Assembly: GCA_021851865.1 (NCBI GenBank)
Contig: JAJZBU010000010.1
Span: 1 to 64,000 of the forward strand
Source of the DNA: Pseudomonadota bacterium
GTDB taxonomy: Bacteria > Pseudomonadota > Gammaproteobacteria > Pseudomonadales > Moraxellaceae
Direction of reading: 5' to 3'
DNA: 64,000 nucleotides
Shown piece after piece: positions 1 to 64,000 of this stretch. Numbering within the stretch: the first letter of the stretch is position 1; every line of letters begins with the position of its first letter. The notes beneath the pieces were generated by a model that was not told the DNA's origin, made no database searches, and worked only from the letters and a program-made list of their open reading frames with translations. The position numbers and the translations under genes were made by a program.

Positions 1-1
1 T

Positions 2-43
2 CTGAAAGAACAGCGTCGCGAACGCCTCAGGCAGGCCGCCTGA
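2..43 (+). CDS. C-terminal end of an unidentified gene cut by the window edge
   Basis: One forward frame reads thirteen codons (LKEQRRERLRQAA) and then TGA, a charged helical tail that could be the end of a real protein. The piece is too short to assign to a family, and it could be chance. Bases 44-284, up to the end of kup, hold no gene that I can support. They contain one inverted repeat, listed separately. Confidence 0.25.
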   Translation: MKEQRRERLRQAA

Positions 44-212
44 TGAAATCCTCCCTCATACCAGGAAGGAATTTGCACAACTTGACATACACAACCCGAT
101 AAATTTTGGCGTCATTGGCTCAACACGACGTTGCGCCGAGTGTTGAATGGCGCCCGCCGCGAGATTTGTCCTCTGGATGGGGGCTGCCCGTCATCCGCCC
201 ACGGTCTTCAGT

Positions 213-230
213 CGAGTCAAGATTGACTCG
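213..230. other. Inverted repeat beyond the 3' end of kup
   Basis: CGAGTCAA and TTGACTCG flank two bases, so the site is an almost perfect 18-base palindrome. As RNA it would give a stem of about seven pairs with a four-base loop. There is no T-run on either side, so it is not a classical terminator. It may be a 3' end hairpin for kup or a protein-binding site. Confidence 0.3.
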
Positions 231-284
231 GTCCCCGGGCGGATCTTGAGACGCTGCAGGTCTTCAGCATGCCGCACGAGGGGT

Positions 285-2159
285 TCAAAGGGCGATCTGT
301 GAGCCGAGCTCGACCACCCGATTCGGCGGGATGTGGAAGTAGGCGGCAGCGCTGCCGGCGTTGCGGAACATGGTGATGAACAGATGCTCGCGCCAGAGCG
401 ACATCAAGGCGCTGCGCTGCGGTATCAGCGTCTCGCGGCCGAGCACGTAGCTCGTGCTCTGGGCGTCGAGGGGCAGTCCCTGGCGTGTGCACAGGGGCAG
501 GACGCCGGGCAGATCGGTGAGATCCATGAAGCCAAAGGTGACCAGGACCCGGAAGAACTGGTCGTTGACGCGCGTCACCTGCACCCGTTCCGTCGCACTG
601 ACGTGGGGTTCGTCACGAATCTCGACTTTCAGGATCACCACGTGTTCGTGCAGGCATTTGAAGTGCTTGACGCTGTGCATGAGAGCGTGCGGCGTGCTGT
701 TCAGGTGTTGCGTCATAAAGATCGCTGTACCCGGCACGGTGGGTAGATTGCCTTGCGCCTGGGTGGCGAACTGGACCAGGGGCATGAGGTCTTCGCCGAG
801 GTGCTGGTTGAGGATGCGGCGGCCTTTTTTCCAGGTCGTCATCATCAGGAAGATGAGGCAGCCGAGGACGAGGGGGATCCAGCCGCCCTGCGCCACCTTG
901 AACAAGTTGGAGCTGAAATAGGCGCAGTCGACGATGAGAAAGAGGCCGACGGTGGCCAGGGTTGGCAGAATTTTCCAGTGCCAGATGTCGCGCACCACGA
1001 AGTAGGCGAGGATGGTGGTGATGAGCATGGTGCCGGTGACGGCGATGCCGTAGGCCGCGGCCAGTCGCGCCGAGGAACCGAAAATGAGCACGAGCAGCGC
1101 CACCGCCCACATCTGTGCCCAGTTGACGCCGGGCAGGTAGATCTGACCGATCTCCTCGCTCGAGGTGTGTTGCACTTCCATGCGCGGCGCATAACCGAGG
1201 TGGATGGCCTGTTGCGTGATCGAATAACAGCCGGAGATCACCGCCTGCGACGCGATGACGGTGGCCGCCGTGCTCAGTGCGATCAGCGGATAGAGCAGCT
1301 GATGCGGACTGAGCAGGTAGAAAGGATTGCTGATCGCTTCGGGATGCCGGATCAACAGCGCCCCCTGACCAAAATAATTGAGCACCAGTCCGGGCAGGAC
1401 GACGAAGAACCAGACGCGCTGCACCGGCCGCCGCCCGAAATGCCCCATGTCGGCATAGAGCGCTTCGGCGCCGGTGAGCGCCAGCACGGTGGCACCGAGG
1501 GAGAAAAAGCCCATGCTCGGGTGGTGCGCAAAAAAGAGGACGGCATAGAGTGGGTTGAGCGCCAGCATGACGCGCGGCGCCTGACTCACGCCATAGATAC
1601 CGAGGGCGGCGAGCACGATGAACCAGACGATCATGATCGGCCCAAACCAGCGTCCGACGGTGCCGGTGCCACTTTTTTGCACCAGAAACAAGGAGAGTAA
1701 AACGATCAGCGCCAGCGGTACCTCATAGGCGGTGAAGGTCGGCGAGGCGACGCCGAGGCCCTCAATGGCTGAGAGCACCGAGATGGCGGGAGTGAGAACG
1801 CTGTCGCCATAGAAAAGAGCGGCGCCAAACAGGCCGAGAAGCATCAGATAACGCGCTTTCTTGCCGCCATTGCGTAGCACCAGAGCCATCAAGGCCATGA
1901 TGCCGCCTTCGCCGCGGTTGTCGGCGTGCATGATGAAGAGGACGTATTTGAGGGAGACGACGATCATCAGCGACCAGAACAGGAGCGAGAGAACGCCGAA
2001 GATGTGCGTGGGACTCAGGGGAACGGCGTGGCTGTCACCGGCGAAGATGGTGTTGACGGTGTAGAGAGGGCTGGTGCCGATGTCACCGTAGACGACGCCG
2101 AGAGCGGCGATGGCCAGAGATCGGGTTGAGCGCTTGACACGTTCATTCATCGCCATCAT
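285..2159 (-). CDS. kup: Kup potassium uptake transporter
   Basis: This is a 624-residue inner-membrane protein of the KUP/HAK/KT family, which takes up K+ together with protons. The N-terminus carries the family signature [16 protein letters not shown] at about residues 19-33. It is followed by roughly twelve hydrophobic segments and a soluble C-terminal part of about 150 residues. The length matches E. coli Kup (622). The ATG overlaps the rimO stop codon as ATGA, so translation is probably coupled to rimO. A GGAG lies just upstream, and ATG codons 1, 2 and 4 are all possible starts. No promoter of its own is evident, so expression probably comes from the rimO promoter. Confidence 0.95.
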
Positions 2160-3490
2160 AGCTCCGCATACAAATCATATTCGCTGGCATCGGTGATGGT
2201 GACGTCGGCCCAGTCGCCCGGTTTCAAGGCGCTGGCACCGGCACCCTCGATGAAGACTTGACCATCGATCTCCGGGGCATCGCCGGGGCCGCGTGCGATC
2301 GCCACGCCCTCGTCCGTGTCGATTTCGTCGACCAGGACGCGCAAGCGCCGGCCGACTTTGGCGGTGAGACGGCGATGCGAGATGTCCTGAGCCTTTTCCA
2401 TGAAGCGGGCGTAGCGATCCTGCTGCACCTCGGCGGCGACGGCATGGGGCAGTTCATTCGCCGCCGCTCCAGCGACCGGAGAATAGATGAAGCAGCCGAC
2501 GCGGTCGAGCTGAGCTTCTTCGAGCCAGTCGAGGAGAATCTGAAAGTCTTCTTCGGTCTCGCCGGGAAAGCCGACGATGAAGGTCGAGCGCAGGCTCAGG
2601 TCGGGCACCTGCTCGCGCCAGTGCTGCACGCGCCGCAGGGTGTCCTCGGCGTGGGCCGGGCGCTTCATCTGCTGCAGCAGGCGCGGGCTGGCGTGCTGGA
2701 AAGGGATGTCGAGGTAAGGCAGGATGCGCCCGCTCTGCATCAGGGGCATCAGGTCGTCGACGTTGGGATAGGGGTAGACGTAGTGCAGTCGCACCCAGAC
2801 GCCGAGGCTGCCGAGGGCTTCGCTCAGCTCGTAGAGACGGGTCTTGACCGGCTGGCCGTTCCAGAAATCGAGTTTGTAGCGCAGATCGACGCCGTAGGCC
2901 GAGGTGTCCTGGGAGATCACCAGGAGTTCCTTGACGCCGGAGCGCACCAAGCCTTCCGCCTCCTGCAGGACGTCGCCGGCCGGTCGCGAGACGAGATCGC
3001 CGCGCATCGAGGGGATGATGCAGAAACTGCAGCGGTGGTTGCAGCCTTCCGAGATCTTCAGATAGGCGTAGTGTCGTGGTGTCAGGCGTATGCCCTGTGG
3101 CGGCACCAGGTCGACGAATGGATCGTGCGTACGCTCCGGCGCCGGCAGGTGGCGGTGGACGGCGCGCAGCACGGCTTCATAGGCTTGCGGTCCGGTGACG
3201 TCGAGCACCTGCGGATGCACGCTGCGGATCTGCTCCGCCTGGGCGCCGAGGCAGCCGGTGACGATGACCCTGCCATTTTCCTGCAAGGCCTCGCCGATGG
3301 CGGCGAGCGACTCGGCTTTGGCTTGATCGATGAAGCCACAGGTGTTGACCACCACCAAGTCAGCCTGCGGATAGTCACCGACGATGTCATAGCCGTCACT
3401 GCGCAGTTGCGTCAGTATGCGCTCCGAGTCGACCAGGGCTTTCGGACAACCGAGGGAGACGAAACCGATCTTGCGCGAGGAGTCGGACAT
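2156..3490 (-). CDS. rimO: Ribosomal protein S12 methylthiotransferase RimO
   Basis: A 444-residue radical-SAM enzyme that adds a methylthio group to a conserved aspartate of ribosomal protein S12. The order is UPF0004 N-terminal domain ([15 protein letters not shown] at about residues 8-22), radical SAM domain with the CxxxCxxC cluster motif CNHRCSFC, and a C-terminal TRAM domain. The open frame runs further upstream to 3760, but homology starts at MSDSSRKIG (ATG at 3490). A strong extended -10 element about 30 bases upstream supports that start. kup follows with an ATGA overlap. MiaB shares the fold, but the [12 protein letters not shown] motif is typical of RimO. Confidence 0.95.
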
Positions 3491-3520
3491 GGGCAGGCGT
3501 ATCCGTGAAAAGAGTGAGCG

Positions 3521-3529
3521 ATTATAACA
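3521..3529 (-). promoter_or_regulatory. Extended -10 promoter for rimO-kup
   Basis: On the minus strand the sequence TGTTATAAT is a perfect extended -10 box. No good -35 sits at 17 bases; a TTGACG nearby is at the wrong spacing. Transcription would start near 3514 and give a leader of about 24 bases before the rimO ATG. Confidence 0.6.
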
Positions 3530-3631
3530 GCACAAGTTCGTCAAGAGTGAACACCCCCTGACGGTTTCAGCGATCGGGTGGGGCTGCGTGGCGCAGGCAT
3601 GGTGCATAAGTCGCGGCAGGAGAGTGCATAA

Positions 3632-3648
3632 TGCACCATCATGGTGCG
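3632..3648 (+). promoter_or_regulatory. Probable NtrC-binding site
   Basis: TGCACCATCATGGTGCG matches the known NtrC operator pattern TGCACY-N5-GGTGCA in all but the last base. It overlaps a second short palindrome (GTGCATAATGCAC), and a weaker half-site GGTGCA lies at 3601-3606. The centre is about 99 bases upstream of the start point predicted from the sigma-54 promoter at 3713, a usual distance for an NtrC enhancer. Confidence 0.7.
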
Positions 3649-3712
3649 CCATGATGCGCTGCACGGTATCCGATGGACGCGCGAAGCGCGCAGGTGATGC
3701 CTGATGAGGGGC

Positions 3713-3728
3713 TGGCCTATAAATTGCT
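3713..3728 (+). promoter_or_regulatory. Sigma-54 promoter for ntrB-ntrC
   Basis: TGGCCTATAAATTGCT has the -24 GG and -12 GC pairs exactly ten bases apart and keeps the flanking TGGC and TTGC. The predicted start near 3739 leaves a leader of about 15 bases that contains GGAGG (3741-3745) before the ATG at 3754. With the upstream NtrC site it suggests autogenous activation. Confidence 0.65.
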
Positions 3729-3753
3729 TTCACTGCGCCAGGAGGGAAGAGGC

Positions 3754-4857
3754 ATGGCAAGACAGGCTTTGGATCGCTGGCAACTGCTGGACAATCTCAG
3801 CACCGCGGTGATCTACCTCGATGCGGCGTGTTGCGTCGTCGAGCTGAACGCGGCAGCTTCGGCGCTGCTCGGTGTCGGCAGCAAGGCGCGCGGGCAGCAT
3901 CTCGAAGATCTCTTTCTCGACAAGGACGACGTCGGCATGCGCGCCGCCTTGCAGCGCGCCTTGCAACAGGGGCATCCTTTCAACAAACGCGAAGCGCATG
4001 TCTGGATCGGGGGTCAGGAGCGGGTGGTCGACTACGCCGTGACGCCCCTGCCGACGCCTTCGGGTGACACGCATCTGCTCATGGAATTGCAAGCGATGGA
4101 TCGGCTGATGCGCATCGCTCGCGAGGAGGCTTGGCTGACGACGCACCTCGCCACTCGCCAGCTCATCCGAGGTATGGCGCATGAGATCAAGAACCCTCTC
4201 GGTGGTATTCGCGGCGCGGCGCAGTTGCTGGCGCGCGCCCTGCATGATCGGGAACTCGAGGAGTATACCCAGGTCATCATCGAGGAAGCCGATCGTCTGC
4301 GCCATCTCGCGGACCGCATGCTCGGCTCACATCGTCCACCGCAGCCGCGGCGCATCAATGTGCACGAATGCATGGAGCGCGTGCGCGCTCTGATCATCGC
4401 CGAGGCGGCTGGCGCGGTCAGCGTCGAGCGGGATTATGACCCCTCTTTACCGGATCTTTTCATCGATCCGGATCAGATCATCCAGGTGCTGCTCAACATC
4501 GCCGGCAATGCTCTGCAGGCCCTGGTCGAGAATCCGCAACCGGGCAAGACCGGCCAGATCATGCTGCGCAGCCGCTCGCAGCGGCAATTCACCATCGGCA
4601 CACAGCGTCATCGACTGGTGGTGCGCCTGGATATCGAAGACGATGGCCCGGGCATTCCCGAGGCGATCCGCGCCGCCATCTTCTATCCCATGGTCAGTGG
4701 GCGCGCCGCGGGCACCGGTCTTGGATTGTCCATCGCCCAGGACATCGTCAGCCAGGCCGGGGGCCTGATCGAATGTGACTCACAGCCGGGACAGACGCGG
4801 TTTTCCATCTATTTACCCTGGGAGGAACCCCATGACGGCGAAAGTATGGGTCGTTGA
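3754..4857 (+). CDS. ntrB: Nitrogen regulation sensor kinase NtrB (GlnL)
   Basis: A 367-residue soluble histidine kinase that, under control of PII proteins, phosphorylates and dephosphorylates NtrC in response to nitrogen status. Residues from about 10 to 115 form a PAS domain. The phospho-acceptor histidine is in [12 protein letters not shown] at about position 143. The ATPase domain follows with [11 protein letters not shown] (N box) and DDGPGIP and GTGLGLSIA (G boxes). It has no membrane segment, as usual for NtrB. The frame is open back to 3673, but that start would lie upstream of the predicted sigma-54 transcript. ATG 3754 has GGAGG eight bases ahead. It overlaps ntrC by 26 bases. No glnA is present upstream. 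Confidence 0.93.
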
Positions 4858-6256
4858 CGATGATCGCTCGATGCGCTGGGTGCTCGAGCGCGCGCTCAGT
4901 CAGGAGGGTTGGGTGGTGCGCGTCTTCGATGATGCCCGCACGCTGCTGACGCAGTTGCAGCATGAGGAACCGGACACCCTGATCACCGACATGCGCATGC
5001 CCGGTCTCGATGGCTTGGGCTTGCTGGCGCGCCTGCAGGTTTCGCACCCGCAACTGCCGGTCATCGTCATGACCGCCCACTCCGATCTCGATTCCGCCGT
5101 GTCTTCCTTTCAGGGGGGGGCTTTCGAGTATCTGCCCAAGCCTTTCGATGTCGACGAGGCGGTGACGCTGGTACGCCGTGCCGTGCAGCACCGCCGCGAA
5201 ATGGCGGTGGTGGCGCACGCCGGCGGCGATGCCGCCGAGACACCGGAGATCATCGGTGAGAGTCCGGCCATGCAGGAGGTCTTTCGCGCCATCGGTCGAC
5301 TCAGTGGTTCGCACATCACCGTTCTCATCAATGGCGAATCCGGCACCGGCAAGGAACGCGTGGCGCAGGCTCTGCATCGACACTCTCCGCGCCGGGCGCA
5401 GCCCTTCATCGCCTTGAACATGGCGGCCATTCCGCGCGATCTGATGGAGTCCGAGCTGTTTGGACATGAAAAAGGCTCGTTCTCGGGGGCGACGGCGCAA
5501 CGCAATGGTCGTTTCGAGCAGGCGCATGGCGGCACCCTTTTTCTCGATGAGATCGGCGACATGCCGCTCGAGACACAGACACGGCTGTTGCGCGTGCTCG
5601 CCGATGGCGAGTTTTATCGCGTCGGTGGCACGACACCGATCCGCGTCGATGTGCGCATCATCGCTGCCACGCATCAGCATCTGGAGAAGCTGGTCGCCGA
5701 TGGCCGTTTTCGCGAGGATCTCTTTCATCGTCTCAACGTCATTCGCGTCCATATCCCGCGTCTGTCGCAGCGGCGTTCCGATATTCCCATGCTGGCCGAC
5801 TATTTTTTGCGACGGGCGGCGCGCGAGCTGCAGGTCGAAGTCAAGGTGTTGCGACCGGAGACTTCGGAAGTCCTACAGTCTCTGCCCTGGCCGGGCAACG
5901 TCCGGCAGTTGGAAAATACCTGTCGCTGGCTGACGGTGATGGCCGCCGGGCGTGAGATCCTGGTCGAGGATCTGCCGCACGAACTGCTCAATCTCGAAGA
6001 ACGCGGTGCGGTCGTCGCCGTGCCCGACTGGGAACAGGCTCTGGCCTTGTGGATGCGCCAGTGCCTGGCGCGTGATGAGCGCAGTTTGCTGACCCAGGTG
6101 CAGTCGCGCTTCGAGAAGACACTCATCCTCGAAGCCCTCGCCCATACCGGTGGTCGCCGCGGCGAGGCCGCTGAGCTGCTCGGTTGGGGGCGCAATACCC
6201 TGACGCGCAAGCTCAAGGAGTTGGGTATGGCGGCCGGCGATGATGAGTCGACCTGA
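4832..6256 (+). CDS. ntrC: Nitrogen regulator NtrC (GlnG), sigma-54 activator
   Basis: A 474-residue response regulator that drives sigma-54 promoters when phosphorylated by NtrB. The receiver domain has the phospho-acceptor aspartate at about 53 (LITDMRMPG). The AAA+ domain has Walker A GESGTGKE and Walker B GGTLFLDEIGDMP. The C-terminal Fis-type helix-turn-helix is LGWGRNTLTRKLKELG. The start at [11 protein letters not shown] follows GGAGG and agrees with family length. The surface loop that contacts sigma-54 is normally GAFTGA but reads GSFSGA here (residues 215-220), with both variable positions changed to serine. Confidence 0.95.
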   Translation: MTAKVWVVDDDRSMRWVLERALSQEGWVVRVFDDARTLLTQLQHEEPDTLITDMRMPGLDGLGLLARLQVSHPQLPVIVMTAHSDLDSAVSSFQGGAFEYLPKPFDVDEAVTLVRRAVQHRREMAVVAHAGGDAAETPEIIGESPAMQEVFRAIGRLSGSHITVLINGESGTGKERVAQALHRHSPRRAQPFIALNMAAIPRDLMESELFGHEKGSFSGATAQRNGRFEQAHGGTLFLDEIGDMPLETQTRLLRVLADGEFYRVGGTTPIRVDVRIIAATHQHLEKLVADGRFREDLFHRLNVIRVHIPRLSQRRSDIPMLADYFLRRAARELQVEVKVLRPETSEVLQSLPWPGNVRQLENTCRWLTVMAAGREILVEDLPHELLNLEERGAVVAVPDWEQALALWMRQCLARDERSLLTQVQSRFEKTLILEALAHTGGRRGEAAELLGWGRNTLTRKLKELGMAAGDDEST

Positions 6257-6504
6257 GGGAGTCTTCTGCGCTTTCCCGGCAGATATTCTGGTCAGCCCTG
6301 CGGCCGCCAACGGCGCAAGGTTTACAGGTTTGCTATCACGGCACACCTCGGTAATGGATCGCTTCGTCATCGAGGAGGAAACACACTCAAATCCGGATAC
6401 CCGAACATACAAGGCGGCGAGGCGGCACGCATGACGCCGCGGCAAGTGGACAGAGGGGGGGTGTTTGCCCTAGAATTCCCGACTCATTACGACGTCAATT
6501 CTGG
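6257..6504. other. ntrC-carA gap, no gene seen
   Basis: Together with the carA leader this is about 320 bases without a supported gene. Short open frames exist but have no ribosome site or recognisable product. TTGCCC followed 17 bases later by TACGAC (about 6463-6491) could be a weak promoter for carA. Confidence 0.4.
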
Positions 6505-6537
6505 GCGAGACGGATCTCCAATCCTTCTCGCTTTTTT
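6505..6537 (+). terminator. Terminator-like hairpin in the carA leader
   Basis: GCGAGA at 6505-6510 pairs with TCTCGC at 6526-6531, and six T residues follow directly. The loop is 15 bases, which is large, and the stem is short. It lies 40 bases before the carA start codon, so it could act as an attenuator for carAB or simply end ntrC transcripts. The hairpin is seen; the regulatory role is inferred. Confidence 0.35.
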
Positions 6538-6576
6538 GTGAACGCGTCTTTTGTCGCTTGGTTTTGGGAGGTCGTC

Positions 6577-7701
6577 TTGAGCAAACCCGCCATACTCGTC
6601 CTGGAAGACGGCAGCATTTTTCGTGGTCTATCCCTGGGGGCCGATGGTGTGACGAGCGGTGAGGTGGTGTTCAATACCGCCATGACCGGTTATCAGGAGA
6701 TCCTGACGGATCCGTCCTACTGTCGTCAGATCGTCACCCTGACCTACCCACATATCGGTAACACCGGCGTCAACGCCGAGGACGCCGAGTCGCAGCGCGT
6801 CTGGGCCGCCGGCCTCATCGTGCGAGCCGGCGCACTGATCGCCAGCAACTGGCGCAGCCAGCAGAGCCTGGGTGACTACCTGCAAGCCGCCGGTATCGTC
6901 GCCATCGCCGACATCGATACGCGCCGCCTGACCCGCCTGTTGCGCGAGAAGGGCGCGCAGAATGGCTGCATCATGGCCGGGTCGGTCGACGACGAACACG
7001 CCTTACAGACGGCGCGCGCCTTCCCCGGCCTGCAGGGCATGGATCTGGCGCAGGTCGTCAGTGCCACGGCGATCAGCGCCTGGACGGAGGGCTCCTGGCA
7101 GCTCGGACAGGGCTTCCGCGCCGCGCCGACGCCGCGTTTTCACGTCGTCGCTTATGATTTCGGGGTGAAGTCCAACATCCTGCGCCTGCTCGTCGACCGC
7201 GGCTGTCGCCTGACCGTGGTGCCGGCTGAGACGCCGGCCGAGACGGTGCTCGCTTTGCGTCCGGATGGTGTCTTCCTGTCGAATGGCCCGGGTGATCCTG
7301 AGCCCTGCACCTACGCCATCGCCGCGATCAGCGAGTTTCTCGCGCACGACATCCCGCTGTTCGGCATCTGTCTCGGCCATCAGCTGCTCGCTCTGGCTTC
7401 AGGGGCGCAGACGGTGAAGATGAAGTTCGGACACCATGGCGCCAATCATCCGGTGCTCGATCTTGAACGTGGCCGCGTCCTGATCACCAGCCAGAATCAC
7501 GGTTTTGCCGTCGATGAGGCGAGCTTGCCGTCGTGTTTGCGCGCCACCCACCGGTCCTTGTTCGACGGTTCCCTGCAGGGTATCCGCCGCACCGACAAGC
7601 CGGCTTTCAGTTTTCAGGGACACCCCGAGGCCAGCCCGGGGCCGCATGAGGCGGCCGATCTCTTCGATGATTTCATTGCGCTCATGCAAGCGCGTAGCTG
7701 A
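6577..7701 (+). CDS. carA: Carbamoyl phosphate synthase small subunit
   Basis: The 374-residue glutaminase subunit releases ammonia from glutamine and channels it to CarB for carbamoyl phosphate, the precursor of arginine and pyrimidines. The N-terminal CPSase small domain starts at [12 protein letters not shown]. The class I amidotransferase domain has the nucleophile in [13 protein letters not shown] (Cys near 265) and the His/Glu pair in GHPEASPGP. The frame opens at GTG 6538, but homology begins at a TTG (6577) with GGAGG five bases upstream, so I choose TTG. carB follows after nine bases. Length agrees with E. coli CarA (382). Confidence 0.95.
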
Positions 7702-7710
7702 GACTGCATC

Positions 7711-10928
<3,218 letters not shown>

Positions 10929-10929
<1 letters not shown>

Positions 10930-11405
10930 TGGAGCGTCATCCCATGACCGTCGGCGGTGCCCAGGCTCTACGTGAGGAACTGGAGCGCCTGAAAACGATC
11001 GAGCGGCCGCGCGTCATCCTGGCCATTGCCGAGGCGCGTGCGCACGGCGATCTCAAGGAAAATGCCGAGTATCATGCGGCGCGCGAGCAACAAGGTTTCA
11101 TCGAAGGACGCATCGCCGATATTGAAAACAAGCTGGCGCGCTCCCATGTCATCGATATACGGGCGATGCCGCCTGGCGATAAGGTGATCTTTGGCGTGAC
11201 CGTCGAGATCATCAATGTCGACAATGAGGATAAGCGGACCTATCAGATCGTCGGCGATGATGAAGCTGATATTCAGCAAGCCAAGATTTCGGTAGGCTCA
11301 CCGCTGGCGCGTGCCCTGATCGGCAAATCGGTGGGCGATATCGTCGCCGTGCAGACGCCAGGTGGACTCGTCGAGTATGAGATCAACGAAGTTCGCCACG
11401 AGTGA
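10929..11405 (+). CDS. greA: Transcription elongation factor GreA
   Basis: A 158-residue factor that enters the RNA polymerase secondary channel and stimulates cleavage of backtracked RNA. The N-terminal coiled coil carries [18 protein letters not shown], with the acidic residues at its tip. The C-terminal FKBP-like domain follows from about residue 80. ATG 10929 overlaps the carB stop by one base and gives the same N-terminal pattern and length as E. coli GreA, so it is preferred over GTG 10926 and ATG 10944. carA-carB-greA is a common gammaproteobacterial order. Confidence 0.96.
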
Positions 11406-11439
11406 TGTTGAGACATCTTCAGCCAAGGAGTGATAATTC

Positions 11440-12171
11440 ATGTTGAGATCCAGCAATCCCGTGCTCGGCCGTGCTCTCGAGCGCCCACAAGGCGTGAGTA
11501 GCCGTCGCGCCACCTTGCTTGGCACCAGCAACAAGGCAGCGATGTTGCTCGCCATGGTCGCCGCTACCGCCGGTATCACTTGGCATCGCTTCATGCTCGA
11601 TCCGGCCGCCGCTGGCTCTTTGACCATGCTCGGCGCCATCGGCGGTCTGATCGCCGCTTTCGTCCTGATCAGCAAGCCGCAGTGGGCGGCTGTGCTCGCC
11701 CCGGCTTATGCCCTGCTCGAAGGTCTGGTCGTCGGCAGCGTCTCGGCGCTCTATGAGCAGCGCTATGGCGGTATCGTCTTTCAGGCGGTGGGACTGACTT
11801 TTGCCACCATGGGCGTGATGCTGCTGTCCTACAGCACCGGCCTGTTGCGCGCCACGCCGGCCCTGGTGCGCGGCGTCACCCTGGCGACAGCGGGGGTGGC
11901 CATCTACTATCTGGTCGCCATGGTGCTTGGCTTCTTCCACATCGCGGCGCCCCTCATCGCCAGTCATTCCCTGTTCGGCATCGGCTTCAGCCTGATCGTC
12001 ACCGGCATCGCCGCTTTCAATCTGATCATCGACTTCGCTCAGATCGAGATGGCGGTGCGCGATGGACAGCCTGAGTACATGGAATGGTATGGCGCCTTCG
12101 GCCTCGTCGTCACCCTGGTGTGGATGTATCTGGAGATGCTGCGCCTGCTCTCCAAGCTGCGCGACAACTGA
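11440..12171 (+). CDS. BaxI_1-type Bax inhibitor-like membrane protein
   Basis: A 243-residue protein with about seven hydrophobic helices. It starts with the SNPVLGR motif and a basic cytoplasmic segment of about 30 residues. The motif FAQIEMAVRDG near residue 196 and a final helix ending in LRLLSKLRDN fit the BaxI_1 (YetJ/YccA-related) family. Some members of the wider superfamily are pH-sensitive calcium leak channels, but the role in bacteria is not settled. An AAGGAG precedes the ATG. The gene follows greA by 34 bases and may share its transcript. Confidence 0.8.
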   Translation: MLRSSNPVLGRALERPQGVSSRRATLLGTSNKAAMLLAMVAATAGITWHRFMLDPAAAGSLTMLGAIGGLIAAFVLISKPQWAAVLAPAYALLEGLVVGSVSALYEQRYGGIVFQAVGLTFATMGVMLLSYSTGLLRATPALVRGVTLATAGVAIYYLVAMVLGFFHIAAPLIASHSLFGIGFSLIVTGIAAFNLIIDFAQIEMAVRDGQPEYMEWYGAFGLVVTLVWMYLEMLRLLSKLRDN

Positions 12172-12189
12172 TGCGGCCGGCGCGGCGCC

Positions 12190-12507
12190 TCAGGCGCCGC
12201 CGCTGTGGCGCAGGATGTTGGACAGACGTGGGTGCGGTTGCGCGACACGACGCACGATGAGCAGGGTGCGACCCAGGCTTTGCACCAGTTCGGCGCCGGT
12301 GGCGGCGACCAGCTCAGCGATCAGGGCGGCGCGGGCTTCGCGGTCTTCGCCGGCGATCTTGATCTTGATCAGTTCGTGGTCGTCGAGAGCGCGTGCGATT
12401 TCGGTGAGGACGGCCTCGCTCAGGCCGGCGTTGCCGATGAGGATGATCGGCTTCAGATGGTGGCCGATGCTGCGATAGTGTTTGCGGTCTTCCGACTTCA
12501 GGCTCAT
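12190..12507 (-). CDS. yhbY: YhbY-family RNA-binding protein
   Basis: A 105-residue CRM-domain protein associated with ribosome assembly, probably binding pre-50S particles. Homology starts at MSLKSEDRKHYRSIGHHLKP (ATG 12507); the frame is open another 32 codons upstream without homology. It contains the conserved GNAGLSEAVLTEIARAL and LIKIKI segments. The usual gammaproteobacterial neighbour is rlmE in divergent orientation. Here a SpoU methyltransferase gene lies between the two. Confidence 0.9.
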   Translation of the reverse strand: MSLKSEDRKHYRSIGHHLKPIILIGNAGLSEAVLTEIARALDDHELIKIKIAGEDREARAALIAELVAATGAELVQSLGRTLLIVRRVAQPHPRLSNILRHSGGA

Positions 12508-12542
12508 GCCGGTGTTCTCTATATGCGGGAAAGCCCGCGATT

Positions 12543-13325
12543 CTAATCGTTCGCCGCCGTGCTTGAAAGCGATCCTTCCTGTCGTCGTTGCTCGAACAGA
12601 CAAACGGTGGCGGCGGCGGTGACGTTGAGCGACTCCATCCCCGCGGCCATGTCGATGCGTAAGCGCAGATCGGCGCGCGCCAGCAGTTCACCACTCACCC
12701 CTTCACCTTCGTTACCGAAGACCCAGAGCGTCGGCGTGCGCAGGTCGGCTTGGTAGAGGGGCTGCGCGTCATTCAGGCAGGTGACCGCCATCTGGCGCGG
12801 TGCGACGACGATTTGGTCGAGATCGGGCAGGGTCTGCAAGGTGAGCTGAAAGTGCGCTCCCATGCCGGCGCGCAGGCAACGCAGTGACCAGGCATCGGTG
12901 CAGCCGGGGCCGAGGTGGACCTCCGCGATGCCGGCGGCGGCGGCGCTGCGCAGCAGTGTGCCGAGATTGCCGGGATCCTGGATGCGATCGAGCAAAATGG
13001 CGTGTTTGCTGCTGCGCTGTTCGGGTTGCGGCAGGCGTGCCAGGGCGAGCAGGGTGGGCGGGTGATCGAGCTGGCTGAGATCGGCGAGGCGGGCGTGCGA
13101 GAACAACTGGTGCTGCCCCTGTGTCCAGTGCAGGATCTCGGCGTCGTCGGCCTTATCTTCGCGCACGATATATTGCAGGATTTCACCGCCGCAGCGCTGC
13201 AGGGACTGGACGAGGTGCACGCCTTCTAGCACAATCATGCGTTGCGCCCGCCGTTCGCGACCGTGTTCGATCAGGCGGCGCAGCGACTTGAAGATGGCAT
13301 TTTGTGAAGAACGTATGACGTCCAT
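12543..13325 (-). CDS. SpoU/TrmH-family RNA 2'-O-methyltransferase
   Basis: A 260-residue protein with an N-terminal SpoU substrate-binding domain (about residues 1-95) and a C-terminal SPOUT knot domain. All three SpoU motifs are present: [30 protein letters not shown] and [12 protein letters not shown]. It would transfer a methyl group from S-adenosylmethionine to a ribose in rRNA or tRNA; the target cannot be told from sequence. It lies 35 bases upstream of yhbY on the same strand and is divergent from rlmE. Confidence 0.9.
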
Positions 13326-13397
13326 GCACCGTATTTCCCGGCAAAAGCGGCATTATACATGGCCACACCGTCGCTGCGCGGCGAGCGAGGTCTGAGG

Positions 13398-14066
13398 GTG
13401 GCGAGAAGCAAGAGCAGTAGCGCCTGGTTGCGCGAGCACGTCGAAGATCCTTTCGTGCAGCGCGCGCAGAAGGACGGTTATCGCGCGCGTGCGGCTTACA
13501 AGTTGCTTGAGATCGACGATCGTGACCGGCTCATTCGACCGGGCATGCTCATCCTCGACCTCGGTGCGGCGCCGGGCAGCTGGTCGCAGGTGGCGTCGCA
13601 GCGTCTGGCTGGGCGTGGCGAAGTCATCGCTACTGACATCCTGCCCATGGATCCTTTTGCGGGTGTCCACTTCTGTCAGGGTGATTTTCGCGAAGCCGAA
13701 GTGGTCACGGCCCTGCAGGCGATGATCGCCGCGCGCAAAGTCGATCTTGTAATCTCGGATATGGCCCCCAATATCTCTGGAAGTCACGCCGTCGATCAGC
13801 CGCGCTCGATCGCGCTTTGTGAACTGGCCCTGGACATGGCGCGGCGCGTGCTCAAGCCGCAAGGTCATTTTCTGGTCAAAGTGTTTCAAGGTGAAGGCAG
13901 TGATGATTTTCGCCGGGCGATGCTGCGTTGTTTTGCCCAAGTGAAGATTCGTAAACCAAAGGCCTCGCGGCCACGATCGCGCGAGGTGTATATGCTAGGA
14001 TGCGGCTATCAGCCAGCAGCCTGGCCCCTGGAAGACGACGCCGGCGCTGATGATGGCGACAGGTGA
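13398..14066 (+). CDS. rlmE: 23S rRNA U2552 2'-O-methyltransferase RlmE (FtsJ)
   Basis: A Rossmann-fold methyltransferase of 222 residues that modifies U2552 in the peptidyl transferase A-loop. The SAM-binding motif is [11 protein letters not shown]. The catalytic K-D-K-E set is visible as [23 protein letters not shown] and SREVYML. Two starts are possible. ATG 13359 would follow directly on a TATAC that looks like a -10 element, while GTG 13398 has GAGG seven bases upstream and fits the E. coli length (209) better, so GTG is chosen. The tail after GYQPAAW is acidic and non-conserved. ftsH starts 24 bases on. Confidence 0.93.
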
Positions 14067-14089
14067 TCAAGGCAAGATGAGGCACTGAG

Positions 14090-15967
14090 TTGAAAAATTG
14101 GCTGAAAACTCTGATGTTGTGGGGTGCTATCCTGGCCTTGGTGGCCTATGTCTATAGCAACGTGGGGCAGCAGCCGAGCGTGCAGAGTCTTGCCTATTCG
14201 GACTTCATCGACGCCGTTTCGGCTGGCCATATCCGCAGCGTGCGTGTCGATGGTCTGTCGATCAATGGCCTCGAAAGTACCGGCGCGCACTTCACCACCG
14301 TGCGCCCGGCGATGCCCGACAATGGCCTGATGGATCTGTTGATCAAGCAGAAGGTCAAGGTCGAAGGGGTGGCGCCGGAGCAGCAGTCCTGGTGGATGCA
14401 GCTGCTGGTGGCGAGTTTCCCGGTGATCATCGTCGTCGCCCTGTTCATGTTCTTCATGCGCCAGATGCAAGGCGGTGGCGGTGGCCGTGGCGGACCGATG
14501 ACCTTTGGCAAGAGTCGCGCCCGCCTGCTCTCCGAGGATCAGATCAAGACCAATTTCAACGACGTCGCCGGCTGTGACGAGGCCAAGGACGACGTGCGCG
14601 AGATCGTCGAATTTCTGCGCGATCCGGCCAAGTTCCAGAACCTCGGCGGCAAGATTCCGCGTGGCGTCCTCATGGTCGGACCGCCCGGTACGGGCAAGAC
14701 CCTGCTCGCCAAGGCCATCGCCGGTGAGGCCAAGGTGCCCTTCTTCTCGATCTCCGGTTCCGATTTCGTCGAAATGTTCGTCGGTGTCGGCGCCTCGCGT
14801 GTGCGCGACATGTTCGAGCAGGCGAAAAAACAGGCGCCCTGCATCATCTTTATCGATGAGATCGACGCCGTCGGTCGCCATCGTGGCGCCGGTCTTGGCG
14901 GCGGACACGATGAGCGCGAGCAGACCCTGAACCAGCTGCTCGTCGAGATGGACGGCTTCGAGGCCAATGACGGCATCATCGTCATCGCTGCCACCAACCG
15001 CCCCGACGTTCTCGATACCGCGCTCCTGCGCCCGGGGCGTTTCGACCGTCAGGTCGTCGTCGGTCTGCCCGACATCCGTGGCCGCGACCAGATCGTCAAG
15101 GTGCACATGCGTAAGGTGCCGATCGGTGATGACGTCGATTCGGCGGTCATCGCCCGCGGTACGCCGGGTTTCTCCGGCGCCGACCTCGCCAATTTGGTCA
15201 ATGAGGCGGCGCTGTTCGCGGCGCGCGCCAACAAAAAGCGCGTCGGCATGCAGGAGTTCGAGCAGGCCAAGGACAAGATCCTCATGGGCACCGAGCGCAA
15301 GTCCATGGTCATGTCGGAGGAAGAGAAGCGTAACACCGCTTTCCATGAAGCCGGGCACGCCATCATCGGTTCCCTCATGCCTGAGCATGATCCGGTCTAC
15401 AAGGTCTCGATCATTCCGCGTGGCCGCGCCCTCGGCGTCACCCAGTATCTGCCGGAAGCCGATCGTTATAGCCGGTCGCGCCGCGCCCTCGAATCGATGA
15501 TCTGCTCGCTCTTTGGCGGCCGTGTCGCCGAAGAGCTCACCCTCGGCCTCGACGGTGTCACCACCGGTGCCTCCAACGACATCCAGCGCGCCACTGAACT
15601 GGCGCGCAACATGGTCACCAAGTGGGGCTTGTCGGAAAAACTCGGGCCTCTGCTCTATGAAGAGGACGAAGGCGAGGTCTTTCTCGGACGCAGCGTCACC
15701 CAGCGCAAGAATGTCTCGGCGCAGACGGCGGCTGACATCGACAACGAGATCCGCTTCATCATCGATCGCTGCTATAGCCGTGCCCGCGACCTGCTCATCG
15801 AGCATCGTGGCCGCCTCGACGCCATGGCGGCAGCACTGATGCAGTACGAGACCCTCGACAGCGACCAGATTCATGACGTCATGCAGGATCAGCCGGTGCG
15901 GGCGCCACGCGAGTGGTCCTTGAACGACGCGCCGGCTGCGGAGTCGACGCCTGCCGTCGCCGGGTGA
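14090..15967 (+). CDS. ftsH: ATP-dependent zinc metalloprotease FtsH
   Basis: A 625-residue membrane-anchored AAA+ protease that degrades misassembled membrane proteins and regulators such as LpxC in E. coli. Two transmembrane helices (about residues 5-24 and 103-123) flank a periplasmic domain. Then come AAA+ Walker A GPPGTGKT (about 198-205), Walker [12 protein letters not shown], the second region of homology [20 protein letters not shown] and the zinc motif HEAGH (about 420). The start is a TTG preceded by GAGG; an upstream ATG in another frame ends at once. lpxC, its best-known target, is also in this window. Confidence 0.97.
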
Positions 15968-15971
15968 GTCC

Positions 15972-16799
15972 ATGCTGCAGTTTGCTCCTGCCGCTGAACG
16001 CCCCTGGGTGATGGGGATCGTCAACGTCACCCCCGACTCTTTTTCCGATGGCGGGCGCTATCTTGCGCCTGCCGCCGCCATCGATCATGGCCTCGCCCTG
16101 CTCGCGGCCGGCGCTGATCTTCTCGATCTCGGCGCCGAGAGCACGCGCCCTGGTGCGGCTCAGGTCAGCCCCGAGGAGGAACTGCAGCGCCTTCTGCCGG
16201 TGGTGCGCGAACTGCGCCGGCAGACCTCGCGCCCCCTATCCATCGATACGTCACAGCCTGAGGTCATGCGCGTCCTGCTCGCCGAAGGCGTCGACATGAT
16301 CAATGATGTGCGCGCCTTGCAACAGCCCGGCGCTCTCGCCGTCGTCGCCGCCAGCCAGGCCCAGGTCTGTCTCATGCATATGCAAGGTCAGCCGCAGGAC
16401 ATGCAGCAGGCGCCGCACTACGGCGACGTGGTCAGCGAAGTGCAGGATTTTCTCGACGCGCGCGTGCGCGCCTGTGTCGACGCTGGGATCGACAGACAAC
16501 GTCTCTGGATCGATCCGGGTTTTGGTTTCGGCAAGGATCTGGCGCACAACCTCGCGTTGTTGGCGCGTCTCGACACCCTGCAGCAGCTCGGTTGCCCCCT
16601 GCTCGTCGGCATGTCGCGCAAGCGTATGCTGGCGCAGGCTCTGGCGGCGGAGCGCACGCCAGAGCAGCGTCTGCCGGCCAGCCTGGCGGCGCATCTGTGG
16701 GCCGTCGAGCAGGGGGCGCGCATCGTGCGTGTACACGACGTCGCGGCCATGGTCGACGCATTGCGTCTTTGGTGGTCTTTGAAGGAGAGGCGCGCATGA
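15972..16799 (+). CDS. folP: Dihydropteroate synthase
   Basis: A 275-residue TIM-barrel enzyme that joins 6-hydroxymethyl-dihydropterin diphosphate to p-aminobenzoate in folate synthesis; it is the target of sulfonamides. The pterin-site signatures [15 protein letters not shown] and [11 protein letters not shown] are intact. [10 protein letters not shown] and the RVHDV motif near the C-terminus are also present. It starts four bases after ftsH and its TGA overlaps the glmM ATG as ATGA, as in the E. coli ftsH-folP-glmM order. Confidence 0.96.
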
Positions 16800-18136
16800 C
16801 ACGCAAATACTTTGGTACCGATGGGGTGCGTGGCCGGGTCGGGGACGATCCGATCACCCCCGAGTTCGCCTTGCGTCTCGGCTACGCCGCCGGTCGTGTT
16901 CTCGCCGGGGGGGGAGGCGACGCCAGCGTCGTCATGGGTAAGGATACGCGCCTGTCCGGCTATATGCTCGAGTCGGCGCTCGAGGCCGGTTTGTCGGCCG
17001 CCGGCGTCAGCGTGCGCCTGCTAGGCCCGATGCCGACGCCGGCGATCGCCTACCTCACCCGCGCTTTTCATGCGCAGGCGGGCATCGTCATCTCGGCGTC
17101 GCACAATCCCTACTATGACAATGGCATCAAGTTCTTCGCCGCCAATGGCCGCAAGCTGCCCGATGAAAAGGAGGCGGAGATCGAATCCTGGCTCGAGCGC
17201 CCCTTGCTCATTCAGGGCCCGGACAAGCTCGGGCGCGCCTCGCGTCTCGAGGACGCCAAGGGCCGCTATATCGAGTTCTGCAAGGCCAGCTTCCCTTATC
17301 ACATGAGCCTGCACGGCCTGCGCATCGTCGTCGATTGCGCGCACGGCGCCACGTATCAGGTGGCACCGAGTGTCTTCTCCGAGCTCGGCGCCGAGGTATT
17401 TCGTATCGGCTGCACGCCGGATGGCCTCAACATCAACGAGGACTGTGGCAGCACCCATCCCCAGGCGCTGGCGATGGCGGTGCGCACCCATCGCGCCGAT
17501 GTCGGTATCGCTTTCGATGGCGACGGCGATCGCGTCGTCATGGTCGACAGCGATGGTGAAATCGTCGATGGCGATGAATTGATCCTGATGATGGTGCGTG
17601 AGCGCCTGCAGCTCGGGCAGACGCTCGCCGGCGTCGTCGGCACGCAGATGTCGAACATGGCCATGGAGCTGGCGGTGCGCGAGCTTGGGCTGGAGTTCGT
17701 GCGCGCCAAGGTCGGCGACCGCTATGTCGTCGCTGAGCTGGAGAAGCGGCAGTGGCCGCTCGGAGGCGAAGCCTCGGGACACATCCTCTGTCTCGACAAG
17801 ACGTCGACCGGCGACGCCATCATCGCCGCCTTGCAGGTTCTGGCGCGACTGATGCGTCTCGGCAGCTCCTTGCGCGAACAGCGCCGTCTGCTGCAGAAGT
17901 TTCCGCAGAAGATGATCAATGTGCGGGTGCGCGAGACGAGGGATCCTCTCTCACATCCGCAGATCGCCGCCGCCGCCGCCGCCATCGAGGCGCGCTTGGC
18001 CGGGCGTGGCCGCGTTCTGCTGCGCGCCTCAGGCACCGAGCCTTTGATCCGGGTGATGGTCGAAGGGGAGGATGCGGATCTGGTCGCGACCCTGGTTGAG
18101 GAGCTGGCGCAGAGCGTACGCGCGCATCTCGCTTGA
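16796..18136 (+). CDS. glmM: Phosphoglucosamine mutase
   Basis: A 446-residue phosphohexomutase that interconverts glucosamine-6-phosphate and glucosamine-1-phosphate, the feed for UDP-GlcNAc and so for peptidoglycan and lipid A. It starts [12 protein letters not shown]. The phosphoserine loop is [16 protein letters not shown] (Ser near 102), the metal site is DGDGDR and the sugar loop is GEASGH. The C-terminal phosphate-binding motif is [12 protein letters not shown]. The true start is ATG 16796, inside the folP stop, not the longer upstream frame. Length matches E. coli GlmM (445). Confidence 0.96.
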
Positions 18137-18147
18137 AGCGTGGTGTC

Positions 18148-18191
18148 GCGTCGATAAGGTTCTTGTCGACGCCGGCGAACTTGTGTAGACT
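18148..18191 (+). promoter_or_regulatory. tpiA promoter, overlapped by a hairpin
   Basis: TTGTCG (18163-18168) and TAGACT (18186-18191) are 17 bases apart, giving a good sigma-70 promoter for tpiA with a start near 18198. An 11-pair inverted repeat with one G-T pair, GCGTCGATAAG (18148-18158) and CTTGTCGACGC (18162-18172), covers the -35 box. It may be the glmM 3' hairpin or an operator. No T-run follows it. Confidence 0.55.
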
Positions 18192-18215
18192 TGTCGCCCT
18201 GCCTTGGGGGTGCTG

Positions 18216-18989
18216 ATGCGACAACCTTGGGTCATAGGGAATTGGAAGATGCACGGCGATCGCGCCGGCAACGAAGCGCGCTTGCAAGCCTTGTGCAGCG
18301 GTGTCGCGACGCTGTCGGGTGTGCAGGTGGCGATTGCGCCGCCGCTGGTCTATTTCGACCAGGTGCAGCGTTCCCTGTCAGGGTCGTCGATACGCCTGGC
18401 GGCGCAGGAAGTCAGCGAGCATGAGCTCGGTCCCTGGACGGGACAGCACGCCGCGGTGATGTTGCAGGATTTTTCCTGTGCGCTGGTGCTGGCAGGACAC
18501 TCAGAGTGTCGTCAGGCCGGTCGCACGGATGAACAGGTGGCGCGACAGTTGCAACGCATCGTCGCGCACGGCATGCAGCCGGTGCTGTGTGTCGGTGAGA
18601 CGCTCGCCGAGTATGATGCTGGCGAGACTCTTTCGGTGGTCGAGCGGCAGTTGCAGTCGCTGCTGGTCTTGTCGCCAGAAGACTGGCGGCGCGTCCTCAT
18701 CGCTTACGAGCCGGTGTGGGCGATCGGCAGCGGGCGTGTCGCCACACCGGCGCACGCGCAGCATGTGCACGCCGCTGTGCGCGCCTGGCTGGCGCGACAG
18801 CAGGCGCAGGTGGCGATGGCTGTGCCGCTGCTTTACGGCGGCAGTGTCAAGGTGGAAAATGCGACGGCCTTGCTGTCGCAGCCGGATGTCGATGGTGTCC
18901 TCGTTGGAGGGGCCTCGCTCAAGGCCGATGAATTTTTGCAATTATGCCGGCAGGCTGAGTGCTGCTGGCAGAGTCCGGAAGGGGCGTGA
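18216..18989 (+). CDS. tpiA: Triosephosphate isomerase
   Basis: A 257-residue TIM barrel that interconverts dihydroxyacetone phosphate and glyceraldehyde-3-phosphate. The active-site residues are visible: Lys in GNWKMHG, His in LAGHSECR and Glu in AYEPVWAIGSG. The phosphate-binding LLYGGSVK is near the C-terminus. ATG 18216 gives the normal N-terminus; TTG 18204 would add four residues. A promoter sits just upstream. secG follows after six bases, the usual tpiA-secG pairing. Confidence 0.96.
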   Translation: MRQPWVIGNWKMHGDRAGNEARLQALCSGVATLSGVQVAIAPPLVYFDQVQRSLSGSSIRLAAQEVSEHELGPWTGQHAAVMLQDFSCALVLAGHSECRQAGRTDEQVARQLQRIVAHGMQPVLCVGETLAEYDAGETLSVVERQLQSLLVLSPEDWRRVLIAYEPVWAIGSGRVATPAHAQHVHAAVRAWLARQQAQVAMAVPLLYGGSVKVENATALLSQPDVDGVLVGGASLKADEFLQLCRQAECCWQSPEGA

Positions 18990-18995
18990 GGCGGC

Positions 18996-19364
18996 ATGGA
19001 AACCCTGGTCTTGATGGTACATGTGCTGGTGGCGGTGATGATGATCGGTCTCATCCTGCTGCAACAGGGCAAGGGAGCGGAGATGGGCGCCTCCTTTGGT
19101 TCCGGATCGTCGCAGACGGTGTTTGGCGCTGCTGGCGCAACGTCGCTGCTGACCAAGATTACCGCCTGGCTGGCGTTGATCTTCATGATCACCAGCTTGG
19201 TTCTCGCTGTCTACGCGCGCAAGGATGTGGCGCAGCGTTCGGCGATGATCCTGCCGGCCTCTCTCGGCAAGGCAGCGCCTGTCGCGCCGGTGGTGGCGCC
19301 GGCGCCCGTATCGCCAGCGCCTCTCGGTGGCGGCGACATCCCGGTGGTGCCGGGGACGCACTGA
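18996..19364 (+). CDS. secG: Protein translocase subunit SecG
   Basis: A 122-residue inner-membrane protein with two transmembrane helices (about residues 3-22 and 52-73), part of SecYEG. The conserved loop LILLQQGKGAEMGASFGSGSSQTVFG is intact and is followed by TSLLTKITA. The C-terminal tail, from about residue 80, is Ala/Pro/Val-rich and variable, as is common. It lies downstream of tpiA and upstream of tRNA-Leu, a standard gammaproteobacterial arrangement. Confidence 0.95.
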   Translation: METLVLMVHVLVAVMMIGLILLQQGKGAEMGASFGSGSSQTVFGAAGATSLLTKITAWLALIFMITSLVLAVYARKDVAQRSAMILPASLGKAAPVAPVVAPAPVSPAPLGGGDIPVVPGTH

Positions 19365-19383
19365 GGTTGAGGTATCGAGTTTC

Positions 19384-19468
19384 GCGGAAGTGGTGGAATT
19401 GGTAGACACGCTATCTTGAGGGGGTAGTGGCGCAAGCCGTGAGGGTTCAAGTCCCTCCTTCCGCACCA
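19384..19468 (+). tRNA. tRNA-Leu (anticodon GAG)
   Basis: An 85-base class II tRNA. The acceptor arms GCGGAAG and CTTCCGC pair perfectly, and CCA is encoded. The anticodon stem CTATC/GGTAG encloses the loop TTGAGGG, giving GAG. The long variable arm (TGGCGCAAGCC) is present, as expected for leucine. The T-arm reads GAGGG-TTCAAGT-CCCTC. It closely follows the layout of E. coli tRNA-Leu(GAG), which also lies downstream of secG. Confidence 0.95.
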
Positions 19469-19496
19469 AATACGAAGCCGGCGACGGCCTCCATCT

Positions 19497-19531
19497 AAAA
19501 GCCCAGGCATCGCTGATGCCTGGGCTTTTTT
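19497..19531 (+). terminator. Rho-independent terminator after tRNA-Leu
   Basis: GCCCAGGCATC and GATGCCTGGGC form a perfect 11-pair stem with loop GCT, with A residues before it and six T residues after it. It closes the secG-tRNA-Leu unit and marks the left border of the accessory patch. Confidence 0.93.
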
Positions 19532-19814
19532 ATTCCATCCACGCCATGACCGAAGGGCTCATCGATGAAGGTGACGTCCAGTTCGCACGCATCTCGCTTC
19601 GAGAAGGACGATATGCCGGCGACGGACCTTCGCTTTGTCAACGCGGCGTGCAATGTTCTGCAGTGCTTGCCGGACGATCTGTACGACATCACGATCGACC
19701 TCGCCGCAGGTGAAGAGCTAGATCCGACCCTAGTGTTTCCGCGGCATGCCATTGTTCGCTACGAACAATCTCAGCCGCGCGATGCTACCGTCGGGGTTGC
19801 CAGCGTGGCACCGA
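19532..19814. other. Unassigned sequence at the edge of the accessory patch
   Basis: About 280 bases without a gene that I can support. Open frames exist on both strands, but none shows a recognisable domain or a ribosome site. It lies between the tRNA-Leu terminator and an ISL3-type transposase remnant, so it is probably part of an old insertion or of the gene it disrupted. Confidence 0.35.
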
Positions 19815-20128
19815 CTGCGCGAGATCCTCAACTGCCGACAACCCAACGTCATGGCCCGTTGCCTCAATGCGTGGTGCCGGCATGTGATGCGCACCCGTGC
19901 CGAACCCATGAAGGAGGTCGTCGCCATGATTCGGGAACACTTCGACGGCATCTTGGCCTGGGCGCGGTCGCGCCAGACAAACGGTTAGCGCTCAACGGGC
20001 TGTTCCAGGCCGCAAAGCGTCGTGCTCGAGGCTATAAGCGATTCGAAACCATCCGCGCGGTGATCTTCCTGATCGCCGGCAAGCTGGATTTCTCTCGCGT
20101 CAATTTTCATGCTGGGCAACCCAATTGA
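19815..20128 (+). pseudogene. 3' remnant of an ISL3-family transposase
   Basis: Only the last hundred codons of a DDE transposase remain, split over two frames. The first frame reads PMKEVVAMIREHFDGILAW and ends SRQTNG followed by a stop. The second resumes with LNGLFQAAKRRARGYKRF and ends in IFLIAGKLDFS. In intact ISL3 transposases these pieces are joined by a short segment carrying the last catalytic Glu (TNG-xLE-x-LN). Here that segment is deleted, which causes the frameshift. The 5' part of the gene is missing, so the element cannot be active. Confidence 0.8.
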
Positions 20129-20143
20129 AATTCGGTAGAGCCC
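20128..20143. repeat. Probable right terminal inverted repeat of the ISL3 remnant
   Basis: AAATTCGGTAGAGCCC directly follows the transposase stop. Read from outside, it begins GGGCTCTACCGAATTT, the GGCTCT-type end seen in ISL3 elements. No matching left end was found because the 5' part is lost. The lipoprotein gene on the other strand ends only 13 bases further on. Confidence 0.45.
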
Positions 20144-20156
20144 ATTTTTTCTGTGC

Positions 20157-21476
20157 TTAGTTCGCTGTGGCTTCTGCCTGGAACTGTTTTTGCAGGACTT
20201 TGCCGCCGTCTTCCGCGCAGCCGGCGGTGTTTGGATCGACCAACTGGTAATTAGCGGTGTTTCCGGGGTAGTCGTAGCTGTTGACCATGTAGCCGCTAGA
20301 GATGACAGGAGCGTCCCATGCGTAGCCCATCATCCAGATGGAGTGAGCGGGGAGATAGCTCTGGATAAAACTGTTGGTTATGGTTTGATTGGGATCGCTT
20401 GGGCAGGAGTAGGCTTCATTCCACTCGGTAACAAAGACGGCGTGTCCACTGTTGGCGAAGTTGCCGAAACGGGTATCCCACGCAGCGCTGCTGTCGGCCA
20501 GGGTGCTGTTGACGACATAGCTGTATGGATGGAATGTGTAGGCGGAGTTGGAAGGCATTCCGCTGGGGGGCGTGAAGCCGACAAATGCGAAATCAATTCC
20601 TGTGCCGTCGAAGAGTAATACGTTGTTTGGAGCTAGCGAGCGCACGTACTGGCCGACGGTGAGCATGCCCTGGTCGGGCTCGCTTCCGCAGCCGTTGGCC
20701 CATGTTGTCCAGTCAGGCTGCTGATAGGTTCCGGCGTTGCAGTTAACGGTTGGGTCGGGCTCGTTGAAGATTTCGAGGATGATGCCCTTGTCGTTGGTCA
20801 GGGTCGGGTTTAGGAGTTGAGCCCAGGCCTGCTCGGTGTTGACGTCGGGGAGTCTTTGCAGGTTTCCGTTCTGGTATGGGGTGCAGCTGTAGTGCTCGGT
20901 CTGCATGGAGAGGATGGCGATGAGCCCGGCGGCACGGGCCTGCGCGATAGTGGTTCGGACCATGTCCGTGTAGGCGGAAAGCCCATTCTCAGCTTCGTAC
21001 TGAAGTGCGCCCTGGCTGATCTGCATGCGCACGCTGTTGAGACGCCAATCCTGGACCATGGCCTGGAAGGATGCGTTGTAAGCGAGGCCCGGCAGCGGAA
21101 CGTCCGTGAGAGCGGCCTGCGCCTCCTGCAGATACTGGGGGGCCTGTGAGCCGGGAGCGAAGTCAGTGCAGAGTTTGCTTGCGTACTGGGTCGGATAGAT
21201 CACGCCTTCGCTGGTAAAGCCCCTGGGGATGAACGGCGTACTGGTGCCGGCGACCACGAGTTGTCCGCCGACGACGGCGACACCCTCAGGTTGCGTGGAA
21301 GAACTTGCCGAGACGGACGGCGTCTGGAGCGTCGTCGCGGCTGGCGTTTCGGGCGAGCTAGAGCCGCCCCCTCCGCATGCGCTGATTAGCGTGGCCGAGG
21401 CGAGTAGCATGAAGAAGATCAGACCGCGCATGGTGAAGTATCTGCGCGCTCCTCCGACTGCTGCCTGCCTGACCAT
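20157..21476 (-). CDS. Putative secreted lipoprotein with a glycoside hydrolase family 5-like fold
   Basis: A 439-residue protein with a lipoprotein signal: basic start (GARRYFTMRG), hydrophobic core and lipobox LISAC at about residue 34, then a GGGGSSSPET linker. The catalytic part resembles clan GH-A/GH5: an Arg in LNSVRMQIS, the acid-base Glu in EIFNEPDP, TFHPYSY and the probable nucleophile Glu in VFVTEWNEAY. It would cleave a beta-glucan-like polysaccharide outside the cell; the substrate is unknown. ATG 21476 has AGGAG seven bases upstream. Codon use looks less GC-biased than in the neighbours, and it sits among insertion-sequence remnants, so transfer is likely. Confidence 0.75.
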   Translation of the reverse strand: MVRQAAVGGARRYFTMRGLIFFMLLASATLISACGGGGSSSPETPAATTLQTPSVSASSSTQPEGVAVVGGQLVVAGTSTPFIPRGFTSEGVIYPTQYASKLCTDFAPGSQAPQYLQEAQAALTDVPLPGLAYNASFQAMVQDWRLNSVRMQISQGALQYEAENGLSAYTDMVRTTIAQARAAGLIAILSMQTEHYSCTPYQNGNLQRLPDVNTEQAWAQLLNPTLTNDKGIILEIFNEPDPTVNCNAGTYQQPDWTTWANGCGSEPDQGMLTVGQYVRSLAPNNVLLFDGTGIDFAFVGFTPPSGMPSNSAYTFHPYSYVVNSTLADSSAAWDTRFGNFANSGHAVFVTEWNEAYSCPSDPNQTITNSFIQSYLPAHSIWMMGYAWDAPVISSGYMVNSYDYPGNTANYQLVDPNTAGCAEDGGKVLQKQFQAEATAN

Positions 21477-21723
21477 GTCACCTCTCCTGCATGTGGGGAA
21501 TGCTGCGTGGGTCGCTGTCATGCTGAACCCGGAAAGAGAGGATATAGCCGCTCCACAGGCCGCATAGGAAACACAGAAAAGCGACAACTACCTTGAAAAA
21601 CGCCGCCTGGAGGCCGTGAAGGACACGGTCCGCTGTGGAGAAGAGTAGCATCCTGGGGTATTTCACTCCTTTCTTTTTTCGGGTTTTTGGTGCGGTGCGT
21701 ACTCCGGTACGCACCGCCGGGGA
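21477..21723. other. Region upstream of the lipoprotein gene, no gene seen
   Basis: About 250 bases with no supported gene. They should hold the promoter of the minus-strand lipoprotein gene. A perfect hairpin sequence, GGTGCGTAC and GTACGCACC around TCCG, lies at about 21695-21716. On the minus strand it is followed by A and T residues only weakly resembling a terminator. Confidence 0.35.
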
Positions 21724-21840
21724 CTACGGGGTCTCCGGCGACCTCCGACCGCTGCGCTTCCACGCCCGAATGAAATCCGTCAGCTGCGTGTACCCGCCCG
21801 TGTAGCCCAGACCCTTGCGTTCCAGGTGCAGCAGGCTAGG
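21724..21840 (-). pseudogene. Internal fragment of an IS21-type IstA transposase
   Basis: The minus strand reads LLHLERKGLGYTGGYTQLTD followed by FIRAWKR and then a stop. This is like the segment of IstA just after its helix-turn-helix domain (GYxGGYTxLxDyvR). About 38 codons survive, with no start and no catalytic residues. The adjoining short repeats at 21851-21897 support an IS21-type origin. Confidence 0.6.
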
Positions 21841-21850
21841 TCATTCACCC

Positions 21851-21897
21851 TGGTCAATTTTCAGCCGGAATACTCCCCCCCCAGATGGTCAATTTTC
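21851..21897. repeat. Two TGGTCAATTTTC repeats, IS21-type end
   Basis: TGGTCAATTTTC occurs at 21851-21862 and again at 21886-21897, a spacing of 35 bases. Multiple copies of such a motif near the ends are typical of IS21-family elements, where they bind the transposase. Only one end can be seen. Confidence 0.55.
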
Positions 21898-22014
21898 GTC
21901 CGTCCGCAACGCACCTCTCTGCGGCCCAAAAGCAAAGAGACATTGACGAAAGCAGGTTTGTGTAGCAACATTTATACATAAGCCGATTTGCCCCTGAAAG
22001 CAGGAGCACCGCCC

Positions 22015-22269
22015 ATGACCATCACGACCCTATCCAGCCGGGAGTTCAACCAGGACACCAGCCGGGCCAAAAAAGCAGCGTCAGAAGGGCCGGTTTTCAT
22101 CACTGACCGGGGCAAGCCTGCCCATGTCCTGCTCAGCATCGAGGAATACCAGCGCATTACCGGCAAACGGCGGAGCATCGTTGATGCCCTGTCCATGCCC
22201 GGCCTTGCCGACATCGAGTTTGATCCGCCGCGTTCGCGGGAACTCGCTCGCGGGGCGGATTTCTCATAA
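22015..22269 (+). CDS. Phd/YefM-family antitoxin
   Basis: An 84-residue antitoxin of a type II system. The N-terminal half, MTITTLSSREFNQDTSRAKK, and the GPVFITDRGKPAHVLLSIEEY core are typical of the Phd/YefM DNA-binding dimer. The C-terminal tail (IEFDPPRSRE) would wrap around the toxin. The start has AGGAG eight bases upstream; nine further codons upstream are open but unlike the family. Its TAA overlaps the toxin ATG by one base. Such antitoxins usually repress their own operon. Confidence 0.9.
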   Translation: MTITTLSSREFNQDTSRAKKAASEGPVFITDRGKPAHVLLSIEEYQRITGKRRSIVDALSMPGLADIEFDPPRSRELARGADFS

Positions 22270-22760
22270 TGTTCCTGCTGGATACCAACGTTATTTCCGA
22301 ACTTCGGAAGGCCGGTGACGGCAAGGCCGATGCCAATGTCGTCGCTTGGCTGTCCAGCGTGGATGCCACGACCTTCTATCTCTCCGTCGTCACTCTCATG
22401 GAAATCGAACTCGGCATCCTTCGGGTCGAACGGCGCGATCCGCCCCAAGGGGCCAGGCTTCGTGCCTGGATGGATCACCATGTCTTGCCCGAATTTGCGG
22501 ATCGAACCTTGTCTGTCGATACCGCCGTGGCATTGCGTTGCGCACCCCTTCATGTGCTGGAGCCGCGCCCCGAGCGAGATGCGTTCATTGCCGCGACAGC
22601 TCTGGCCCATGGCATGACGGTTGTGACCCGCAATCTAGCTGATTTCGCGCCAACGGGTGTGCCGCTGCTCAACCCATGGGAGGCTCCCGTGAGCGAGAAC
22701 ACTGATATCAAACCCGCCTCAAACAGCTTCGGCAGGGCCGGCCCTGGCAGTTGCTCATGA
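22269..22760 (+). CDS. VapC-type PIN-domain toxin (ribonuclease)
   Basis: A PIN-domain RNase paired with the antitoxin directly upstream (TAATG overlap). The acidic metal-binding residues are visible in FLLDTNVISELRK, LMEIELGILR, ERDAFIAATALAHG and VTRNLADF. The natural end of such proteins is near LLNPWE (about residue 139). This frame runs about 24 residues further into what looks like the start of another gene, so the C-terminus may have been altered by a deletion. It would cut RNA when the antitoxin is degraded. Confidence 0.88.
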   Translation: MFLLDTNVISELRKAGDGKADANVVAWLSSVDATTFYLSVVTLMEIELGILRVERRDPPQGARLRAWMDHHVLPEFADRTLSVDTAVALRCAPLHVLEPRPERDAFIAATALAHGMTVVTRNLADFAPTGVPLLNPWEAPVSENTDIKPASNSFGRAGPGSCS

Positions 22761-23043
22761 TCGGCGATGGGATCAGCCAGATCACGGCCGAGGACGTTGA
22801 CGCGCTGACGCGCATCTTCGACCTGTTCCCGCATGTTGGCGGCCTGGATGTGACCACATCGGCCGGTCCCCTACGGGTGTCACGCGATTTTCCGAGCGCC
22901 GGGTCGATCAACTGCTCGCCGGCATTTTCGAGCGCAACCTGGCCGTCACCGGCATCACCTTTTCGGCAGCCTGCCAGCGTGGCGAAATCACCGCCGATGA
23001 AATGGATCGCCGTCTGAAAGACATCGCTCGTCAGAGCGCACCA
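22689..23043 (+). pseudogene. Degenerate gene of unknown family
   Basis: Coding-like pieces appear in successive frames: SENTDIKPASNSFGRAGP, then LLMIGDGISQITAEDVDAL and RIFDLFPHVGGLDVT, then RRVDQLLAGIFERNLAVTG and a tail FSAACQRGEITADEMDRRL ending in a stop. The breaks fit at least two small frameshifting changes. I do not recognise the family. It overlaps the extended end of the toxin gene, and together they look like a worn segment of mobile DNA. Bases 23044-23214 hold no gene. Confidence 0.35.
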
Positions 23044-23214
23044 TGACATCGCCCGGGGACACGATCATGTAAGGGCGGTGAGATTGAGGTGGTCGGTCGT
23101 GCGTTTGATGTCCTTCATCCCTATTCGCTACAATCCAGGCGGCGATTTCCCGGCAGCGGCTCCTGGGACAGGGCAGTGCTATGAAAATGCGGTCATGAGG
23201 ATGGAGTTGCTGCC

Positions 23215-26200
23215 GTGATGCCGATCTATTTCAGTCGTGACGATGTCATCGCCTGGGCGGGCATGCCCACCTTCGTCAAGGCTTTGGGTTATCTGTCCAA
23301 GGTCAAGGACGCTTCCTGGAGCGAAGGGCAATCGCCAGGCAGCATTTATCTGCAAGGGCGGGTGCAGGGGCAGGCGAGGCGCCCCTATAATGTCGTCGCC
23401 TTTGTGCACAGGGCGGATGGGGAACTGCAGGTCTTCGGTGACTGCACGTGTCCGGTCGGCGCTCTGTGCAAGCATATCACGGCCTTGCTCCTGGTCGCTC
23501 AGCACCAGCTGACGCCACCGACCGCGCACGGAGAGGTCGATCAGTGGCTGGATCGCTTGCGGACGCAGCGCGCCGCCAGGGCCGCCAAGCAAGCCGCCGG
23601 TGTGGCGACGAGCAAACAGGGGCTCGCCTACGTCCTGACTTGGTCGCATCAGGACGATCAGGCGACGCCGCCGCAGATCCTCCTTTATAAAGGCAATCGC
23701 GGGAAAAGTGGTGCCTTCACCCAGATCCGTGATCCCTGGGACAATATCGACGCGGCTTTTGTCCATCCACCGCAATTTATCGATGCCGCTGATCTGCGTA
23801 TCTTGCGCGCTTTGCTGCTCAACCGTCGCCGCGAGGACTATGGTCGCTTCATGCTGTATGACAGCCATGGCGCCGAGACCTTGAACATGATGCTGGCCAG
23901 CGGTCGCCTCTACGCGTGTAAGCATGAGCGGGTCTTGGTCGACATCCATGAAATGCAGCTTCTGCATCCTGCTGCGGCCCGGGATGCGCAGCTCGTCTGG
24001 ACGAAGGCCGCGGGCGATCGCATGATGCCGGTGCTGCGCGCCGGATCAGAGCCGGTACGCTGGCTGGCCACCGATCCGCCCTGCTACATCGATGTTGCCA
24101 GTGGCGCTTGCGGTGAGCTGCGCATGCCATGGCCTGTCGATGACTTGGTGCAGATGTTGGGGATGCCGAGTATTTCTTTCGACGAGGCAGCCCGCGTCGC
24201 CGCTGCCTTGCGGGAAATACTGCCCGATTTGCCGCTCCCACCCAGCAACGAAGATGCCGGGGGGCGCTGCATCGACGTCGAGCCGGTGCCGGTGCTGCAG
24301 CTGTATGCGCTGGAATGGGAGGAGCAGCCGATCGCTCTGGCGGCGCTGAGTTTTCAGTATGAGGACCAGTTGGTCCGGACAGATGAGAAAGATGGCTTGC
24401 GTTGGGGTTCGCACGATGAGGTCATCCATCTGCGGCGGCGCAGAGCCAGCGAAGCCCAATACCGTGCAGAACTTGAGCACTGGCAGTTGCAGGCGCATCC
24501 GCAGTTCGCCCAAGGGGCAGAGGACGCGGCCACTACTTATCTGGCGGCCCCCGACCGGGCAGCATGGGCAGAGTTTATGAAACGGGCGGTGCCGGCCCTG
24601 CGTGACCAGGGCTGGCGCGTTTTCATCAATGAAGAATTTCCCTACGCGGCTCAGGAGATCGATGCCATCGAGGGGCAGCTGCAACAGGGCGACGACGGTT
24701 GGTACGATGTCGAGATGGGCGTCGTCGTCGGTGATCGACGCTTTCCCCTGCAAGCTTTGCTGCTCGCCCTGTTCGAGCGTGACCGGCGCTGGCTGAGTGG
24801 CGAACTCGAGCACATTCCCGAGGATGAAGCCATAGAGCTCTTCGCCAGCGAAGAGAAGCTCTGGCTACCCGCGGCGCGCCTCAAGCCCGTCGTGCGGGCA
24901 TTGATCGATCTGTTCGAACACCGGGAAAGTCTGCGCATTTCTCCCTGGGACTTCGGGCGTATGGCTCTGCTTGAGTCCACCGGCCGCTGGCAGTTTCACG
25001 GCGACGCCGCTTTGCGCGAACTGGCCGTCCGCCTGCGCGCCGGTGGCGAGGTGCCCGAGGTCGATCCGCCGCAGTGGCTGCTGGCCGAGTTGCGCCCCTA
25101 TCAGCGTCAGGGTTTAGCTTGGATGCAGCACCTGCGGCGCCATGATCTGTCCGGGGTACTGGCCGATGACATGGGGCTGGGTAAGACGGTACAGACGCTG
25201 GCGCATCTGCAATACGAAAAGGAGGCCGGCCGCCTCGATCGTCCGGCGCTCATCATCCTACCCACCACCTTGTTGCACAACTGGGTGGAAGAGTCGCGAC
25301 GTTTCACTCCCCAGCTGAAGGTGCTGAATCTGCACGGGGCGCAGCGCAAGGACCTGTTCGCGCGCATCCCCGAACACGATCTCATCCTGACCACCTATGC
25401 GTTGATCTGGCGTGACCGCGATGTGCTGGCGCAGCAGGATTATCACTTGCTCATCCTCGATGAGGCGCATTACGTCAAGAATGCTCATACCCGGACCGCG
25501 GCGGCGATACGGCAGCTCCGGTCGCGGCATCGCCTGTGTCTGACGGGTACGCCGATGGAGAATCATCTCGGCGAATTGTGGTCGCAATTTGATTTTCTGC
25601 TGCCAGGCTTCCTCGGTTCGCTCAAGGATTTCACGCAGCGTTGGCGCACGCCGATAGAAAAACTCGGCGATAGCGGCCGACGCGAGCTGCTCAGCCGCCG
25701 CCTGCGCCCGTTCATGTTGCGCCGGCGCAAGGACGAGGTGGCCGGCGAACTGCCGGAAAAGACCATCATCGTTCGCTCGGTGGAGCTGGAACAGGCGCAG
25801 CGCGATCTTTATGAAACGGTGCGCATGACCTTGCAGGAAAAGGTCAGAATCGCCATCGACCAGCATGGTCTGGCGAAAAGCCAGATCATCGTTCTCGATG
25901 CCCTGCTCAAGCTACGCCAGGTCTGCTGTGATCCACGCCTGATCAAAACCGGCGATCATCGCGCCGTCCCTTCGGCCAAATTCGAGCTGCTGTTGGCGAT
26001 GCTCCCCGCGCTGATCGAGGAGGGGCGGCGTATTTTGTTGTTCTCGCAGTTCACCAGCATGCTTGAACTCATCGCCGCCGCTCTCGATCAGCGCGGTATC
26101 GGCTATGTCGTCCTGACCGGCGACAGCGTGGATCGCGCCACGCCGGTACAGCGCTTCAAGCAGGGCGAAGTGCCGGTTTTTCTCATCAGTCTCAAAGCGG

Positions 26201-26496
26201 GTGGGGTCGGGCTCAATCTCACCACCGCCGACACCGTCATCCACTATGACCCCTGGTGGAACCCGGCCGTCGAACAGCAGGCGACCGACCGCGCCCATCG
26301 CCTTGGACAGGAGAAGGCGGTCTTCGTCTATCGCCTGATCGTGGCGGGCAGCATCGAAGAAAAAATATTGGCGTTGCAGGAAAAGAAATCCCATTTGATC
26401 GATGCCGTTCTCGGTGCTGGCACGGGTTCGGGCGGTAAATTCAGCACCGATGAACTCGCCGCGCTGTTTGAGCCCTTGCCAGCGCTCGATGCTTAG
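23215..26496 (+). CDS. SWIM zinc-finger SNF2-family DNA helicase/ATPase
   Basis: A 1093-residue Swi2/Snf2 protein. The N-terminal SWIM finger has the CxCx5CxH ligands in CTCPVGALCKH (residues 77-87). A long middle region of about 500 residues shows no motif that I recognise. The ATPase follows with YQRQGLAWM (Q-like), Walker A DDMGLGKT (about 650), DEAH in LILDEAHYVKN (about 749), LTGTPMENHLGELWSQ, and motif VI QQATDRAHRLGQ near the C-terminus. Such proteins translocate on double-stranded DNA and remodel bound proteins; the bacterial role is poorly defined. GTG 23215 or ATG 23218 are both possible starts, with GGAG upstream. Confidence 0.9.
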   Translation: MMPIYFSRDDVIAWAGMPTFVKALGYLSKVKDASWSEGQSPGSIYLQGRVQGQARRPYNVVAFVHRADGELQVFGDCTCPVGALCKHITALLLVAQHQLTPPTAHGEVDQWLDRLRTQRAARAAKQAAGVATSKQGLAYVLTWSHQDDQATPPQILLYKGNRGKSGAFTQIRDPWDNIDAAFVHPPQFIDAADLRILRALLLNRRREDYGRFMLYDSHGAETLNMMLASGRLYACKHERVLVDIHEMQLLHPAAARDAQLVWTKAAGDRMMPVLRAGSEPVRWLATDPPCYIDVASGACGELRMPWPVDDLVQMLGMPSISFDEAARVAAALREILPDLPLPPSNEDAGGRCIDVEPVPVLQLYALEWEEQPIALAALSFQYEDQLVRTDEKDGLRWGSHDEVIHLRRRRASEAQYRAELEHWQLQAHPQFAQGAEDAATTYLAAPDRAAWAEFMKRAVPALRDQGWRVFINEEFPYAAQEIDAIEGQLQQGDDGWYDVEMGVVVGDRRFPLQALLLALFERDRRWLSGELEHIPEDEAIELFASEEKLWLPAARLKPVVRALIDLFEHRESLRISPWDFGRMALLESTGRWQFHGDAALRELAVRLRAGGEVPEVDPPQWLLAELRPYQRQGLAWMQHLRRHDLSGVLADDMGLGKTVQTLAHLQYEKEAGRLDRPALIILPTTLLHNWVEESRRFTPQLKVLNLHGAQRKDLFARIPEHDLILTTYALIWRDRDVLAQQDYHLLILDEAHYVKNAHTRTAAAIRQLRSRHRLCLTGTPMENHLGELWSQFDFLLPGFLGSLKDFTQRWRTPIEKLGDSGRRELLSRRLRPFMLRRRKDEVAGELPEKTIIVRSVELEQAQRDLYETVRMTLQEKVRIAIDQHGLAKSQIIVLDALLKLRQVCCDPRLIKTGDHRAVPSAKFELLLAMLPALIEEGRRILLFSQFTSMLELIAAALDQRGIGYVVLTGDSVDRATPVQRFKQGEVPVFLISLKAGGVGLNLTTADTVIHYDPWWNPAVEQQATDRAHRLGQEKAVFVYRLIVAGSIEEKILALQEKKSHLIDAVLGAGTGSGGKFSTDELAALFEPLPALDA

Positions 26497-26536
26497 GGAT
26501 GGTCGTCGATATTGTTGCGCGAAGCGTCAATGAGTC

Positions 26537-26565
26537 TTGACGATGACGGTCAAGACATGTAGAAT
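26537..26565 (+). promoter_or_regulatory. Promoter of the initiator tRNA gene
   Basis: TTGACG and TAGAAT are separated by exactly 17 bases. The predicted start is near 26572, seven bases before the tRNA. This is probably the main promoter for the tRNA and, by read-through, for rimP-nusA-infB. Confidence 0.75.
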
Positions 26566-26578
26566 TATCGGCCTCAGT

Positions 26579-26655
<77 letters not shown>

Positions 26656-26661
26656 CATTCG

Positions 26662-26686
26662 ACAGGCGGTGCATCCGCCTGTTTTT
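26662..26686 (+). terminator. Terminator directly after the initiator tRNA
   Basis: ACAGGCGG and CCGCCTGT form an eight-pair stem with loop TGCAT, followed by a run of T. It begins seven bases after the tRNA and is the first of two tandem terminators before rimP. Confidence 0.85.
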
Positions 26687-26814
26687 GTTGGTGAAGCCTG
26701 TTCAGGTGGGCGCCACGGAGTGTCGCTGAAAAGCGATCACCAGGCGATCGGACCGCAAGTCGATCGCAGACATTCGACGGTTTCGGCGAGTCTTCGGCGC
26801 CGAAACGAAGAAGG

Positions 26815-26839
26815 CCCACGATGACGTGGGTTTTTTTTT
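26815..26839 (+). terminator. Second terminator, abutting the rimP ribosome site
   Basis: CCCACG and CGTGGG enclose ATGA and are followed by nine T residues. The rimP ATG is only 12 bases past the T-run, which leaves no room for a promoter between them. rimP-nusA transcripts must therefore pass this signal, so it may act as an attenuator. Confidence 0.85.
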
Positions 26840-26851
26840 GGCGGTGAGGCG

Positions 26852-27313
26852 ATGACGCAGACGACCAAAGCAGAGAAACTGGCTCAGATGCTAGCGCCGG
26901 CGGTGACGGCCTGCGGCGTCGAGTTGTGGGGTATCGAGTTTTTCCCGCAGGGGCGGCGCAGTGTGTTGCGCGTCTATATCGATAGTCCGGAAGGGGTGAC
27001 GGTCGACACCTGTGGGCGCGTCAGTCATCAGGTCAGCGGTGTCCTCGATGTCGAGGATCCTATTGCCGGCGAGTATATTCTCGAAGTCTCGTCGCCGGGC
27101 TGGGAGCGGCCGCTCTACACCCTGGCGCAGTATCAACGTTTTGTCGGATCGCAGGTGCATCTGCGTCTTTGTGCCCCGGTGGCGGGGCGGCGGCGTTACC
27201 AGGGGCTGCTGCGTGCTGTCGATGAGACGGGGCGCTTGCATCTGGTCGTCGAGGGTAGCGAAGTGGAGCTGACTTTATCGCAAGTCGATAAAGGACATAT
27301 CGTCGCAGAATGA
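26852..27313 (+). CDS. rimP: Ribosome maturation factor RimP
   Basis: A 153-residue factor needed for 30S subunit maturation. The N-terminal alpha/beta domain contains [21 protein letters not shown] and the conserved [15 protein letters not shown] (more often SPGLDRPL). The C-terminal SH3-like domain starts near residue 90. It is the first protein gene of the nusA-infB operon, and its GGTGAGG ribosome site sits directly behind the terminator T-run. nusA starts 31 bases downstream. Confidence 0.95.
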
Positions 27314-27344
27314 AGGCAGTGGTCAACGTAGCTTGAGGTCGGTC

Positions 27345-28817
27345 ATGAGCAAAGAAATCCTCGCAGTGGTGGACTCGGTCAGCAATGAGAAGGGTGTGCC
27401 GCGCGAAATCATCTTCCAGGCGATGGAGCAGGCTCTCGTCGCCGCCACCAAGAAGCGCTTCGACAACGATGAGGTCGATGTGCGCGTCAGCATCAATCGC
27501 AAGACCGGCGAATACGAGACCTATCGCCGCTGGACGGTGGTCGAGGATTATGATCACGAGATGCCAGCGCAGCAGTTGGCGATCAGCGACGTCGCTGAGC
27601 AGGGCATGCAGGTCGGCGATGTGCGCGAAGAAGAGATCGAGTCGGTCGAGTTTGGTCGCATCGCCGCGCAGACGGCGAAGCAGGTCATCGTCACCAAGGT
27701 GAGAGAAGCGGAACGGGCCATGGTCGCCGACGCCTATCGCCACCGTCTCGGCGAGATCCTGCGCGGCTCCGTGAAGAAGACGACGCGCGACGGCTTGATC
27801 CTTGACCTTGGCAACAACGCCGAGGCTTACTTGGCGCGCGAAGACATGTTGCCGCGTGAATCCTTCCGTCTCGGCGAAACGGTCAGCGCCGTACTCTACA
27901 AGATCGATCAGGAAGGACGCGGCACCCAACTCATGATGTCGCGCACGCGGCCGGAGATGCTGGTCGAGAAGTTTCGTATCGAAGTGCCGGAAATCGGCGA
28001 GCAGATCATCGAGATCAAAGGCGCCGCGCGTGATCCCGGACAGCGGGCCAAGATCGCGGTCAAGACCAATGATCATCGCATCGATCCGCAAGGCGCCTGC
28101 ATCGGCATGCGCGGTTCGCGCGTGCAACTGGTGAGCGAAGCGCTCGGCGGCGAGCGCATCGACATCGTGCTCTGGGACGATAATCCTGCCCAGTACGTCA
28201 TCAATGCCCTGCAGCCGGCGGAAGTGGTGTCGATCATCATCGATGAAGACGCGCACGCCATGGATGTGGCGGTCAATGATGAACAGCTCGCCCAGGCCAT
28301 CGGTCGCGGTGGCCAGAATGTGCGTCTGGCTTCGGAATTGACCGGTTGGCGCATCAATGTGATGACCCTGAGCGAGGCCGAGGCCAAGCATCAGGGCGAA
28401 GCGCAGCAGCACGTCGCGATGTTCATGCAGGACCTCTCCGTCGATGAAGAGCTGGCGCAGATGCTGGTGGAAGAAGGTTTTAGTTCGCTCGAAGAAGTGG
28501 CCTATGTGCCGGCGGAAGAGATGCTGGCCATCGAAGGTTTCGATGAAGACATCGTGCAGGCTCTGCGCGAGCGCGCCAAGGACGTGTTGTTGACGCGCGC
28601 GCTGGTCAACGAGGAACAAGTACAACAGCCGGCCGAAGATCTTCTGTCGATGCCGGGGATGGACGCTGAACTGGCGCGCGCCCTGGCGGCGCGTGGCGTA
28701 TCAACGATGGAGGATCTCGCCGATCAGGGTATCGACGACATCCTCGACATTGCCGGCATGGATGAGAAGCGGGCAGCCGCTCTCATCATGAAGGCGCGTG
28801 AGCCCTGGTTCAAGTAA
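27345..28817 (+). CDS. nusA: Transcription termination/antitermination factor NusA
   Basis: A 490-residue RNA polymerase-binding factor that promotes pausing, intrinsic termination and Nus-dependent antitermination. The order is N-terminal polymerase-binding domain (1-130), S1 domain (about 135-200, with [16 protein letters not shown]), two KH domains ([20 protein letters not shown] and [18 protein letters not shown]), and two C-terminal acidic repeats typical of Gammaproteobacteria (about 360-490). [10 protein letters not shown] is the homologous start, with GAGG upstream. In E. coli NusA limits its own operon, which fits the terminators before rimP. Confidence 0.96.
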
Positions 28818-28837
28818 GGCAGGGGGGAGAATAGAGT

Positions 28838-31549
<2,712 letters not shown>

Positions 31550-31561
31550 GCGGAGGTCGAC

Positions 31562-31945
31562 GTGAGCCAGCGACTCGAACGTCTCGCCGACCAGATCATG
31601 CGTGATCTGGCGGTCCTGATTCGTCAGGAGCTGAAAGATCCGCGCCTCGGCATGGTCACCATTTCGGCGGTCAAGCTCAGTCGCGATCTCGGCTACGCCG
31701 ACGTCTACGTCACCGTTCTCGGTCAGGATCTCGCTGTCGCCGACCGGGTCAGCGTCGACGTGCTGCAAGGCGCCGCCGGTCTGCTGCGTGCTGGCCTGGG
31801 GCGCGGTCTGCGCACGCGTGTCGTACCGCGCCTGCGCTTTCACTACGACGAAGTCCTGCTGCGCGCGCAACGCCTGTCCAGTCTGATCAGTCAGGCGGTG
31901 GCTGAGGATGCGGCGCGTCACGACCCCGAGGATGCGGCGCATTGA
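31562..31945 (+). CDS. rbfA: 30S ribosome-binding factor RbfA
   Basis: A 127-residue cold-shock-related factor for 16S rRNA 5' end maturation, with a KH-like fold. The conserved features are LADQIMRDLAVLIRQELKDPRLGMVTI and LGYADVYVTVLG, and PRLRFHYDE near residue 92. The start is GTG with GGAGGT seven bases upstream. The TGA overlaps the truB TTG start, so translation of truB is likely coupled. Confidence 0.94.
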   Translation: MSQRLERLADQIMRDLAVLIRQELKDPRLGMVTISAVKLSRDLGYADVYVTVLGQDLAVADRVSVDVLQGAAGLLRAGLGRGLRTRVVPRLRFHYDEVLLRAQRLSSLISQAVAEDAARHDPEDAAH

Positions 31946-32871
31946 GTCGACCCTCAGTCTCGCGACGGCAGGCCATCGACGGCGTGATGCTGCTCGACAA
32001 GCCGCTCGGTATGAGCTCGAATGCCCTGCTGCAGAAGGTCAAGTGGCTGCTGCAGGCGGAAAAGGCCGGCCATACCGGCAGCCTCGATCCCCTCGCCAGC
32101 GGCGTCCTGCCTTTGTGCTTCGGTGAAGCCACCAAGTTCGCCCAGTATCTGCTCGATAGCGACAAGACCTATGTCGTCGAGATGATCCTGGGGCGGCGCA
32201 GCACCACCCTCGACGCCGAGGGTGAGTTGAGTGCGCCGCAGCCTTGGCCCGAGCTCAGTGATACCGAGGTCGAGGCGGTGCTGCAGCGTTTTCGCGGCGA
32301 GCAGGCGCAGATTCCGCCGATGTATTCGGCGCTCAAACGCGATGGTGTGCCCCTGTATCGCCTCGCCCGGCGCGGCGAGGAGGTGGAGCGCGCGCCGCGT
32401 CAGGTGTCTATTCACGAGCTTTGCCTGCGCTCGCGCCAGGATGAACGCTGGGTGCTGCAGGTGCATTGTTCGAAAGGCACCTATATTCGCTCCCTCGTCG
32501 ACGACATCGGCCAATATCTGGGTTGCGGCGCTTATGTCAGCGCGCTACGGCGCATCGGCGTCGGCCCGTATCAGGAGGCTGATGCCTGTTCGCTGCCGAC
32601 CCTGCTCGCCGCGCATGAACGGGGCGAGTCGTTGCGGCCACACCTTTTACCCGTCGACTCGGCCTTGCAGGGTTGGCCGCGACTAGCGGTTTGTGATGAG
32701 TTTGCCTACAATCTGCAGCGCGGTCAGCGCCCCGGCCCAGTCGCGGCGGCGGCGGGTCTGTATGCGGTCTATCGCGCTCAGACGCTGATCGGCATCGCGC
32801 GCGTCGACGCTGCGGGTCAGCTGCGCGCTGAGAGAATGTTGCGCACCGATAGGGAGATGACACTCCCCTGA
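31942..32871 (+). CDS. truB: tRNA pseudouridine-55 synthase TruB
   Basis: A 309-residue enzyme that makes pseudouridine at position 55 in the T-loop of tRNAs. The catalytic Asp lies in [19 protein letters not shown] (about residues 45-63). The N-terminal motif [14 protein letters not shown], the KTYV strand and SKGTYIRSL are also present. A C-terminal PUA-like region follows from about 235. The start is TTG (31942) overlapping rbfA; a later start would remove part of the N-terminus but keep the domain. Upstream of rpsO, as in E. coli. Confidence 0.94.
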
Positions 32872-32875
32872 GTTC

Positions 32876-32943
32876 GGAGGCAGTTCGCCTCCCAACCCAC
32901 GCTGGCTGTAAAGATGCGCGGCCTGCCGTGGATAGAGAGCATC
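32876..32943 (+). promoter_or_regulatory. Structured rpsO leader
   Basis: Two hairpins lie between truB and rpsO: GGAGGC/GCCTCC (32876-32892) and a longer one closed by GATGC/GCATC (32913-32943) just before the GGAG ribosome site. In E. coli, S15 represses its own mRNA through a structured leader. Here the hairpins are visible, but S15 binding is only an inference. Confidence 0.35.
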
Positions 32944-32957
32944 TTGGAGTAAAGACA

Positions 32958-33227
32958 ATGGCGCTGAGTGCACCACAAAAGGCCGAAGTCGTCGCCAAAT
33001 ACGCGCGTGCGACCGGTGATACGGGATCCCCTGAAGTGCAAGTGGCCCTGCTGACCGCCCAGATCGAAGATCTGCGTGGTCACTTCCAGGCGCACAGCAA
33101 GGATCACCATTCGCGGCGTGGTCTGATCCGTATGGTCAATCAGCGGCGTAAGCTGCTCGATTACCTGCGCGGCAAGGATCGCGATCGCTACCTGGCCTTG
33201 ATCGGCTCCTTGGGTCTGCGTCGCTGA
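32958..33227 (+). CDS. rpsO: 30S ribosomal protein S15
   Basis: An 89-residue primary binder of the 16S central domain. The sequence has the family pattern [35 protein letters not shown] and the basic [16 protein letters not shown] 32958 gives exactly the E. coli length; the ten extra upstream codons in frame are not conserved. A terminator with a UACG loop follows, so rpsO ends this part of the operon and pnp is separated from it. Confidence 0.97.
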
Positions 33228-33232
33228 GGTTG

Positions 33233-33258
33233 AGAGGCGGCTACGGCCGCCTCTTTTT
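33233..33258 (+). terminator. Terminator between rpsO and pnp
   Basis: AGAGGCGGC and GCCGCCTCT form a perfect nine-pair stem with the stable tetraloop TACG, followed by T residues. E. coli has a terminator at the same place. Confidence 0.92.
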
Positions 33259-33296
33259 GCGCGGGAATGAGGCTCGTCAACGCCAGTCTTCAGGCT

Positions 33297-33330
33297 TCTA
33301 AGGCCTGCGGGTAGCGCCGCAATTCTTAGA
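33297..33330 (+). promoter_or_regulatory. Hairpin in the pnp leader
   Basis: TCTAAG (33297-33302) pairs with CTTAGA (33325-33330). Inside it, GCGG pairs with CCGC, with a four-base internal loop on each side and the loop GTAGCG at the tip. In E. coli a pnp leader stem is cut by RNase III, and PNPase then represses its own mRNA. This hairpin is a candidate for the same control. Confidence 0.4.
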
Positions 33331-33400
33331 GGCCTAGGGTGCAGTGGGGTCGCGTTGCCCGCATGGGTCATCTATCAGGACATTATTAAGAGGCAACACC

Positions 33401-35482
33401 ATGTTCAATGAGGTCGTCAAAGAGTTCAATTATGGTCGGCAGACCGTCGTCCTGCGCACCGGCAAGGTGGCGCGCCAGGCCAGTGGTGCCGTCCTCGCCA
33501 GCATGGGTGATCTGACCGTGCTGGTGGCCGTGGTCGCAGCCAAGAGTGCCAAGGCGGGCCAGGATTTCTTTCCACTCACCGTCAACTACCAGGAAAAGAC
33601 CTATGCCGCCGGACGTATTCCGGGTGGCTATAACAAGCGCGAAGGACGTCCTTCCGAGAAGGAAACGCTGACCTCGCGTCTGATCGACCGGCCGATCCGC
33701 CCGCTGTTTCCGGAAGGCTACTATAACGAAGTGCAGGTGACGGCCACCGTCCTCTCCACCGACAAGTCGCAGGACACTGACATCCTCGCCATGCTGGCGA
33801 CGTCGGCGGCGCTCAGCATCGCCGGTATTCCGTTCAAGGGACCGATCGCTGCCGCTCGCGTCGCTTATGTCGAGCAGGCCTATATCCTCAATCCGAGCTA
33901 TGCCGAACTGGAAAAGTCGCAGCTTGATCTCGTCGTCGCCGGCACCGAAAGCGCGGTGCTGATGGTCGAGTCCGAAGCCAAGGAGCTGAGCGAAGACGAG
34001 ATGCTCGGCGCTGTCCTGTTCGGACATGACGAGATGCAGGTGGCGATCACCGCCATTCGCCAGTTCGCCGCTTTGGCCAATGGTGAGGAAAGTAGCTGGG
34101 CGGCGCCGGCACGCAACGAAGCTCTGTATGGGCAATTGCAGGAGCGCTATGCCGCAGCTCTGTCCGAGGCCTATACGCTGCGTGAGAAGCAGGTGCGTTA
34201 TGCCCGTCTCGAAGCCATCAAGGCTGACGCCGTGCAAGCCTTCCCGCCCGCCGATGAAGCGGCGGAGGAAGAACTCGGCCGTCTGTTCGAGGACCTCAAG
34301 TACCGCTGTGTGCGCGACAACATCCTCAGCGGCAAGCCGCGTATCGATGGTCGCGATCATCGCACCGTGCGTGCCCTGGCGATCGAGGTCGGTGTCCTGC
34401 CGCGCGTGCATGGTTCGGCGCTGTTCACCCGCGGTGAGACCCAGGCCCTGGTCACGGCGACCCTCGGTGGCACGCGTGACGCGCAGATGATCGATGCGCT
34501 CGAAGGCACGCGCACCGATCCTTTCATGCTGCACTACAACTTCCCCTCCTATTCGGTGGGTGAGACCGGGCGTGACAGCGGTCCGAAGCGTCGTGAGATC
34601 GGCCATGGCCGCCTCGCCCGCCGCGGTGTGCAGCCGATGTTGCCGGCTGCCGACAAATTCCCCTATGCCCTGCGCGTCGTCTCCGAGATCACCGAGTCGA
34701 ATGGCTCGAGCTCGATGGCTTCGATCTGCGGCGCCTCCTTGGCGCTGATGGACGCGGGTGTGCCGATGAAGGCGCCGGTCGCCGGTATCGCCATGGGTCT
34801 GGTCAAGGAAGGCGAGCGCTTCACCGTGCTCACCGACATCCTCGGCGACGAAGATCATCTCGGCGACATGGACTTCAAGGTGGCGGGTACGGCGCAGGGC
34901 ATCACCGCCTTGCAGATGGACATCAAGATCGAAGGCATCACCGAGGAGATCATGGAGATCGCCCTGGGTCAGGCGCGCGAAGGCCGTCTGCATATCCTGA
35001 CGCAGATGAATCAGGTGCTCGCCAGCGCGCGCCCTGAGATCAGCGTCAATGCACCGACCTACTCCAGCTTGCAGATCAATCCGGACAAGATCCGCGACGT
35101 CATCGGCAAAGGTGGGGTGATGATCCGCCAGATCTGCGAAGAGTCGGGAGCCGAGATCGATATCGAGGACTCCGGCGTCGTGCGCATCTATGGCGCCACC
35201 AAGGCGTCGGTGCAAGCGGCGATCGAGCGCATCCAGATGGTCACGGCCGAAGTCGAGGTCGGTACCATTTACGAGGGCACGGTGGCGCGTATCGTCGATT
35301 TCGGCGCTTTCATCACCATCCTCCCGGGAACCGATGGCCTGCTGCACATCTCGCAGATCGCTGAAGAGCGTGTCGAGAATGTCGCCGACTATCTGAAGGA
35401 AGGTCAGAAGGTGAAGGTCAAGGTGCTCGATGTCGACAATCGTGGCCGCATCAAGCTGTCAATGAAAGACCTCAGCGAGTAA
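33401..35482 (+). CDS. pnp: Polynucleotide phosphorylase
   Basis: A 693-residue trimeric 3'-5' exoribonuclease that uses phosphate to release nucleoside diphosphates and is part of the degradosome. Two RNase PH-like domains flank an all-alpha domain. The first begins [22 protein letters not shown]; the second contains [29 protein letters not shown]. The KH domain ([15 protein letters not shown]) and S1 domain ([18 protein letters not shown]) follow at about 555-690. ATG 33401 fits the family start and has AGAGG upstream. Length is near E. coli (711). Confidence 0.97.
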
Positions 35483-35498
35483 GGCTGGGCGGCTTCCC

Positions 35499-35520
35499 CC
35501 CGGGCGCGTCTGCGCCCGGG
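35499..35520 (+). terminator. GC-rich hairpin after pnp
   Basis: CCCGGGCGC and GCGCCCGGG form a perfect nine-pair stem with loop GTCT, 17 bases after the pnp stop. No T-run follows, so it may protect the 3' end or work with Rho rather than terminate by itself. Confidence 0.55.
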
Positions 35521-35613
35521 CCACTTGGAGAAGCAGGCGAAACGTGGTAGGTTTCATGCGCGTGCAGCGACGCTGGCGCAGCAGGGAAGAATAATACAAA
35601 AGAGGGTCGAAAC

Positions 35614-36663
35614 ATGCGCCTGATGCATCGTTGGGGATTGAAATATCGTGTGGTACAGGTCGGCGTACTGCTGTCGTTGGCTTGGTTTCTGAGTGCTTGT
35701 TCGCCGGTCAAGATGGGGGGGGAACTGGCGGTCAAAATGACCGAGGAGAAGACCCTTCCGTTCATGCTGCAGGACGATGACGTCGACATGGCCTGCGCTT
35801 CGGGGGAGACTCTGACGCCGGTCTTGCGTTCGATCGCGGTGACGGGAGCCGATCCCGATCAGCTGGCCGCGATGACCTATGTCACCGCCGCCTATTGCAG
35901 CGAACAGCGGGCTTTTGCGGCAGAACTGCGCTATCTGCGCGCGCAACATGACAATCTCATCGACGACGCCGAAGACGCACGTATCGTGCAGAAGCGTGAG
36001 TCGGCGATCGCGGCGCGCCGTCAGTGGGCGGCCTATCGCGACATCGAGCACTACTTCAAGAGCCATTTCCACGTCGCTATCGGTGGCCGCTGCCCGTCCT
36101 TTCATCGTACTTATGATGAATTATCTTTCATGGTCGGCATGATCGCCGGTGTCCAGGCCATGGGTGATGACATCCAGTCACAAAATCAGGTCGGCGTGCC
36201 GCAGGATATCGCCGCCAAGGTCGAGCGCAGCATGGGCTGTCTCGATAACAGCCGCTGGTGGGGCGTTCCCCTGGCCATCCGCGCTGCCGTCTGGAACATG
36301 CTGCCGGGAGCGACACCGCCGGGTGCCGACCCATGGCAGTCGCTGGTGCAGGCCGCCAAGATCGGCCGTGCGCGCGGTGTGCGCCTGAGCTATGTGGTCT
36401 ATGCCTTGTCGGCGCAGACCAAGGGTGACGATGCGCATCTGCGCGACGCCCTGCGCATGTACGCCGCTGACTCGAAGAACTTCAGCGTCGATCCCAAATA
36501 CCGCATTTTCGATGCCATCGCCCAGGCGCAGATCCAGAACATCTCGGATCGCTACTGGACCGAACATACCGGTTCGCGTACGCCGATCGGTGCTCTTGGC
36601 ACCTTCTGGGATGACAAGAAGAATGCGGCACCCAGTCTCAACCTGAATCTCGACAATATGTGA
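35614..36663 (+). CDS. TatT-like (TRAP-associated) lipoprotein
   Basis: A 349-residue lipoprotein with a signal peptide and lipobox LSAC at Cys 29. The mature protein is helical, with repeats such as MLQDDDVDMACASGETLTPVL and MTYVTAAYCSEQRAFAAEL that resemble the TatT family, a TPR-like partner of some TRAP-type solute-binding proteins. I base the match on the pattern, not on a search. It lies 49 bases upstream of a binding-protein gene on the same strand, the pairing seen for TatT. No DctQ or DctM membrane subunits occur nearby. AGAGGG precedes the ATG. Confidence 0.55.
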   Translation: MRLMHRWGLKYRVVQVGVLLSLAWFLSACSPVKMGGELAVKMTEEKTLPFMLQDDDVDMACASGETLTPVLRSIAVTGADPDQLAAMTYVTAAYCSEQRAFAAELRYLRAQHDNLIDDAEDARIVQKRESAIAARRQWAAYRDIEHYFKSHFHVAIGGRCPSFHRTYDELSFMVGMIAGVQAMGDDIQSQNQVGVPQDIAAKVERSMGCLDNSRWWGVPLAIRAAVWNMLPGATPPGADPWQSLVQAAKIGRARGVRLSYVVYALSAQTKGDDAHLRDALRMYAADSKNFSVDPKYRIFDAIAQAQIQNISDRYWTEHTGSRTPIGALGTFWDDKKNAAPSLNLNLDNM

Positions 36664-36712
36664 TCAGGCGGGGCAGGTTTTTTAACGACGACATCCACAT
36701 GGAGTAAAACTG

Positions 36713-37720
36713 ATGAAGTCGATTCTCGCGAAAGTGTCTGCCCTGGCGGTTGCCTCGGGCATGATGATGAGTCCACAGGCCCAGGCGGGCACCAACACCT
36801 TGTGCGTGTTCGATATCCTGGGAACGCAAGGAAGCGTGTTCTCGATGATGCAGGACTACAAGCTGCAGGCGGCGAAGTGGGGGGATACCCTGGTGCTCAA
36901 GCCCTACACAGATGAGCGTATCGCCGCCGAGGACTTCAAGGCTGGGCAGTGCGATGGCGTCGTGTTGACGGGGCTGCGTGCGCGCCAGTTCGACAGCTTC
37001 ACCGGCAGCATCGACTCGGTCGGCGCTGTCGTCAGCTATGATCAGCTGCGTGAAGCCGTCGCCTATCTGGCCAAGCCGAGCATGGCCAAGTACATGATGA
37101 AGAACGGCTTCGAAGTGGCAGGCATCTCGCCCATGGGCGCCGCCTATCTCTTCGTCAACGATCGCTCCATCAACAATGTCTCCAAGCTCGCCGGCAAGCG
37201 CATTGGCGTGCTTGATTACGACAAGGCCCAGGCCAAGCTGGTGCAGCAGGTCGGTGCGCAGCCGGTGGCCTCGGACATCACCAATTTCGCTGGCAAGTTC
37301 AACAATGGTTCGGTCGACGTCGTCGCCGCTCCGGCCGTCGCTTTCAAGCCGCTTGAACTGTACAAGGGCCTGGGAACGCGTGGCGCTATTCCCAACTTCC
37401 CCTTGGCGCAGCTGACGGTGCAGATCGTCATCCGGCCGGAAAAGTTCCCGGCGGGCTTTGGTCAGAAGTCGCGTGAATACGTCGCCAGCCACTTTGACAG
37501 CTCGCTGGTGCTGATCAAGCGCGCCGAGGCGGGCATTGATCCTAAGTACTGGATGGAACTGCCGGCCGCCGACAAGGAGAAATACATCGCCATGCTGCGC
37601 CAGTCGCGTATCGCTCTGACCAAGGACGGTATCTACGACAAGCAGTCGATGCATTTCCTCAAGGTCCTGCGTTGCCATGACAATCCCAGTGCCGCCGAGT
37701 GTGCTGAAAACCTCGAGTGA
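36713..37720 (+). CDS. Periplasmic solute-binding protein (DctP-like; resembles the AdeT/DUF6091 group)
   Basis: A 335-residue secreted protein with a cleavable signal (MKSILAKVSALAVASG to AQA at about residue 25). The mature part reads LCVFDILGTQGSVFSMMQDY, LKPYTDERIAAEDFKAGQCD and KRIGVLDYDKAQAKLVQQVG, and it has the features of a two-lobed binding protein. Homologues in Acinetobacter are annotated as AdeT, a putative RND efflux protein. This protein has no membrane segment after its signal, so a pump is not credible. The ligand is unknown. It is preceded by GGAG and paired with the upstream TatT-like lipoprotein. Confidence 0.7.
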   Translation: MKSILAKVSALAVASGMMMSPQAQAGTNTLCVFDILGTQGSVFSMMQDYKLQAAKWGDTLVLKPYTDERIAAEDFKAGQCDGVVLTGLRARQFDSFTGSIDSVGAVVSYDQLREAVAYLAKPSMAKYMMKNGFEVAGISPMGAAYLFVNDRSINNVSKLAGKRIGVLDYDKAQAKLVQQVGAQPVASDITNFAGKFNNGSVDVVAAPAVAFKPLELYKGLGTRGAIPNFPLAQLTVQIVIRPEKFPAGFGQKSREYVASHFDSSLVLIKRAEAGIDPKYWMELPAADKEKYIAMLRQSRIALTKDGIYDKQSMHFLKVLRCHDNPSAAECAENLE

Positions 37721-37741
37721 GCCTGAGTTTGCGGTGAATCC

Positions 37742-37766
37742 ATCGCCCCCTCGCGCAGGGGGCGAT
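37742..37766 (+). terminator. Strong hairpin after the binding-protein gene
   Basis: ATCGCCCCCT and AGGGGGCGAT form a perfect ten-pair stem with loop CGCGC, 21 bases after the stop codon. No T-run follows it. Confidence 0.6.
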
Positions 37767-37794
37767 GCATCTCCGTCAGGGACGCATCTCTGCC

Positions 37795-37823
37795 ATGCCC
37801 AGGACTTGCTCCTTGGGCATTTT
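37795..37823 (+). terminator. Rho-independent terminator candidate
   Basis: ATGCCCA and TGGGCAT pair, the stem is extended by GGA/TCC with one bulged T, and four T residues follow. With the preceding hairpin it closes the lipoprotein/binding-protein unit. Confidence 0.6.
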
Positions 37824-37842
37824 CATTCGTGTTGCGCGCAAG

Positions 37843-38034
37843 CTAAGGTAGCTCTGCAAGGGTAGGCATCGGTGCCGGACTCGAAACAAGAGCCGCAGCA
37901 GCCTTCTGGGCACGCATCTGGTCGATATTGCTCAGTCCCGTAACGATGTTGCAGTCACTGCCGCCCCAGCGATCTTCATGGATATCGCTATGACGCCAGT
38001 GAGGGTCGAGACTGTAAAAGCGGTGATGCGAGGG
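37843..38034 (-). other. Unassigned sequence, possible gene fragment
   Basis: On the minus strand an open stretch of 61 codons (including WRHSDIHEDRWGGSDCN and ending PMPTLAELP) runs to a TAG but has no usable start codon. The plus strand is also open over part of it. I recognise neither product. The stretch lies between a terminator and a TnpB remnant, so it is likely part of old mobile DNA. Confidence 0.2.
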
Positions 38035-38110
38035 TCACGCATGCCCACCATGCCCAGGGACACGATCCGCCAAGGTCAGGAAGGTCTACGAATAAGGGAA
38101 TGGAGGCGGT

Positions 38111-38209
38111 GTGGAGTGCGGTATACTCCACGACCGCGACATCAACGCCGCCACCAACATCCTCGCGCTCGGACATGAGAGTCTAGCTGTAGGAACCCCC
38201 ATCCTTTAG
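38111..38209 (+). pseudogene. C-terminal remnant of TnpB (IS200/IS605 family)
   Basis: The frame reads VECGILHDRDINAATNIL and then ALGHESLAVGTPIL before the stop. The CG-x-HDRDINAA-NI signature is the last RuvC segment of TnpB, with its catalytic aspartate, plus the second half of the zinc finger. Everything upstream is missing or unrecognisable. In IS605 elements the 3' end of tnpB and the adjoining right end encode the guide RNA, so the guide scaffold may partly survive. The remnant ends 13 bases before the 3' end of yceI. Confidence 0.8.
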
Positions 38210-38222
38210 GGCGCAGATGAGG

Positions 38223-38867
38223 TCATTTCTTTTTCGCCGCTGCCGCCATTTCCGCCATCTTGCGATCAAAGGCCTGCGCTTCGATGGCTTCGACGGTGAT
38301 GTGTACGTCAAGTTCATCGCTGACCATGGGAACGTATTCAGTCATGCCGAAGTCGCTGCGTTTGAGCGTGGTGGTGGCGTCGAAGCCGGCGGCTGGCGCG
38401 TCATGATAGAAAGGATGTGGGCCGACCTTGTTGGCGTGGGCATGCAGGACGACATCCTTGCTGATGCCATTGACGGTGAGCACGCCTTGCAGATCAAAGG
38501 TGCGAGCCTTCGTATCGATGTGGCTCATGCCGGTGCTTTTGAAGGTGATGTTGGGGTATTGCTGGGTCTTGAAGAACTCGCCGCTATCGATCAGGTGCTC
38601 GTTCAGGGCGGGCACGTAGGTGTCGAGCGACTTGACCGGAATGACGACGTTGACGCTCGACAACTCGGGATGATCCTGGTCGCCCTGCACGGTGCCGGTG
38701 ACGTCGGTGAAGTCGGCGCCGGGCGTGGAGAAGCCGAGGTGATGCCAGGTGAAGCGCACCTGGGTGTGCCAGGGATCGAGCTTGTAGGTGATGACCTGGT
38801 CGGCGAGGCTGCTACCAGCGGCGAGGACGAGCGCCGAGCTCAGAGCGAGAGTTTTGAACATACGCAT
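38223..38867 (-). CDS. YceI-family periplasmic protein
   Basis: A 214-residue secreted protein with a signal peptide (MRMFKTLALSSALVLAAGSSLA) and the YceI lipocalin-like beta-barrel. The sequence KLDPWHTQVRFTWHHLGFS at the mature start and GVLTVNGISKDVVL, DFGM and ITVEA towards the end are characteristic. Members bind long isoprenoid or lipid ligands in a hydrophobic barrel; the physiological role is not settled. ATG 38867 has GGAG nine bases upstream; the frame is open to 39002 but without homology. A weak promoter (TTTACC, 16 bases, TAGTAT) lies at 38941-38968. The C-terminus ends in AAAAKKK. Confidence 0.9.
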   Translation of the reverse strand: MRMFKTLALSSALVLAAGSSLADQVITYKLDPWHTQVRFTWHHLGFSTPGADFTDVTGTVQGDQDHPELSSVNVVIPVKSLDTYVPALNEHLIDSGEFFKTQQYPNITFKSTGMSHIDTKARTFDLQGVLTVNGISKDVVLHAHANKVGPHPFYHDAPAAGFDATTTLKRSDFGMTEYVPMVSDELDVHITVEAIEAQAFDRKMAEMAAAAKKK

Positions 38868-39143
38868 GGTGTTCTCCAGTTCATGGTCGGGCCTCGCTCC
38901 TGGCGATCTGCACCTGCAGGGCCGATGCGAGGATGCAGGGATACTAGCAAAACTTGGCGCTAGGTAAAGTTGGTGGTGTTCGGTCAGGTGTTTTTGGCGC
39001 ATTGTTCTTTTTTATGAAAAGTCGATTAAAATCAATCAGAAGCCCTTGTTTTGAGGGGGCTGTCCGGCATCTTTGATGAAACACTGTCCTGATCAAGACA
39101 ACAATCGGAGGCGTTGTGGCCTGCTTGGCGGCTCTGCTGCCCC

Positions 39144-39172
39144 TTGTCAGGGGGATGAGAACTGCGTAACCT
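39144..39172 (+). promoter_or_regulatory. rnpB promoter
   Basis: TTGTCA (39144-39149) and TAACCT (39167-39172) are 17 bases apart. The predicted start falls at about 39180, exactly where the RNase P RNA helix P1 begins. Bases 38990-39143 upstream contain no gene. Confidence 0.7.
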
Positions 39173-39179
39173 GCGCGCC

Positions 39180-39524
39180 GGGAGTCGGCCGGACGGTCGC
39201 CGCCAGCGATGGGGGAGGAAAGTCCGGGCTCCGCAGGGTAAGGTGCCAGGTAATGCCTGGGCGGCGCGAGCCGACGGAAAGTGCCACAGAAAATATACCG
39301 CCTACGTCACTTCGGTGGCCGGTAAGGGTGAAAAGGTGCGGTAAGAGCGCACCGCGCGCGTGGTAACACGTCGTGGCAGGGAAAACCCCACCTGGAGCAA
39401 GACCAAATAGGGATCCAATCGCGTGGCCCGCGCGGGATCCGGGTAGGTTGCTTGAGCTTGGGAGTGATCCCCGGCCTAGATGAATGACTGTCCTCGACAG
39501 AACCCGGCTTACAGGCTGACTCCC
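39180..39524 (+). ncRNA. rnpB: RNase P RNA (class A)
   Basis: The catalytic RNA that removes 5' leaders from pre-tRNA. GGGAGTC at the start pairs with GACTCCC at the end to form helix P1. Universally conserved blocks are present: GAGGAAAGTCCGGGCTCC near the 5' end, GGGTGAAAAGGTGCGGTAAGA in the middle (first part quoted), and GATGAATGACTGTCC with ACAGAACCCGGCTTA at the 3' end. Total length is about 345 bases, normal for the bacterial A type. The gene lies upstream of mraZ. Confidence 0.97.
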
Positions 39525-39752
39525 ATCCTCTTCGCGACGGCCTTGGCGGCGCTACACGCGCGCCATTGCGCCCGTCTTTTCGGAAAATTCCGCGCCTTAT
39601 AACTAAAAATCATGTACTTCAAGAATCGTCATTAAAATGCAATTTTAACTTCATGATTTTTATGGACTAGCCTCTTTTTGACGCGCCTACCTTTCTATCT
39701 AACACCATGATTTATATAGATATTCACGACGTCAGTGAACGGGTTGCTGGCA
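39525..39752. other. AT-rich gap between rnpB and the mra promoter
   Basis: About 230 bases without a gene, much richer in A and T than the surroundings. It contains nested inverted repeats, listed separately. CATGATTT recurs at 39652 and 39706. No convincing rnpB terminator with a T-run is visible in the first 50 bases. Confidence 0.5.
39604..39662. repeat. Nested AT-rich inverted repeats
   Basis: TAAAAATCATG (39604-39614) and CATGATTTTTA (39652-39662) are perfect 11-base inverted arms. Between them, TTAAAAT and ATTTTAA (39632-39648) flank GCA as a second perfect inverted repeat. The two pairs do not share a centre, so they are separate elements. They may form a terminator-like structure for rnpB, an upstream promoter element, or a small insertion remnant. 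Confidence 0.6.
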
Positions 39753-39781
39753 TTGACGCTGTTCAGGACTCTGCCTATAGT
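39753..39781 (+). promoter_or_regulatory. Main promoter of the division/cell-wall cluster (Pmra)
   Basis: TTGACG (39753-39758) and TATAGT (39776-39781) are exactly 17 bases apart. The start point should be near 39788, directly before the MraZ box. The leader to the mraZ GTG is about 50 bases. Confidence 0.8.
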
Positions 39782-39790
39782 GATGCAAGG

Positions 39791-39815
39791 TGGGGTTTTG
39801 TGTTGATTTGTGGGA
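39791..39815 (+). promoter_or_regulatory. MraZ-binding box
   Basis: TGGGG, TGTTG and TGGGA occur at 39791, 39801 and 39811, each separated by five bases. This is the known MraZ pattern of TGGGN direct repeats with five-base spacers; the middle copy is degenerate. Lying just downstream of the predicted transcription start, it fits autorepression. Confidence 0.75.
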
Positions 39816-39837
39816 AATTTGCCCGGTCGAGGTGGCT

Positions 39838-40293
39838 GTGTTCAGGGGTTACGACGAACTCACAATGGATGCGAAGGGGCGTATCGGCTTACCCAGCCGT
39901 TATCACCAGCGCATCGAGCAGGGATGCGAGGGGCGCTTTGTCGTCACCGTCGACCTGCGTGAGACTTGTCTGGCCATCTATCCCTTGCCGGAGTGGGAGA
40001 AGATCGAGGAGCAGTTCAATGCCTTGCCCGCTTCCGACCCGGCTTTGGCCTTGCTCAAGCGTCGCATCCTGGGCTATGCCACGGAAGTTCAGCTGGATGG
40101 CGCGCATCGCCTGCTGATCAGTCCGGAGTTGCGCCAGTTTGCCCATCTCGACAAGGCCGTCGTACTCGCCGGACAAGGCAAGAAGTGCGAGCTGTGGCAC
40201 AAGGAGGCCTGGGATGCCATGAGTGCCAAGGCACAGATGGCGGACTTCTCGGCGGTTCATCTGGCGCAAGCCATCGACAAATTGGCGTTGTGA
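39838..40293 (+). CDS. mraZ: Transcriptional regulator MraZ
   Basis: A 151-residue AbrB-like DNA-binding protein that forms rings and represses its own dcw cluster. It has two repeats of the SpoVT-AbrB type: LTMDAKGRIGLPSRYHQRIE near the N-terminus and EVQLDGAHRLLISPELRQFA near residue 85. The start is GTG 39838 (VFRGYDEL), which aligns with the E. coli MFRG start and has GAGG ahead; the frame extends further upstream through the MraZ box and is not used. Its stop overlaps a GTG in the rsmH frame. Confidence 0.94.
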   Translation: MFRGYDELTMDAKGRIGLPSRYHQRIEQGCEGRFVVTVDLRETCLAIYPLPEWEKIEEQFNALPASDPALALLKRRILGYATEVQLDGAHRLLISPELRQFAHLDKAVVLAGQGKKCELWHKEAWDAMSAKAQMADFSAVHLAQAIDKLAL

Positions 40294-40295
40294 GC

Positions 40296-41231
40296 ATGGA
40301 TGGACCAGGACACCGGACGGTGCTCGCGCAAGAGGCCGTCGAAGCGGTGATGACACGCGCTGATGGGCTTTATGTCGACGCGACCTTTGGTCGCGGTGGG
40401 CATAGCCGGCGGCTTTTGGCTCGCCTCGCGGCGACGGCGCGTTTACTGGTCATCGATCGCGACGCCGGTGCGATCGCCGCGGCGCAGCAGCTGGCGGCGA
40501 CGGATGCGCGGGTGACGGTGGCGCACGCGCGATTCAGCGAACTGACGACGTTGTTGCGGGAGCGAGCCTGGTGGGGAGCGGTGGACGGCATTTTGCTCGA
40601 TCTGGGCGTGTCGTCGCCGCAGCTCGATGAGGGTGAGCGCGGTTTCAGTTTTCAGGTGGATGGGCCATTGGATATGCGCATGGATCAGGGACAGACCCTC
40701 GATGCGGCAGGATTTCTCGCTACGGTTGACGCCGAAGAGCTCGAGCTCGTCCTGCGCCAATATGGCGAAGAACGTCATGCCCGCCGTATCGCCCGCGCCA
40801 TCGTCGCGGCCCGCGCCATCGCGCCGCTACGCCGGACCTTGCAATTGGCCGAGATCGTCAAAGCCGCCCACCCCGCTTGGGAGCGGCATCATCACCCGGC
40901 GACACGCACCTTTCAGGCGCTGCGTCTGCGTGTCAATGAAGAGCTCCGCGAGGTCGAGCAGGTGCTGCCGCAGGCGATCGCTACCCTGGCCAGTGGCGGC
41001 CGTCTGGCGGTGATCAGTTTTCATTCCCTTGAAGATCGTCTCGTCAAACAGGCCCTGCAGCGGGCGACGCGCGGTGTCGAGGAAGATTTGCCGCGCGGTT
41101 TGCCGGTCACGCCGCAACGGACGCCGGCTTGCATGCGCGAGATCATCCGCCAGCAGGCGGCCTCCGCCGCCGAGATCGCCGACAATCCGCGTGCGCGCTC
41201 GGCGCGTCTGCGCGTGGCGGAGAAGCTGTGA
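40296..41231 (+). CDS. rsmH: 16S rRNA m4C1402 methyltransferase RsmH (MraW)
   Basis: A 311-residue SAM-dependent enzyme that methylates N4 of C1402 in the ribosomal P site. The SAM motif is VDATFGRGGHSRRLL. LLDLGVSSPQLDEGERGFSF is the family signature, and the C-terminal part has RTFQALRLRVNEEL and VISFHSLEDRLVKQ. ATG 40296 is chosen; GTG 40290, overlapping the mraZ stop, is an alternative, and neither has a strong ribosome site, so coupling to mraZ is likely. Its TGA shares a base with the ftsL ATG. Confidence 0.95.
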   Translation: MDGPGHRTVLAQEAVEAVMTRADGLYVDATFGRGGHSRRLLARLAATARLLVIDRDAGAIAAAQQLAATDARVTVAHARFSELTTLLRERAWWGAVDGILLDLGVSSPQLDEGERGFSFQVDGPLDMRMDQGQTLDAAGFLATVDAEELELVLRQYGEERHARRIARAIVAARAIAPLRRTLQLAEIVKAAHPAWERHHHPATRTFQALRLRVNEELREVEQVLPQAIATLASGGRLAVISFHSLEDRLVKQALQRATRGVEEDLPRGLPVTPQRTPACMREIIRQQAASAAEIADNPRARSARLRVAEKL

Positions 41232-41557
41232 TGCTGGCGTTCTGGCAGATGTTGCGCCAGGCCGGGCAGGGTATGCTGGCTTGGCGGCCGAGTGGCGGGC
41301 AGACGGTGGCGGGGTTGTTCCTGCTCTGCCTGTTCGTCAATGCGGTGGCTGTCTCCTACACGACTTTCCGCGTACGCCAAAGTCTGGCGCATCTGCAGGC
41401 CCTGGAAGCGTGGCGTGATCAGCTGCAGGCGCAGTGGACGCAGCTGCTGCTCGAGGAACACGCCTGGGGCGCGTTCACCCGCATCGGTCAGCAGGCGCAG
41501 TTGCAGTTGCAGATGCACGATCCCTCGCCGCAGTCCATCGTCATGGTGCGGCCATGA
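41231..41557 (+). CDS. ftsL: Cell division protein FtsL
   Basis: A 108-residue bitopic divisome protein. A short cytoplasmic start is followed by one transmembrane helix (about 23-43, GLFLLCLFVNAVAVSYTTF) and a periplasmic leucine-zipper coiled coil (QSLAHLQALEAWRDQLQAQW). Assignment rests on size, topology and position between rsmH and ftsI, because FtsL is poorly conserved. It forms the FtsQLB complex with FtsQ and FtsB. ATG 41231 overlaps the rsmH stop, and its own TGA overlaps the ftsI ATG. Confidence 0.88.
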   Translation: MLAFWQMLRQAGQGMLAWRPSGGQTVAGLFLLCLFVNAVAVSYTTFRVRQSLAHLQALEAWRDQLQAQWTQLLLEEHAWGAFTRIGQQAQLQLQMHDPSPQSIVMVRP

Positions 41558-43290
41558 AAAAGCCGTCCATGGGACCACGTGGTGCCGCTCCGCGCGCCTT
41601 TTCGATATGGCGGATGCGCGTCGTGGTCATCACGTTTTTGCTCCTGGTGGCGCTGCTCTGGGGGCGCATGCTGCAGTTGACCCTGTTTGATCAGAAATTC
41701 CTGCGCCAGCAGGGGGATCAGCGCGCCTCGCATCTGCAGGTCGTCGCTGCCTCGCGCGGCATCATTCGCGATCGCCTCGGCAATCCTCTGGCGGTCAGCT
41801 CACCGGTGACCTCGCTGTGGGTGAACCCGCGTCAACTCAATGCCAATCCCGAGGACAAGATCGAGGTCGCCGCCCTGTTGCAGCAGAACCCGGCGGTCTG
41901 GGAGCAGCGTCTGCAGCACGCCGCTGGGCGCGGGTTTCTGTATGTGCGGCGCGACATGGATCCGGCGCTGGCGCAGCAGATCCTGGATCAGGATGTGCCC
42001 GGTCTCTATGGTGAAAATGAGTATCAGCGCTTCTATCCGGAAGGCGAGCCTTACGCCCAGGTCATCGGTTTTACCAACATCGACGATCGTGGCAGCGATG
42101 GCCTGGAGCTGCTCTATGATCATCAGCTCAGCGGTCAGGCGGGCGAACGGCGTGTACTCACCGACCGCAAAGGCCACCAGATCCGCGACGTCGCCATGCT
42201 GCGCGCTGTCGTTCCCGGGCAGGATGTGCGCTTGAGCATCGACAGTCGCGCGCAGTACCTGCTTTATCGTGATCTCGCCGCCCAGGTCGCGGCGCAGGGC
42301 GCGCATTCCGGCATGGCGGTGGCGCTCGATGTGCAGACCGGGGAGGTGCTGGCCATGGTCAGCGTGCCTTCCTACAACCCCAACAACCGTACGCACCTGA
42401 GCATGGAGCAGCTGCGCAACCGCGTGGTGACGGACAGCTTCGAGCCGGGTTCGACGATGAAGCCCTTCACCATCGCCGCTGCCCTGGAGAGCGGCCGCTT
42501 CACGCCGCAGAGCATCTTCGATACGCGGCCGGGCAGCATGCTGGTGGGGCGGCACCTCATTCATGATGATGAGGACAATGGCGTCATCGATATGACCACC
42601 ATCTTGACCAAGTCGAGCAATGTCGGTGCCAGTCAGATCGCCCTCGCCCTGCCGCCGCCGACATTGCCGGCGCTCTTTCATCGTTTCGGGTTCGCCGCAC
42701 CGAGCGGTAGCGGTTTTCCGGGCGAGAGCAGCGGCCGTCTGCCGGCGCCCAATCTGTGGAAGCCGATCGGTCTGGCGCACATGGCTTTCGGCTATGGCGA
42801 GTCGGTGACCCTGATGCAGTTGGCGCGTGCCTACGCGGCCATCGCCGCGGGCGGCATCCTGCGCCCGGTCAGCTTCCTGCGTCAGGACACCGCCGTCCCC
42901 GGCGTACGCGTGCTCGATGCGCGCATCTGCAGCGAGATCATCACCATGCTCGAGACGGTGGTGGCGCCGGGAGGGACGGCGACGCAGGCGCAGGTGCCAG
43001 GCTATCTCGTCGCCGGCAAGACCGGCACCGTCCATAAAGTCGTCGCTGGCGCCTATTCCCGCGATCAGTACCGCGGTCTGTTCGTCGGCATGGCGCCGGC
43101 GAGCGCGCCGCGCGTCGTCCTCGCGGTGATGATCGATACGCCGAGCAAGGGCCAGTATTTTGGTGGTCAAGTGGCCGCTCCGGTCTTCGCTCAGGGCATG
43201 GGTGAGCTGCTGCGTCTGCTCGATGTGGCGCCGGATCATAGCGCTGAACATCTTGCCGATAGTTATCGGCGAATTGGAGGGGCGGGATGA
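41554..43290 (+). CDS. ftsI: Septal peptidoglycan transpeptidase FtsI (PBP3)
   Basis: A 578-residue class B penicillin-binding protein that cross-links septal peptidoglycan with FtsW. An N-terminal membrane anchor (about 25-42) precedes the pedestal domain and the transpeptidase. The active-site motifs are STMK in EPGSTMKPFT (about 308), SSN in TKSSNVGAS and KTG in AGKTGTVHK. The start ATG 41554 lies in the ftsL stop; the longer frame upstream is not homologous. Its TGA overlaps the murE ATG. Confidence 0.96.
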   Translation: MKKPSMGPRGAAPRAFSIWRMRVVVITFLLLVALLWGRMLQLTLFDQKFLRQQGDQRASHLQVVAASRGIIRDRLGNPLAVSSPVTSLWVNPRQLNANPEDKIEVAALLQQNPAVWEQRLQHAAGRGFLYVRRDMDPALAQQILDQDVPGLYGENEYQRFYPEGEPYAQVIGFTNIDDRGSDGLELLYDHQLSGQAGERRVLTDRKGHQIRDVAMLRAVVPGQDVRLSIDSRAQYLLYRDLAAQVAAQGAHSGMAVALDVQTGEVLAMVSVPSYNPNNRTHLSMEQLRNRVVTDSFEPGSTMKPFTIAAALESGRFTPQSIFDTRPGSMLVGRHLIHDDEDNGVIDMTTILTKSSNVGASQIALALPPPTLPALFHRFGFAAPSGSGFPGESSGRLPAPNLWKPIGLAHMAFGYGESVTLMQLARAYAAIAAGGILRPVSFLRQDTAVPGVRVLDARICSEIITMLETVVAPGGTATQAQVPGYLVAGKTGTVHKVVAGAYSRDQYRGLFVGMAPASAPRVVLAVMIDTPSKGQYFGGQVAAPVFAQGMGELLRLLDVAPDHSAEHLADSYRRIGGAG

Positions 43291-44741
43291 AACGAGCTCT
43301 CAGCGACTTTTTGCCGGCTTATGAAATCCCTGCCGCCTTGCGCACGCTGGCGGTGACCGCCTTGTGTCAGGACAGCCGCAAGGTGACGCCGGGCGCCGCC
43401 TTCGTGGCCCTGGCCGGCAGCCATGGGCACGGTCTGCAGCATTGCCATGACGCCGAGCAGCGCGGTGCCGCCCTGCTCATCGTCGATGCCAGTGACACCG
43501 TCGATAGCGCTCTTCCCGTCCTGCGGATCAATGCCTTGCAAAGGCGGCTGAGTGAACTGGCGGCGGCTTTTTATACCTATCCGGGGCGGACGATGGCGAT
43601 CACCGCCGTGACCGGCACCAATGGCAAGACCAGTGTCGCGCATCTACTGGCGCAGGCCTGGCATCTACTCGGGCGACGCGCCGGAGTGCTCGGCACGCTC
43701 GGCAATGGTCCCTGGGGGGAACTCAGCGACGCCAGCCACACGACGGCCGACGCCGTTTCCCTGCAGGAGCATCTGCACGCCCTGCAGCGCGCCGGTATCA
43801 GTCATCTGGCCATGGAGGCGAGTTCGCATGGCTTGCACCAGCACCGCATGGACGCTGTGCCTTTACGCTGTGCGGTGTTCACCAATCTGACCCGTGATCA
43901 TCTCGATTATCACGGTGACATGGAAAGCTATGCCGCCGCCAAGGCGCGCCTGTTCAGCTGGCAGGGGCTCGAGCGTGCTGTCATCAACGCCGACGATCCC
44001 TGGTCGCCGGCCTTGCTCGCGCGCATCGCCGCGCCGGTGGACATCCTGCGCTATGGCCAGGGGGCGAACGCCGAGCTGCGCCTGACGCAGGTACAGACCT
44101 CGTTGACCGGTGCCGTCGCCGAGCTCGAGACCCCCTGGGGCCGGGCGACGCTGCAGTCGCAACTCCTCGGCATCTTCAATCTGCATAATGTGCTGGCGGT
44201 CCTCGCCTGCCTGCTCGGTGAGGGGGTGGCGCTGACGCCCGCCCTGGAGGTGATCGCGCAGCTGCAGCCTATCGCCGGCCGCATGCAGACCATCGCCCTG
44301 CCCGGACGGCCTCTGGTCGTGGTCGACTACGCTCACACCCCGGACGCTCTCTATCAGGTTCTGCAAGCCCTGCAGGCGCATCGTCAGGCGCGTCTCATCT
44401 GTGTCATCGGTTGTGGCGGCCAGCGTGACCGCGGCAAGCGCCCGCTGATGGCGGGCATCGCCTGTGCACACGCCGACGTGGTCTGGTTGACCAGTGACAA
44501 TCCGCGCGATGAGGACGCGCAGCGCATCATCGATGAGATGCTCGGTGGCGCCAGCAAACCGGTGCAGGTCGAACCCGACCGGGCTCGCGCCATCGCCGCC
44601 GCGGTGTCGCAGGCGCAGGCGCAGGACATCGTTCTCATCGCCGGTAAGGGGCACGAGACTTATCAGGAAGTGGCCGGTGTGCGCCACGATTTTGATGATC
44701 GTGTGCATGCCCGTCGCGCTCTTGAGGCCTGGACGCAATGA
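43287..44741 (+). CDS. murE: UDP-MurNAc-tripeptide synthetase MurE
   Basis: A 484-residue ATP-dependent ligase that adds the third amino acid to UDP-MurNAc-L-Ala-D-Glu. The ATP loop is VTGTNGKTSVAHLLAQ (about 111-126). LTRDHLDYHG contains the carbamylated-lysine region neighbours. The motif SDNPRDED (about 403) marks meso-diaminopimelate as substrate, which means a DAP-type wall. It sits between ftsI and murF with four-base overlaps on both sides. Confidence 0.96.
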   Translation: MKRALSDFLPAYEIPAALRTLAVTALCQDSRKVTPGAAFVALAGSHGHGLQHCHDAEQRGAALLIVDASDTVDSALPVLRINALQRRLSELAAAFYTYPGRTMAITAVTGTNGKTSVAHLLAQAWHLLGRRAGVLGTLGNGPWGELSDASHTTADAVSLQEHLHALQRAGISHLAMEASSHGLHQHRMDAVPLRCAVFTNLTRDHLDYHGDMESYAAAKARLFSWQGLERAVINADDPWSPALLARIAAPVDILRYGQGANAELRLTQVQTSLTGAVAELETPWGRATLQSQLLGIFNLHNVLAVLACLLGEGVALTPALEVIAQLQPIAGRMQTIALPGRPLVVVDYAHTPDALYQVLQALQAHRQARLICVIGCGGQRDRGKRPLMAGIACAHADVVWLTSDNPRDEDAQRIIDEMLGGASKPVQVEPDRARAIAAAVSQAQAQDIVLIAGKGHETYQEVAGVRHDFDDRVHARRALEAWTQ

Positions 44742-46105
44742 AATTGTCAGCGCTGGTGGCGCGCCTCGGTGGACGGTTGGTCGGCGCCGATGTCGAATTG
44801 ACCAGCTTTTGCAGCGACAGTCGCCGTCTGCACGCCGGTGATTGCTTCATCGCCTTGCGTGGCCCGCATTTCGACGCCGAGCAGTTCCTGGCGCAGGTGC
44901 AGGCCGCCGGCGCCTGTGCCGTCGTCGTGCGGCAGGAGCATGCCGAGCTGAATCTGCCGCAATGGATCGTCGCCGATACCCTGGTGGCCTTGCAGGCGAT
45001 GGCGGTGTGCTGGCGCGAACAGTTCCCGGCGCTGCAGCGCATCGCCATCACCGGCAGTTCCGGCAAGACGACGTGCAAGCAGATGCTGGCGAGCATCCTG
45101 CAACGTCGGGCGGCGACCCTGGCGACCGTCGGCAACCTCAACAACGAGATCGGCGTGCCTCTGACCCTGCTGTCGCTGCGGCCCGAGCATCGTTATGCGG
45201 TGATCGAGCTCGGCGCCAATCACGTCGGAGAGATCGCCCAGACGGTCGCCATGGTGCAACCCGAGATCGCCTTCATCACCAACATCGGTTGGGCGCATTT
45301 CGAGGGTTTTGGCGGCCGTGACGGCATCGCTCGCGCCAAGATGGAGATCTATACCGGTCTGCAGCGTGGCGCCACGGTGATCGTCAATCGCGATGACGAC
45401 TACGCCGATGCCTGTCTGGAGCGGGCGACGCAGCTGGCGCTGCGGCCGCTGACCGTGTCCTTGCACGATGCGCAGGCGGATCTCTACGCCAGCGCCATCG
45501 AGGACTGCGGTGAGTCCTGCTACGCCTGTCAGCCGGTGTGGCAAGGGCAGGTCCTGCCGCGTCTGTCGCTGAACCTGCCCGGTCTGCACAACCTGAGCAA
45601 CGCCTGTTTGGTTCTGGCGGTGGCGCTTGAGCTGGGCATCGCAGCGGATCTCGCCTACGCCGGTCTCGGCGCGGTCGAACACGTCGGCGGACGTTTGGCG
45701 ATCACGCAGCGGGGCTCCTGCACGCTGATCGACGATACCTACAACGCCAATCCGGCGTCCTGCCGGGCGGCGATCGACGTCCTGGCGGCGCAGGCCGGGC
45801 GCAAGATTCTCGTTCTGGGTGACATGAAGGAGCTCGGCAGCGCCGCGCGCCAGGGTCATAGCGAAGTGGGAGCGTGGGCAAAAATGAAAAAAATCGATGC
45901 CTTGTACACCTGGGGTGAGCACGCTGAGGATTATGCCGCCGGATATGGCGAAACGACGCGCGTCTGCGTCGACAAGAATCACCTCATCCGTGAACTGCAG
46001 CGGGAGCTGCAGGGGGTGGTGAGCGTCCTGGTCAAAGGGTCGCGCAGCGCCAAAATGGAAGATGTGGTGCAAGCCCTACTCGATGATAGCGTGGAGAAAA
46101 GCTGA
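44738..46105 (+). CDS. murF: UDP-MurNAc-tripeptide--D-Ala-D-Ala ligase MurF
   Basis: A 455-residue Mur ligase that adds D-Ala-D-Ala to complete the UDP-MurNAc-pentapeptide. The ATP site is [14 protein letters not shown] (about 104-117). [12 protein letters not shown] and INIGWAH-like [11 protein letters not shown] follow in the central domain, and [10 protein letters not shown] opens the C-terminal domain. It overlaps murE by ATGA and mraY by one base (TGATG). Works with Ddl, encoded further downstream. Confidence 0.96.
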
Positions 46106-47190
46106 TGTTGCTCTGGTTGGCCGAGCATCTCGCTCATTGGTACAGCGGTTTTCAGGTGGTGCACTATCTGACCTTGCGCGCCATCTTGAGCATCCTGACG
46201 GCCTTGTTCATCGCCTTGTGGATCGGCCCGATGATGATCGAGAAACTGCGCGTGATGAAGATCGGTCAGGCGGTGCGCAGCGATGGACCGGGTACGCATC
46301 TGGTGAAGAGCGGTACCCCGACCATGGGGGGCGCTCTGATCATCGTCGCCATCACCGCCAGCACCTTGCTCTGGGGTGATCTGCACAGCAGTTACATCTG
46401 GTTGGCGCTGGCGGTGATGTTGCTGTTTGGAGCGGTGGGCTGGGTCGACGACTACCGCAAGGTGGTGGAGAGAAATCCGCGCGGCCTGCCCGGGCGCTGG
46501 AAGTATTTTTGGCAATCGCTCGGTGGTTTGATCGCGGCGCTGGCGCTCTACGCCCTGGCGAAGACCCCGGCCGAGACCGAGCTGCTCATTCCCATGTTGC
46601 GCCAGGTCAGCCTGCCCTTGGGCATGGGCGGGTTTTTGTTGTTGACCTATTTCGTCATCGTCGGCAGCAGCAATGCGGTGAACCTGACCGATGGTCTCGA
46701 TGGTCTGGCGATCGTGCCGACGGTTATGGTGGCGGCGGCGCTGGCGGTCTTCGCCTATCTCAGCGGCAATGTGCGTTTTGCCCTCTATCTGCACATTCCC
46801 TATGTCGCCGGCGGCGGCGAGCTGGTGGTGGTTCTGGCCAGCATCATCGGTGCCGGTCTCGGATTCCTCTGGTTCAACGCGCATCCGGCCCAGGTGTTCA
46901 TGGGCGACGTCGGTGCTCTCGCTCTCGGTGCCCTGCTCGGCGTCTGCGCCGTCATCGTGCGCCAGGAGATCGTTCTGTTCATCATGGGCGGGATCTTCGT
47001 GCTCGAAACCGTGTCGGTGATGCTGCAGGTGGCCTCGTTCAAACTGACCGGCCGCCGCATCTTCCGCATGGCGCCCATCCATCACCACTTCGAATTGAAG
47101 GGTTGGCCGGAAACCAAGGTTGTGGTGCGCTTTTGGATCATCAGCCTGGTGCTGGTGCTGCTCGGGCTATCGACGTTGAAGATCAGGTAG
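46105..47190 (+). CDS. mraY: Phospho-MurNAc-pentapeptide transferase MraY
   Basis: A 361-residue polytopic inner-membrane enzyme with about ten helices that makes lipid I from UDP-MurNAc-pentapeptide and undecaprenyl phosphate. The conserved polar segments are visible: [42 protein letters not shown] and the histidine-rich [13 protein letters not shown] near the C-terminus. Length matches E. coli MraY (360). murD begins six bases later, the only gap without overlap in this stretch. Confidence 0.97.
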
Positions 47191-47196
47191 GCGGGT

Positions 47197-48540
47197 ATGG
47201 CGAATATTATGACACGATCGGGTCACAAACTGGTGTTGGGCATGGGCAAGAGCGGTCTGTCCAGTGTTCGCTACCTGTGTGCGCGCGGCTATCGCGTCAG
47301 CGTCGCCGACACCCGTCCGCATCCGCCCGGCCTCGATCAGCTGACGCAGGAATACCCACAACTGACCTACCAGTGCGGCGGAGATCTGCATGACCTGCTG
47401 CTGAGCGCCGATGAGATCATCCTCAGTCCCGGTCTGTCGCCGCAGGATGATTTACTGAGCGTGGCGCGGCAGGCGGGTATCGCCATCATCGGCGATATCG
47501 AGTTGTTCGCGCGCGCCGTGTCTTCGCCGGTGGTCGCCATCACTGGTTCCAATGCCAAGAGCACCGTCACCACCCTGGTCGCCGAGATGGCGCAGGCGGC
47601 CGGTCGGCGGACGGCGGTGGGCGGCAACCTCGGGACACCGGCGCTCGATCTGCTGATGGCGGACAAGGCCGATCTCTATGTGCTCGAGCTGTCGAGTTTT
47701 CAGCTGGAGACGACCGAAACCCTGGCGCCCGTGGTCGCCTGTATCCTCAACGTGAGCGAGGATCACCTCGATCGCCACGGCTCGATGCAGGCCTATCATC
47801 AGGCCAAGCAGCGCATCTTCCGCCACGCGCAAAGCTGTGTCGTCAACCGCGATGACGTTCTCACCTATCCGCTCGTCGCCGCCGCAGTGCCGGTGACGTT
47901 CTTTGGCTCCGGTCGCCCCGACCTCGGCCAGTACGGGGTGTGCGAGGTGGCGGGGGAGCGTCATCTTTGCCGTGGTCATGAGGCGCTGATGCCGGTGCGC
48001 GAGCTGCTCATCCCGGGCGAACACAATGTGCTGAACGCTCTCGCTGCCCTCGCGCTCGGGGAGCGCGCCGGTCTGCCGCTGCCTAGCATGCTGAGCGCTT
48101 TGCGCGCCTTCCGTGGTCTCGAACACCGCTGTCAGTGCGTCGCTGAAAAAGCGCAGTTGCGCTGGTATGACGACTCCAAGGGCACCAATGTCGGCGCCAC
48201 CGTCGCCGCCATCGAGGGTCTCGGGCAGCAGTCAGCGCTCGTCGTCATCCTCGGCGGCTTGGGTAAGGGGCAGGACTTTATGCCCCTGCGCGCGCCCTTG
48301 CAGCGCCATGCCCGCGCCGTCGTTCTCATCGGTCAGGACGCGCCGGCGATCGAAGCGATCCTGCCCGCAGAGTTGCCGCGCCGGCACGCCAGCAGCATGG
48401 CCGAGGCGGTGACGCAGGCGCAGGCCCTGGCGCAAGCCGGCGATGCCGTCCTGTTGTCGCCGGCCTGCGCCTCGATGGACATGTTCAAGGACTATCACGA
48501 TCGCGGCCGGCAGTTCGTCGCAGCGGTGGACGCTCTATGA
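47197..48540 (+). CDS. murD: UDP-MurNAc-L-alanine--D-glutamate ligase MurD
   Basis: A 447-residue cytoplasmic Mur ligase that adds D-Glu. The N-terminal domain has VLGMGKSGLSSVRYL. The ATP loop reads AITGSNAKSTVTTLV (the GSNAKST variant). ELSSFQLETTE and NVSEDHLDRHG are in the central domain, and YDDSKGTN and LSPACASMDMFKDY in the C-terminal domain. Alternative start ATG 47209 would remove four residues. Its TGA overlaps the ftsW ATG. Confidence 0.96.
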   Translation: MANIMTRSGHKLVLGMGKSGLSSVRYLCARGYRVSVADTRPHPPGLDQLTQEYPQLTYQCGGDLHDLLLSADEIILSPGLSPQDDLLSVARQAGIAIIGDIELFARAVSSPVVAITGSNAKSTVTTLVAEMAQAAGRRTAVGGNLGTPALDLLMADKADLYVLELSSFQLETTETLAPVVACILNVSEDHLDRHGSMQAYHQAKQRIFRHAQSCVVNRDDVLTYPLVAAAVPVTFFGSGRPDLGQYGVCEVAGERHLCRGHEALMPVRELLIPGEHNVLNALAALALGERAGLPLPSMLSALRAFRGLEHRCQCVAEKAQLRWYDDSKGTNVGATVAAIEGLGQQSALVVILGGLGKGQDFMPLRAPLQRHARAVVLIGQDAPAIEAILPAELPRRHASSMAEAVTQAQALAQAGDAVLLSPACASMDMFKDYHDRGRQFVAAVDAL

Positions 48541-49676
48541 ACGCCGCCACCTTGGGAGCGACGCCGGAGCGTCTGGGCGGGCTCTTGCAGCTGGTCGTCG
48601 CCCTGCTGCTGTGCATCGGTCTGGTCATGGTGGCTTCGGCTTCGATGGACGTGACGGCAGCGCAATGGGGACATCCTTTCTACTTTTTGCTGCGCCACCT
48701 GGTCTACGTCGTCTTTGGGGTGACGCTCGGTTTCTTTGTCTATCAGATGCCTTTGGCCTGGTGGCAGGGGCAGAGGCGGACGGCGCTCGCTCTCGGTCTG
48801 GCATTGCTCGTCCTGGTGCTGCTGCCGGTGATCGGCCGCCACGTCAATGGCAGTTCGCGCTGGATCGGCGTCGGCCCTCTGACCCTGCAGCCCTCTGAAA
48901 TCGCCAAGCTGACCATGGTTCTGTACATGGCCGGTTTTCTTGATCGCTTCGAGCAGGACGTGCGTCATCGCTGGCCCATCGGGCGCAGCGTCGCGCCTTG
49001 CCTGATCTACGCCATTGCTCTCATGCTCGAGCCGGATTTTGGCGCCACCATCGTGCTGTGCGTCAGCGTCGCCGCCATGCTCTGGCTGGCGGGCAGCCCG
49101 CTGCTGCGCTATCTCGCCCTGCTCGTTCTGGCCGCGGCCCTGGCCGCCATCGCCGTCGTGCATGCCAGCTATCGCTTGCAGCGACTGATCGCCTACACCG
49201 ATCCCTGGGCCCATCCCCTCGGCAGTGGCTATCAGTTGATCCAGTCGGAGATCGCCTACGGCCGTGGTGGCCTGTTCGGCGTCGGCCTCGGCAACAGTGT
49301 GCAGAAGCTGTTCTATCTGCCGGAAGCGCATACCGATTTCGTACTCGCCGTGCTCGCCGAGGAGTTTGGTCTGCTTGGCCTCAGCGTCATCCTCGCCTTG
49401 TTCGTCATCCTCGTCCTGCAGGGTTTGCGCATCGGGCGTCAGGCCGAGATGCAGGGGCGTCTTTTTGCCGCTTATCTCGCCTATGGCTTGTCCGTGCTCA
49501 TCGGCATCCAGGCCTTGATCAATATGGCGGTGACGGCCGGAGCGTTGCCGACCAAGGGCTTGACTCTGCCGCTGGTGAGCTATGGCGGCAGCAGCCTGAT
49601 CATCGAACTGGTCATGGTCGCCCTGCTGCTGCGCGTTGATCGTGAGAATGCCCAGGCGCTGGAGGTGGCGGCATGA
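48537..49676 (+). CDS. ftsW: Septal peptidoglycan glycosyltransferase FtsW
   Basis: A 379-residue SEDS-family membrane protein with about ten helices that polymerises lipid II at the septum together with FtsI. Characteristic segments are VMVASASMD, GSSRWIGVGPLTLQPSEIAKL, LMLEPDFGATIVLC, GSGYQLIQSEIAYGRGGLFGVGLG (partly quoted) and the C-terminal LTLPLVSYGGSSLI. It overlaps murD and murG by four bases each. Cluster position between murD and murG separates it from its paralogue RodA. Confidence 0.95.
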   Translation: MNAATLGATPERLGGLLQLVVALLLCIGLVMVASASMDVTAAQWGHPFYFLLRHLVYVVFGVTLGFFVYQMPLAWWQGQRRTALALGLALLVLVLLPVIGRHVNGSSRWIGVGPLTLQPSEIAKLTMVLYMAGFLDRFEQDVRHRWPIGRSVAPCLIYAIALMLEPDFGATIVLCVSVAAMLWLAGSPLLRYLALLVLAAALAAIAVVHASYRLQRLIAYTDPWAHPLGSGYQLIQSEIAYGRGGLFGVGLGNSVQKLFYLPEAHTDFVLAVLAEEFGLLGLSVILALFVILVLQGLRIGRQAEMQGRLFAAYLAYGLSVLIGIQALINMAVTAGALPTKGLTLPLVSYGGSSLIIELVMVALLLRVDRENAQALEVAA

Positions 49677-50736
49677 AGCCCGTCGTCATGATCCTCGCGG
49701 GCGGCACGGGAGGCCATGTCTTTCCAGCCCTGACCGTCGCCGAACAGTGGCGCGCGCGTGGTCTCGTCGTCGAGTGGATCGGTACGGCGGCGGGGATCGA
49801 GGCGCGTTTGGTGCCGGCGGTAGGCATCACCCTGCACACCTTGCCGGTGCGGGGGCTGCGCGGCAAAGGCTGGCGTGAGCGTCTGCTCGCCCTGACCGGC
49901 CTGCTCTTGGCGACTTATCGCGCCTGGCGCCTGATGCGGCGCGAGTCGGTGTGTCTGGCGCTCGGCATGGGTGGTTATGCCAGTGCTCCGGCCGGCCTGG
50001 CCGCCCGACTGGCGCGGGTGCCTCTCGTCATTCATGAACAAAACGCCGCTCCCGGGCTGAGCAATCGCCTGCTGGCGCATCTCGCCAGCCGCATTCTCAC
50101 CGGTTTTCCGCAGGTGCTGCCGAGCCGGCGCACGGTCTATGTCGGCAACCCGGTGCGGCCGCAGATCCTCGCTCTGCCTTCGCCGCAGCAGCGTCAGCGC
50201 ATCCGCGCCGAGCTGCACCTGCTCGTGCTCGGCGGCAGTCAGGGGGCCGAGGCCTTGAACGTGCTCGTGCCGCAGGCCCTGGCGCGGCTGGGCGAAGAGC
50301 AGGCTCTGGTGGTGCTGCATCAGTGTGGTGAGCGCCATGTCGCCGCCACCGAACAGCGTTATGGCGCTCTCGCCGGTCGCGTCGAGGTGCGTGGGTTTAT
50401 CGAGGACATGGCGGCCGCTTACGCCGATGCCGATCTTGTCATCTGCCGTGCCGGCGCCCTGACCATCGCCGAATTGGCGGCGGTAGGGGTGGCCAGCCTG
50501 CTCATTCCCCTGCCGCAGGCGGTCGATGATCATCAGCGCCGCAATGCCGAATTTCTTAGCCAGGCCGGGGCCGCCGTGCTCTGTCCGCAGGCCGGCCTCG
50601 ACGGCGACGCGCTGCTGCAGGTTCTGCGCTCGCTCTGTGTCGCCGGACGTCTCCAGGCCATGGCGGTGCAGGCGCGACAGCTGGCGCGGCCGCAGGCGAC
50701 GCAGGCGGTGATCGAACAGTGTGATGAGGTGATGCG

Positions 50737-50740
<4 letters not shown>
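49673..50740 (+). CDS. murG: Lipid II synthase MurG
   Basis: A 355-residue GT28 glycosyltransferase on the inner face of the membrane that adds GlcNAc to lipid I. The N-terminal lipid-acceptor domain begins [30 protein letters not shown] and [15 protein letters not shown] follow, and the UDP-GlcNAc domain has [11 protein letters not shown] and [17 protein letters not shown]. It overlaps ftsW and murC by ATGA on each side. Confidence 0.96.
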
Positions 50741-53830
<3,090 letters not shown>

Positions 53831-53855
53831 CATGATGACAAGGGAGATGAATTCG

Positions 53856-55151
53856 ATGGCAACGACGAGCCGATTTTCCGTATCCGGTTTGCGGGCGGGG
53901 CGACTGGCTCCGGATGCGCCGATGATCGCTGCACTCGATATCGGCACTTCGAAGGTGGTGGCGGTGGTGGCACGTCTGCATCCTGATCAGAGCGTCGAGG
54001 TCATGGGCATCGGCACGCGCCCTTCGCTCGGCGTCAAGCGCGGCGCCGTCGTCAACATGGAGCTGACGCGTCAGGCCATCGATGGCGCAGTGCGTGAGGC
54101 GGCGCTCATGGCCAACTGCGACATCCACACCGTCTACGTCGGCATCGCCGGCAGCCATATTGGGGGTCGCAACGCCCAGGCCGTCGTCGCCGTCGCCGGC
54201 GTGGTCAGTGAGGAGGACGTCGCGCGCGTCATCGATACCGCCAAGAGCGGCTCCCTGCCCGCCGATCACGGCATCTTGCACATCCTGCCGCAGGACTTCG
54301 TCGTCGATGATCAGGACGACATCCGTGCGCCCGTCGGCATGTCGGCGAAGCGTCTCGAAGCCCACATCCACGTCATCTCGGCGCTCAACAATGCGCAGCA
54401 GAACATCGAGAAGTGTGTGCAGGACAGCGATCTCGCGGTCGATGGCATGGTGCTCGAGCAACTCGCCTCGGGCTACGCCGTGCTCACCGAAGATGAGCGC
54501 GAATTGGGCGTCTGTGTCGTCGATATGGGTGCAGGAACCACCGATATCGCGGTATTCTATGGCGGTGCCATACGCTATACCGCCACCATCCCCATCGCGG
54601 GTGACCAAGTCACCAACGATATCGCTATGACGCTGCGTACGCCGACCCAGGATGCCAATGAGCTGAAGATGCGTTATGCCTCGGCTCTGGCACAGATGGT
54701 CAATCCCGAGCAGGAGATCGAGGTGCCGGGCATGGGCGAACGTGGTGTGCGCAAGATGTCGCGCCAGACCCTCGCCGAGGTGGTGGAGCCGCGTTATGAC
54801 GAGCTCTTCTACATGGTGCTGGCCGAGCTCGAGCGCAGCGACATGCTGCATCGCCTGCCGGCGGGCATCGTCCTCACCGGCGGTGCGGCGCGCATCGAGG
54901 GTGCGGTGCAGTTGGCGGAGTCGGTTTTTCACATGCCGGTGCGCTTGGGGTTGCCGTCGCAGGGGCGTTTGAGCGGCATGGCGGACATTTTGCGCAATCC
55001 CATCTATGCCACGGCGGTGGGGTTGCTGCTTTGGGGGCAGCAGGAGTTGGCGCGCGGCAAGGGGCAGGCGACGGCGTTCAGCCGCGCCAGCGATGAACGG
55101 GAAGCTGGCATGGTGGCGCGGGCGCGTCGCTGGCTGGCAAATAATTTCTGA
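53856..55151 (+). CDS. ftsA: Cell division protein FtsA
   Basis: A 431-residue actin-like ATPase that tethers FtsZ to the membrane. ATP-site segments are ALDIGTSKVVAVVA, DMGAGTTDIAVFYGG and LTGGAARIEGAVQLAE; the 1C domain follows the first of these (MELTRQAIDGAVREA). The C-terminus ends in the amphipathic membrane-targeting helix MVARARRWLANNF. Of four possible ATGs (53832, 53835, 53847, 53856) the last has AGGGAG nine bases upstream and is chosen. ftsZ follows after 48 bases. Confidence 0.95.
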   Translation: MATTSRFSVSGLRAGRLAPDAPMIAALDIGTSKVVAVVARLHPDQSVEVMGIGTRPSLGVKRGAVVNMELTRQAIDGAVREAALMANCDIHTVYVGIAGSHIGGRNAQAVVAVAGVVSEEDVARVIDTAKSGSLPADHGILHILPQDFVVDDQDDIRAPVGMSAKRLEAHIHVISALNNAQQNIEKCVQDSDLAVDGMVLEQLASGYAVLTEDERELGVCVVDMGAGTTDIAVFYGGAIRYTATIPIAGDQVTNDIAMTLRTPTQDANELKMRYASALAQMVNPEQEIEVPGMGERGVRKMSRQTLAEVVEPRYDELFYMVLAELERSDMLHRLPAGIVLTGGAARIEGAVQLAESVFHMPVRLGLPSQGRLSGMADILRNPIYATAVGLLLWGQQELARGKGQATAFSRASDEREAGMVARARRWLANNF

Positions 55152-55199
55152 CGCACGGGCGTCGGGTCAGAAGCGGTCGGGTTACGACAGGAGAGCAAG

Positions 55200-56459
55200 A
55201 TGAGCAATGTATTTGAATTGGCGGAAATGAGCCTGCCCGAACACAGTGGCGCCGTGATCAAGGTGCTCGGTGTCGGTGGCGGCGGCTGTAATGCCGTCGA
55301 ACACATGGTGATGAGCAAGATGCACGGCGTCGACTTCATCTGCGCCAACACCGACGTCCAGGCTTTGCAGAAGATGAGCGCGCAGACCTGCATGCGTCTC
55401 GGCTCGGCGATCACGCGTGGACTCGGCGCCGGCGCCAACCCGGAAGTCGGGCGGCAGGCGGCGGTCGAAGATCGCGATCGTCTGCGTGAGGCTCTGCAAG
55501 GAGCAGACATGGTCTTCATCACTGCCGGCATGGGCGGCGGTACGGGGACGGGTGGTGCGCCGGTCATCGCCGAAGTGGCGCGTGAGATGGGCATCCTCAC
55601 CGTCGGTGTCGTCACCAAACCCTTCGCTTTTGAAGGCAAGCGCCGTGGCGACGCCGCCGCGCAGGGCATCGCCGCCCTGGCGCAGCACGTTGATTCACTG
55701 ATCACCATCCCCAACGACCGACTGTTGGCGGTCCTTGGCAAGGTGTCGCTGGTGGAAGCTTTCTCCGCTGCCAACAACGTCCTGCTCGGCGCCGTGCGCG
55801 GCATCGCCGACATGATCCTGCGCCAGGGCCTGATCAACGTCGACTTCGCCGACGTGCGCACTGTCATGTCGGAGCAGGGCATGGCGATGATGGGTAGCGG
55901 TCGTGCCAGTGGCGATGACCGTGCGCGCAAGGCGACCGAACTGGCCATCCACAGCCCTCTGCTTGAAGACATCAAGCTACAGGGTGCGCGCGGCGTGCTG
56001 GTGTCGATCGCTGCCAACTCCAGTCTCGGTATCGACGAGTTTCATACCGTCGGTGAGATCGTGCATGGATTTGCCGATGAATCGGCCAATGTCGTCGTCG
56101 GCACCATCCTCGACGAAAGCATGGACGATGAGATCCTGGTCACCGTCGTGGCGACGGGGCTGACCCAGCGTGAAGCGGTGGTGGCGAAGAGCGCCCAGAT
56201 CGATGCGCGCCGTACGCGCAGCTGGAGTTCGGCAGGCCTGGCCAGTGCCGCGGCGGTAGCGACGAGCACCCCGGAGGTGATGACGGATCTGCGCACCCCC
56301 AGTCGTCCGGGCCAGGACTACAGCGGCTTTGACGTGCCTTCGGTGGCGCGCCAGGCAGCGGTGGCCAGCGAGGTCAAGGCGAGCGAAGCGCCGGCGCCGG
56401 TGCGCCGCGACATCAGCTATCTCAATATTCCGGCTTTTTTGCGCAAGCAGGCCGATTGA
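55200..56459 (+). CDS. ftsZ: Cell division GTPase FtsZ
   Basis: A 419-residue tubulin homologue that forms the Z-ring. The GTPase signature is [12 protein letters not shown] (about 109-120), and [15 protein letters not shown] marks the T7 region. Position 187 of E. coli FtsZ, an aspartate that contacts guanine in AAND, is asparagine here (AANNVL). A variable linker (about 320-400) leads to the conserved tail [13 protein letters not shown], which binds FtsA. AGGAGAG precedes the ATG. A hairpin and the lpxC promoter follow. Confidence 0.97.
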
Positions 56460-56469
56460 GATGGGGCAT

Positions 56470-56499
56470 TTGCAGACCCCGGTGGGGGTCTGCTAAGAT
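56470..56499 (+). promoter_or_regulatory. lpxC promoter with embedded hairpin
   Basis: TTGCAG (56470-56475) and TAAGAT (56494-56499, preceded by TGC as an extended -10) are 18 bases apart, with a start near 56506. The spacer is a perfect inverted repeat, GCAGACCCC and GGGGTCTGC around GGTG (56472-56493). The hairpin would end ftsZ transcripts or bind a factor; no T-run follows it. Confidence 0.55.
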
Positions 56500-56529
56500 G
56501 TGCTGAAAGAATTTGAAACAATTTTTATG

Positions 56530-57450
56530 ATGCTCAGACAGCGAACCCTGAAATCGTCGATACGCGCCGCCGGGATAGGACTGCATTCCGGTGAGCGCAT
56601 CTATCTGACGGTGAAGCCGGCGGCTATCGACACCGGCATCGTTTTCCGGCGCACCGACCTCAGTCCGATGGTCGACATCCCGGCGCATGCCGACGCCGTC
56701 GGTGAGACCATGATGTCGACCAATCTGCTGCGCGATGGCGTGCGCGTCGCCACCGTCGAGCATTTGCTCTCGGCGCTGGCGGGTCTTGGCGTCGACAATG
56801 CCATCGTCGAGGTCAGCGCGCAGGAAATCCCGATCATGGACGGCAGTTCCGGGCCTTTCGTCTTTCTCATCCAGTCGGCGGGGCTGATTCAGCAGGACGC
56901 GCCGAAGCGCTTCATCCGTATCCTGCGCACCATCGAGGTCAGAGACGGCGACAAGTGGGCGCGGTTCACGCCCTACGACGGATTCCGCCTCGGTTTCACC
57001 ATCGATTTCGATCACCCGGCTTTTCTCGCACGACCGCAAAGTGCCGAGCTCGAGTTCTCCACCACCGCCTATGTGCGCGAGATCGCGCGCGCGCGCACCT
57101 TTGGTTTCATGAAGGACATCGACGCCCTGCGTGCCAGCAATCTCGCCCTCGGCGGTAGCGTCGAAAATGCCATCGTCGTCGACGAACACGGCATTCTCAA
57201 CCAGGAAGGTCTGCGTTACGAGGATGAGTTCGTCAAGCACAAGATGCTCGACGCCATCGGCGATCTCTACCTCGCCGGTCACGCCATCATCGGTCACTAC
57301 GAGGCGTTCAAGTCCGGTCACGCGCTCAACAATCAGCTGGTGCGGCGCCTTCTCGCTGAGCCGCAGAGCCATGAGCAGGTGAGTTTCGGACGCGCCGCCG
57401 ATGCGCCCATCGCCTACCTCGACGTCAGCGCTTTCGAGCGCGCCGCCTGA
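56530..57450 (+). CDS. lpxC: UDP-3-O-acyl-GlcNAc deacetylase LpxC
   Basis: A 306-residue zinc deacetylase for the committed step of lipid A synthesis. Zinc ligands and catalytic residues are in [13 protein letters not shown] (Glu-His near 78-79) and [13 protein letters not shown] (His and Asp near 238-242); the general His is in [18 protein letters not shown] and the second-domain [10 protein letters not shown] are typical. ATG 56530 ([10 protein letters not shown]) matches the E. coli start; the frame is open to GTG 56500, which would overlap the promoter. The C-terminus [13 protein letters not shown] should be recognised by FtsH, as in E. coli. Confidence 0.96.
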
Positions 57451-57463
57451 ACAAAAGCGTCTT

Positions 57464-57916
57464 TCAAGGCTTTTCTTGATCTGGGTCGCGACTTGCCAGC
57501 TCGCCCAAGGCTAGGCTAAGCTCGCGATCCTCGAGGCTTTTTGCCGCTGTCATGAGGAGACGTCGGGTGGCCGGCGAAAGCTGGCGTGGCTGCGCTTTTG
57601 CTCGCGCCGGCGGTGATGGCGGCGTATGGGCGAGCAGTAGACGCAGCTCGGTCAGGGTCGCCAAACGTGGTTGGCAACGCAATTGGGCGATGCAGGCGCG
57701 GCGTGCGTAGCGCCACTGGCTGAGCCGCGTGCTGTCCGGGCAGAGCAGGCTGAGACTTCCTTCCTGCCAGCCGACGACGTTGACCCCGGCGCTCAGGCGC
57801 GGATCGATGGTCGCGCGCACGAGATCGGTCAAGGCGGCATACTCAGCTGCCTGCGCCAGTAGAACCTGCAGAGGGGAACTGTGTAGCACTTGCTGAGTGT
57901 GACGCACAGAGGACAC
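57464..57916 (-). CDS. dciA: DciA (DUF721) helicase loader
   Basis: A 150-residue DUF721 protein. The N-terminal half has the KH-like pattern of DciA (LAQAAEYAALTDLVRATIDPRL and VVGWQEGSLSLLCPDSTRLSQWRYAR, partly quoted). The C-terminal part is basic and Pro-rich, then helical. DciA assists loading of the replicative helicase in bacteria without DnaC. It is convergent with lpxC and divergent from the M23 peptidase gene, the same neighbourhood as in Pseudomonas-like genomes. Confidence 0.85.
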   Translation of the reverse strand: MSSVRHTQQVLHSSPLQVLLAQAAEYAALTDLVRATIDPRLSAGVNVVGWQEGSLSLLCPDSTRLSQWRYARRACIAQLRCQPRLATLTELRLLLAHTPPSPPARAKAQPRQLSPATRRLLMTAAKSLEDRELSLALGELASRDPDQEKP

Positions 57917-57968
57917 GGTGCAACCTCGCGAACGTCGCTGGGAATGCCGCTAGCATAGGTGAAGAACG

Positions 57969-58850
57969 ATGAATATCATATTCATCCATAAAAAATGGGC
58001 CAAGCCCCTGCACATCGACCTGCACGGCCGCCGTGTCTGGGGCATGCTGGCGGCGCTCGTCCTGCTGCCGGTGCTCATCGGCGCCGGGGTTTCGCGCTTG
58101 ACCGCGCGACCGGCGCTGCCGACGGTCAATGCCGCGCGTCAGCGCGAGCTGCAGGCGCAGGTGCAACTGATGTCGCAGCATCTCGCCGAGATGCAGGCAC
58201 ATATGGCCAGGCTCGACGCTCTCGGCCAGCATCTGGTGGAAAGCAACAACATCCAGAGCAGCGAATTCGATTTTCATAAAAAACCACCGATGGGCGGACC
58301 GGCCAGCCGGTCGCTATCTTTGTCAAATGAAGCGCTGCTGCAGTCGCGCCTGCAGTCGCTGAGCGCGGCCATGGACTATCGCGATGCCCAGCTCGAGGCG
58401 CTCGACAGTATCCTGCGGCAGCGCCGTCAGGACGATCCTTCGCGCTTGCTCACCAGCATGCCGGTGCGACAGGGTATCGAGACCTCGCCTTTTGGTTATC
58501 GCAGCGATCCTTTCAATGGTCGGGTGAGTTTTCATCCGGGCATCGACTTCGCCGCCGCCGAGGGTAGCGGCGTCTACGCCACCGCCGGCGGCGTCGTCAC
58601 CTGGGCGGGCGCGCGCAGCGGCTACGGCAATCTGGTCGAGATCAATCACGGCGACGGTGTCCTCACCCATTACGGTCATTGTCGCGATGTCAGCGTCCAT
58701 CTCGGTGAGGTGGTCAGTCGCGGACAGTTGATCGCCCATGTCGGCAGCACCGGGCGTTCGACCGGACCGCATCTGCATTACGAGGTCGTGCGCAACGGCG
58801 AACCTGTCGACCCGGCCAACTTCATCGTCAGCACGCTGGTGCGCCGCTGA
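57969..58850 (+). CDS. Membrane-anchored M23 (LytM-type) peptidase
   Basis: A 293-residue protein with a short cytoplasmic start, one membrane helix (about 24-46), a coiled coil (about 55-90) and a C-terminal M23 domain (about 170-285). The zinc motifs are complete: HPGIDFAA (HxxxD), and HLHYEV (HxH), with VGSTGRSTGPHLHYE between. It should therefore be an active endopeptidase cutting peptidoglycan cross-links, not just an activator. Position between dciA and secA is conserved in related genomes. The last residues, FIVSTLVRR, are basic. Confidence 0.93.
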   Translation: MNIIFIHKKWAKPLHIDLHGRRVWGMLAALVLLPVLIGAGVSRLTARPALPTVNAARQRELQAQVQLMSQHLAEMQAHMARLDALGQHLVESNNIQSSEFDFHKKPPMGGPASRSLSLSNEALLQSRLQSLSAAMDYRDAQLEALDSILRQRRQDDPSRLLTSMPVRQGIETSPFGYRSDPFNGRVSFHPGIDFAAAEGSGVYATAGGVVTWAGARSGYGNLVEINHGDGVLTHYGHCRDVSVHLGEVVSRGQLIAHVGSTGRSTGPHLHYEVVRNGEPVDPANFIVSTLVRR

Positions 58851-58980
58851 AGCGTCGCACGCAGCGCTGCGTTGCGGTTTCCCCCTACCCAGCATTCGCG
58901 CTAGAATGCAGCGCCTGCGTGCAGCCTGACTCAGGGGCTGCCGGCGGGACCCACAGCCTGATCATCAATCGAGTGCCAGC

Positions 58981-61704
<2,724 letters not shown>

Positions 61705-61763
61705 TGCGTGGCGTTCGGTCTAGGCGCGACGCCGCGCTGGCCTGATATCGAGAGGAGAGGTCG

Positions 61764-62984
61764 ATGGCTGTAGGATTGAAGGATCTGCCGACGTTGCATC
61801 CGGTGGCGGGGGTGGAGATCGCCGTGCTTGAGGCCGGCGTGCGCTACAAGAACCGACGTGACCTCGTCGTCTTCGCCTTGCGTGAAGGTGCGACGGTGGC
61901 CGCCTTGTTCACCCGCAACGCCTTCTGTGCCGCTCCCGTGCAGGTGGCGCGCGCGCATCTCGCAGCCGCGGCGACACGCTATCTGCTCATCAATACCGGC
62001 AATGCCAACGCCGGCACCGGCGCCGCCGGTATGGCGGCCTGTCAGGACAGCTGCGCCGCTCTCGCCGCGCAGATGCATGTACAACCGGAGCAGGTGCTGC
62101 CGTTCAGCACCGGCGTCATCGGTGAGCTGCTGCCGCTGGCGCCGATCACCGCCGCCCTGCCCAAGGTGGCGGCGGCGCTGCGCGCCGACGCCTGGAACGA
62201 CGCCGCCGTCGGCATCATGACCACCGACACCCGCCCTAAGGGCGCGCATCGTCGTTTTCAGGTCGACGGTCATGACTACACCCTCACCGGCATCACCAAA
62301 GGCGCCGGCATGATTCGGCCGAACATGGCGACCATGCTCGCTTTCATCGCCACCGACATGAAGGTCGAGGCCAGCTTGCTGCAGGCGCTGCTGGCGCAGG
62401 CCAACGCCACCGCCTTCAATCGCATCACCATCGACGGCGACACCTCGACCAATGACGCCTGCGTCCTCGTCGCCAGCGGTGCCGCCGGTGGTGAGCTCGT
62501 GCGCAGTGCTGACAGCGCTGCGGCCCAGGCCCTGGCGCGCGAACTCGCCGATCTGATGCGCGAGCTGGCGCAGATGATCGTGCGCGACGGCGAAGGCGCC
62601 AGCAAGTTCATCACCGTTCAGGTCGAGGGCGGTGGCAGCGCTGAGGAGTGCTGTGACGTCGCTTACGCGGTGGCGCACTCGCCCCTGGTGAAGACGGCGT
62701 TTTTTGCTTCCGATCCCAACTGGGGTCGTATTCTGGCGGCCATCGGTCGTGCCGGCGTCCGCGATCTGGCGGTGCAGGGCGTCCAGGTCTGGCTGGATGA
62801 GGTGCAGATCTGCCGTGACGGCGGTGCCGCTCCCGACTATCGCGAGAGTCTCGGCGCCGAGGTCATGCGGCGACCCGAGATCACCATCCGCATCGATCTC
62901 GGGCGCGGCGATCATCGCGATACGGTCTGGACCTGCGACCTGTCTTACGACTACGTCAAGATCAATGCCGACTACCGCTCCTGA
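61764..62984 (+). CDS. argJ: Bifunctional ornithine acetyltransferase/N-acetylglutamate synthase ArgJ
   Basis: A 406-residue self-cleaving enzyme of the acetyl-recycling arginine pathway. The autocleavage site is in [14 protein letters not shown], between Ala and Thr near residue 189; the new N-terminal Thr is the nucleophile. [11 protein letters not shown] and STGVIGE belong to the alpha chain, and [18 protein letters not shown] and [16 protein letters not shown] to the beta chain. AGGAGAGG precedes the ATG. It overlaps the next gene by 20 bases. Carbamoyl phosphate from carAB joins this pathway at citrulline. Confidence 0.96.
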
Positions 62985-63882
62985 TCTGATCAGGGTGGTG
63001 GCGGCGGCGCTCATCGACGGCCAAGGTCGTGTTCTGCTCGCACAGCGGCCGCGACATACGCATCAAGGCGGCTTGTGGGAATTTCCCGGCGGCAAGATCG
63101 AGGCCGCAGAGACGGCCGCTGCGGCCCTGCGCCGCGAGCTGCAGGAGGAGATCGGCGTCACACCGCTACGCGCCCGCCCCCTGAAAGCGGTCACCCACGA
63201 CTATGGCGACCGACGTGTGCACCTCGACGTCTGGCGGGTCGACGCCTGGGAAGGTCAGGTCGTCGGGCGTGAGGGGCAGGCGATCCAATGGGTGACGATG
63301 CACGAACTCGTCGATCAGGCGATGCCGGCGGCGGATCGCCCCATCTGTCAGGCTCTGCGTTTGCCTGAGCAGATCGCCATCGTCAGCGATCCGACGCCAG
63401 CGCAGCTGCTGCGTATACCCGCATCCGTCGCCCTGCTCCTGCGCGTGCCGCAACTGAGTGCGACGGCTTACGCGGATCGCCTCCAGCGCCTGCGCCAGGA
63501 CTGGCCGCAGCGCGCCTGGTACGCGCATGATCGCGTCGATCTCGTACAGCCACTGCAGCTCGCCGGTGTCCACGCCAGCAGCCGTGTCTGGCAGCACTGG
63601 CAGGAACGGCCCAGGCTTTCCTGCTGGTGCGGGGCTTCGGCGCATGACGCTGCCGACCTCAAGCGCGCGCATGAGCTCGGGCTCGACTACGCCACACTCT
63701 CACCGGTGCTGCCGACGAACAGTCACGTCGGTCAGCCGGCGCTCGGCTGGGATCGCTTCGCCGCGCTGTGCGCCGGCACATCGCTGTGCGTCTATGCGCT
63801 CGGTGGTGTCGGACCGGCCGATCTGGCGCGCGCCTGGCAACAGGGCGGCCAGGGTGTGGCCGGCATCTCCGCCTATCAGTGA
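62965..63882 (+). CDS. Nudix hydrolase fused to a TenI/ThiE-like domain
   Basis: A 305-residue fusion. Residues 10-130 form a MutT-type Nudix domain with the complete box [23 protein letters not shown] (G-x5-E-x7-REL-x-EE-x-G). Residues 140-305 form a TIM-barrel like thiamine-phosphate synthase or TenI, with [33 protein letters not shown] and [11 protein letters not shown]. The first part would hydrolyse oxidised dGTP or related nucleotides. The second lacks clear ThiE substrate motifs, so its function is open. This fusion is widespread in Gammaproteobacteria. ATG 62965 lies inside argJ. Confidence 0.88.
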
Positions 63883-64000
63883 ACGCGCGCGGTGAGCAGT
63901 TCCGCCTTCAGCTGACCGGCGTCGATGCCGAGGGCGAAGTCGCGGATTATCGCGGCGATGAGGCGGGGTTGTGCGTGGATGATCCAGTGGCCACCTTGAA
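63876..64000 (-). CDS. C-terminal end of an alpha/beta hydrolase, cut by the window edge
   Basis: The minus strand reads QGGHWIIHAQPRLIAAIIRD then FALGIDAG and ends at TGA 63876-63878. GGHW followed by P and an amphipathic helix is the pattern of the catalytic histidine and final helix of alpha/beta-hydrolase proteins. The rest is outside the window, so substrate and name cannot be given. It is convergent with the Nudix fusion gene and overlaps its end by seven bases. Confidence 0.65.
   Translation of the reverse strand, partial: QGGHWIIHAQPRLIAAIIRDFALGIDAGQLKAELLTARVH

Follow-up and report, generated by a model that had tools for sequence, protein, structure and literature searches.

A TatT-like lipoprotein and an AdeT-type binding protein of a Moraxellaceae bacterium as likely partners in a divergent TRAP importer with an unlinked permease

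INTRODUCTION

The closest described relative of the system considered here is the TPR-protein-associated TRAP (TPAT) system of Treponema pallidum, in which the TatT protein (Tp0956), the DctP-like binding protein TatP (Tp0957), and the fused permease TatQM are encoded in the order T-P-QM. The arginine that selects carboxylate ligands is conserved in 96.8% of DctP proteins; Tp0957 has alanine at this position, and its pocket is hydrophobic (PMC4646407). Sterol trafficking in Methylococcus capsulatus also combines a binding protein (BstB) with a TatT-family helical protein that binds sterols (BstC), but their partner is the RND/MMPL permease BstA, not a TRAP permease (PMC10942540). In the Bug/TTT systems of Bordetella, many binding proteins exist per permease, and some Bug proteins are orphans (PMC5812351).

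AdeT1 and AdeT2 of Acinetobacter baumannii are described in the literature as RND efflux components. A. baumannii AdeT was detected in the periplasmic proteome and has a type I signal peptide (PMC6679007). A structural comparison assigned the family (AdeT1_2, PF19582) to the clan of periplasmic binding proteins, with TRAP DctP as its nearest relative and the TRAP-specific long helix as a shared feature (PMC11467057). Our literature search for AdeT linked with TRAP transporters in Acinetobacter found no paper in the library searched.

Here, we describe a gene pair encoding a lipoprotein and an AdeT-type protein in a 64,000-nucleotide stretch of Moraxellaceae DNA, the whole of which we call the window. 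We consider it likely that the two are the T and P proteins of a divergent TPAT-type TRAP importer whose fused DctQM permease is unlinked in this lineage. The system resembles that of T. pallidum in the predicted TatT fold, the fused QM permease, the DctP-like binding protein without the arginine, and the T-P-QM gene order, which most non-Acinetobacter relatives keep. It differs in that the T protein is not recognizable as TatT by sequence, the binding protein is AdeT1_2 rather than DctP, the QM protein has a loop of ~125 aa, START genes are neighbors, AdeT is present in many extra copies, and the permease is unlinked in the window genome. As a TRAP importer, it is ordinary in kind; its unusual parts are a T protein invisible to profiles, AdeT as P, the START neighbors, and the split operon.

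RESULTS

The gene pair and its surroundings

The pair lies directly 3' of infB-rbfA-truB-rpsO-pnp in the window. Both ORFs were found on one strand with 49 bp between them, at the coordinates given here together with the features that follow them.

35614-36663, + strand: T-like outer-membrane lipoprotein, 349 aa; lipobox LSAC, predicted all-helical TatT fold, no known family profile
36713-37720, + strand: P-like periplasmic binding protein of the AdeT1_2 family (PF19582), 335 aa; cleavable signal peptide ending in AQA
37742-37766, + strand: perfect 10-bp inverted repeat without a T run, read from the sequence
37795-37820, + strand: terminator-like hairpin followed by TTTTC, from a terminator-type scan
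38102-38209, + strand: relic of the C-terminus of an IS200/IS605-type TnpB, translation GGGVECGILHDRDINAATNILALGHESLAVGTPIL*; PF07282 at 21.6 bits, under the cut-off of 26.3

An earlier reading of the locus, made from the sequence only, had placed two hairpins after the second gene; both are present, the first lacking a T run and the second terminator-like. The number of terminator-like sites in the window was no higher than in shuffles, and one relative (G002) has its own stem-loop and T run right after the same gene. The window contains no DctQ/DctM gene, and a tblastn search found no remnants of permease or START genes in it. The sequence-only reading that no DctQ/DctM accompanies the pair therefore held for the window, although not for the genome as a whole (see below).

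The lipoprotein resembles TatT in predicted fold

The lipobox, read from the sequence as LSA-C29, is followed by serine at +2, and Cys29 is invariant across 29 aligned sequences. By the usual sorting rule, a lipoprotein with Ser at +2 is expected in the outer membrane, and this location is thus expected for the window protein. Lipoproteins of the Perlucidibaca group (L024, L026, L027, and L032) have Asp, the classic inner-membrane retention signal, straight after the lipobox Cys where the window protein has Ser.

No match to the lipoprotein was found among Pfam and NCBIfam profiles, including the TatT profile PF16811 at E ≤ 1; the only PF16811 match in the pair's own genome was the TatT of a separate operon on contig C12. 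Comparison with a TatT alignment by hhalign gave a probability of 0.6-0.7%, with no similarity detected, and PDB sequence searches with single proteins and with profiles yielded no relatives. An AlphaFold2 model of good confidence (pLDDT 85.9) was searched against the PDB with Foldseek, and 1000 chains were then re-aligned with VIA-align 2. The best match was TatT 4di3 (Z 18.2, rmsd 3.9, 252 residues), followed by TatT 3u64 (Z 18.0), 8g52 (Z 17.4), and the bacterial sterol transporter 7t1s (Z 13.6), the top four of the 1000 re-aligned chains all belonging to the TatT/TPAT superfamily. Helical bundles yield middling Z scores by default, and the best unrelated row, a designed barrel in fifth place, reached Z 11.6. 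Before this re-alignment, no TatT ranked first in the Foldseek results and no row fell below E 0.001.

The absence of a TatT match by PF16811 and hhalign speaks, in the terms of the sequence-only reading, against a T protein, whereas the fold comparison still supports a T-like identity. We therefore call the lipoprotein T-like by fold and keep it out of PF16811; its relation to TatT rests on the predicted structure. It is encoded beside a TRAP-type binding protein and a QM permease in 35 loci of relatives, the permease being unlinked in the window genome.

AdeT is a DctP-like binding protein and an improbable efflux component

The second protein matched PF19582 at 372.9 bits (cut-off 27). A match to PF03480 (DctP) was absent at E ≤ 1, and NF037995 reached 46.9 bits, under its cut-off of 50. 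Comparison by hhalign with the DctP proteins of neighboring TatT operons gave 87.3% with E 3.8e-6 over 268 columns. Searched against the PDB, the AdeT profile had no sequence relatives and touched DctP 4n91 at E 0.53 only. In a weak alignment, Gly165 of the window protein (mostly Ala in relatives) was aligned with the R of the KIRV motif of 4n91, which we take to correspond to Arg-147 of SiaP. Judged by these alignments, AdeT is a homologue of DctP without the carboxylate-selecting arginine filter. Together with the TatT fold, this homology bears out the proposal that the two proteins look like the T and P partners of a TRAP system.

The family label implies a different role, that of the periplasmic membrane fusion part of an RND drug-efflux pump. 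A. baumannii AdeT has been reported to lower susceptibility, production of AdeT1 in E. coli raised ethidium efflux (PMC7687900), and in the window genus, including the pair's own genome (L203 13049-17988, G000:C45), RND efflux pump genes are located about 2 kb away from the unlinked permease. However, E. coli gained no resistance from wild-type AdeT1, and the plasmid of the original report failed to yield the protein (PMC7687900). AdeT belongs to a solute-binding-protein family, no membrane-fusion-protein profile matched the window protein, and the conserved neighbors of AdeT are a TRAP permease and a T-like lipoprotein; RND linkage was not conserved, and none to the permease was seen in the other relatives looked at. 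An efflux role is thus highly improbable, and the efflux label fits poorly, as had been suspected from the sequence. AdeT-labelled proteins are probably better read as the ligand-catching part of an uptake system than as efflux parts.

Four cysteines (C31, C80, C321, and C330) are invariant in the family alignment (window 36713-37717) and likely form two disulphides. A second AdeT1_2 paralogue, 53% identical, stands alone near a contig end of the same genome (G000:C13 18193-19161; L002 1426-2478), with no permease beside it.

A fused DctQM permease is encoded elsewhere in the genome

A PF06808 search of the pair's own genome gave two matches, one in the C12 operon and the other a divergent fused DctQ-DctM permease of 700 aa at G000:C45:24977-27076. 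The genome search for an unlinked DctQM that the sequence-only reading had recommended was thus successful. The C45 permease scored 73.5 bits against PF06808 (DctM; cut-off 23.8) and 68.7 bits against TIGR00786, below the cut-off of 268. Its structure model, of modest confidence (pLDDT 71), matched the folds of IseQM 9pym (Z 24.4 over 520 residues) and SiaQM 8y4w (Z 24.4) with VIA-align; Foldseek gave E 9e-10, and the matches covered residues 11-696. Hydropathy predicts four helices ahead of the M part. Approximately 125 residues separate the first two predicted transmembrane helices (L006:697-2799, residues 40-163), a loop longer than any we know of in the DctQ part of such proteins. Short open frames matching permease residues 33-82 stand alone, as if encoding a separate protein, at G026:C43:15621 and G036:C294:1774.

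Simple loss of the permease is ruled out by the C45 gene. Only a single strong match to this divergent permease family is present in the own genome, as in each genome with an unlinked permease, which makes the unlinked protein the natural partner in trans. We infer that the pair uses it in this way.

The three components co-occur and are linked in relatives

Of 98 genomes from the family and order, 48 contained the lipoprotein, and precisely these 48 also contained the permease (E < 1e-80), a raw genome count that includes shared descent; none of the 50 genomes without the lipoprotein has the permease. AdeT1_2 was present in all 48 and additionally in one genome that is 68% complete. When the 37 other families of the order were taken as units, both proteins were present in 8 and both absent in 29; the chance of such a split is 1/C(37,8), about 3e-8, if families are independent.

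Eighty named loci were collected in a single scan of named genomes, with the parts located by tblastn. Lipoprotein and AdeT were adjacent in 47 of the 48 non-Acinetobacter loci, a pairing far beyond chance. The contiguous order lipoprotein-AdeT-permease on one strand occurred in 35 of the 80, among them loci of Alcanivorax, Pseudomonas chengduensis and relatives, Perlucidibaca, Paraperlucidibaca, Amnimonas, Agitococcus, and Fluviicoccus. The permease linked to the pair is a TRAP DctQM and not, as would have spoken against the proposal, an unrelated one. Twelve loci had the pair without an adjacent permease: seven belong to the window clade (L122-L128), four to further MAGs of this group (L129, L130, L131, and L135), and one is truncated at a contig edge (L175). 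In Marinobacter adhaerens, the trio is plasmid-borne, and its genes are annotated as a hypothetical protein, a putative solute-binding protein, and a TRAP transporter large permease subunit. The system was also found in two families outside the order, and a class-level genome (G305) had a shorter permease match and no lipoprotein.

G109, contig C27: trio of lipoprotein 98442-99380, AdeT 97296-98123, and permease 95170-97140
G266, contig C23: trio, in the second family beyond the order

In 32 Acinetobacter loci (L159-L201), a rhombosortase-like rhomboid gene lies between lipoprotein and permease, and a similar gene follows the permease in Agitococcus and Fluviicoccus (L133, L137, and L139). Upstream of the lipoprotein, Alcanivorax loci (L141-L158 and L197) carry an additional tandem array of two or three AdeT-type genes, and some have a second permease copy downstream.

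These distributions bear on the suggestion that the pair needs no permease and acts as a ligand shuttle in the periplasm or provides the input of a sensor. Such a role would suit the terminator-like hairpins that close the unit, the absence of a nearby permease gene in the window lineage, and the loci of some other Moraxellaceae in which AdeT is followed by a START gene in place of the permease. However, every relative with the lipoprotein keeps the permease, mostly adjacent to the pair, and the relatives' loci show no recurrent histidine kinase or regulator gene next to it. Since a permease exists in the own genome, a shuttle or sensor without a transporter, as the sequence-only reading had proposed, is unnecessary, and we consider it quite unlikely.

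Separation of the pair from its permease

The full trio stands directly after rpsO-pnp in Paraperlucidibaca (L206) and Agitococcus lubricus (L139), and the same post-pnp site holds the pair alone in the window. In the window lineage, the pair and its permease became separated, and the TnpB relic at 38102-38209 is possibly a scar of the rearrangement that parted them. All eleven unlinked permeases formed one clade in the permease tree (support 100/100). For three genomes of one genus (g13; G014, G027, and G037), the unlinked permeases joined the window clade, whereas the lipoproteins grouped with linked members of their own genus. This disagreement between trees suggests that the unlinked permease may have descended from an old duplication or a transfer. 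A tandem duplicate like that of G040 was considered as its source and rejected, the second G040 copy being closer to the linked permeases.

START neighbors and the probable class of ligand

Two secreted START/polyketide-cyclase-like proteins are encoded beside the C45 permease, in divergent orientation to it (START 53.3 bits; Polyketide_cyc 23.5 bits). In 10 named loci with AdeT, a START gene comes after the pair or the trio, and START genes stand beside the permease in G005 and G020. They are not universal, being absent from several trio genomes and present in some genomes without the system. The TatT fold, the missing arginine, sterol binding by BstC, and the START neighbors together favor a hydrophobic ligand, and the system probably handles such ligands.

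The same components might instead export or exchange an envelope lipid, with the START proteins and the lipoprotein serving lipid traffic between the membranes. The START genes beside the system would fit this, as would the Methylococcus precedent, in which BstB and BstC work with an RND-type pump in sterol trafficking. Against it, those binding-protein-dependent TRAP permeases that have been studied to date are importers powered by ion gradients (PMC5812351). We regard export or exchange as unlikely.

DISCUSSION

For a TPAT-type importer, the following course is likely. The lipoprotein, anchored in the outer membrane, would form a TatT-like helical ring with a pore and pass the ligand to the AdeT-type binding protein; a role in handing ligand on from the outer membrane, already suggested from the sequence, is plausible. 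The AdeT-type protein would close on the ligand and dock on the inner-membrane QM permease, and the latter would take the ligand up using an ion gradient. START-domain periplasmic proteins encoded beside the permease might buffer or chaperone the same ligand. In this scheme, the physical contacts among T, P, and QM and the direction of import are inferred.

Each of the 48 genomes with the system has between 1 and 19 AdeT copies (median about five), and most have a single permease of this type. Chromosome-sized A. baumannii records in a plasmid collection had five AdeT places, one lipoprotein, and one permease. This surplus of AdeT over permease, as with the Bordetella Bug proteins, suggests a shared permease. 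It is conceivable, although we put the chance below even, that one T protein and one or rarely a few QM permeases serve a scattered set of AdeT proteins as a lipid importer, with START proteins as periplasmic lipid chaperones. If so, Acinetobacter AdeT1 and AdeT2 would be orphan binding proteins of an importer and not efflux parts. The three A. baumannii copies in L202 belong to PF19582 and are 39-50% identical to the window protein; the literature assigns them to RND efflux, whereas the neighborhood described here points to a TRAP binding protein.

The genes adeT1 and adeT2 of a major hospital pathogen, which have been tracked under a drug-efflux label, thereby gain a concrete set of partners and a testable role in uptake. 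The comparison is useful because a misread family is re-filed and its function becomes testable. The TPAT group has been small, with T proteins that resemble carriers of fatty ligands; the comparison adds to it a large set of members from Moraxellaceae, Alcanivorax, Pseudomonas, and Marinobacter that sequence profiles alone overlook.

The pair's own genome also carries a canonical TatT-DctP-DctQ-DctM operon (G000:C12 69388-73066; L003 and L005). It is the same kind of system in the same cell, but its proteins match PF16811, PF03480, PF04290, and PF06808 directly and its Q and M proteins are separate, which clearly marks it as distinct from the divergent one. In its DctP, Trp takes the place expected for the carboxylate-selecting Arg.
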